NCBI GenBank assembly: GCA_025361625.1
Contig: JANYKL010000156.1
Span: 1-32,569 of the forward strand
Origin: Acidobacteriaceae bacterium
GTDB taxonomy: Bacteria > Acidobacteriota > Terriglobia > Terriglobales > Acidobacteriaceae
Direction: 5' to 3'
DNA length: 32,569 bases
Shown: positions 1 through 32,569 of the stretch, in pieces
Numbering within the stretch: position 1 is the stretch's first letter
Layout: every line of letters starts with the position of its first letter
Made by a program: the position numbers and the translations under genes
The notes under the pieces: generated by a model
Told to the model about the DNA's origin: nothing
The model's input: the letters and a program-made list of their open reading frames with translations, nothing else
Databases searched by the model: none

Positions 1-233
1 CAGCTTCGCAGGGCTCGTTATCGTGAATAGCGACGGCGTTATCGTGCAGAGACATCGCGGGCAGAGTAACCGAGCGTGGGTTAGAACAAGAAAAAACAAT
101 TTCGCCTGCGGGGAAGGTCGCCGCCACTTCGAACGGCCTAAATTTTTTTTGCGAAACGGCATTACTATAAACCCATGGCAAAGGTGCGACGCGCCTGCGG
201 AAGCTGTCGAGACTGCAGGCAGAGTTGAGCAAT
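1..233. other. Left-edge non-coding stretch upstream of the MmgE/PrpD gene
   Basis: I see no convincing gene here. A 73-codon open frame covers most of it but has no recognisable domain and overlaps the next gene's start, so I treat it as chance. The promoter of the MmgE/PrpD gene should lie here; an A/T-rich patch occurs near 138-150 but I cannot fix -35/-10 boxes. Confidence 0.4.
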
Positions 234-1721
234 ATGAGTGCTGATAGGTTGATTGGTGAAAGCGAGCGGAGACTCGTGCCTCGGCGGAAGTTTCTGCGCA
301 ACATGAGCGGCGCTCTTACCGCAGCATTGCTCCCCAGGGGTGCCTGGAGCATAGGAAAGCCGGTCGACTCCGTAATCGGCTCTCTCAGTTCGTACATGGC
401 CGCCGCCGGAACCCGAGCTTTACCTGATGACGTGGTTGAATGTGCAAAGACTCACCTGCTCGACACGCTGGCTGCAATGATTTCAGGGACAGGCCTACCG
501 CCGGGGCTTGCGGCCCTCAAGTACGCCCATGCCAATTCTGGAGCTCAAGTTGCCACCGTCGCGGGCTCCGACATCCTCTGCGGAGCGATTGAGGCTGCAT
601 TCGCGAACAGCATGCTTGCCCACGCCGACGAGACCGACGATTCACATGCTCCCTCGCAGTCGCATCCCGGATGCGTGACGGTTCCGGCCGCGCTGGCCGT
701 CGGAGAACAGTTCGGCATCGATGGCTCACGCTTTATCCGTGCCATCGCGCTCGGCTATGACGTTGGAACGCGAGTCACACTCTCATTCGGCGGAGCAAAA
801 TTTCAGACAGACACACACCGCGACAGCCACGCCACAGCCGGAGTATTCTGCGCCGCCTCTGCTGCCGCATGCGCCGCAGATTTGAATAGCCAGCAGATGC
901 GATGGGTGCTTGATTACACAGCTCAACAAACCGCAGGCATTGCGGCGTGGAAGCGTGACGTCGATCATATTGAAAAATCTTTTGTGTTTGCCGGCATGCC
1001 GGCGAAGAATGGAGTGATGGCGGCGCTCCTCGTGCAATCGGGATGGACTGGCGTCGACGACGTCCTGTCGGGTGCGGACAATTTTCTGATGGCGTTCGAT
1101 CCGCAAGCGGATCCGCATATGTTGATCGAGAAACTGGGAGAGCGGTACGAATTGCTGCGCACCAATATCAAGAAGTGGTCGGTCGGCTCTCCCATTCAAG
1201 CGCCTCTGGACGCAATGGAAGCTTTGTTAAAAAAGTATTCATTACATGCGGGCCAGGTGAGGAAGGTCACGGTGCGGTGCGCAACGCAGGAGGCCGTTAT
1301 CGTCGACAACCGCACCATGCCCGATCTCTGTTTGCAGCACATGATGGCGCTCATGCTCGTCGATGGTACGGCGACGTTTCGCTCCTCTCACGATCAGGAG
1401 CGCATGAAAGATCCAGAAGTTTTGAAGCAACGCGCTAAGGTCGAACTAATAGGAGATGAAGAACTTGATCGCCTGCTTCCAAAGCGGGTAGCGATCGTTG
1501 AGGTCACTCTTAGCGACGGCTCTCACTTCGCTGAACGCATCGATGCGGTTCGAGGCACGGCTGAAAACCCGATGACCCGGGAGGAAGTGGTTACTAAGTG
1601 CCGCGATCTGATGGCACCGGTACTCGGCTCGGCAACATGCAACGCGCTCATTGAAAAATTATGGAAGATTGAGAACGTTAAAAACATTCGTGAACTTCGA
1701 CGATTCCTACAAAAAGCGTGA
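234..1721 (+). CDS. Tat-exported MmgE/PrpD family protein
   Basis: This is a member of the MmgE/PrpD family (2-methylcitrate dehydratase and relatives such as iminodisuccinate epimerase and aconitate decarboxylase). The all-alpha N-terminal domain is recognisable from DTLAAMISG near residue 82 and a HADETDDSH segment near residue 135, which corresponds to the conserved His/Asp-rich active-site stretch of PrpD. The C-terminal lid domain follows from about residue 280. The N-terminus carries a twin-arginine signal (RRKFLRN, then a hydrophobic stretch and GAWS), so the protein is probably exported folded to the periplasm; cytosolic PrpD enzymes lack this. I chose the ATG at 234 (495 aa) over an in-frame TTG at 225. 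The next gene, an MFS transporter, is convergent and only 41 bases away. Substrate unknown: the family is diverse, and no prpB/prpC genes are nearby, so a methylcitrate-cycle role is not supported. Confidence 0.85.
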   Translation: MSADRLIGESERRLVPRRKFLRNMSGALTAALLPRGAWSIGKPVDSVIGSLSSYMAAAGTRALPDDVVECAKTHLLDTLAAMISGTGLPPGLAALKYAHANSGAQVATVAGSDILCGAIEAAFANSMLAHADETDDSHAPSQSHPGCVTVPAALAVGEQFGIDGSRFIRAIALGYDVGTRVTLSFGGAKFQTDTHRDSHATAGVFCAASAAACAADLNSQQMRWVLDYTAQQTAGIAAWKRDVDHIEKSFVFAGMPAKNGVMAALLVQSGWTGVDDVLSGADNFLMAFDPQADPHMLIEKLGERYELLRTNIKKWSVGSPIQAPLDAMEALLKKYSLHAGQVRKVTVRCATQEAVIVDNRTMPDLCLQHMMALMLVDGTATFRSSHDQERMKDPEVLKQRAKVELIGDEELDRLLPKRVAIVEVTLSDGSHFAERIDAVRGTAENPMTREEVVTKCRDLMAPVLGSATCNALIEKLWKIENVKNIRELRRFLQKA

Positions 1722-1762
1722 TCACCTTCTCCGTAATCTCCCTTTTGCACCGAGAAGATTTT

Positions 1763-3154
1763 TCAGTGCGAAATGTCTTCCAGCGCGAGCCCGCGCGTGC
1801 GCGGCCCGAATATTCCAATCGCCAGCATCACCATCAGCATCGACGCGGCGATGAAGGCGAACACGCCTGCAACTTTAAAATCGCGCAGGATGAAGCCGAT
1901 GAGAAAGCTAGTGAAAATGGCGCTCAGCCGGCTCCATGAATAAACAAAACCGACCGCCTGGGCCCGCACCTTCGTCGGGAATAGCTCCGGCTGATAGGCA
2001 TGGAAGGCCATGGACATCCAGTTATTGGAGCAAGTCAGCAGAACGCCGCACGCAATCAACAGCGTGGACGAAGACTGTCGTGAAAAGAGTATTCCGAAGG
2101 CTCCGATGCAAAACGCCGCAGTAACAATTTGCCATTTGCGTTCATATTTGTCTGCGATCCTCATGGCGAGAAGAGGCCCAACCGGCGCGGCGATGGCGAT
2201 GATGAATGAATATTGCAAGCTACTCGTAGTGGTCACTCCCGTCGCGATCAAAAGAGTTGGAACCCAAGAGGCAAAACCGTAATATCCAACTGTTTGAAAA
2301 AAGTTGAATACCATGAGCATTGAAGTACGGCTCAAGTATGGCGGCTTGAAGATATCGAGAAAATGGCCGTGAATTTCTTCCACGGGATGAGGATTCGCGG
2401 GGGGCAGCGGCTTTCCATATTCTTCTGCGACGCGGGCTTCCATGGCGGCGGTAGCTCGTTCGGCTTCTTCCAGACGCCCGCGGGAAATCAGCCAGCGGGG
2501 ACTTTCGGGAACCCCGCGACGAATGAACCAGACAAATACAGCGCTCAAAGCTCCGATCCACACCACCCAACGCCAGCCGTCGATTCCGAACGGACTGCGT
2601 GGAACCAAGACCCACGCGAGTAGCGCAACCACAGGAACCACGCTGAACTGGATCACCTGATTCACCGCGAAGGCACGCCCGCGAAGATGCTTGGGCACGA
2701 GTTCGGTGATATAGGTGTCAATTGTGACCAGCTCAACTCCAATGCCTATGCCGGCAATCAGGCGCCAGGCAACGATTCCCGTGGCGGTGTGCTGCACCGC
2801 CATGATGACAGTCGCGGCTGTATACCAAAGCAATGAGCATGTAAAAATCAGGCGCCGGCCGAACCAATCGGCGGCGAAGCCGAAGAGCATGGTCCCGATG
2901 AAGAGTCCGGCAAAAGTTGCAGCAACGAAACTGGCAAGCCCGTTAAAGCCGAAGATCGACGCCGATGCGCTGGAGAAAAGCCCGCTGCGCACTAACCCTG
3001 GCCCAATGTAGGCCGTAAAAAAAAGGTCATACATTTCAAAGCATCCGCCCAGAGAGAGCAGCAGGACAAGTTTCCAGACATACCGCGTCGCTGGAAGCCG
3101 GTCGAGACGAGCGCTGATCTCAGCCGCTATGGTCGTGCCGGTCGTCTGTATCAA
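1763..3154 (-). CDS. MFS transporter, metabolite:H+ symporter type
   Basis: A 463-residue major facilitator superfamily permease of the usual 12-helix length. It begins with a short cytosolic segment (RLDRLPATRY) typical of the NiaP/MHS-like sugar-porter branch, then helix 1 with FEMYDLFF, which carries an acidic residue often seen in organic-acid or nicotinate carriers. The motif A loop between helices 2 and 3 reads GFAADWFGRR, and a central cytosolic loop lies around residues 215-265. The start is a TTG at 3154, supported by GAGAGG six bases upstream. It converges on the MmgE/PrpD gene; joint use of one carboxylate substrate is possible but only inferred. The substrate cannot be named from sequence. 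Confidence 0.88.
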   Translation of the reverse strand: MIQTTGTTIAAEISARLDRLPATRYVWKLVLLLSLGGCFEMYDLFFTAYIGPGLVRSGLFSSASASIFGFNGLASFVAATFAGLFIGTMLFGFAADWFGRRLIFTCSLLWYTAATVIMAVQHTATGIVAWRLIAGIGIGVELVTIDTYITELVPKHLRGRAFAVNQVIQFSVVPVVALLAWVLVPRSPFGIDGWRWVVWIGALSAVFVWFIRRGVPESPRWLISRGRLEEAERATAAMEARVAEEYGKPLPPANPHPVEEIHGHFLDIFKPPYLSRTSMLMVFNFFQTVGYYGFASWVPTLLIATGVTTTSSLQYSFIIAIAAPVGPLLAMRIADKYERKWQIVTAAFCIGAFGILFSRQSSSTLLIACGVLLTCSNNWMSMAFHAYQPELFPTKVRAQAVGFVYSWSRLSAIFTSFLIGFILRDFKVAGVFAFIAASMLMVMLAIGIFGPRTRGLALEDISH

Positions 3155-3580
3155 TGTTGACCTCTCTGTTTACTACGCCTTCTTATTGCTTCTTAGGCGC
3201 GATGGAGCGCAGTCCGCGTGGGCTCTTCCCTGGTCGTGAGATAGCGACATAGATGCAATACGCTTGCGCGATTTCGACGTTCGAGAAGATAACTTGCGAT
3301 TTGATTCCACGTGCCGGGGGATCCGCTATCCTCCTTTTTCTTATACACTTTTGCGTCGGATTCCTGGAAATCGAAGTTTTTTTGGAGTGGGGTAAACTTT
3401 AGATGGAGTCAACGGCGCGTCTTAAGGATCGATTAAACAATTAAAAACTTTTTTAAGACAGTTTCGGAGACTCAATCGCTTTGAACTTGTAAGTCGATCC
3501 GCGTATGTGCAAGTTTTGGAGCCGGTTTTCTGACCCGTAATTTTGGCGCCGATTAAGAAGCAGACCTTCCGCCGAACAAA
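3155..3580. other. Divergent promoter region between MFS and PfkB genes
   Basis: These 426 bases separate two divergently transcribed genes and must hold both promoters. The stretch 3415-3465 is A/T-rich and contains a 7-bp inverted repeat, GTCTTAA at 3419-3425 and TTAAGAC at 3453-3459, separated by 27 bases. It could be a regulator site but the arms are short. I see no gene here. Confidence 0.35.
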
Positions 3581-4552
3581 TTGAAAATACCGCTGCTCCA
3601 AACCGACAAGCATTTTGACCTGGCGATTGCTGGTGAGCTCAACCTCGATCTCATCCTGTACGGCCTGCCTCTGCTGATGGAGACGGAGCGGGACTTCTTG
3701 GCAACCGGGTTTGTGTCAACGCTCGGAAGCTCGTCAGCCATTGTCGCGCATAACGCTTCGATGCTCGGACTGCGGGTACGCTTTGCGACTTTAGTAGGTG
3801 ATGACGACTTTGGCAAACTTGCTCTCGACCGTTTGAAGCAGGCGGGGGTAGACACAAGCGACGCGATCGTTGATCGTTCCGTTACCACCGGCGTTACGAT
3901 CCTGTTGCCACACGGAGCCGTACGTCACAGTTTCAGTTATCTCGGCTCGATCTCGGCTCTAACCGTCGCCAATCTGAATCGCGACCATCTTTCGCAAGCT
4001 CGCCACTTTCATCTTTCGTCACTCTATCTGCAGACCGGTCTCCACGGCGGTATCGTTGATCTTCTGAAGCATCTCAAAGGCGCCGGGTTGACCATCTCGC
4101 TCGACACCAATGATGATCCGGCGAACCAATGGGGATCGCCCCTGAACGAAATATTGCCCTATGTCGACATTTTTCTGCCTAACGAGAGTGAAATTTGTCG
4201 CATGGCGGGTGGGCGCTCGCTCGATGAGGCGCTGCAGATGTTGGGCGAGAAAGTGCCGACGATCATCGTAAAACGGGGGCGAAACGGATGCCGCTCAAAA
4301 GATCAGGGTCAAATCGGCGATTATCCCGGAGTCACGGTGAATCCGGTAGACACTATCGGAGCTGGAGACAGCTTCGATGCCGGATTTCTTTGCGCTTACT
4401 TGCACGGCATGGACCTTGCGACCTGCGCACGAGCAGGCAACATTTCCGGAGCTCTCTCCACGTTATCTACCGGCGGAACAGAATCCTTTCGCCATTCCAA
4501 GCTCAGAGAGTCTTTTTTACGCGAGCGAGGCTTCCCAGTAGTACGGAGTTGA
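3581..4552 (+). CDS. PfkB-family carbohydrate kinase
   Basis: A 323-residue ribokinase/PfkB-family sugar kinase that phosphorylates a sugar or nucleoside with ATP in the cytosol. The N-terminal substrate motif GELNLDLILYG is at residues 18-28. The first signature (GLRVRFATLVGDDDFG) spans about residues 63-78. The second, DTIGAGDSFDAGF near residues 257-269, holds the anion hole and the catalytic Asp of GAGD. Length is normal. The start is a TTG at 3581; I see no strong Shine-Dalgarno ahead of it, but no better start keeps the first strand of the fold. It stands alone, divergent from the MFS gene. Specificity (ribose, fructose, KDG, adenosine) cannot be told. Confidence 0.88.
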   Translation: MKIPLLQTDKHFDLAIAGELNLDLILYGLPLLMETERDFLATGFVSTLGSSSAIVAHNASMLGLRVRFATLVGDDDFGKLALDRLKQAGVDTSDAIVDRSVTTGVTILLPHGAVRHSFSYLGSISALTVANLNRDHLSQARHFHLSSLYLQTGLHGGIVDLLKHLKGAGLTISLDTNDDPANQWGSPLNEILPYVDIFLPNESEICRMAGGRSLDEALQMLGEKVPTIIVKRGRNGCRSKDQGQIGDYPGVTVNPVDTIGAGDSFDAGFLCAYLHGMDLATCARAGNISGALSTLSTGGTESFRHSKLRESFLRERGFPVVRS

Positions 4553-4677
4553 GGGCAAGCGCTCGCAGGTTGGGGGATCGGTCGTGAGCGCAACCGCTAT
4601 TTTATCAACTGTAGATTGGGTCGCGACAAGGGATAGAATGTGGAACATGAGACGCGACCGACGACCGGTTGTCGAGC

Positions 4678-6396
4678 ATGTCTAGGATTGCCGGGAAAAT
4701 GCTTACTGCCTTTGTGAAGCCATATCGAGCTCCAATTGTCTTGGTGTGCCTCAGTTTTTTTATTGGTTGTGGCGCGGGCAGCCTAGGTCCGGGCGTTGCT
4801 GGTCCGGGGGGTGGTCCGGGCGGTGGTCCGACACCACCATCCCTGGTCTCGATCGCTATTACACCGGCCGATGTGACCTTGGTCCTCGGCGCCTTTCAGC
4901 AATTCACGGCTACCGGCACATATTCCGACAACAGCTCGCAAAATATTACTGGCTCTGTCAACTGGGCTTCGACGGATATAAGTGTGGCGTCGATCGCTGA
5001 AGGAGGATTGGCGACAGCGCTTAGTCTGGGCTCGGTTACGATCTCCGCCACTTCCGGCTCTGTCACCGGAAGCGCGACGGTGAACGTCCAGTCTGCGGTT
5101 CTGTCTTCGATCGCGGTCCGTCCTGTAAAAAAGAAAATCGCGCCGTTCACGAGCCAGCAGTTTCAGGCGATCGGTACTTACACCGATGGAAGCACTCACA
5201 ATTTGACCGGGCAAGTTTCATGGACTTCATCTAACACTCTTGTCGCGACGATCGGGGCCAGCGGCCGGGCGAAGGCTCTAACGCCGGGATCCACGACCAT
5301 TACCGCTACGCTCGGTCCGATCAGCGGCACGAGTACCCTCAACGTCTCCAATGCGACGATCGTATCTGTCTCCGTTACTCCCTCAGGACGCACCATCGCG
5401 CCGGGCACCAAGTTGGCTTTCGCCGCGAGGGGCTTTTTTAGCGATAACACGACGCAGGTCATTACGAGGGATTCCACATGGGCCTCTGACAATATTGCAG
5501 TAGCCACCGTGGGGGCCGGGGGCACGGCGACCGCAATCGGCGCTGGTACGGCCAACATTTCCGCGACTTTTAGTGGAGTCTCGGGCCTGGCGCCCCTAAA
5601 TGTCAGTTCCGCCACGCTCTCTTCGATCTCCGTCACCCCGGCAAGTGCCGTGCTCGCGCCAACCACTTCCGCAAACTGCGTCGCCACCGGAACCTACAGC
5701 GATGGAAGTACTCAGGTGATTACTAATATCGTCACCTGGACGTCGTCCGCGCCGAACGTCGCAATCGTTGACGGTGGCGGCAGAGTGACTGCACAATCCC
5801 CTGGCAATGCAACTATTACGGCGCAACTGGGCGCGCTCAGCGCAAGCTGTGCCATTGTGGTCGACGGTTCCCCACTGACGTCGATACGAGTTTCGCCGCA
5901 AACCGCGAGCATTCTCCAGCAGGCTAACTTAGCATTCGTGGCTACCGGCACCTTCGCAGACGGCAATACTCAGGATCTGACGACGTCAGTTCTGTGGACG
6001 TCATCGGCGGCATCGGTTGCCACCATTAGCAACCTGCCAGGAACAATCGGTGAGGCCACTGGACTTGCACCGGGGACGGCAACCATCACAGCACTCTTTG
6101 GCGGTCATTTTGGCAGGGCAACGTTGACCGTCACGACCTCGACGGCCACTTCGCTTGGGGTATCACCCGCTGCCACAAATCTCGAGCCGGGCGATTTCAC
6201 ACAGTTCAAGGTCCTTGCCGAATTCAGCGATGGGACAACCAGAGATGTCACAGCGTCTGTAACCTGGACGTCTTCGGACGAAACCGTGGCAGTTGTCGCT
6301 CCAACCGGCGTCGCGACCAGCATTCGTTCAGGGCTGACTTCTGTGACAGCCACGCTGAATGATCTGAGCAAAACAGCTGTTCTGAGAGTGTACTGA
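4678..6396 (+). CDS. Lipoprotein with six Big_2-type Ig-like repeats
   Basis: A secreted, probably outer-membrane-anchored protein of 572 residues. The N-terminus has basic residues, a hydrophobic stretch and a lipobox ending FFIGC, then a flexible Gly/Pro-rich linker (about residues 45-55). Six tandem repeats of roughly 84 residues follow. Each starts with a phrase like LxSIxVTP, has a central 'F.A.GTYSDGSTQ.(I/L)T' core, then a 'V.W.SS....VA.(V/I)' strand, and ends with 'G.ATITA..G...G...L.V'. This is the bacterial Ig-like group 2 fold found in adhesins and surface proteins. Repeat 5 has a small insertion and repeat 4 two extra cysteines. I prefer the ATG at 4678; a TTG at 4669 is in frame. 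The beta-barrel gene 11 bases downstream suggests an operon. Confidence 0.85.
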   Translation: MSRIAGKMLTAFVKPYRAPIVLVCLSFFIGCGAGSLGPGVAGPGGGPGGGPTPPSLVSIAITPADVTLVLGAFQQFTATGTYSDNSSQNITGSVNWASTDISVASIAEGGLATALSLGSVTISATSGSVTGSATVNVQSAVLSSIAVRPVKKKIAPFTSQQFQAIGTYTDGSTHNLTGQVSWTSSNTLVATIGASGRAKALTPGSTTITATLGPISGTSTLNVSNATIVSVSVTPSGRTIAPGTKLAFAARGFFSDNTTQVITRDSTWASDNIAVATVGAGGTATAIGAGTANISATFSGVSGLAPLNVSSATLSSISVTPASAVLAPTTSANCVATGTYSDGSTQVITNIVTWTSSAPNVAIVDGGGRVTAQSPGNATITAQLGALSASCAIVVDGSPLTSIRVSPQTASILQQANLAFVATGTFADGNTQDLTTSVLWTSSAASVATISNLPGTIGEATGLAPGTATITALFGGHFGRATLTVTTSTATSLGVSPAATNLEPGDFTQFKVLAEFSDGTTRDVTASVTWTSSDETVAVVAPTGVATSIRSGLTSVTATLNDLSKTAVLRVY

Positions 6397-6407
6397 CAGG
6401 CCGCAAA

Positions 6408-7031
6408 ATGGGAGTCAACTTGGGCGCTTTGCGATTTTCAACAAGGTTTGCCATCGTGTCGCTGCTGTGCGCGAGCCCGTTACTGGGACAAGCTGTATAC
6501 CGTGGCGCGAACACTGCGGTAAGGGGTCCTGAATATGACGTCTCCGTAGGGTACAGCTACGCCGGCTTGAGTTTTTCTGGAAAGCCAACGGTCAATATGC
6601 AGGGCGTTGACCTTGGAGCAACGGTTGACTTCACTCCGCGATGGGGAGCGACTCTGGATTCCACGTATGTTCGCGCGGGCAGGGACTCGCGCTCGGGTCA
6701 CGGTACCTACGCGATAACTTCTCTTGCAGGTCCGGTGTTTGTTCTCGCGCAGAACGAGAACACCCAAGTGTTTGTTCGTGCCCTCGCCGGCGTTAGCCTG
6801 GTGGATGGTTCGGTTCCCGTCGGTCAACTGTATTACAGGGGATGGCTGACGCGCTTCTCCTGGGCGGTAGGAACCGGGATAGAACACAACATTTCTGGGC
6901 CATTCGCAGTTCGCATTAACGTGGATTACCTGCGCACGAAATTTGTGAGTTCGTCTCTTACCGTGCAGCCGCAAAATAACGTTCGCGTGACGGGGAGCTT
7001 GGTATATCGGTTCGCTGCTCCTCGCCACTAG
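6408..7031 (+). CDS. Outer-membrane beta-barrel protein (OmpA/OmpW-like porin fold)
   Basis: A 207-residue protein with an N-terminal signal peptide (hydrophobic stretch ending near ASPLLGQA). The rest shows alternating polar/hydrophobic strands typical of an eight-stranded outer-membrane barrel, for example YDVSVGYSYAGLSF, VDFTPRWGATLDSTYV and RINVDYLRTKFV. It ends with a last strand, VTGSLVYRF, followed by five residues. The small-barrel length fits the family. It lies 11 bases after the Big_2 lipoprotein gene and is probably co-transcribed with it. I cannot assign a specific function. Confidence 0.75.
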   Translation: MGVNLGALRFSTRFAIVSLLCASPLLGQAVYRGANTAVRGPEYDVSVGYSYAGLSFSGKPTVNMQGVDLGATVDFTPRWGATLDSTYVRAGRDSRSGHGTYAITSLAGPVFVLAQNENTQVFVRALAGVSLVDGSVPVGQLYYRGWLTRFSWAVGTGIEHNISGPFAVRINVDYLRTKFVSSSLTVQPQNNVRVTGSLVYRFAAPRH

Positions 7032-7317
7032 CCCGATCTGGTTGCCAGGAAGCGTTGAACTTAACGCGGTTCCTTTGATTGCATCCAAGCCCTCCCTTTG
7101 ACCGGCGACATCAGCAAGGGCAAGGGTTTCGCATCTTTGTGGATCTGGTTTGGCCAGGCTCGATTTCTTTGCTATGAGCAAGCATGCCGGGATGTTGAAA
7201 TAGGACGCACAACGTTACGCGAATCGGGCGTGGGACGAGGGCTTGCCACGTCATTTCCAGGGCCCGATCCCAGCCATCTAGAAGCCACAGCCTAAAGACT
7301 TTTGTTATTGCGTCGTC

Positions 7318-10300
7318 TTAGAAGCTATAACGCAGAGCGAACTGCATCACGCGCGGCTTAGTCATCGTCGCCGTGTATTCCCCAAAGGTAGATCCGCTCG
7401 AGACACTGTTGTTGCCGGCAAATTGCATGCTGCCGACATCGAAGCGGGGGGTATTGGTGACGTTAAATACGTCCCAATTGAAACGCAAAGTCTGTCGCTC
7501 GGTAACATTCCACGTCTTTGCAAGGCCCGAATCCAATCCTATGTAGCCCGGCCCACGCAGATTGTTTCGTTCTCCCGATTCGCCGGGATACGCAACACGG
7601 AAGGAATGCGCGACCGCGGTCGGATCACCCTTGAACACATTGGGATTTCCGCTTGGGTCAGTGAAGACTCCCGTCTTGGGTTTCGGACCGACAAGGACGT
7701 CGGCAGAGGTCAATTGCCAGTTCGTAGCCCAGAAACCAAGTCCAGGTTCGACGCTGAAGGGGTAGCCGCTCGTCCAACGGAAGATACCTGACAGCGACCA
7801 GCCTCCGAGCACAGCTTGACCGATGCCATGTAAGTCGCTGGCAAAGCGCTTGCCGTGGCCAAACGGCAGCTCGAATACCCAGTTAGAGTTTAATTGATGT
7901 CTGGTGTCGTAATCGGAAACCGAGCGAAGCTGCTTCGGCGACCACGAGTTGATGACTTGACTGGCAAAACCAAAGCCCTGAAATTCATTAATTCGCTCAG
8001 CGTTGGAACCGACGTCAATCGATTTCGAAAAAGTATAATTAACATCGAAATCGACGCCCCGCCCTTTATGTCGCATGGTCAGTTGCAAGCTGTTATACGC
8101 GCTGTTTCCGATGCTCCGCCACGCATACAGAGAAGACCACTGCGGAGAGAAATATGCATTAGGCCCTAACTTAGAGCAGGCAGGAGAGCAGATGCCTGGT
8201 AGATCAAGATTAAAGAGTGCGGAGGTCTCGTTACCCACGTTACAACTCCACATATCGTAGATGGACTGGGTAGCGGTTGGAGTGCCGGTAAAGGTCGAGG
8301 AGCCCGGAGCACAGCCTGAACCCACAGGAACACCGGCGGCACCCGGGAACATATTCTCCCAATACGGAATTGGAGCTAGATTGCTGATGTCCGTACCCGC
8401 ATTTGACGCCTGCGATAAGAGTGTCGCGGCTTTGAAATAATCCATTTTGGAGCTGGGGTCGACAATATCCAACGGCATCCCCAGGTCTTCTTCTTGTAAC
8501 AAATGATGACCCATTCGCCCGATGTAGGAACCCTCCACCACAAAGCCGCCCGGTAATTCATGTGTAAGCGAAAAGTCAAAAACTTCAGAATATGGGGTTT
8601 TTATTTTGTCATCCATTCCCCAAGTAATTGAAAACCCCCCTGTATCCAAGGTTGAGGGCGGTGTTATCGGAAAACCTCCTGTCGGAGGAGCAATGACCAA
8701 ACTGGCTGGAACAGTATTGAGACCGGAGAATCTCGGTGCATTGTCGGGCGTCAGCACGGCGGCGGGATTGGAGAGCTGCGTCGTCAGTCCGAACGATCCG
8801 TTCTTGTCAAATGAATTGACGATGCCTTCGCCGAAGTGATCATAATAAATCCCAAAACCACCTCGAACCGAGGTCTTGCTGTTGCCCCCCGGCGACCATG
8901 CAAAAGCAAATCTGGGGGCGATATTCTTATAGTTCCATTCCCAGTACGGACGGCCGTGATTGGCTTTGCCGATCAAACCGATATTCAACAATGGTTCAGT
9001 CCCTTGGCCTTGCACCATGGATGCGGCTCGCTGGTTGAACCAACTATTGATGCTTGTTGTCGTGCCAACCTCGAGTCCGGTTGTTTCATATGGGGGCTGC
9101 AGCAAGGTGTAGCGGGCGCCAAACGTCAATGTCAGATTTGGACGCACCCTCCATGAGTCCTGGAGGTAAGTTTCAAATTCGTTGGATTTAAAGTGCCGCT
9201 TTGCAGGCGCCCCCTGAGCCAGAACCGACCCGCTTTTGGTTCGATTGTAGTTTGAAAAACCTTCCGAGACGATACCTGCCAGCGTTGCCATTGCCAGGTT
9301 GTAGGCTTGCCCATTTAACACCGCGGGGAAACCGAACTGAGCTGGATCAAGGCTCTGTTTAGTATTGGCAAAACCGGACAAAGTGAGCCACGATGGATTT
9401 GTTTCCGCACCCAGATAGGAAAGATCATTGCTGGCACGAATATCGTTAATGATGCGCCAGTTACCACCCACCTCGATTGTGTGGTTTCCTCTCTTCCAGT
9501 TCACGTCGTCTACGAGATTGTGAACCGGGGTCAGCACCTGGTCAGAGCTGCTAAACCCTTGAACATTGTCCAGTCCGCGAAAGGTTATGAAAGGCTGCGT
9601 CTGCAAACCACCCGCGTCGCTGTTCACGCGAAGATAGCCATACCGCGCATTGTTAATCAGGTTATTTGAGATCGTCCAGACGTGCCCAAAAGCGATTCCT
9701 TTTGCATTGTTCCGATTCGTAATGTTAGCTGCCTGCCCGGGAAATTCAGGAGCGCTGGCAGCATTCGGGAACACGAGATTGTCATTCTGCAAATTGCCTC
9801 GTACGTACACGCTTTGACGCGGAGTGAGGTTCGCATCGAGTTTGACGATGTAGGTATCCAACTTCGAAGGAGTAGCGGCGGGGAATGTGAATCCCACAAA
9901 GTTGAGGCCGTCGCCGGCGTTTGTGGTGTTGGGCGCGGGATACATATTCAGAACCTGCAGCACGGCCGGATTTACGCCTGGACCTAAAGGACAGGTTCCG
10001 TTGCCGGTGCACACAGGATCCATGCTCGCGATCTGCGTGGGATTCAACTGCTGCAGATTGTGATTGGTATCTGTGTATTGGATGATTCCGCTTCTCAGCA
10101 GCAAGCTGGGAACGGTGCGCGTCACTTGAAGGTTTTCGTGAGTGCGTTGACCTTCATACGTTGCGAAAAAGAACAATTTATCTTTAATGATCGGTCCACC
10201 CACAGATGCCCCGAAAGTATTTCGAATCAGCTGACCTGGCCGGTTTGATTGTCCATTTGAGAGCTGTGACTGTTTATTGAACCAGTCATTGGCCTGGCCG

Positions 10301-11091
10301 ATATTCGAGCGGTTGTATTCATAGGCGGTGCCGTGAAAACTGTTGGTACCACTCTTCGTGACGAGCGAAACTTGTGCTCCCGAGGACCGTCCCGCATCAG
10401 CATTGGTGTTACTGGTGGCAACTCTAAATTCTTCCAGGGAATCAAGCGTCGAGCGCAGAGCTCCAGTGAAAGCGAACCCGCTATTCTGATCGTTATCGTC
10501 AACTCCATCGAGCGTTACGTTTGTCTGATCGCTGCGCGCGCCGTTGACTGATCCACCTCGGCTATCGTAAGACTGATCCACTTTGTCTCCGCCGACAAAG
10601 GAGACTCCGGGCTGAAGGCTCAGAATTCCGACAGCATCGCGGCCTTCGAAGGGAAGGTTCAATAACTGTTTCGAGTCGAATGCGTTGCCGATAGAGGCAT
10701 CCTGGGTATTTACCAATTCAGCTTGCCCCTGAACTTCCACCACCGTAGAGGAACCCCCAACGGTTAATTTGAGATTCTGAGTGGCAGGAGTGTTAACGAG
10801 CAATTGTGCGTTTGCGATCTTGGCAGCGGCGAACCCGGGGGCTGTGACAGTGATATCGTAAGTGCCCGGCGGGATCTGGAGGAACTCGTAGCCTCCTTCA
10901 TCGTTTGACTTGGTGGTGCGAGTAAAGCCGGTACCGGCGCTATCTATGGTCACCGTTGCGCCAGGCACGACGGCGCGATTCGGATCAGAAACCGTCCCGT
11001 GCAGAGAGGTAGTAGCGACTTGCCCCCAGAGGATAGAACTGGCGAATGACAACATCGCGGCAGCATGAAGGAATTTTTTTAGTAGAGTCAG
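7318..11091 (-). CDS. Oar-like TonB-dependent receptor with N-terminal carboxypeptidase-regulatory-like domain
   Basis: A very large outer-membrane receptor of about 1257 residues, typical of Acidobacteriota, presumed to import a carbohydrate or other large nutrient with TonB energy. After the signal peptide comes a carboxypeptidase-regulatory-like/CarboxypepD_reg domain (LHGTVSDPNRAVVPGATVTI and onward to about residue 110). Next is the plug (including GRDAVGILSLQPGV and NVTLDGVDDND) and a long C-terminal barrel ending in ALRYSF, with the terminal Phe needed for Bam insertion. The first ATG (11055) would give a signal peptide lacking its basic end. A CTG at 11091 sits six bases after GGGGAG (11098-11103) and yields a complete signal peptide with two lysines, so I use it. 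The frame is intact over 3.7 kb. Upstream is an 18-bp palindrome at 11119-11136. Confidence 0.9.
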   Translation of the reverse strand: MTLLKKFLHAAAMLSFASSILWGQVATTSLHGTVSDPNRAVVPGATVTIDSAGTGFTRTTKSNDEGGYEFLQIPPGTYDITVTAPGFAAAKIANAQLLVNTPATQNLKLTVGGSSTVVEVQGQAELVNTQDASIGNAFDSKQLLNLPFEGRDAVGILSLQPGVSFVGGDKVDQSYDSRGGSVNGARSDQTNVTLDGVDDNDQNSGFAFTGALRSTLDSLEEFRVATSNTNADAGRSSGAQVSLVTKSGTNSFHGTAYEYNRSNIGQANDWFNKQSQLSNGQSNRPGQLIRNTFGASVGGPIIKDKLFFFATYEGQRTHENLQVTRTVPSLLLRSGIIQYTDTNHNLQQLNPTQIASMDPVCTGNGTCPLGPGVNPAVLQVLNMYPAPNTTNAGDGLNFVGFTFPAATPSKLDTYIVKLDANLTPRQSVYVRGNLQNDNLVFPNAASAPEFPGQAANITNRNNAKGIAFGHVWTISNNLINNARYGYLRVNSDAGGLQTQPFITFRGLDNVQGFSSSDQVLTPVHNLVDDVNWKRGNHTIEVGGNWRIINDIRASNDLSYLGAETNPSWLTLSGFANTKQSLDPAQFGFPAVLNGQAYNLAMATLAGIVSEGFSNYNRTKSGSVLAQGAPAKRHFKSNEFETYLQDSWRVRPNLTLTFGARYTLLQPPYETTGLEVGTTTSINSWFNQRAASMVQGQGTEPLLNIGLIGKANHGRPYWEWNYKNIAPRFAFAWSPGGNSKTSVRGGFGIYYDHFGEGIVNSFDKNGSFGLTTQLSNPAAVLTPDNAPRFSGLNTVPASLVIAPPTGGFPITPPSTLDTGGFSITWGMDDKIKTPYSEVFDFSLTHELPGGFVVEGSYIGRMGHHLLQEEDLGMPLDIVDPSSKMDYFKAATLLSQASNAGTDISNLAPIPYWENMFPGAAGVPVGSGCAPGSSTFTGTPTATQSIYDMWSCNVGNETSALFNLDLPGICSPACSKLGPNAYFSPQWSSLYAWRSIGNSAYNSLQLTMRHKGRGVDFDVNYTFSKSIDVGSNAERINEFQGFGFASQVINSWSPKQLRSVSDYDTRHQLNSNWVFELPFGHGKRFASDLHGIGQAVLGGWSLSGIFRWTSGYPFSVEPGLGFWATNWQLTSADVLVGPKPKTGVFTDPSGNPNVFKGDPTAVAHSFRVAYPGESGERNNLRGPGYIGLDSGLAKTWNVTERQTLRFNWDVFNVTNTPRFDVGSMQFAGNNSVSSGSTFGEYTATMTKPRVMQFALRYSF

Positions 11092-11097
11092 ATGAGG

Positions 11098-11103
11098 CTC
11101 CCC
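11098..11103 (-). promoter_or_regulatory. Shine-Dalgarno supporting a CTG start of the TonB-dependent receptor
   Basis: On the minus strand this reads GGGGAG and is followed by six bases and CTG at 11091. The extra codons give TLLKKFLHAAA ahead of the ATG at 11055, completing a classical n-region plus h-region. The region between CTG and the nearest upstream stop (11131-11133) has no ATG, GTG or TTG start with comparable support. Confidence 0.5.
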
Positions 11104-11118
11104 GCCTGCAAAATTTCG

Positions 11119-11136
11119 TATTAAATCAATTTAATA
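11119..11136. promoter_or_regulatory. 18-bp A/T palindrome upstream of the receptor gene
   Basis: TATTAAA-TCAA-TTTAATA is a perfect inverted repeat with 7-bp arms, 16 bases upstream of the receptor's Shine-Dalgarno. The position suits an operator or a site overlapping the promoter. The cognate regulator is unknown. Confidence 0.4.
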
Positions 11137-11416
11137 TGAGTCTTTTTGAAGTGACGGATTTTAGCAACAAATAATCACAGAATACAAGCAGAAATGTGTT
11201 GTTGTTCATAGTTGCAATAATGGCTTGACCAGGAATAACCGAAACCGAAGCTAGCGTAGGGCTGCCAGTGATGTCTGTAAAAAGGGGGCGGGGCGACAAG
11301 AAGAATAACGCACAGGCGAGGAACTGCTCGAAGTAAGGGGCACACCTGACAAGGCGGCGGTTGGATCGGTCGTGCGTAGAGGGCGGTTTGATAGACTAAT
11401 CGTGTTCCCTCAAGAA
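11137..11416. other. Intergenic stretch between the receptor gene and tRNA-Thr
   Basis: No gene is evident. It should carry the receptor promoter on the minus strand and the tRNA promoter on the plus strand. A G-rich run occurs at 11283-11293 and T/A-rich patches near 11140-11175. Confidence 0.35.
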
Positions 11417-11492
11417 GCCGACGTAGCTCAGTTGGTAGAGCAGCCGATTCGTAATCGGCAGGTCACCAGTTCAACTCTGGTCGTCGGCTCCA
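11417..11492 (+). tRNA. tRNA-Thr (anticodon CGT)
   Basis: A complete 76-base cloverleaf. The acceptor stem pairs GCCGACG (11417-11423) with CGTCGGC (11482-11488), followed by discriminator T and an encoded CCA. The D-arm is GCTC...GAGC. The anticodon arm is GCCGA-TTCGTAA-TCGGC with anticodon CGT, reading ACG (Thr). The T-arm is ACCAG-TTCAACT-CTGGT. It is the apparent attachment site of the island whose integrase starts just downstream. Confidence 0.96.
11447..11465 (+). repeat. Candidate attL core: 19-bp direct repeat inside tRNA-Thr
   Basis: ATTCGTAATCGGCAGGTCA, covering the anticodon loop, its 3' stem and the variable loop, recurs exactly and in the same orientation at 27493-27511. Integrases of the tyrosine family commonly cross over in the anticodon loop of tRNA genes. 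The integrase gene faces the tRNA 3' end, as expected for attL. Confidence 0.6.
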
Positions 11493-11518
11493 TTCCTTCA
11501 ATCACTTACGCCTCTTGC

Positions 11519-12541
11519 TCACTGCACCGTCAAATCACTGTGACGTGAATTGTGACGTAGATTGCGCTGTTCAATGGCTTCGCGGATGGGTTCAATGCCC
11601 GGATGTTGATACCGCATTGAGGTGCGCACATCGCTGTGGCCCATCACCTTCATCACCATTGCCAGGTTGCCGGTTGCTTCATACGCTGCCGTACCAAAAA
11701 TATGGCGGGCGCAATACAGTACCAACGACTCAGGTAGACCGAGCTTGCGACGCGCTTCCCGGAACTGCTTCGCCACGGTCGTCAAATGACCTCCAGCCGC
11801 CCTAGTAGACGGAAAAAGCCAGCCGTCACGTTTGCCCGCGCTACGGACCATCAACAGGTCAGATATTCGCCCACTGATTGGCACGTGCCGACGGGATGCT
11901 CTGGTCTTACCTCCAGGATTGAAGATAATCCCACGGACCCAGTCGACGTTCTCAAGCCGAATGCGAAAGACCTCCTCAGGACGCATGCCTGTGTCCTGTA
12001 TCACGATCAGGACGTCCTTCATCGGTTGTTTTGCGATCGCGAGCAACTTCGCCTCGGTCTCGGGACTAATCGTTTGTTCCCGGCCCAGTTCCTTCATCAA
12101 CTTGACCCGTGGCACTGCGGTTATGACGTTCCATTCCACCGCCTTGCCAAGCATTCTTCGCAGCGTGCGAAGCGCTTGGTTGACGTAAGACGGAGAACCT
12201 TTCAGTCTAAGCGAGTCGACTTCTTCCGTTGTGATTCGGTCTAGGCTCATTTCGACCAGCGGAGTTCTGCCAATTTGATCCCAGCCTACGCTGTAGTAAC
12301 GCCGTGTCTTCGGAGCGAGATCTCGCGCATGTTGTACCCATTCCATAAATCGCTGACCGAAATCGCCGAGCAACGGTGCCCGACGTAACACAGCTCCTGG
12401 TCCTCGTTCTTCTGCTTTTGCCACCAGCTTCGATTCGATCTTCCTAGCCCTAGACTCCGATGATTCGTAGGTCGTACCTCGTTGGCGCCGACCCGCGACC
12501 ATGAAATCGTAGTGCCAGACATTGCCTCGCCTATACAGCAT
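11519..12541 (-). CDS. Tyrosine recombinase / phage-type integrase
   Basis: A 340-residue site-specific recombinase that would integrate and excise the island at the neighbouring tRNA-Thr. An N-terminal arm-type DNA-binding part (LYRRGNVWHYDF) is followed by a SAM-like core-binding domain and the catalytic domain. Catalytic residues visible are Arg I in DTGMRPEE, the beta-hairpin Lys in GGKTRASRRHVPI, the box II segment YCARHIFGT (Tyr in place of the usual first His, Arg and His kept), and GHSDVRTSMRY with the His and the nucleophilic Tyr. The ATG at 12541 is chosen because GGAGG lies six bases upstream; the longer frame to 12619 adds a tail unlike the family. It overlaps the end of the excisionase-like gene by 11 bases, so the two are probably translated together. 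Confidence 0.9.
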   Translation of the reverse strand: MLYRRGNVWHYDFMVAGRRQRGTTYESSESRARKIESKLVAKAEERGPGAVLRRAPLLGDFGQRFMEWVQHARDLAPKTRRYYSVGWDQIGRTPLVEMSLDRITTEEVDSLRLKGSPSYVNQALRTLRRMLGKAVEWNVITAVPRVKLMKELGREQTISPETEAKLLAIAKQPMKDVLIVIQDTGMRPEEVFRIRLENVDWVRGIIFNPGGKTRASRRHVPISGRISDLLMVRSAGKRDGWLFPSTRAAGGHLTTVAKQFREARRKLGLPESLVLYCARHIFGTAAYEATGNLAMVMKVMGHSDVRTSMRYQHPGIEPIREAIEQRNLRHNSRHSDLTVQ

Positions 12542-12740
12542 CCTTGGCCTCCATGTATGCCCGCACGGAAGGAGTTCGGCGATTGCGTTGAATGTACCGC
12601 AAAACGTCCTCCTCGGCATAACGGATTGACCCTTCCATCTTGATCCAGGACGGGCCTACTCCGACCTTCCGCCAGTAGCGCACCGTGCCTTCTGGGACGG
12701 AAATCATTTCGGCCAGCAATTTGGTCGTGAGAAGCTTCAT
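12531..12740 (-). CDS. Excisionase-like helix-turn-helix protein (AlpA/HTH_17 type)
   Basis: A 69-residue DNA-binding protein with a winged MerR-like helix-turn-helix: LLAEMISVPEGTVRYWRKVG forms the HTH, followed by a basic wing and EEDVLRYIQ. Small proteins of this kind next to integrases act as excisionases or recombination directionality factors. It overlaps the integrase start by 11 bases on the same strand. Confidence 0.8.
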   Translation of the reverse strand: MKLLTTKLLAEMISVPEGTVRYWRKVGVGPSWIKMEGSIRYAEEDVLRYIQRNRRTPSVRAYMEAKDAV

Positions 12741-12853
12741 TTGTTTGTAAAACGGCTACGCATACAATCACCGACTTCTCGGGCTGTTTGTTCCAAAATC
12801 ATCTGTTTCTCGAACCAGTTTTCTGCAAAGTGTGTAGCCGCACCCAGAGCAAG

Positions 12854-13234
12854 TTACAAGTGCCGATTCCCAGGGGTTAATGGAACGTCTGCCGCTCCAA
12901 CCGGGAGGTTGATTTCAGGACTGGGGTCTTCCGTGATTTCGGCCAAACGAATTTGCCCACCGGAGCGTTGGTTCAGCAGAACAACTACGGAGTCGTCTTC
13001 CTTTGTCAATGTCCTGCTCTCGTAGCTGTTCAATTTAATCCCAATTTTCCACTTCGGTCGGCCTCCCGCACGATCCGCACAGAGCACCAGGCGACCCATG
13101 CGCCCGATGACATAGCCCTCGACGTAGAAACAGTACCCGACACGGTCAATAAGAATGGAAATGTTGGTTCGGCTTTCCATGAACGAGTCGATTTGTTGAG
13201 TGACAACATCTGGGGTTTTAGATTTTGCGGCCAT
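12854..13234 (-). CDS. Hypothetical mobile-element protein, 126 aa
   Basis: I do not recognise this protein. It begins with a polar helix (VTQQIDSFMESR) and continues as a mainly beta protein with charged turns (ILIDRVGYCFYVEGYVIGRMG, split by several strands), ending in a Pro-rich tail. A good Shine-Dalgarno (AAAGGAAAG) precedes the ATG at 13234. Its first codons overlap the end of the upstream gene by 17 bases, so they form one operon with the integrase module. Confidence 0.6.
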   Translation of the reverse strand: MAAKSKTPDVVTQQIDSFMESRTNISILIDRVGYCFYVEGYVIGRMGRLVLCADRAGGRPKWKIGIKLNSYESRTLTKEDDSVVVLLNQRSGGQIRLAEITEDPSPEINLPVGAADVPLTPGNRHL

Positions 13235-13838
13235 AGCTTTCCTTTCGGTTATTTAATTCTTGCTTTGAAACTGACTCGCTGGCTCGCCGCGGCGATGCCA
13301 ACCAGGATTCCATGAGTACGCCTTCACGCAGTCCAGCTTCCGTGAAAAGGCGCATGTATGTGCTCCGGTGCATGTGCTTGGGCCGCTTAGGAAACTCATC
13401 TGCCAGGCTCCCGGACCCGCCTAGCTTGGTGCGGATCGCTTGGGCCTTGTGTAACCCTCTCGAGCGATCTGATTTTTGCTGGCTGTCGTACGCAAGATCG
13501 TGGCACTGCCGACACGCCAACCTGCCACCGTCGTAGAGGATCGCGCATCGACGACCGCAGGCACATTGAAACCATGCGCGCAGGCCGCCGCAGAAATTGG
13601 TCCACGCTAATAAGAACGAATGCTCGCGGCCGACTTGTATATGCGGTGACAAGAGGACGCGTTCAGGTGTCCCCAACGCGTTGAGGCTTGCGCAGACCTG
13701 AACTTTCCACCAGCACCAAAAAAACGTTCGACCAGCCGTCAGCAGGCCATCTCGCTGCCAACAGCGCACATCCAGCTGAGGGTAGTCTGACGTCGTCTCC
13801 TTGCTGTTGAAATGTCGCCCACTGCCATTACCGCCCAT
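13218..13838 (-). CDS. GGxGSGR zinc-ribbon mobile-element protein
   Basis: A 206-residue protein of an uncharacterised family that I recall as common in integrated elements of Proteobacteria and others. Recognisable marks are the start MGGNGSGRH, LDVRCWQRDGLL, a W-rich strand (TFFWCWW), a zinc-ribbon-like segment FQCACGRRCAILY followed by LACRQCHDLAYDSQ (paired CxC/C and CxxCH ligands), and the late phrase RPKHMHRSTYMRL. The paired cysteines suggest nucleic-acid binding. It is the first gene of the integrase-side operon. Function unknown; family placement is from memory of the motifs. Confidence 0.65.
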   Translation of the reverse strand: MGGNGSGRHFNSKETTSDYPQLDVRCWQRDGLLTAGRTFFWCWWKVQVCASLNALGTPERVLLSPHIQVGREHSFLLAWTNFCGGLRAWFQCACGRRCAILYDGGRLACRQCHDLAYDSQQKSDRSRGLHKAQAIRTKLGGSGSLADEFPKRPKHMHRSTYMRLFTEAGLREGVLMESWLASPRRASESVSKQELNNRKESYGRKI

Positions 13839-14435
13839 TCTTTACACCCTGGGCAGGATCAGGCAAAGCGTTTCACTCACACCTCTTGTGTATCTACTCG
13901 GGACTACTCATCGTTAGACACGGTGTACAGCGGTAAAAATTTTCCCTATTACTCCACGGCAGTGAGCCTTATGCTAACCATAGAGCATGGAATATACTCG
14001 GCCGTCGCAGATGGCTGAAGATCAAAAACCAAAACTTCATTCACGCAGGCTGCAGGGCGGCATGAACTCTTTACAACGTTCCACGAAAGAAACCGTCGAG
14101 TATCTCGGTAGGTAAGAGGCAAACGTGCGGATCACAGTTCACATAACAAATCCAAAGAAGAGATCATGCAATCTGAAGATGGCGCATTCAACGACCTCTT
14201 TATAAGGAGCCGGGGCTCTACCTGTGCGATCAGTCGAGCAGCAAAGAAGTTGGCAAGGATCGACGATGTAGTCCCACTTTTTCATCCGGCGACAAGTTCA
14301 GGGTAGATGCCGTGAGGAAAAGCCCTGGAGTCTGGAGCCCGGAATCCATAAGGTTGCTTGCACACCTGGATGCCATCGACCTCATACGGAGATTTCGCCG
14401 AAGCCGTTCGCGAGCTTACCCCTGGTCTCATTTCC
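13839..14435. other. Non-coding stretch between the integrase module and the EamA gene
   Basis: No gene with a recognisable domain is present in these roughly 600 bases. An open frame continues upstream of the EamA start to 14358, but those 26 codons look like leader rather than protein. The promoters of the minus-strand module and of the EamA gene should lie here. Confidence 0.4.
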
Positions 14436-15392
14436 ATGGACACCCGACCGCATACTGTTAAAGTCGCTGTGACGTACTTGATTTGCGCGGTGACTTGGGG
14501 CACGACGTGGTTCGCCATACGTGTGTGCATCTCTTCGGGCGGCTATCCCACCTACGAGGCTGCCGCAATTCGGTTTTCCGTCGCGGTCCTGCTCATTGCG
14601 GTGCTGGGAATGACTGGTCTGGTCAGCCTGAAGCAACAACAGGAGCGCCACGTTTGGTGGCTTTTTGCCGCCGGCCTCTTTAACGCGGCGAGTTATGCTC
14701 TCGTCTTCGCCGGGGAGCAGAGCGTTCCCGGCAGTGTAGCCGCGGTTCTTTTCGCTTCGCTCCCTCTGGTGACTGCCATCGTAGCTGTTGCCACGCGCAC
14801 GGAAGCGATTTCGTTCGCGCAGGTAATCGGCGGGCTGGTTTCTTTTTCCGGCATCGCCATCATTTTCTGGGATCGTCTGCGGGTGTCCCACCAGCAAGCC
14901 ATGGGCGTGGTGATGATTCTTATCGCGGTTGTGAGCACCGCGGGTTACATGTTGATCTTCAAACGCAAGACACAGGACGCGCATTCGATGTCCGCGACTC
15001 TCATTTTCTTGACAACGACAACTGTGGGCCTATGGTGTGTCTCCTTGATGCGGGGATGGCAGCCTCTTCCATTGCCGTTGCCTCTGAAACCCACGCTGGC
15101 GCTTTTGTACATGAGCGTCTTCGGCTCAGTCATCGCGTTTGCGTGCTACATCTATTTGCTGAAGCAAGTAAGCATGATGACCGTGGCGACGCTGGCCATA
15201 ATTGAGCCGGTCATTGCTCTGCTGATCGATCGGATGTGGGAGCACCAAGTCAGATTGGCGACGCGCAGCTATATCGGTGCGGTGGTGACGCTGTGTGGCC
15301 TTCTCGTCAGCTTGTTGCTCAAACCAAATCGCGGTTTTTCTCCGCCGGAGGTTGACGCACGAATACCTGACGTGAGCGAGACACTCGGTTAA
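14436..15392 (+). CDS. EamA/DMT-family permease
   Basis: A 318-residue inner-membrane transporter of the drug/metabolite superfamily, with two EamA repeats and about ten helices. The first helix contains ICAVTWGTTWFAIR, the usual family opening. The second repeat starts near ISTAGYM-like residues (VVSTAGYMLIFKRK) and ends with the helix pair containing LAIIEPVIALLID and the last helix GAVVTLCGLLVSLL. I start at ATG 14436, directly before helix 1; 14358 would add 26 non-conserved residues. It is the first cargo gene after the integrase module. Substrate (amino acid, metabolite or drug efflux) cannot be inferred. Confidence 0.85.
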   Translation: MDTRPHTVKVAVTYLICAVTWGTTWFAIRVCISSGGYPTYEAAAIRFSVAVLLIAVLGMTGLVSLKQQQERHVWWLFAAGLFNAASYALVFAGEQSVPGSVAAVLFASLPLVTAIVAVATRTEAISFAQVIGGLVSFSGIAIIFWDRLRVSHQQAMGVVMILIAVVSTAGYMLIFKRKTQDAHSMSATLIFLTTTTVGLWCVSLMRGWQPLPLPLPLKPTLALLYMSVFGSVIAFACYIYLLKQVSMMTVATLAIIEPVIALLIDRMWEHQVRLATRSYIGAVVTLCGLLVSLLLKPNRGFSPPEVDARIPDVSETLG

Positions 15393-15624
15393 GTTGCGAT
15401 TTCCGAAACGTGGGTCGCAGGCGGCGTGTGAGGCTGCGCGCTCACTGCTTTTAAACGAGCGTGCCCATTTTTGTGCCCGATCTCGATGCCAGATGATAGT
15501 TAAGTTGTGGGCATTTTCTTCGGATAAAATCCTTACTTAACGCTCTGAAAATTCAAGGAGGTAGCAGCCAGTCACAAACTATCGCAAATCATTGTGAAGT
15601 GCCCTTCTCACAACTCGGCGGAGA

Positions 15625-15832
15625 GCTTCCGACGGCGTGCGCTCCACCGCCACCTAATAGCATGCACCATGGTCGACACGCATGCGCTCAACGCCTCGCG
15701 GATTTCACTGTCGTCCAGCGTGATCGATTTTGGCATACCCCCGATGAGGTTCCGACCTTTTATCTCATAATTAGCGGCTCGTTTAGCGCGTACGCCAAGC
15801 CTATCTCGATCTTCATCTACTCCGCCGACGTC
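15625..15832 (-). pseudogene. Remnant of an MreB-like actin homologue (C-terminal part)
   Basis: Three minus-strand frames together read as the C-terminal subdomain of MreB/MamK-type bacterial actins. The pieces in order are: a TSAE-stop-MK segment running into KIEIGLAYALNEPLIM (frame 1, ending in a stop), IKGRNLIGGMPKS then ITLDDSEIREALSACVST and MVHAIR (frame 2), and VAVERTPSE (frame 3). In MreB the matching stretch is TAEEIKI.IGSAY, then G.P..I...EIREAL.E....I..A...ALE.TPPE. At least two frameshifts and one stop interrupt it, and no N-terminal part is visible upstream, so this is a decayed fragment. A plus-strand open frame over the same bases (15599-15871) is a chance shadow. Confidence 0.6.
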
Positions 15833-16084
15833 TGGGATGATCTATTCGCAGCTCGCTGCGCATTTCCGTAGGACTGAAGCTTGCGCCGTGGGGCGGCCGC
15901 TGTTGCTTGCAATCTTTCGGTGGGTGAACATTTGTTTCGTCGGGGTAAAGAAGATGCATAAGAGCGCACCTTCTGTAAGCTGATCTGGTTTGGCAAGAAC
16001 CTGAGACCCGCTGATACTTGTCATCCACTAGCACGTTGGGCTTGCGGGCTTTGTGTTCAGTGGAAGGCGTTTCGATTCAGCTGC
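15833..16084. other. Stretch between the MreB remnant and the Crp/Fnr gene
   Basis: No gene is recognisable. This may be further decayed sequence belonging to the MreB-like remnant, but I cannot read a convincing protein from any frame. Confidence 0.3.
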
Positions 16085-16792
16085 TCAGGCGTTCACCATT
16101 TTCTCCAGTGCGGGTCTGTTGCAAATGATTAGGGTCGATTTCTTTACCTGCAACAAATCATTCTTCTTGAACTCGGAGAACAGTCGGCTCACGGTCTCGC
16201 GGGTGATGCCAATCATTTCGCCAATTTCTTCGTGCGTCAGTGTCACTTTCAGATGTGAGGGATCGGTCGCCCCAAGTGACCAGGAGAGTAGCAGCTTTGC
16301 AAACTTCTCCGATGGCGACCTGGCAAGGCCCAGCGTGCGAATCTCCTCAAAAGCGGAATAATAGTTTTGACTGAGTTGCTCGGCCACTCGCAGTGCCACT
16401 TCTCCATGCTCCCCCAGAAATCCTAATAGCGCGTCGCGAGCGATGAAATTAGCCTGCCCCGGCTCCATCATCTCAGCCGTCACTTCATAAGGCCGATTAG
16501 AGATGGTCGCGTTCAAACCCAAGACATCCCCCGCCTCCGAAATTTTTGTAATGATGTTTTTGCCATCGCTCGAAGACGTGAAAAGCTTGGCCTTTCCCGC
16601 ACACAGCACAAACACCCCTCGCGGCTGTTGACCCTCGATAAACAGCATTGTGGATTTTGAATACACTGCCGTCGACTTTATCTCGTTCAGTCTTCGCACT
16701 GCAGTGGCCGGTAAATTACAGAACAAATGTTCCTCGCGCACCGAGCACGTGAGGCAGTTATCGATAATATTCAAGCCGTAAGGGGTACGCAT
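16085..16792 (-). CDS. Crp/Fnr-family regulator with N-terminal cysteine cluster
   Basis: A 235-residue transcription factor. Residues 30-150 form the cyclic-nucleotide-binding-like beta-roll, then a long dimer helix and a winged HTH (LTHEEIGEMIGITRETVSRL, then a basic wing). The recognition helix has the E-x-x-S-R pattern of the FNR group, which reads TGA/TCA half-sites. The N-terminus has C13-x2-C16-x8-C25 and a fourth cysteine near residue 60, suggesting an oxygen- or NO-sensitive Fe-S cluster as in FNR, although the spacing is not that of E. coli FNR. The start at 16792 has an AGGAAGG Shine-Dalgarno. It is divergent from the osmC gene, and two overlapping palindromes (16840-16864) between them suggest autoregulation. 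Confidence 0.88.
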   Translation of the reverse strand: MRTPYGLNIIDNCLTCSVREEHLFCNLPATAVRRLNEIKSTAVYSKSTMLFIEGQQPRGVFVLCAGKAKLFTSSSDGKNIITKISEAGDVLGLNATISNRPYEVTAEMMEPGQANFIARDALLGFLGEHGEVALRVAEQLSQNYYSAFEEIRTLGLARSPSEKFAKLLLSWSLGATDPSHLKVTLTHEEIGEMIGITRETVSRLFSEFKKNDLLQVKKSTLIICNRPALEKMVNA

Positions 16793-16839
16793 CCCGGCAC
16801 CTTCCTAATTGCGCGTATTGTAGCACCCGCGATTTTGGG

Positions 16840-16855
16840 ATCACCTTTCTGTGAT
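16840..16855. promoter_or_regulatory. Second inverted repeat in the crp/osmC promoter region
   Basis: ATCAC-CTTTCT-GTGAT is a perfect 5-bp inverted repeat whose right arm is shared with the next Crp/Fnr-type site at 16851-16864. Overlapping half-sites of this kind could bind two dimers alternately. Confidence 0.4.
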
Positions 16856-16864
16856 TAGTATCAC
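16851..16864. promoter_or_regulatory. Crp/Fnr-type operator between crp and osmC genes
   Basis: GTGATTAGTATCAC is a perfect palindrome (GTGAT-N4-ATCAC) in the class bound by Crp/Fnr-family dimers. It is about 60 bases from the regulator start and about 155 bases from the osmC start. It matches four other sites in this window. Confidence 0.6.
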
Positions 16865-17017
16865 CAACACTAGTGATTGCGGCCACCGCTTTAATAGGCT
16901 TTCTCCAACAGAATGGTTGCGACACTCACGGCGATGGTGCCCACCAACCCCAAATTCATGGGACAGCAATCAAGATCGTGGGAAAGCGCAAGTTGAACGG
17001 AAAACAGGGAGCGCAAA

Positions 17018-17494
17018 ATGGAAAATGAGCATAGATACCGCGTCACAGCTTGGTGGACTTCCGGGCGGACGGGTATTGCCAAATCCGAGTCGGCACCTAA
17101 CGCAATTCATTTCACGGCGCCGCCGCAGTTTGGCGGTTTGGAGGGCAGGTGGACTCCCGAAGATCTACTGATGAGCGCGCTTGCGAGTTGCTTTACGACG
17201 ACGTTCCACGCCATCGCGGGCTACGTAAAATTCGAATACACCGACTTAGCGGTGGAAGCAGAAGGGACTGTCGGAAAAGCGAAAACTGGCTATTGCTTTA
17301 GCCAGATTGCAATCCGCCCCAGCCTGAGAATTCGTGATGAAAAGCAACGCAACGAGGCAATCAACCTTTTGACTAGGGCTAAGGCGTTGTGCCTGATTTC
17401 ACGCGCGCTGGCAACCAAACAGAAGTTCGAAGCGCGGGTGGAGATCAGCACACATTCACACCAGTCGGTTGCGGGCGTGCTATCCGCCCACTGA
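17018..17494 (+). CDS. OsmC/Ohr-family protein
   Basis: A 158-residue OsmC-family protein; members reduce organic hydroperoxides using two cysteines in the cytosol. The key cysteines are visible in ALASCFTTTFHAIA and in AKALCLISRAL, at the usual positions on the two central helices. The N-terminal strand region reads HRYRVTAWWTSGRTG, and the domain core has the GRWTPEDLLMSAL phrase shared by the family. The ATG at 17018 has GGGAG seven bases upstream. It lies divergent to a Crp/Fnr gene with a shared palindromic operator, so stress-linked control is likely. Whether it is a true peroxidase or one of the many OsmC homologues of unknown substrate is open. Confidence 0.85.
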   Translation: MENEHRYRVTAWWTSGRTGIAKSESAPNAIHFTAPPQFGGLEGRWTPEDLLMSALASCFTTTFHAIAGYVKFEYTDLAVEAEGTVGKAKTGYCFSQIAIRPSLRIRDEKQRNEAINLLTRAKALCLISRALATKQKFEARVEISTHSHQSVAGVLSAH

Positions 17495-18015
17495 TAATGC
17501 TGAACGCGCAGGTGCTTTGATTCCGATGCACGAAAGTCTCGCCGCGAAAACAGGGACGCCGGCCAAGAAATCCGCAAGAGCAGGGACGAGGTCTGGTAAT
17601 GCCTTAATAGTTCTTGAGTCCGTGGCCGGGATCGGTGCCGCCGAGCGTCCAGGAACCGTCGGAAAACGGTCTTATCGAATCTGATTGAAAGGTTCTTCTC
17701 GGTCGAAAGTATATGCCGTAAATCCAAGCCACTACAGAGGTCCTCGGACTTAACTTTTACAAAAGCATTGGCGACGTTCCTCAAGCCCATTGCCTTAGCC
17801 GTGGTGGTCACACTGGCACTTACAGTCGCTCATGTGATACGCCAGTGTGTCACCGGTGTAAAAGCTCTGCCATGAGGCTAATCAAGCGTCCTGTTTTGAA
17901 GTGCAGATGCGCTCGCGATCGAGAAAACTCGATTCCCCGGCGTCGATTTGCAACACTACTTGGCGACCCAACCAAATCGGGTACGCATTCGCAGCTTCGC
18001 TCTCAGCGAAGATTT
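17495..18015. other. Non-coding stretch between osmC and the GGDEF gene
   Basis: No recognisable gene. Short open frames occur on both strands without domains. A 9-bp inverted repeat is listed separately. The two flanking genes converge here, so transcription terminators may lie here, but I see no hairpin followed by a T run. Confidence 0.35.
17809..17849. repeat. Inverted repeat with 9-bp perfect arms between convergent genes
   Basis: CACACTGGC (17809-17817) and GCCAGTGTG (17841-17849) are exact reverse complements separated by 23 bases. Flanking bases extend the similarity with a small offset. It could form a stem-loop between two convergent genes. Confidence 0.45.
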
Positions 18016-18945
18016 TCAATGAGCCGTTTCTCTCGCGCCCTTCATTTTGTAGAGTGCGTGATCCGCCATGCGCAGCAGATTTTCAACGGTTTCGCCATTT
18101 CGAGGGTGAATCGCAACGCCAACGCTGACAGAAAGCCGTGGCTTTTCGGTATCATTCGCCAAGCTGTCGCAAACCCGCCGAGCCACCAACCCCGCCGCGT
18201 CTGCTCCTGTCTCCGGCAGAACAAGTGCAAACTCGTCTCCGCCGAATCGCGCCGCTGTATCAATGTCTCGCGAGCAGATGCGCAAGGCGTCGGCCAGCCT
18301 GCAAACCGCCTTGTTTCCTACCAAATGGCCGTGACGGTCGTTGATGTGTTTCAGTCGGTTCAGGTCAAGTAATAACAAGGCGAACTCGCGTCCGGTCCGT
18401 TCAGACCGTTTGATTTCGGTGCTGAGCACGCCTAAAAGCTGGCGATAGTTGGACAGACCAGTCAGCGCGTCGTGCGTCGCCTGCCGCCGCAGTTGACTCT
18501 CCAGTGCGCGCTGTTTGGTGACATCCTCAACGATGAGCTCGTAGCTTTCCCGCGCTCCCTGCTCGGCGCAAACTTTGCGTCCGGCAAGCCGGACTCGCAC
18601 GGAAGTCCCGTCGTTTCTCTTCCATTCCGTCTCGAAGGCTTTGATTCGATCTTTATGGCCGAACTGCCCTAGTATTCGTGCCCGCGTAGTGGGATGCAGA
18701 ATAACCGCGCTCGCGAGGTTAGCTGCCAAAAGTCCTTTCTTAGATGTGTACCCAAGCATAGTCATTAGTGCCTGGTTGACATCCAGGAAGCTGCCGTCTG
18801 GGCTGCATCGGCAGATTCCGTAGAATAGGTTTCCGATCAAGGCGCGGTATTTAGCTTCTGAATGTTTCGACATTTTCTCGGCCCGATCGCGCTCCACGCG
18901 CAGGTTTCCGTCGTTGGCCACCGGAAGGTAACCGATATAATCCAT
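18016..18945 (-). CDS. PAS-GGDEF diguanylate cyclase, N-terminally broken
   Basis: Up to 309 residues of a cyclic-di-GMP synthase. A PAS domain spans roughly residues 30-145 (AKYRALIGNLFYGI, then DGSFLDVNQALMTMLGY). The GGDEF domain follows (about 155-305) with HDALTGLSN, the metal/substrate segment DLNRLKHINDRHGH, and an intact active site RFGGDEF (235-239). An RDID motif at 226-229, five residues before GGDEF, is a classical product-inhibition I-site. The first residues (YIGYLPVA...NLRVERDRAE) are not a natural start: they continue a response-regulator receiver whose earlier parts lie in two other frames (18945-19019 and the tail of the histidine-kinase frame). The catalytic part could still be made by internal initiation, for instance at the ATG before SKHSEAKYRAL. 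Confidence 0.75.
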   Translation of the reverse strand: MDYIGYLPVANDGNLRVERDRAEKMSKHSEAKYRALIGNLFYGICRCSPDGSFLDVNQALMTMLGYTSKKGLLAANLASAVILHPTTRARILGQFGHKDRIKAFETEWKRNDGTSVRVRLAGRKVCAEQGARESYELIVEDVTKQRALESQLRRQATHDALTGLSNYRQLLGVLSTEIKRSERTGREFALLLLDLNRLKHINDRHGHLVGNKAVCRLADALRICSRDIDTAARFGGDEFALVLPETGADAAGLVARRVCDSLANDTEKPRLSVSVGVAIHPRNGETVENLLRMADHALYKMKGARETAH

Positions 18946-19019
18946 TTTTCTATATAGTTGGAGGCACTCCCTGTAATGAACTCCACCACGCTTTCTCGTT
19001 CAAGGGTGTCGATGACGAA
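18945..19019 (-). pseudogene. Middle piece of a receiver domain, in a third frame
   Basis: This short segment reads FVIDTLERESVVEFITGSAS then NYIEK, which matches the part of a receiver domain after the beta-4 strand ('FVSGT.GEE.AVEA...GA.DYV.K'). Its left neighbour, ending KQMPLI, is in the histidine-kinase frame; its right neighbour, NIGYLP-like, is in the GGDEF frame. Two frameshifts (near 19019 and 18945) therefore separate what was once one receiver-PAS-GGDEF protein. Confidence 0.6.
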
Positions 19020-19911
19020 TGAGCGGCATCTGCTTCCCTGATTGATGGAGGGGTTCCAGGGCCTGCGTCCCCTCCCAGTTGGGACTGAGGTAGTCGGCCA
19101 CAACAAGGTCATGGGGCTGCGAACTCAGCCGGGCAGTCAACTGCTCGGAGGCAAAAGGCAATCGCGCAACGACCATCGTACCCGTTACGCTGGAACGTAT
19201 TTCCAGTTGGCCGCGAAACTGTCCCGCTCTTTCTCTCATTCCTCTCAACCCAACCCCTGACGGCCGTTCAATAGGCATTCCTTTGCCCTTGTCCTGAACC
19301 TCAACTCGAATCTCAGAGGGGAAACGCAACACCTCGACTCTAGCCGTTTTGCTACCAGAGTGGCGATGAATGTTCGTTAGACACTCCTGAACGATACGGA
19401 AAATTGTGGTTTCGAGATCTATCGGCAGTCTTCCAAACTCATTAGACATGACCAGCTCGACCTTAATATCACCCCGCCCGGAAAACCCATCCAAGTACCA
19501 TCGAAGAGCCGAGGCAAGTCCCGATTCGTCAAGCAGCGGAGGGTGGAGCAAATGAGAGACTATTCGGACTTCTTTGAGCGTTTTCTGCACCAGGTCAGCA
19601 GCCTGGTAAAGAGCCTTGGCGGCCTCGGGGCTAATGCTGCTCGATTCCTTTGCTACCAATGCTAAATTCATAGTCGTTGCGGCCAGCAACTGTCCCGCGC
19701 TGTCGTGCAAGTCTCGTGCTATTCGGCGTTGTTCGGTGTCCCTCAACGTCAGCAGTCTGCCGCTAAGTTCTCTAAGCTCATCCTCAGCCTTTCGCCGGTC
19801 GTGAACCTCCTGTCGAAGCGCGGCGGTGCGCTCTGCGACCTGCACTTCCAGTTCTTCCCGGGAAATACGCAGTACTTCTCCGGCGGCCTTTCGGTTCTCA
19901 ATGTCACTCAT
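19000..19911 (-). CDS. NarL-type sensor histidine kinase fused to a truncated receiver
   Basis: A soluble histidine kinase of 303 residues from the ATG at 19911. A coiled coil (about 10-50) leads into a HisKA_3 dimerisation domain with the phosphoacceptor in RRIARDLHDSAGQ (H69). The HATPase_c domain has the N-box ECLTNIHRHS (N180), DKGKGMP and GVGLRGMRER. No sensor or membrane domain is present. From about residue 255 the sequence changes to a receiver-type half domain (HDLVVADYLSPNWEGTQAL, phosphoacceptor-like D273) that stops early at a frameshift. This looks like a deletion that joined the kinase to a neighbouring receiver-PAS-GGDEF gene, losing the receiver's first third. The open frame extends to 20142, but I prefer 19911 because a 46-codon ORF with a strong Shine-Dalgarno ends there with an ATGA overlap. 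No partner response regulator is nearby. Confidence 0.8.
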   Translation of the reverse strand: MSDIENRKAAGEVLRISREELEVQVAERTAALRQEVHDRRKAEDELRELSGRLLTLRDTEQRRIARDLHDSAGQLLAATTMNLALVAKESSSISPEAAKALYQAADLVQKTLKEVRIVSHLLHPPLLDESGLASALRWYLDGFSGRGDIKVELVMSNEFGRLPIDLETTIFRIVQECLTNIHRHSGSKTARVEVLRFPSEIRVEVQDKGKGMPIERPSGVGLRGMRERAGQFRGQLEIRSSVTGTMVVARLPFASEQLTARLSSQPHDLVVADYLSPNWEGTQALEPLHQSGKQMPLIRHRHP

Positions 19912-20048
19912 ACGCGCCCCATTGTGTGAATGCACGACGGACGCCACAGAACCGTCGGCGTGCGATCGCAAGGGACTAGGCGAGACCTCGATGCCACGCG
20001 TGAGAGAAGTCTGTGGGCTACCATCGCTGCTTTCCTCGTCTTTTTCAT
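19908..20048 (-). CDS. Possible 46-aa leader peptide overlapping the histidine-kinase start
   Basis: A short minus-strand ORF starts at ATG 20048 just after AAGGGAGGGG (20051-20060), the strongest Shine-Dalgarno in this area. It encodes a basic peptide beginning MKKTRKAAMVAHRLLSR. Its TGA (19908-19910) overlaps the ATG of the kinase (19909-19911) as ATGA, the classic arrangement for translational coupling. It is not similar to anything I know. Alternatively it is a frameshifted N-terminal extension of the kinase. Confidence 0.4.
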   Translation of the reverse strand: MKKTRKAAMVAHRLLSRVASRSRLVPCDRTPTVLWRPSCIHTMGRV

Positions 20049-20128
20049 TTCCCCTCCCTTTGCCGGGATTGGGCCAAATTATAAAATACGCCACAGAGTG
20101 ATAAAGACGACAGCGATCACTCTTAGCT

Positions 20129-20142
20129 GTGATCACGGTCAC
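20129..20142. promoter_or_regulatory. Crp/Fnr-type operator upstream of the kinase/leader ORF
   Basis: GTGATCACGGTCAC, extended to TGTGA-N6-TCACA at 20128-20143, is a near-perfect Crp/Fnr-family site. It lies about 80 bases upstream of the leader ORF start and next to the 3' end of a decayed minus-strand gene. Confidence 0.6.
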
Positions 20143-20158
20143 AAACGGTGAAGCGAGA

Positions 20159-21255
20159 TTACCGATTGGAAAAACCGCCTTCTGCGATCTGCAGATCGAG
20201 GCTCACGCGTTCGCCATTAATCAACACAGTTCCTGCGTCGATCAACTGCTGACCGGTACAGTCGTAGCGGGCGTAACAGCGCAGCGCGTAGAAGGGAAAG
20301 AAGAATTCTACGGCCTTGGAACTTTGACCAGCGGCGACTTTGCCAGCGAGATGGAGGTTGGCGCTGAAGCCGATGCCGTCGAACTGAAACTCGCTCTTAA
20401 AGTAGCCGAGAACGGGGCGCAGCAAGTGAGCGACGTCATCGTCGAAGGCAAGGGCCGCCAGGCGGTAGCGCGACGCGGTTTGAGACTCGGGAAGTGTGGT
20501 ATCGATCGAGAGTTCGAGGTACGTGTCGCCGCGAAACGCGACGAAGTTTGGCGCAGCGGAGGAGACAAAGTGTGCCTGCGGATCAAGTTCCTTCACCATA
20601 CTATCGAGGATCGGCTTGAGTTCGGACTGCAACACAGAGAGTGCTTGCGGCGACGTATCGCGGACTGGCGGCGGATCGGCGGGCTTGGCAGGCTTCAATG
20701 CACGCACGTTGACGGGGCTCCGCAGTTTGTCTGTGTCGTCGCCGTCGTGACGGAATCACGACCACCAGGTTTTCGGGGCGCTCGACCCCGAGGCCTCCTA
20801 CCTTCCCCAGTACATGGTGCGAAATCTCGAACGCATAAGCTTGAACGCTGGCTTGTTCTGAAATCGGTTGACGGCGGCTTTCAGAATGGGCTTGATAATG
20901 CGCAGAAAAGTTTCGCGAGCGCGCTGATCGGGATTCATCTTCTCGCCGGAGTATGCGGCGTAGTGGTGCCCGTAATCTCAAGGACAACCTTGCCTTTGTA
21001 GTGATCGAACTGAATTGAGCGCTGGTCCGCCCACTTCTGCTTGGCTTGGTCAAGATCGAGCTTGCGGCTCAGGTAAAAAGGATAATCGGTTGGCAGTGAA
21101 AGAATGTCGGCGCCGAGTTCTTTAAGAGCATCCATGTTGCGGTCTTGCAGGATGCGCAGTTCAGGATCTTTGATCTCGCTGGGAGCAGTCACTTGCGCTG
21201 CGGCGGCGGAAAAACTCAGGATTAGGCACAGCGGGAGCAGGTTATTTCTTCGCAT
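20159..21255 (-). pseudogene. Secreted protein of unknown function, broken by three frameshifts
   Basis: Pieced together, this would be a secreted protein of about 365 residues of a type I recall as common in Acidobacteria. The start has a signal peptide (MRRNNLLPLCLILSFSAAAA, ATG at 21255). It continues through KDPELRILQDRNMDALKEL and KGKVVLEITG; then, in a second frame, SGEKMNPDQRARETFLRIIK; then, in a third, AYAFEISHHVLGKVGGLGVE; and finally a 3' part including SSAAPNFVAFRGDTYLELSI and a beta-rich tail. Breaks are near 20964, 20840 and 20755. Each frame resumes exactly where the previous one ends, so the protein was intact recently. Function unknown; no enzyme motif is seen. Confidence 0.65.
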
Positions 21256-21733
21256 AGACGGACCCGGTTGTCCGGTAAGGAGGATCAGAATCAGCACGAA
21301 TATACGTCTCCGCAGGGGAGACAGTTACCTCGTCCCTCCGCGAACCTGGAGAAAATCGAGCGCGAACACATCCTCCGTGTACTGCGACAAAGCAGAGGGA
21401 CATCGAACAGAAATTCGTAAGTATAGCTGCAATACCTGCCACGAAAAAATCGGGCGGTCTAGGCGTCGCGGCTGAGCGCTTGGGGATGAACCGCAAAACC
21501 CCTGAACTCGAGAATGCAGAAGCTGAAGATTTCCCGAAAGAAGTTTTGAATCTTTGCACATCTCCTCGGGTTTAGGGGTCACGTTGGTCTGTGACTACGA
21601 TCACTGCGTGCTTTTCTATCCTCTGCGAATCTATTAATGCAGCGCTGGCCTGGAGGCTTCTGGCTGGGCCACAAAATAAGGCTGAGGCGGCCAATCCGCC
21701 GTTGCCAACGCGGACAATCTTAGAAAGCGAGAT
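21256..21733. other. Divergent intergenic region ahead of hsp20
   Basis: No gene is recognisable. It should hold the promoters of the decayed secreted-protein gene (minus) and of hsp20 (plus). A small hairpin, GTCTCC-GCAGG-GGAGAC, lies at 21306-21322, and the Crp/Fnr-type site at 21591-21604 is listed separately. Confidence 0.4.
21591..21604. promoter_or_regulatory. Crp/Fnr-type operator upstream of hsp20
   Basis: GTGACTACGATCAC matches the shared RTGAY-N4-RTCAY pattern. It lies 130 bases upstream of the hsp20 start in an otherwise empty intergenic region, a suitable position for activation. Confidence 0.55.
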
Positions 21734-22263
21734 ATGACAATGGCGACGACTACAGTCCTACAGCGCACGGAAGAGAAACCCGCAACGATCCACCCCGTGA
21801 AATTCGAAAACCTGGCCGAGCAAGTGGACAGAATATTCACAATGGTTGCCGAGCGGGCATACGAGGTCTTCGAGGGCAATGGCCGAACCTTTGGTCATGA
21901 TATCGAGGACTGGTTCAAGGCTGAGATGGAGTTGCTCCATCCCGTTCATGTCGAAATCGCCCAGGCAGCTGAGGAACTTAAAGTGAAGGCCGAAGTTCCC
22001 GGCTTCAGCGAGAAGGAAATCGAAGTCAGCGTCGAGCCGAACCGGTTGACCTCACTGGTAAGCGCGAAACCAACAAAGAAGAGAAAAAGGGCAAGACGGT
22101 CTATCAGGAGTTCTGCTCCAACCAGATCTTGCGAGTCGTGGACCTGCCGGTGGCGGTTGATGCCGACAAGGTTACGGCTACTCTGGAGAATGGCATCCTG
22201 CAGTTAACGATGCCAAAGGCCGCGAAGGGCAAGACTATCGAAATTAAGTCGAAGGCTGCGTAG
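21734..22263 (+). pseudogene. DUF2934-Hsp20 small heat-shock protein, single frameshift
   Basis: A small heat-shock chaperone of about 176 residues if repaired. Residues 30-70 form a DUF2934 module (RIFTMVAERAYEVFEGNG then FGHDIEDWFKAEMEL), an N-terminal fusion I recall from Acidobacteria and Proteobacteria. The alpha-crystallin domain starts at VHVEIAQAAEELKVKAEVPG and reaches VEPNRLT. Near 22051-22056 one base appears lost; the next frame continues exactly with TGKRETNKEEKKGKTVYQEF, ILRVVDLPVAVDADKVTATL and ENGILQLTMPK to a TAG at 22261. As read, the product loses the second half of the crystallin domain and should not assemble. A sequencing error would explain it equally well for this one gene. 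Confidence 0.75.
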
Positions 22264-22817
22264 TTTTGCTGATGTAGCTCAAAGGCACGCTTCCATCGGG
22301 GCATCAGGTGATGTCATCGCTCGGTAATATCTCGTCTTGTCACTTGACTGCGCCGTCCTTGCTCTCCGCTCTATCCCTTCGATCTAAAACCTTGATTTAG
22401 CCTCATATTTTTAATCGGTTAGTTCGTCGATGTGCCACAAACCGTTTTGGTAAGCGGCATGCACCTGGTATGCCGAAACTAAGGATTACAAGTCAAGACA
22501 TGATCGATTTTGCGGCACGCCTTTTCGCAAGTGCTAATTTGTTGGACCTGGCAGCGTATTCAAAGTTCTTCATAGCGTCTTCCTCTCTCATGCTGGAAAG
22601 ATCAAAGGCGACACAATATGCTGGCGATGATGCGGAACCGAGCGAAATTACGATAGCGAACCGTTGTCCTCATATGTGCGAACGATCACTAACCTATGTG
22701 TTTCACATCACTGCATCATTGTGGGCGCGTCGTAGATACTGAGCAATGTTAGAGGCCGTTTTCTCCGGCCGGTTAGAGCCGGGCGAAACAGGCGCTTTAC
22801 GCATGGAGGATAACAAA
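22264..22817. other. Non-coding stretch between hsp20 and the BON-domain gene
   Basis: No recognisable gene. A 90-codon plus-strand frame (22470-22742) has no domain and no Shine-Dalgarno. A short inverted repeat ATGTG-TTT-CACAT lies around 22696-22708. The promoter of the BON gene should be near its right end. Confidence 0.35.
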
Positions 22818-23474
22818 ATGATGAAGACAAATGTGCAACTTCAGCGAGATGTCATAGACGAGTTGCAGTACGAACCGAGTATCCAGGCTGCCGGGATCGG
22901 GGTTACGTCCAAGGACGGAATCGTTACTCTCACCGGTACCGCAAAGAGCTATGCCGAGAAATGGTCGGCAACGCACGCAACCGAACGGGTCTCAGGAGTG
23001 AAGGCTGTGGTCGACGAGCTTAAAGTAGATCTGCCTTACGCGCACGAGCGTCACGACCAAGACATCGCCAGGGCGTCAGTACAAGCTCTTGAATGGGATG
23101 TGCAGGTGCCCAATACCAGAATCATGGTGGAGGTCGAGCAGGGAACGATCACCCTTAAAGGAGACGTCGACTATAAATACGAACAAACTGCGGCGAAGAA
23201 CGCGGTTCGCAACCTAATGGGCGTCAAGGCGGTGATTAACTTGATCAACGTAAAACCGATCGCCAATCCCTCAAACGTGAAAGCCGAAATCGAGAATGCC
23301 CTGCGGCGTGCCACCGCACTCGACGCGCAACGGATAGTGGTAGATGTGGTTAACGACAAAGTAACCCTGCGTGGGAGCGTGCACTCATGGGCAGAGCGAA
23401 ATCAGGCGAGACGGGCCGCTTGGTCTGCCGCGGGAGTGCGACTGGTTGAGGACGATTTGAGCCTCGCCGCATAA
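22818..23474 (+). CDS. Protein with three BON domains
   Basis: A 218-residue protein made of three consecutive BON domains (about 1-70, 75-145 and 150-218). Each has the family pattern of a helix, 'I.V...G.VTL.G.V', a helix and a glycine turn: GIGVTSKDGIVTLTGTAKSY, MVEVEQGTITLKGDVDYKYE and VVDVVNDKVTLRGSVHSWAE. BON domains bind membranes or lipids and occur in OsmY-like stress proteins; here there is no signal peptide, so it may stay cytoplasmic. The start at ATG 22818 follows GGAGGA seven bases upstream; an in-frame start at 22746 lacks this. It sits downstream of hsp20 in a stress-gene neighbourhood. Confidence 0.88.
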   Translation: MMKTNVQLQRDVIDELQYEPSIQAAGIGVTSKDGIVTLTGTAKSYAEKWSATHATERVSGVKAVVDELKVDLPYAHERHDQDIARASVQALEWDVQVPNTRIMVEVEQGTITLKGDVDYKYEQTAAKNAVRNLMGVKAVINLINVKPIANPSNVKAEIENALRRATALDAQRIVVDVVNDKVTLRGSVHSWAERNQARRAAWSAAGVRLVEDDLSLAA

Positions 23475-23871
23475 AAGAGACCATGTCGTAGTTGCATTTT
23501 CGAGCAGGCTGCTAGGTGGGCACCAAGAGGACTGGGAGCGAAGGTTCAAAGATGGACTTCTCGACTCCCAGTTTGTTTGCTGGCGCGTGTTTCTATGGCC
23601 CTCACTAACGCTCCGAAGCCATTCTAGTCCAAACAGCATTTCTCATATGAAATCTGACTGGGTAAAACGCTGCTGTCGTAGCTTGCTGCCGATATTTGGC
23701 AGGTCTTGCGGTGACGAACATATATCGTTGAGAAATCACGATCTTTGTCAATGTTAGCCGGTGAGGCGTACAAGCGCAAACGAGGAAAAGTGTGCTTCGT
23801 CACACTTCATGACCCCCGTTCGTGGGCCCGTAGCCCTCTAGCACCTTGATCTAGGGGCAGCGTTAAATCGG
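23475..23871. other. Non-coding stretch after the BON gene
   Basis: No recognisable gene. Short frames on both strands have no domain. A 7-bp perfect inverted repeat is listed separately. Confidence 0.35.
23788..23807. repeat. Perfect inverted repeat, 7-bp arms
   Basis: AAGTGTG-CTTCGT-CACACTT. It lies between convergent genes and partly resembles a Crp/Fnr site (TGTG...TCACA), but the left half lacks the GTGA core. It could be a hairpin or a degenerate operator. Confidence 0.4.
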
Positions 23872-24450
23872 CTATCGGGAGGCGGCCGCATCCCCGACCA
23901 GAGCGACGCCATTGCGATAAGGGTGGTCAATCGCGTTTGGAAGCCGAGCTGGGCGCGCAACGCCGGATTGCGGCCCGCACAAAGCGCTACGAGCCTCGCT
24001 TCCACTTCGCTGGTTCCACCAGACTGGGCAATTTTGGCTTTCGGCTTGGCTCCAGGATCGATATGCTGAACGGTCGCGCCGCGGCGAACGTCTGCCCCGG
24101 CGGCGGCCGCTGCCGTCGCGAGCAAGGCCTCTTGCGCGAGCGAATGATAGAAGGCCCACATCCCGGAAGCCTGCGGCGTCATTGCGACAAAATAACGCTT
24201 CATTGCGTGCTGGCCGTTGATGATCAGATTGACCCACCTCATTTCGTTGGCGCATGTGCGCAAAGCGTCGGCCACATCCAGTTGACGCGCTTCACCCACT
24301 CCCCACGGCTGCAGACACTCACCGCGAATGCGATCGCGAAATTCGGTTTCCTGCTCCAGTACCGGCACGCGCGCTCCGCTTTTGGCCATGCGCTGCGCCA
24401 GCGTCGCCCAATTGACGTAGAGGGCCGCTCTCCCATTGCCATCTTTTAAG
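23872..24450 (-). pseudogene. Remnant of an FAD-dependent monooxygenase
   Basis: The minus strand reads as the middle part of a PHBH-type FAD-dependent monooxygenase. TLAQRMAKSGARVPVLEQE follows where the GxGxxG loop should be, then IRGECLQPWGVGEARQL, SGMWAFYHSLAQEALLATA, and, after a frameshift near 23935, DHPYRNGVALVGDAAASR with the GD motif that contacts FAD ribose. A stop follows at once, so the substrate-side C-terminal half is missing, and the N-terminal dinucleotide-binding loop is not recognisable either. The fragment cannot be an active enzyme. Confidence 0.7.
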
Positions 24451-24527
24451 GGGAATGCTCATGCTTGCTCATGATGCCGTAGGCACCCGCACCTTCGTGG
24501 CAGAGGTGGTCCATTACAATAGCCACC

Positions 24528-25232
24528 GTGCCGGAATCCACGCTCACCCCTGCGCAGACGCTCGCGAAGGTCCCTATCTTCTCGGGGCTGACGGACAACG
24601 AATTGAGTTTTCTTGCACAGCGCGCAGTGGCGCGCCATTACTCGACGGGCGAGAGCGTGTTCGGCGAAGGTGACCCTTGTTCTGGACTCTACGTCGTCGA
24701 GTCGGGCCATGTCCGAATTTTCAAGAGTTCGGTTAACGGGCGCGAGCAGGTACTCAGCATTGATGGTCCGGGTGGTTCTATCGCGGAGCTTCCGGTCTTT
24801 GATGGGGGAAACTACCCGGCTTCGGTAACTGCGATTGACGATGCCACTCTGCTTTTCGTCAGCAAACAGGATTTTCAAGCACTGTGCCTCGCGCATCCCC
24901 AAGTGGCACTGAAGGTCTTGCGTGTGGTCGGAGCGCGCCTACGCAAATTAGTAGGTATTATCGAAGAGCTCTCATTCACCACAGTGCGTCACCGGCTGGC
25001 TTCGTTTCTGTTGCGTCTCGCGCAAAAGGAGGGTAAGCGATCTCCTGCAGGCGTGGAAATCACATTGCCCATCAGCAATCAGGAATTGGCCTCCCAGATC
25101 GGCACGGTACGCGAACTGGTTTCCCGCAATCTTTCCCGCTTACAGTCGGAAGGAATGCTTAAGGTTGAAGGCCGCACGGTAACGATCTTAAGTTTGAAGG
25201 GTTTGGAAGCCGAAATAGACACCCCCGAGTAA
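24528..25232 (+). CDS. Crp/Fnr-family transcriptional regulator
   Basis: A 234-residue regulator. Residues 15-125 form the effector-binding beta-roll (FSGLTDNELSFLAQRA, GEGDPCSGLYVVESGHVRIF), then the dimerisation helix and a winged HTH with recognition helix GTVRELVSRNLSRLQSEG, followed by the wing KVEGRTVTIL. It lacks the N-terminal cysteine cluster of the other Crp/Fnr protein in this window, so it senses something else (heme-NO as in DNR proteins is possible, not shown). The start is a GTG at 24528 with weak Shine-Dalgarno. It precedes the RIC gene by 137 bases, with a Crp/Fnr-type palindrome between them. Confidence 0.88.
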   Translation: MPESTLTPAQTLAKVPIFSGLTDNELSFLAQRAVARHYSTGESVFGEGDPCSGLYVVESGHVRIFKSSVNGREQVLSIDGPGGSIAELPVFDGGNYPASVTAIDDATLLFVSKQDFQALCLAHPQVALKVLRVVGARLRKLVGIIEELSFTTVRHRLASFLLRLAQKEGKRSPAGVEITLPISNQELASQIGTVRELVSRNLSRLQSEGMLKVEGRTVTILSLKGLEAEIDTPE

Positions 25233-25274
25233 GTCTCAAGTCGTCTGAGTGCACTACCGGCCCACGTAATCTTC

Positions 25275-25288
25275 GTGACAAAAGTCAT
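25275..25288. promoter_or_regulatory. Crp/Fnr-type operator upstream of the RIC gene
   Basis: GTGACAAAAGTCAT fits RTGAY-N4-RTCAY and lies 81 bases upstream of the RIC start. The position suits activation by one of the two local Crp/Fnr regulators. RIC genes in other bacteria are commonly under NO-responsive Fnr/Dnr or NsrR control. Confidence 0.6.
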
Positions 25289-25369
25289 CGGCAGGGCTCT
25301 GTCGCTCCTCTAGTCTCAGTACATCAAGCACGGCTTCCAGGCATCAAGCCAGGTCGTGAGGAGGATCCA

Positions 25370-26095
25370 ATGAGCATGACTATTGAGAAAACTGTGCGGG
25401 AATTGGCGCTCGAAAACCCCGCTGCCACGAGAGTCTTCGAAAAACTGGGTATCGACTATTGCTGCGGCGGCAATAAGTCGCTCGAGCAAGCCTGTCGTGC
25501 GGCCAACCTTTCGGTGGACGAGGTGATTGATACGCTGGAGGTGGCTGACCACTCCGCGAATGCCGTGCAAGCGATCCATGACTGGCAGACGGAGCCACTC
25601 GCCGACCTGATCTCTCATATTACAAACACTCACCACAAGTACACGCGAGAGGAATTGGCTCGCCTCGCCCCTCTCTTCGACAAAGTTTGTTCCGTGCACG
25701 GCAAGAACCATCCCGAACTGCAACCCATCCGCGCTAGCTTTCAAGGATTGGTGCAAGAGCTGACCACTCACATGATGAAAGAAGAGAGGGTGCTGTTTCC
25801 GTACATCGTGAGGATGGAGGAGACCGTCATCCAGAGCGAACCGATTCTGCCGTCACCGTTTGGCAGTGTGCAAAACCCCGTTTTGATGATGGAGCATGAA
25901 CATGATTCTGCGGGAAACGCATTGCGCGCCATGCGCGAAGGTAGCAGTGGTTACACTCCTCCTCCCGACGCTTGCATCAGCTATCAGACCCTGTACAAAG
26001 CGCTGGCGGAGTTGGAATCCGATCTGCACCAACACATTCACCTGGAGAACAACATCCTGTTTCGGCGCGCGATTGCGATGGAAAAGGCGCACTAA
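25370..26095 (+). CDS. Iron-sulfur cluster repair di-iron protein (RIC; YtfE/ScdA family)
   Basis: A 241-residue protein that helps repair Fe-S clusters damaged by nitric oxide or peroxide in the cytosol. Residues 5-60 are the ScdA_N/DUF542 domain with the expected DYCCGG (C31, C32). A hemerythrin-like four-helix domain follows with iron-ligand histidines in HITNTHHKY, CSVHGKNHPEL, LTTHMMKEERVLFPYI, MMEHEHDSAG and DLHQHIHLENNILF. Length is normal. A strong GAGGAGG precedes the ATG. It lies downstream of a Crp/Fnr gene and a matching operator, and upstream of a decayed YwiC-like gene, a grouping that points to nitrosative-stress or anaerobic nitrogen-oxide metabolism. Confidence 0.93.
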   Translation: MSMTIEKTVRELALENPAATRVFEKLGIDYCCGGNKSLEQACRAANLSVDEVIDTLEVADHSANAVQAIHDWQTEPLADLISHITNTHHKYTREELARLAPLFDKVCSVHGKNHPELQPIRASFQGLVQELTTHMMKEERVLFPYIVRMEETVIQSEPILPSPFGSVQNPVLMMEHEHDSAGNALRAMREGSSGYTPPPDACISYQTLYKALAELESDLHQHIHLENNILFRRAIAMEKAH

Positions 26096-26138
26096 CGGGA
26101 GCGCAGAGCATGTCCGCGCAGTCAATGCGCATTACACA

Positions 26139-26790
26139 ATGACGATGGCCGAGGCAAGTAAACCTGTCCGCGCAGCGCTGCGCGCCCGTACGCGCGCGCT
26201 GATTGTTCCACGGGAAAATGGCGCCTGGGGTCTGCTGCTGGTCCCGCTGTTCACGGGAGTTGCCGCGGGGTTCGCCTCGGCTCGGATTTGGCCGTTGCTT
26301 GTGTTCACGATTGTCGAACTGTCTTTGTTTTGGTTGCGGACACCGGTCGAAAGCCTTATCGGGACAGGTTCTATGACCGCTCATACCCGGCTAGAACGGC
26401 GGACAGCGTTTATTGCATCGGTCTTTTTGGTTCTGGTATTGGCCGTTTGTTGACCAACCTGATGTGGAAGGGGCGACACTTGGAGTTGCTGCTGCTTGGA
26501 GCGGCGGCAGCATTTGCATTTGTAATCCAGGGAGTTGTTCGCAAGCTGGGTCGAATGGCGCGAATGCCGGCGCAGCTAATCGGTGCCATTCACATGCACC
26601 GCCCCGCCTGCTTACTACATCGGCACGGGACGGCTCAGCGAGCGCGCCTTCGTTTTGTGGGCGGCGAACTGGATTTTCGAAGGCAACCAGATTCATTTCG
26701 TCCTAGTGCGCATCCATGCTGCGCGCTCTGCTACGTTTTCCGAGGAAATTTGCCCGCGGGCGCGCTTTTTTTTCCTGGAACTATGCAGAG
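26139..26790 (+). pseudogene. YwiC-like membrane protein, broken by three frameshifts
   Basis: The first frame (26139-26453) gives PRENGAWGLLLVPLFTGVAA and LSLFWLRTPVESLIGTG, the hallmark N-terminus of the YwiC-like membrane family. A shift near 26445 leads into LELLLLGAAAAFAFVIQGVV, RKLGRMARMPAQLIGAI; a second near 26590 into TGRLSERAFVLWAANWIFEG, NQIHFVLVRIHAARSAT; and a third near 26745 into KFARGRAFF. All four pieces are in family order, so the ancestral gene was complete except perhaps its last helix. In Bacillus subtilis ywiC lies by fnr and narK (established), which fits the Crp/Fnr and RIC context here. The ATG at 26139 overlaps the TGA of a ten-codon ORF starting at 26110. Confidence 0.7.
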
Positions 26791-27073
26791 CTTAGAGAAG
26801 ACGACTCCCACCTTCAACTTGATCTGCACGATGACAGAAATGTCGAAATCCAAGAAAGAATGGAAGGGCGAGACGGTTGTGATCGACCAAGAGATGCTGT
26901 CCAGGCATTTGGACGCACCCGATCTATTAGAGTGCCGGACCGCCCGCCATAGTATGAGAAAGATGCTCGTGAGCGCCGGCATTGACGAGGACGAATATCC
27001 GAACGGAAGATTTTGCCGGCTACTGAAGCATGTTGTCGCGCGGGGAGAGGGTGCCGGGCCTCGGCGTGCTTAA
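26783..27073 (+). CDS. Hypothetical small protein, 96 aa
   Basis: I do not recognise this. The central part (VVIDQEMLSRHLDAPDLLEC, then a helix RTARHSMRKMLVSAGI and acidic DEDEYPNG) reads like a real helical protein, but no Shine-Dalgarno is evident. The start may be 26783 or the ATG at 26831. It begins where the YwiC-like remnant ends and finishes over the 3' end of the permease remnant on the other strand. Confidence 0.4.
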   Translation: MQSLEKTTPTFNLICTMTEMSKSKKEWKGETVVIDQEMLSRHLDAPDLLECRTARHSMRKMLVSAGIDEDEYPNGRFCRLLKHVVARGEGAGPRRA

Positions 27074-27240
27074 TGACGAGAAGATAAACGAGGCAAAACA
27101 CACCATGCCTGCTGCGATAATCGCACCCGAACGGGTTGCATAACCATCGTGCTCGTCCAGCCATAGAGAAAGCCCCACACAGGTCCGAGCCCTCGGCTTA
27201 GATAGACGTAAGCGCAGCCGGCCATCGGCTCTTCAATTCC
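27068..27240 (-). pseudogene. Fragment of an APC-family amino-acid permease
   Basis: The minus strand reads PMAGCAYVYLSRGLGPVWGF then LYGWTSTMVMQP, the conserved helix 2-3 region of APC-superfamily permeases ('P.AGG.YVYL.R..G...GF..GW'). A frameshift near 27135 is needed to continue with SGAIIAAGMVCFASFIFSSL. Helix 1 is hard to read and everything after helix 3 is missing, so this is a short remnant next to the proposed island end. Confidence 0.65.
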
Positions 27241-27548
27241 TCGTCCGACGAGCAGATCGGCAAGCACACCCAAAACAGACGGAGCAACTTTGAGATTGGA
27301 ATCGCGTATCGCCGCCGCGAGCACTTGGGCCTTGGGGGAATCCAGCGGTCTAGATATCCATAACATTGAAGATAAAGGAAAGATGATTTTACGGGGGAAA
27401 ATCCGGATGCAGCCACGCAGACTAAAATTCAACAACCATGGCGCGATCCCACCTAGACGGTACCGATGTGCCGACGTAAATTCGATACGCGAATTCGTAA
27501 TCGGCAGGTCAGCGATTAAGCCCGCACCATGAAGCACCGCGCCTCTAT
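27241..27548. other. Stretch around the proposed right end of the island
   Basis: No gene is recognisable. It holds the 19-bp tRNA-derived repeat at 27493-27511. A long minus-strand open frame (27070-27798) crosses it but is antisense to the cytochrome gene's 3' part in a different frame and has no domain apart from the permease fragment. Confidence 0.4.
27493..27511 (+). repeat. Candidate attR: copy of the tRNA-Thr core
   Basis: ATTCGTAATCGGCAGGTCA, identical to 11447-11465 and in the same orientation. The bases to its right do not form a T-arm or acceptor stem, so the displaced tRNA 3' half is absent or eroded. Confidence 0.55.
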
Positions 27549-28469
27549 CTAGGAGCGTGGTGGATAGAGCACCAAGTACAAGTAAACGGCAGCGGCTTCG
27601 TCCTGCGACAAATAACCAAAGACCGGCATCCTGCCGCGATAAGAAGTTGCCGGCGTGCCCATGATGATCGGAGCGCCGTTGGTAACCTTGCGCACGAAGT
27701 CGGGCATGTTGAGGCGTTTCGGGAGGCTTGAGAGGGGAGGAATCGCTCCTTCCGAAATTTGCTGAGGGGTGGGGTTCGGTCCGGCCGCGCTGTGACAAAC
27801 GTGGCAGGTGGATTTCACTATGTGCTCCCCCACGCGTGCAGCCGATTCGTTGACCGCCACTTGTTTTTTCTGCGCACCGGCCACGTCAGATAATTGTTCG
27901 AGGTAGGGAACCAGCGAGTGAATTTCTGGTTCACTTAACGTCGGCGGGAGCATATGTTCCCCGCCGGAATGCAGCCGCTGTATCAACGACGCCCTGGATT
28001 CCTTGGCCAAAGCGGTGGCATCCGCGCGCCCCATCTCCCGGCCCGCCTTCTTCATGCGTTCCATGGTGGTCGCAACAGAGGTCGCCTGCACCGGGCCCGG
28101 AATGGCATTAATTTCGGGAGGCGCTCCTTTGCCGAGGGGACCATGGCATCCCCGGCAACTCAAGCGATACAGATCAGAGCCATGCAGGGTGACCAGTTGC
28201 GAAGAATATCCGGGCGATAGCTGCAGTTGCCATGAAGTAGTGGCTCCCGGCGCGGGACCGAGACTCGATGAACTCTTGCCCATGCTGGTTTCGCTGAACG
28301 GCTTGCCGATGTGGCGAATCCAGCTCTCGCCCGAGACCGCTGTTATCTCCGAGTCTTTCGTCCTTGCAATCTGGCCGGACGGCGTTTTCCCCCACAGCGA
28401 ACATACAACCATCAGCGCAGCTGCGAAGGACAGAAAATTGCCGCAGTTTCTTGTCATTCCGTTCGTCAT
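27549..28469 (-). CDS. Diheme c-type cytochrome
   Basis: A 306-residue secreted electron carrier with an N-terminal export signal (hydrophobic stretch about 11-25). Two heme c motifs are seen, CRGCH (105-109) and CHVCH (222-226), each in a cytochrome c domain. Candidate axial Met ligands are in GEHMLPPTLSE (M173) and GRMPVFGYLS (M281). The ATG at 28469 is two bases after the stop of the cupredoxin gene, so the two are an operon and probably partners in periplasmic electron transfer. A terminal-oxidase or nitrogen-oxide-reductase role is possible, but no reductase gene is in the window. Confidence 0.88.
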   Translation of the reverse strand: MTNGMTRNCGNFLSFAAALMVVCSLWGKTPSGQIARTKDSEITAVSGESWIRHIGKPFSETSMGKSSSSLGPAPGATTSWQLQLSPGYSSQLVTLHGSDLYRLSCRGCHGPLGKGAPPEINAIPGPVQATSVATTMERMKKAGREMGRADATALAKESRASLIQRLHSGGEHMLPPTLSEPEIHSLVPYLEQLSDVAGAQKKQVAVNESAARVGEHIVKSTCHVCHSAAGPNPTPQQISEGAIPPLSSLPKRLNMPDFVRKVTNGAPIIMGTPATSYRGRMPVFGYLSQDEAAAVYLYLVLYPPRS

Positions 28470-28471
28470 GG

Positions 28472-29068
28472 CTACTTGCTAACGGTCAACTGAACGTTCG
28501 TCGGAGCGTTTGTCACGGTAACTGCCTGTGTCGTCGGCTTACCGTCTACGCTCCAGTTTTTTAAGTTGTATGAACCCGGTGGGACATTGTTAATAGTGAA
28601 CGAACCGTCACTACCAGTCAGTGCGAAGTACGGTGTGGGGACAACGATAATATAGCCGACCATCTCAGTGTGAAGGTTGCAGAGAATCTGAGCTGTGCCG
28701 AGATTGTTGAATTGGAACGATTTCGTTTGGCCCGGCGATACCATCATGTTTTGCTTCAGGGCCTTGTTGCCGCCGATGGAAGACCAAAATACGTTGTGAG
28801 CGACGTGATCGCCGTTCAGGAAGTCCACTGTCGTTCCCCGAAGAATCACGATGTCGTGTGGCGTGAAGGCCAAGTTAAGCTGGTTCACCATTACGTGTTG
28901 CGCAGGGGGATCGAATTTCTTGCCCGCAATGGCGTCGATATAGACCGCAATGTTTTCCGCAGACTTCAACCCCGGCGCCGACACTTTGCCCTTAACATCC
29001 CCTGCATTTGCCACTACCGTAACGAAAACCGCACTTGCAAGAATCACGGTTCGACTAAAAGTTTTCAT
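28472..29068 (-). CDS. Cupredoxin-domain protein with C-terminal carboxypeptidase-regulatory-like segment
   Basis: A 198-residue secreted blue-copper protein. A signal peptide (about 1-22, ending VVANA) precedes a cupredoxin fold with a full type 1 copper set: His in DHVAHNVFW (H91), then C130-x2-H133-x2-M136 in ILCNLHTEMVGY. From about residue 145 a short beta domain of the carboxypeptidase-regulatory type follows (GSDGSFTINNVPPGSYNLKN). A GGGAG Shine-Dalgarno lies ahead of the ATG at 29068. It is upstream of and nearly touching the cytochrome c gene. A Crp/Fnr-type site lies about 225 bases upstream. Confidence 0.88.
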   Translation of the reverse strand: MKTFSRTVILASAVFVTVVANAGDVKGKVSAPGLKSAENIAVYIDAIAGKKFDPPAQHVMVNQLNLAFTPHDIVILRGTTVDFLNGDHVAHNVFWSSIGGNKALKQNMMVSPGQTKSFQFNNLGTAQILCNLHTEMVGYIIVVPTPYFALTGSDGSFTINNVPPGSYNLKNWSVDGKPTTQAVTVTNAPTNVQLTVSK

Positions 29069-29110
29069 TCGATGTCTCCCTTGCCGAAATTTTCGCGGAC
29101 CGCAGTTGAT

Positions 29111-29233
29111 TTATAAATAAGTCGGCTTACCGTTCTTCGTCGGATCCCGGTTCGTCCATCTTGAAACCGCCAACATCATCCGAGAGTTCGCGAAGATAGT
29201 AAGGCTGGGCGGCGGATTGCTCCCCTCGTTCAT
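29111..29233 (-). CDS. Possible 40-aa small ORF ahead of the cupredoxin gene
   Basis: ATG at 29233 with GGAG nine bases upstream opens a 40-codon frame ending 42 bases before the cupredoxin start. An overlapping frame, ending at 29127 and rich in acidic residues (FKMDEPGSDEER), also looks protein-like but has no ATG. I recognise neither. The region lies between the Crp/Fnr-type operator and the cupredoxin gene. Confidence 0.25.
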   Translation of the reverse strand: MNEGSNPPPSLTIFANSRMMLAVSRWTNRDPTKNGKPTYL

Positions 29234-29291
29234 TGCTTTGTTCTCCTCGCCAAGAACAAAACAATGATAGAGGTTGCCACCAGGCCAGACG

Positions 29292-29305
29292 ATGACTTAT
29301 GTCAC
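29292..29305. promoter_or_regulatory. Crp/Fnr-type operator upstream of the cupredoxin-cytochrome operon
   Basis: ATGACTTATGTCAC fits RTGAY-N4-RTCAY. It is the only such site in the intergenic region between the flavoprotein 3' end and the cupredoxin gene, so it most likely acts on the latter. Confidence 0.5.
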
Positions 29306-29354
29306 GGCTCTCAAAAAACTCTTGGAAAAGTCAGTGGTGTTGCGGTTACAGGGA

Positions 29355-30791
29355 TCAACCAATGGTCAGCTTCGCTATAACATCCGCAGCGGTATAGGAC
29401 GTGCCATTCGCTGGCAAGAAACGCGTGATCCCCGCCAGATCATCGCCGGTGGTGACCAGACCTATTTCCGTGTGCTTCCCGTTCCTTACCTGCGCATATC
29501 CTATGTTCGCCACCAGGGCATTGCACAGGCATTTCCTGCCGTAGGTGTTTTCCAGCTTTCCGCCCTTTGCGACGTAGATCGTCACCGGCTCGCCGGCACA
29601 GCGGTAATCGACGGAGCCATCGGCCGTTCTGTACGCTTCGCGGAGATAGCCTAGATCGCATATACGGGGCCTGGCTGCGTACACTTCCAGTTCTGAAAGT
29701 GAGCCTTCCAATTGTGCGATCTTGAACGGAAAGTCTGTAGGCGACGCCAGTGGATCCGTAAATACCCTCGCTTCGCCAGCAATGGCTTTTGCTAAAAGCG
29801 CTCGTTTGTAATCGTCTCTCAGTCCCGATTCGGCGCAGAACGCGAATGCCGTCCCCACCTGCACACCGGCTGCTCCCTCTGCCAAAGCCTTACTCAACTC
29901 GGCGGCAGCGCCGTATCCACCCGCGAGCCAGAACGGTAGACCCAATGCGAGAATCTTCGCTAAATTTACCTCATCGCGTTCTCCATAGATTGGTTCACCA
30001 GCATCGTTGAGTTGAAGCTTTCCTCGTGGCGGCGCATTGTGCCCCCCCGCGGTAGGTCCTTCGACAACGAACCCATCTACTCTGCCGTTCGCCTTCTTGA
30101 TCATGGTTACGGCCAGTACATTGGAGGCAATGATAGCCAGAAACTGGGGACGGGTCAGCGGCGGCAAGTCGCACTCCACGAATTCCCGATCGCTAAGATC
30201 CCGGGGAACGAATGTCAGAGTGTTGTCATCACCGTCTTGGGCGCCCGTAACCTGCAAGGGATAGGATGCCGACTCGTGCGTAACGAATCGATCCAGCACT
30301 CCCGGAATCCTGACCGGAATGCCCGCGCCCATGAGCACGTAACCGACACCGGCGAGCATCGCGCCGTAGATGGAAGGCAGATGCGGGATCTGCAGCTTTT
30401 CCAGATAGTTGATTCCCACGGGATTGCTGTGGCCTTCACGGGCAAGAAAGACCTCGACAAAATTGGCGGCGACGCCAAGTTCCTGAAACTCACGCGAACT
30501 CTTTTTCGAGTGCATCGGCAGATTCTTATACGGACTGCCGTCCGGCTTGCCGCCAGGAATGTGGTAAGTCTGCCAAATTCGTTCGGCGATCCCAGGAAAT
30601 GGAAAATGGTCGAGCCCGTGGCGCATATGGCCGCCCGGATCGCCATCTTCCAGACGCCGCACAAAGATCGAATCTAGCGCCGTTCCAGAAACGACACCAA
30701 GCTGGCCGAGCCGCGAGACGGACTGTGCCAGCCTCCAATTCGAGACCCCCGCGCCCATCCCGCCTTGAATGATTGTTGGATAGCCGTTCAT
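29355..30791 (-). CDS. Nitronate monooxygenase-like FMN flavoprotein (NPD/YrpB family)
   Basis: A 478-residue TIM-barrel flavoprotein of the nitronate monooxygenase / 2-nitropropane dioxygenase family. The N-terminus PTIIQGGMGAGVSNWRLAQ is the family's first strand and FMN-phosphate loop region. GFVVEGPTAGGHNAPPRG contains the conserved GGH with the catalytic His region, and LPFWLAGGYG followed by GAAGVQVGTAFAFC are the FMN-binding strands. It is longer than classical 310-380-residue enzymes because of a C-terminal extension with a cysteine-rich segment (YGRKCLCNALVANIGYAQ), so it belongs to a long subgroup. Substrate uncertain; some relatives are enoyl reductases. An imperfect 17-bp inverted repeat lies 20 bases upstream of its start. 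Confidence 0.87.
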   Translation of the reverse strand: MNGYPTIIQGGMGAGVSNWRLAQSVSRLGQLGVVSGTALDSIFVRRLEDGDPGGHMRHGLDHFPFPGIAERIWQTYHIPGGKPDGSPYKNLPMHSKKSSREFQELGVAANFVEVFLAREGHSNPVGINYLEKLQIPHLPSIYGAMLAGVGYVLMGAGIPVRIPGVLDRFVTHESASYPLQVTGAQDGDDNTLTFVPRDLSDREFVECDLPPLTRPQFLAIIASNVLAVTMIKKANGRVDGFVVEGPTAGGHNAPPRGKLQLNDAGEPIYGERDEVNLAKILALGLPFWLAGGYGAAAELSKALAEGAAGVQVGTAFAFCAESGLRDDYKRALLAKAIAGEARVFTDPLASPTDFPFKIAQLEGSLSELEVYAARPRICDLGYLREAYRTADGSVDYRCAGEPVTIYVAKGGKLENTYGRKCLCNALVANIGYAQVRNGKHTEIGLVTTGDDLAGITRFLPANGTSYTAADVIAKLTIG

Positions 30792-30810
30792 AAGGTTCTC
30801 TATTAAGAAT

Positions 30811-30853
30811 TATTGCAAAGCTCCGCCATGCAGATTGTCGGAGTTTTGTAATA
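30811..30853. promoter_or_regulatory. 17-bp imperfect inverted repeat upstream of the flavoprotein gene
   Basis: TATTGCAAAGCTCCGCC (30811-30827) and GTCGGAGTTTTGTAATA (30837-30853) are complementary at 14 of 17 positions around a 9-base loop. The location next to the flavoprotein start suggests an operator or 5'-UTR hairpin. Confidence 0.5.
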
Positions 30854-31146
30854 GGTTTGACTGGCGGGCCGGTTGCGCGTTCGGGATCGAAACAAGATTC
30901 GTTTTACTTTTCAGCTGCGAGCGAGTTCAGAACTGTTCTTCGACAGTTCCAAGTCGGGCAGCCGAAGTATTGTTTTAGCTTTGCAGTGTTTGCTTGCCTT
31001 TTTCCGACTTCCCACACTGGCGGCCTCTTACGCCGCGTTCAGCATGGTCATTCAGCTGGGAAAATCTTCGAAAACTCCGCAGAGCGGCCATGACTGCTGC
31101 GCTTAAATCCTGAGAAGGCGCCGCACTGAAACCCCTCCTCATCATG
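30854..31146. other. Stretch between the flavoprotein gene and the RND remnant
   Basis: No recognisable gene; the short plus-strand frames here lack domains. The flavoprotein promoter should lie at its left end. Confidence 0.35.
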
Positions 31147-32569
31147 CTACTGAGAAGCCCGCTCAGTCTCATCCAGCTCGTTCAATTGACCACTTGATCG
31201 TAGAGTTCCCTTGCGTAGCGCGCGCTCTTTCATCATCACGAAAAACACAGGCACCAGAATCAACACGTGAATGGTGGATGTAATCATACCGCCCACGACG
31301 GGCGCGGCAATCGGCTTCATCACGTCGGAGCCTATTCCTGTTTCCCAGAGGATCGGCACGAGGCTGGCAAGAACCGCTGTCACGGTCATTAGTTTTGGGC
31401 GAAGGCGCTGTACGGCTCCTTCGATTGCCGCTTGCTCGATGTCGCGGTCGGTGAGTTGAACGCCCGTACCTATGCGGCGGTCCAGCGCTTCGTGCAAATA
31501 CACGACCATTACCACACCCGTTTCGACCGCAATCCCAAACAGCGCAATATAGCCGACCCACACGGCCACGCTGAAGTTGTATCCAAGTCACCATTGCAGC
31601 AGTAGACCTCCGGTCATCGCATAACTGTCGGGAAAATCAGAACCAGCGCCTCCATGACCGAATGGAATACCATGTAGAGCAGCAGAAAGATCACGAAGAA
31701 CACGACGGGCAAGATGATCTTCAGGCGTTCTTTCGCGCGCAACTCGAATTCGTATTCCCTGGACCACTTGAAGCTATAGCCCGCTGGCAGGACGAGTTTC
31801 TCCCGCAGGAGCTTGCTTGCCTTGTCGACGAATCCGCCGTAGTCGCGCGTGTTGAGATCTAGGTAAACGTACCCCGGGAGCGCGGCATCCTCGTCGCGAA
31901 TCATCGTGGGGCCTTTAGAAAAGGAAACCTTGGCGAGTTCGCCCAGTGGAACTTGAGCGTTCGAAGGCGTCGCGATTACGACACCCTTGAGCTTCTCCAG
32001 GTCATCCCGAAAATCCGGCGCGTAGCGGACATTTATCGGATAGCGTTCACGACCTTCGACGTTCTCAGCAACGTTTTCGCCGCCAATCCCGGAGGTGATT
32101 GCGCGTTGCACGTCGCCGACGGTGAGTCCGTAGCGCGGGCTTCTAGCCGATTCACCTCCACGTTCACGTAGAATCCTTGGGCAACGCGTTCCGCGAATAC
32201 GGATCTCATCTCCGGAAGGCCTCCCAGAATCTGCTAATCTTCTGTCCTAGTTGTTGAATGCCATCAAGGTTGGGTCCCTGGATCTTGAGGCCGACGGGCG
32301 TCTTGATGCCAGTAAGTTCCATGTCGAGGCGGTTCTCGATTGGCATCGTCCACGTGTTCGTCAGGCCGGGGAATTGAAGCTTGGCGTCCATTTGCGAAAT
32401 TAAGTTTTCGTAAGTGAGGCCAGGCCGCCATAGCTCCCGCGGTTTCAAGGTCACCGTAGTGTCATACATGTCCAGCGGCGCATTGTCGGTCGCGCTCTCG
32501 GAGCGACCGATGGAGCCAAAAACGCTCTCCACTTCGGGAAACGAGCGTAAAACCCTGTCTTGCTCCTGC
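31147..32569 (-). pseudogene. CusA/CzcA-type RND heavy-metal efflux permease, disrupted and partial
   Basis: The minus strand carries the C-terminal 40% of an HME-RND pump, running off the right edge. Pieces in order: ESVFGSIGRSESATDNAPLD and WTMPIENRLDMELTGIKTPV (32206-32532), then in a second frame MRSVFAERVAQGFYVNVEVN, then GIGGENVAENVEGRERYPIN through the periplasmic domain to the membrane helix IILPVVFFVIFLLLYMVFHS (31614-32111), then MTGGLLLQW, an in-frame TGA, and [18 protein letters not shown] with the helix containing [17 protein letters not shown] (31147-31569). Breaks lie near 32220, 32140 and 31620; the TGA near 31590 replaces what is normally a Trp codon. The C-terminus (DETERASQ) is natural. 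The pump should be inactive. Confidence 0.8.

Follow-up and report, generated by a model that had tools for sequence, protein, structure and literature searches.

Probable translation of a large TonB-dependent receptor gene from a CTG codon in an uncultured acidobacterium

A large gene for a TonB-dependent receptor, on the minus strand of the window (the whole stretch of DNA analysed here, 32,569 nucleotides), is probably translated from a CTG codon (CTG 11091); this is the best reading of the sequence comparisons presented below. The codon follows a Shine-Dalgarno (SD)-like motif at the normal spacing and corresponds to the position at which homologous genes start, where the window gene itself has no usable canonical start (ATG, GTG or TTG). 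CTG is a permitted start codon in NCBI translation table 11. The most likely mechanism is ordinary SD-directed initiation on CUG at a reduced rate.

The receptor gene, its 5' end and its surroundings

The source organism is an uncultured acidobacterium; the closest named relatives are metagenome-assembled Acidobacteriaceae. The receptor contains an N-terminal carboxypeptidase-regulatory-like domain (CarboxypepD_reg, PF13620, 73.1 bits with a cut-off of 32.3) and a C-terminal outer-membrane beta barrel (OMP_b-brl_4, PF25183, 503 bits, covering profile positions 1-838 of 838). Receptors of the Acidobacteriota with PF13620 and PF25183 carry the label 'Oar-like' and, by family, the protein is a putative TonB-dependent transporter. 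A phmmer search (E 0.01) returned no solved structure matching it. Within the same genome, 40 stretches match the receptor, three of them at E=0 (the window gene counted among these three). Past the 3' end of the gene, on the opposite strand, the segment 4669-7031 (+) encodes a protein with six Big_2 Ig-like stretches and, adjoining it, a small beta-barrel protein (6408-7031).

Table 1. Coordinates of the receptor gene and of the elements at its 5' end
Feature	Position in window	Strand	Remarks
Oar-like TonB-dependent receptor	7318..11091	-	1257 codons counted from CTG, plus stop; PF13620 + PF25183
Putative signal peptide read from CTG	11020..11091	-	(f)M-TLLKKFLHAAAMLSFASSILWG-Q; two lysines, hydrophobic core, terminal Q as in relatives
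ATG expected from a standard gene caller	11053..11055	-	No SD; within hydrophobic core
Proposed start codon CTG	11089..11091	-	35 codons before landmark (see text); sole start-like codon there with SD pairing
SD-like GGGGAG	11098..11103	-	6 nt before CTG; -7.3 kcal/mol; spacing of GGAG core within the family's usual range
In-frame TAA closing the open frame upstream	11131..11133	-	

On the minus strand, GGGGAG (11103-11098) is followed by CCTCAT (11097-11092) and then by CTG (11091-11089), which confirms the six-base spacing proposed in an earlier, sequence-only reading of this DNA. The receptor frame contains no ATG, GTG or TTG between the upstream TAA (11133-11131) and ATG 11055, which is in frame with the CTG and 12 codons downstream of it. 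Duplex energies were computed against the usual anti-SD sequence, the 16S tail of this organism being assumed (no 16S was found in the genome); with this tail, they are -7.3 kcal/mol before the CTG and +1.3 kcal/mol before ATG 11055. The predicted local RNA structure around the start is weaker than in about 80% of the homologues, and such a weak leader structure may be a mild help to initiation. A scan of the minus strand from 10900 to 11600 for promoter-like sites found none, although this is a weak test. An assembly indel in the A7 run was rejected as an explanation: translations of the other two upstream frames, inspected by eye, contain no ATG start at the right place.

The layout of the N-terminus read from the CTG fits that of the signal peptides of its relatives, as judged by sequence comparison rather than with a predictor; that of the closest relative is MRSGSHAVSVAAVLVLFVGSVAWS-Q. 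The net charge of the first 12 residues is +2 from the CTG, a value shared by 82 of 137 homologues. From ATG 11055 there are only 12 residues up to the Q, with a charge of 0. This difference in charge (+2 versus 0) fits the proposal that the codons added by the CTG complete a basic n-region, truncated if the ATG is used. A standard gene caller would pick ATG 11055 and cut off half of the putative export signal.

The region upstream of the gene has features of its own. A tRNA-Thr(CGT) gene (11417-11492) is followed by a gene of the phage integrase family (11519-12619, minus strand), and tRNA positions 11447-11465, in the anticodon region, recur as a perfect 19-base copy at 27493-27511. The segment 11417-27511 looks like a 16-kb genomic island with its two attachment sites and an integrase next to the tRNA, with a G+C content that is alike inside and outside. 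It includes genes for a DUF2934/HSP20-like protein, a triple BON-domain protein and a Crp-like regulator (18016-25232), and a histidine kinase and a GGDEF protein are encoded close by; the genes at 18016-25232 could be stress-response cargo. Upstream rearrangement was discarded as a cause of the unusual start: the tRNA-Thr and integrase genes lie at a distance of over 300 bases, and the receptor gene is not part of the island-like stretch, so that a displaced 5' end need not be invoked.

Start positions in homologues and the expectation by chance

We compiled 154 homologous 5' ends: sets of 30 (window gene included), 25 and 19 loci, 20 paralogues from the genome itself and 60 further stretches. 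Removal of 15 duplicates and of one locus without a 5' end (L046) gave 138 distinct sequences, that is, the window gene and 137 others, including the 20 paralogues. These were drawn from the top of the match lists; most matches with lower scores, as well as some that were partial or interrupted, are not included. Of the 138 (window included), 116 reach at least 40% identity where they align within the first 330 residues. Distances are given as codons back from a landmark, residue 36 of the protein read from the CTG. The rule used to select the 'best' start includes a bonus of 2 kcal/mol for ATG, a value of our own choice.

In the 137 others, the best canonical start is mostly located at 33-39 codons, with a mode of 34-36, and its SD energy is -5 kcal/mol or better in 131 of them. 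In the window gene, the CTG is at 35 codons and ATG 11055 at 23. The starts of most homologues thus sit at or around the codon equivalent to the CTG (33-39 versus 35). The sequence-only reading had suggested examining whether orthologues have ATG there: ATG is the best start, around the equivalent place, in 117 of the 137, the others having GTG (14) or TTG (6). For example, the arrangement in the nearest relative (L031, whose protein is 76% identical) is GGGAG-N6-ATG, as against GGGAG-N6-CTG in the window, an identical layout in which the start codon differs by a single base.

A canonical codon occurs 27-65 codons before the landmark in all 137 others and in this range the window gene has none. 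Because the range is so wide, the presence of such a codon somewhere within it is partly expected by chance; position and pairing are the telling part. In five of the 138 rows, including the window, a canonical codon at 15-26 codons has better pairing than any at 27-65. Orthologues starting at the position of ATG 11055 would have argued for that codon, and these rows do not clearly provide them: the other four also have an upstream candidate, and we take their pairing at 15-26 codons to be probably a matter of chance within coding sequence.

None of the 137 homologues compared clearly uses CTG. One relative (L050, from the Tolsyn genome) offers no more than weak canonical starts between 27 and 65 codons (GTG at 39, -1.9 kcal/mol) together with a CTG at 47 codons (-6.0 kcal/mol), a possible second CTG start. 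There is no sign of an extra-strong SD that would compensate for the CTG: pairing is weaker than -7.3 kcal/mol in only 20% of the 137, and the SD of the window gene is therefore weaker than that of most homologues.

To put the SD-CTG pair in context, we sampled the same genome: about 430 kb of it, together with the window, yielded 305 long open frames (the sampled stretches include two pairs that share 3-4 kb, and a few frames may have been counted twice). CTG represents 2.6% of codons in this sample. Equal or better upstream pairing is found for 107 of 1385 interior CTG codons (7.7%), and pairing as good or better for 272 of 3455 CTGs outside genes (7.9%). The resulting chance of an SD-CTG is approximately 0.002 per codon; over distances 27-48 (22 codons) it amounts to 0.04-0.05 (about 0.045), and over the three modal positions to about 0.006. 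The pair by itself is therefore only moderately unlikely; the weight is carried by its match to the start position of the homologues and by the missing canonical alternative. A strict filter (SD-CTG and no good canonical start) leaves three of the 305 frames, among which the window gene is, on our reading, the sole clear one. Inspection of the other two proteins favours a later canonical start in each; consequently, no genome-wide habit of starting at CTG is seen.

Alternative explanations and likely consequences

The main remaining doubt is a one-base consensus error or a minority variant, the organism itself having ATG (or GTG/TTG) at 11091. The genome is a draft in 196 contigs with a completeness of 95.7%, a change of one base is enough to convert ATG, GTG or TTG into CTG, and all the other homologues in the comparison possess a canonical codon within the range. 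Nevertheless, an error can hit any base and would have had to land on one start codon and give CTG, and the rest of the gene is free of frameshifts through its 1257 codons. We regard this explanation as unlikely.

The start may instead have been truly lost, the CTG being a recent mutation in a nearly silent gene that is becoming a pseudogene. In published assays CTG initiates very poorly (PMC11497404, PMC4633059), and the many paralogous receptors of the genome could cover for the loss. However, the open frame is intact and both the SD and the putative signal peptide remain in place. Between the window gene and L031, dN is 0.18 and synonymous change is too large to be computed, which points to a protein kept by selection. 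With the second-closest distinct relative (L033) as third sequence, over the first approximately 387 codons in which it is in frame, unique changes number 30 in the window protein and 24 in L031, and there is thus no clear acceleration in the former. These comparisons suggest that the protein was kept until recently; present expression is another matter. Since a very recent loss leaves no trace, this explanation is only partly excluded, but we consider it quite improbable. L033 itself has an apparent frameshift (its N-terminal frame stops at codon 387, beyond which homology resumes in another frame), which may be either a sequencing error or decay.

Translation from ATG 11055, as standard gene callers would have it, is extremely improbable: that part of the frame contains no other ATG, but this one has no SD pairing, leaves 12 residues without positive charge before the cleavage region and lies 12 codons downstream of the start position of the family. 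Hardly credible to the same degree are ATT 11130 and ATA 11121, upstream of the CTG, which are near-cognate and in frame (ATT functions with an SD in mycobacteria; PMC4633059) but lack SD pairing (-0.9 and -0.7 kcal/mol) and are situated at least ten codons upstream of where the family starts.

If the receptor is translated from CTG 11091, the 30S subunit would dock on GGGGAG and the initiator tRNA would pair imperfectly with CUG and insert formyl-methionine. The product would carry a Sec signal peptide of roughly 23 residues with a basic n-region. Substitution of one base in an ancestral ATG (or GTG/TTG) would have produced the codon, and initiation would be lower than in ATG-started relatives. 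Reduced expression of the receptor, suggested in the sequence-only reading, is plausible. From one genome one cannot distinguish between a low rate that is tolerated, one that is useful and one that is the first step towards loss. It appears improbable that, instead of being a neutral accident, the CTG has been selected as a low-efficiency start that damps one receptor among many paralogues that would burden the outer membrane if overproduced.

Relation to known CTG starts and to Oar-like receptors

Published data count against a CTG start. In a mycobacterial selection with an SD, CTG represented 0.03% of recovered starts compared with 20-29% for ATG, GTG and TTG (PMC4633059), CUG initiation complexes are less stable (PMC11497404), and a change to CUG is extremely rare, being recorded for 2 of 61,358 ancestral AUG starts (PMC5622118). 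Bacterial CTG starts have nevertheless been described, so that the window gene is a new example and mainly an annotation correction; a literature search with limited terms turned up no CTG-started acidobacterial receptor. The likely N-terminus of one large receptor is corrected by 12 more residues, giving a complete predicted export signal. The gene is also a clean case, obtained by comparison, of a CTG start that would escape standard gene callers. A single case by itself changes little and is a tidy, minor oddity, but the comparison used here (a homologous start position with an SD-CTG and without a canonical codon) could be scaled up to list true CTG starts.

The window gene differs from known bacterial CUG starts in that it encodes a very large acidobacterial outer-membrane receptor and that its start is inferred from 137 homologues. 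It resembles them in the arrangement of an SD followed by CTG at normal spacing, with formyl-methionine presumably inserted. Compared with the Oar-like TonB-dependent receptors of the Acidobacteriota, it is the only one of the 138 without a canonical start in range. It shares their domain order, their length and a putative signal peptide that ends before Q, and its genome, like theirs, contains dozens of paralogous matches.

Follow-up and report, generated by a model that had tools for sequence, protein, structure and literature searches.

GacA (GSU1658/Gmet_1914) and Bd0367 are Hypr GGDEF enzymes (PMC6456294, PMC9140294), a class that has been put at 0.17% of GGDEF domains (PMC9140294). Tyr304, Ser348 and GGDEF are the residues described for the Hypr enzymes that make cGAMP (PMC6456294). 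Here we examine a cyclase gene in a window of 32,569 nucleotides, which makes up all of contig C19 in the draft genome (G000; 196 contigs, 3.83 Mb) of a soil Acidobacteriaceae bacterium. Like GacA and Bd0367, the relatives of this gene mostly have Tyr at position 304, Ser at 348, a GGDEF (not GGEEF) motif and RxxD. When one relative, L055, was matched by sequence to solved proteins, GacA (PDB 6d9m) came second. In contrast to those enzymes, the family begins with a receiver that cannot be phosphorylated, followed by a PAS domain, the window copy has Asn at position 348, and the product is a predicted one.

The diguanylate cyclases PleD and WspR share with the family a receiver fold that precedes a GGDEF domain with an I-site. 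Both are among the solved-structure matches of the L055 model, with low full-length TM-scores. Unlike these cyclases, the family includes a PAS domain; it is devoid of the phospho-accepting Asp and of the acidic pair, and its selectivity Asp is mostly replaced. According to PMC7010744, ShkA is a kinase whose central pseudo-receiver domain binds c-di-GMP and controls the kinase. It thus resembles the family in placing a pseudo-receiver within a c-di-GMP-related signalling protein; however, the pseudo-receiver of ShkA governs a kinase, whereas that of the present family is part of a cyclase.

Reading frames and lesions of the locus

On the minus strand of the window, the kinase-encoding frame is open from position 20202 and contains two start codons, GTG at 20142 and ATG at 19911. 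The ATG (19909..19911; MSDIENRK...) is the probable start, with the GTG as an alternative. The kinase itself (19147..19911, minus strand) has no lesion, and it is a HisKA_3 histidine kinase by Pfam: HisKA_3 scored 51.4 bits and HATPase_c 39.9 bits, both above the curated cut-offs. Homology to kinase paralogues stops at about residue 332 (position 19147) and gives way, from about 19146 and in the same frame, to homology with receivers; the join (19146..19147) is direct and in frame. As the original prediction held, the kinase frame passes without a stop through HDLVVADYLSP to the middle of the receiver. It continues into HDLVVADYLSPNWEG and ends at a TGA (19002-19000, minus strand) inside a shifted stretch.

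The receiver remnant (18905..19146, minus strand) is without its first third, also as predicted: in frameshift-aware alignment to intact relatives, homology began only at about 19146. When the DNA was aligned in this way with four intact relatives, all four alignments placed a first shift before codon 19016-19019 and a second before 18945. The steps are +1 and then +2 and sum to zero. Both lie at short T and A runs, and they bound the only part of the receiver that is out of frame, some 75 nt (~19019-18946) encoding FVIDTLERESVVEFITGSASNYIE. The statement that the subsequent part of the receiver (FVIDTLERESVV...) is in a different frame was therefore accurate, and exactly two shifts are present; they cancel, and in addition five codons (~15 nt) are missing near 18915, a loss that a repeat of the alignment reproduced. 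Judging from the receiver residues, which match those of the relatives across both shifts, the two-shift pattern is not a product of chance. With its first third absent and two shifts, the window copy does not qualify as a response regulator receiver, taken here to require a complete (beta-alpha)5 fold with a phospho-accepting Asp; nor do the relatives, in which the fold is predicted but this Asp is absent.

The PAS-GGDEF frame (18016..18945, minus strand) was assigned to a third frame in the original prediction. That assignment was wrong, and the three-frame reading is ruled out: kinase and PAS-GGDEF share a common frame, and a single TGA (19002-19000) divides the locus into two. The PAS-GGDEF part, whose coding sequence runs to 18019, encodes 309 amino acids from an ATG at 18945 or 285 from an ATG at 18873. 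Separate production of the cyclase, as was suggested, would be possible from either codon, although the ribosome-binding sequence is weak before both; no promoter-like site was found upstream of the PAS domain on the minus strand. The GGDEF domain scored 127 bits in Pfam and has both the GG[DE]EF motif and the I-site (RDIDTAARFGGDEF), making the window copy a GGDEF cyclase. Its description as intact holds for GGDEF and RxxD, but not for the selectivity residue or the second Asp of the DxD motif, both of which are Asn.

Relatives and their pseudo-receiver

A scan matched the receiver-PAS-GGDEF gene to 12 named acidobacterial MAG loci, and a whole-genome scan found matches in 41 of 399 sampled genomes of class Acidobacteria, mostly in one other family (f7). 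At least 30 relatives in the class are receiver-PAS-GGDEF genes that stand alone at full length; their open frames, for the most part ~440-516 amino acids long, include the whole receiver. Within its own genus the gene is present in the source genome only (1 of 24), and within its own family only there and in G059 among the sampled genomes. Since the remaining 23 genomes of the genus lack the gene, as does every family genome sampled apart from these two, it was probably acquired horizontally.

Separate kinase and receiver-PAS-GGDEF genes had been expected in close relatives. The stand-alone cyclase genes do exist, but the kinase adjoins none of those checked: no match to it was found in flanks of up to 6 kb on each side (named set) or 1.5 kb (others). 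On the flanks covered, the kinase as an ancestral neighbour of the cyclase is thus rejected. We also looked for relatives that conserve a truncated receiver like that of the window copy, on which the idea of a deletion could have foundered, and found none. A few relatives are broken by other lesions (L054/L122, L061, L142). In L054/L122 the receiver is interrupted by a single stop, and in L061 the GGDEF domain contains a shift; both retain the full receiver sequence. As far as sampled, the kinase–cyclase adjacency and the fusion are peculiar to the source genome.

The phospho-accepting Asp is absent from all 18 distinct family members, being replaced by Glu (14), Lys (2), Gln (1) or Ala (1). 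In the same set, mainly His and Arg/Ser stand in place of the acidic pair, Met has taken over from the Lys in most cases, and RxxD and GGDEF are kept in every member. Of eight tested, seven had a receiver score under the Pfam cut-off. An AlphaFold model of L055 (28 family rows) nevertheless predicts a clean (beta-alpha)5 fold for the receiver, which spans residues 27-130 with a pLDDT of ~90, followed by a long helix, PAS and GGDEF, with the placement of the domains relative to one another uncertain (pTM 0.42). All sampled members of the family thus have a pseudo-receiver, a feature that the original prediction had overlooked. In the window copy the phospho-Asp position is occupied by Asp, yet this copy lacks the N-terminal third and for that reason is not a working receiver. 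Given the state of the family, the lesions would have struck a domain incapable of phosphorylation anyway.

A tRNA-Thr island and the probable origin of the fusion

The locus lies within a segment of ~16 kb that has the hallmarks of a tRNA-borne integrative island, namely an integrase that adjoins a tRNA gene and a distant direct repeat of the tRNA sequence. A tyrosine recombinase (Phage_integrase; 11519..12619, minus strand) marks the left end, 26 bp past tRNA-Thr(CGT) (11417..11492, plus strand). The first copy of a 19-bp attachment-like repeat is at 11447-11465; the second, an exact direct repeat of the tRNA-Thr anticodon region 16 kb away (27493..27511, plus strand), is a candidate attR at the right end. 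Elsewhere in the genome, a 64-bp stretch (G000:C34:886-949) shares 86% identity with a segment made up of the tRNA-Thr 3' half and the sequence downstream of it. No tRNA is predicted there, and this stretch, which is close to another kinase gene, is maybe a second attachment scar.

Several genes within the island and just outside it are broken. In a secreted-protein gene (20167-21285, minus strand) three shifts are accompanied by a large deletion inside the gene; an Hsp20 gene (21773-22258, plus strand) has one shift. Both genes are intact in relatives (G127, G147, G009). An mreB relic of ~73 codons (15613-15834, minus strand) has three shifts and one stop. Conservation of the intact gene explains why its stretch is ~69-77% conserved as DNA throughout the class; an Rfam element in the conserved 212 bp (15615-15826) was considered and rejected, as no Rfam match was found and the stretch is the mreB relic. 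Beyond the repeat, a CzcA-type RND pump gene (31200-32568, minus strand) has three shifts and one stop, and in most relatives CzcA is ~1100-1150 amino acids in one frame. Other CzcA copies in the genome (G000:C165, G000:C98) are likewise short-framed. Crp, OsmC, the kinase and PAS-GGDEF are unbroken in the same stretch. The first 11.5 kb of the window is normal, as is the genome elsewhere: in 373 kb of the rest of the genome, frame switches without an explanation number 0.27 per 10 kb.

Our best reading, which we consider probable, is a deletion fusion of the kinase and receiver-PAS-GGDEF genes followed by decay in the island. The histidine kinase gene and the probably acquired cyclase gene would have become adjacent in the tRNA-Thr island; a deletion would then have taken the kinase tail, the spacer and approximately the first 38 receiver residues, leaving an in-frame join. 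The receiver would later have gained two small indels and the 15-nt loss, such that the hybrid frame now stops at the TGA. A kinase with a short receiver tail could still be made and, given reinitiation or an internal start, so could a PAS-GGDEF cyclase freed of its pseudo-receiver. The data show the domain content, the frames, the join, the relatives and the borders of the island directly; the sequence of events, the status of the lesions as true mutations and any expression are inferred. This history is favoured by the intact stand-alone relatives, none of them fused, by the integrase beside tRNA-Thr with its exact 19-bp repeat, and by broken neighbours interspersed with intact genes, unlike the rest of the genome; the mreB relic, with its three shifts and stop, argues for decay in particular. 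The original prediction of a deletion fusion followed by decay therefore stands in outline, shorn of its account of the frames. Its further claim to record the birth as well as the decay of a hybrid kinase/cyclase is apt for the decay, but "birth" overstates the case: the genes are not neighbours in the relatives checked, nothing points to past selection for a hybrid, and the receiver family is phosphorylation-dead. The last point also makes a phosphorelay from the kinase unlikely as the logic of the fusion.

Not every feature sits well with decay. The lesions are nearly all indels, with few nonsense changes, the broken CzcA lies outside the repeat-bounded island, and the receiver pair cancels exactly, as could also result from an assembly or polishing fault. 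A local assembly or consensus error, with the genes or the receiver intact in the organism and the join, the indels or both artefactual, would suit a 196-contig draft in which cancelling shifts sit at short T and A runs, the kinase and PAS-GGDEF halves have no lesion, and several broken genes are grouped on one half of one contig. We think it unlikely. Elsewhere in the genome long frames occur at about the frequency seen in relatives, decay of the mreB relic is evident on independent grounds, and intact and broken genes alternate on the same contig half: only 5 genes out of 15 contain the 12 shifts, a clustering (post hoc P ~0.013 if the scatter were even) that favours gene-by-gene decay over uniform error without proving it. 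Genome-wide sequencing error is rejected, since coding density is similar to that of relatives.

As the kinase and PAS-GGDEF halves are free of lesions, selection may still act on part of the locus. A functional reorganization, compatible with the deletion-fusion history and differing from it in that the locus still works, would have the kinase and a pseudo-receiver-free cyclase both made and selected. Of a stretch of 2124 nt, only the 242 nt of the receiver remnant contain small lesions, three in all (P ~0.0015, post hoc), the GGDEF, I-site and kinase domains are retained, and in-frame ATGs are available; nonetheless, the weak ribosome-binding sequences, the lack of a promoter-like site, the altered selectivity and DxD positions, and an arrangement seen in no relative render this possibility doubtful. 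That the second shift restores the original frame might hint at programmed frameshifting to yield one long kinase-receiver-PAS-GGDEF hybrid protein. Such a scheme is highly improbable: it needs two programmed events ~75 nt apart, its receiver would still be without the first third, and the hybrid occurs in none of the relatives.

The Hypr signature of the cyclase family

If, as is most likely, the fusion and breakage are real island decay, they are ordinary and of modest interest; the wider interest is in the pseudo-receiver, Hypr-like family behind the broken gene. We aligned the GGDEF domains of the family to that of GacA (PDB 6d9m) to read positions 304 and 348. Tyr304, Ser348 and GGDEF occur together in 15 of 22 distinct domains and not in the other seven; Asn is at 348 in four, the window copy among them, and three have His304/Asp348. 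A Hypr GGDEF domain is defined by a residue other than Arg at 304 and by Ser or Thr at 348 together with GGDEF; the same 15 fall under this definition, whereas the window copy, with Asn, does not. Most relatives thus carry the Hypr signature, which the original prediction had also overlooked, and are, as a sequence-based prediction, cGAMP synthases. GEMM-I riboswitches were rejected as support for cGAMP, as they occur in 3 of 34 genomes and none in the source genome.

We tentatively entertain the idea that acidobacteria have an undescribed family of Hypr-type, cGAMP-making cyclases, controlled by a phosphorylation-dead pseudo-receiver and a PAS domain and spread by islands to other genera. The window copy would be one of its decayed members, and the Asn and Asp variants at the selectivity site may record switches between cGAMP and c-di-GMP. 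Cabther_A1065 is among the Hypr enzymes given in PMC6456294. In the literature searched, we found no paper on Hypr GGDEF and Acidobacteria together. Cabther_A1065 is presumably from Chloracidobacterium, likewise an acidobacterium, and so Hypr enzymes would not be wholly new to the phylum. If the family does make cGAMP, the signal would be common in soil acidobacteria, as the family is present in ~10% of the genomes sampled from the class. Contrary to what one would expect of receiver-GGDEF proteins, receiver phosphorylation would then not be the means of controlling it.

Tyr304, Ser348 and GGDEF are also found in L031, L032, L035, L037, L062 (minus strand), L130 and L137. The PAS motif by which the family is recognized was not found upstream of these seven GGDEF domains, and Hypr-like cyclases may therefore be widespread in class Acidobacteria.
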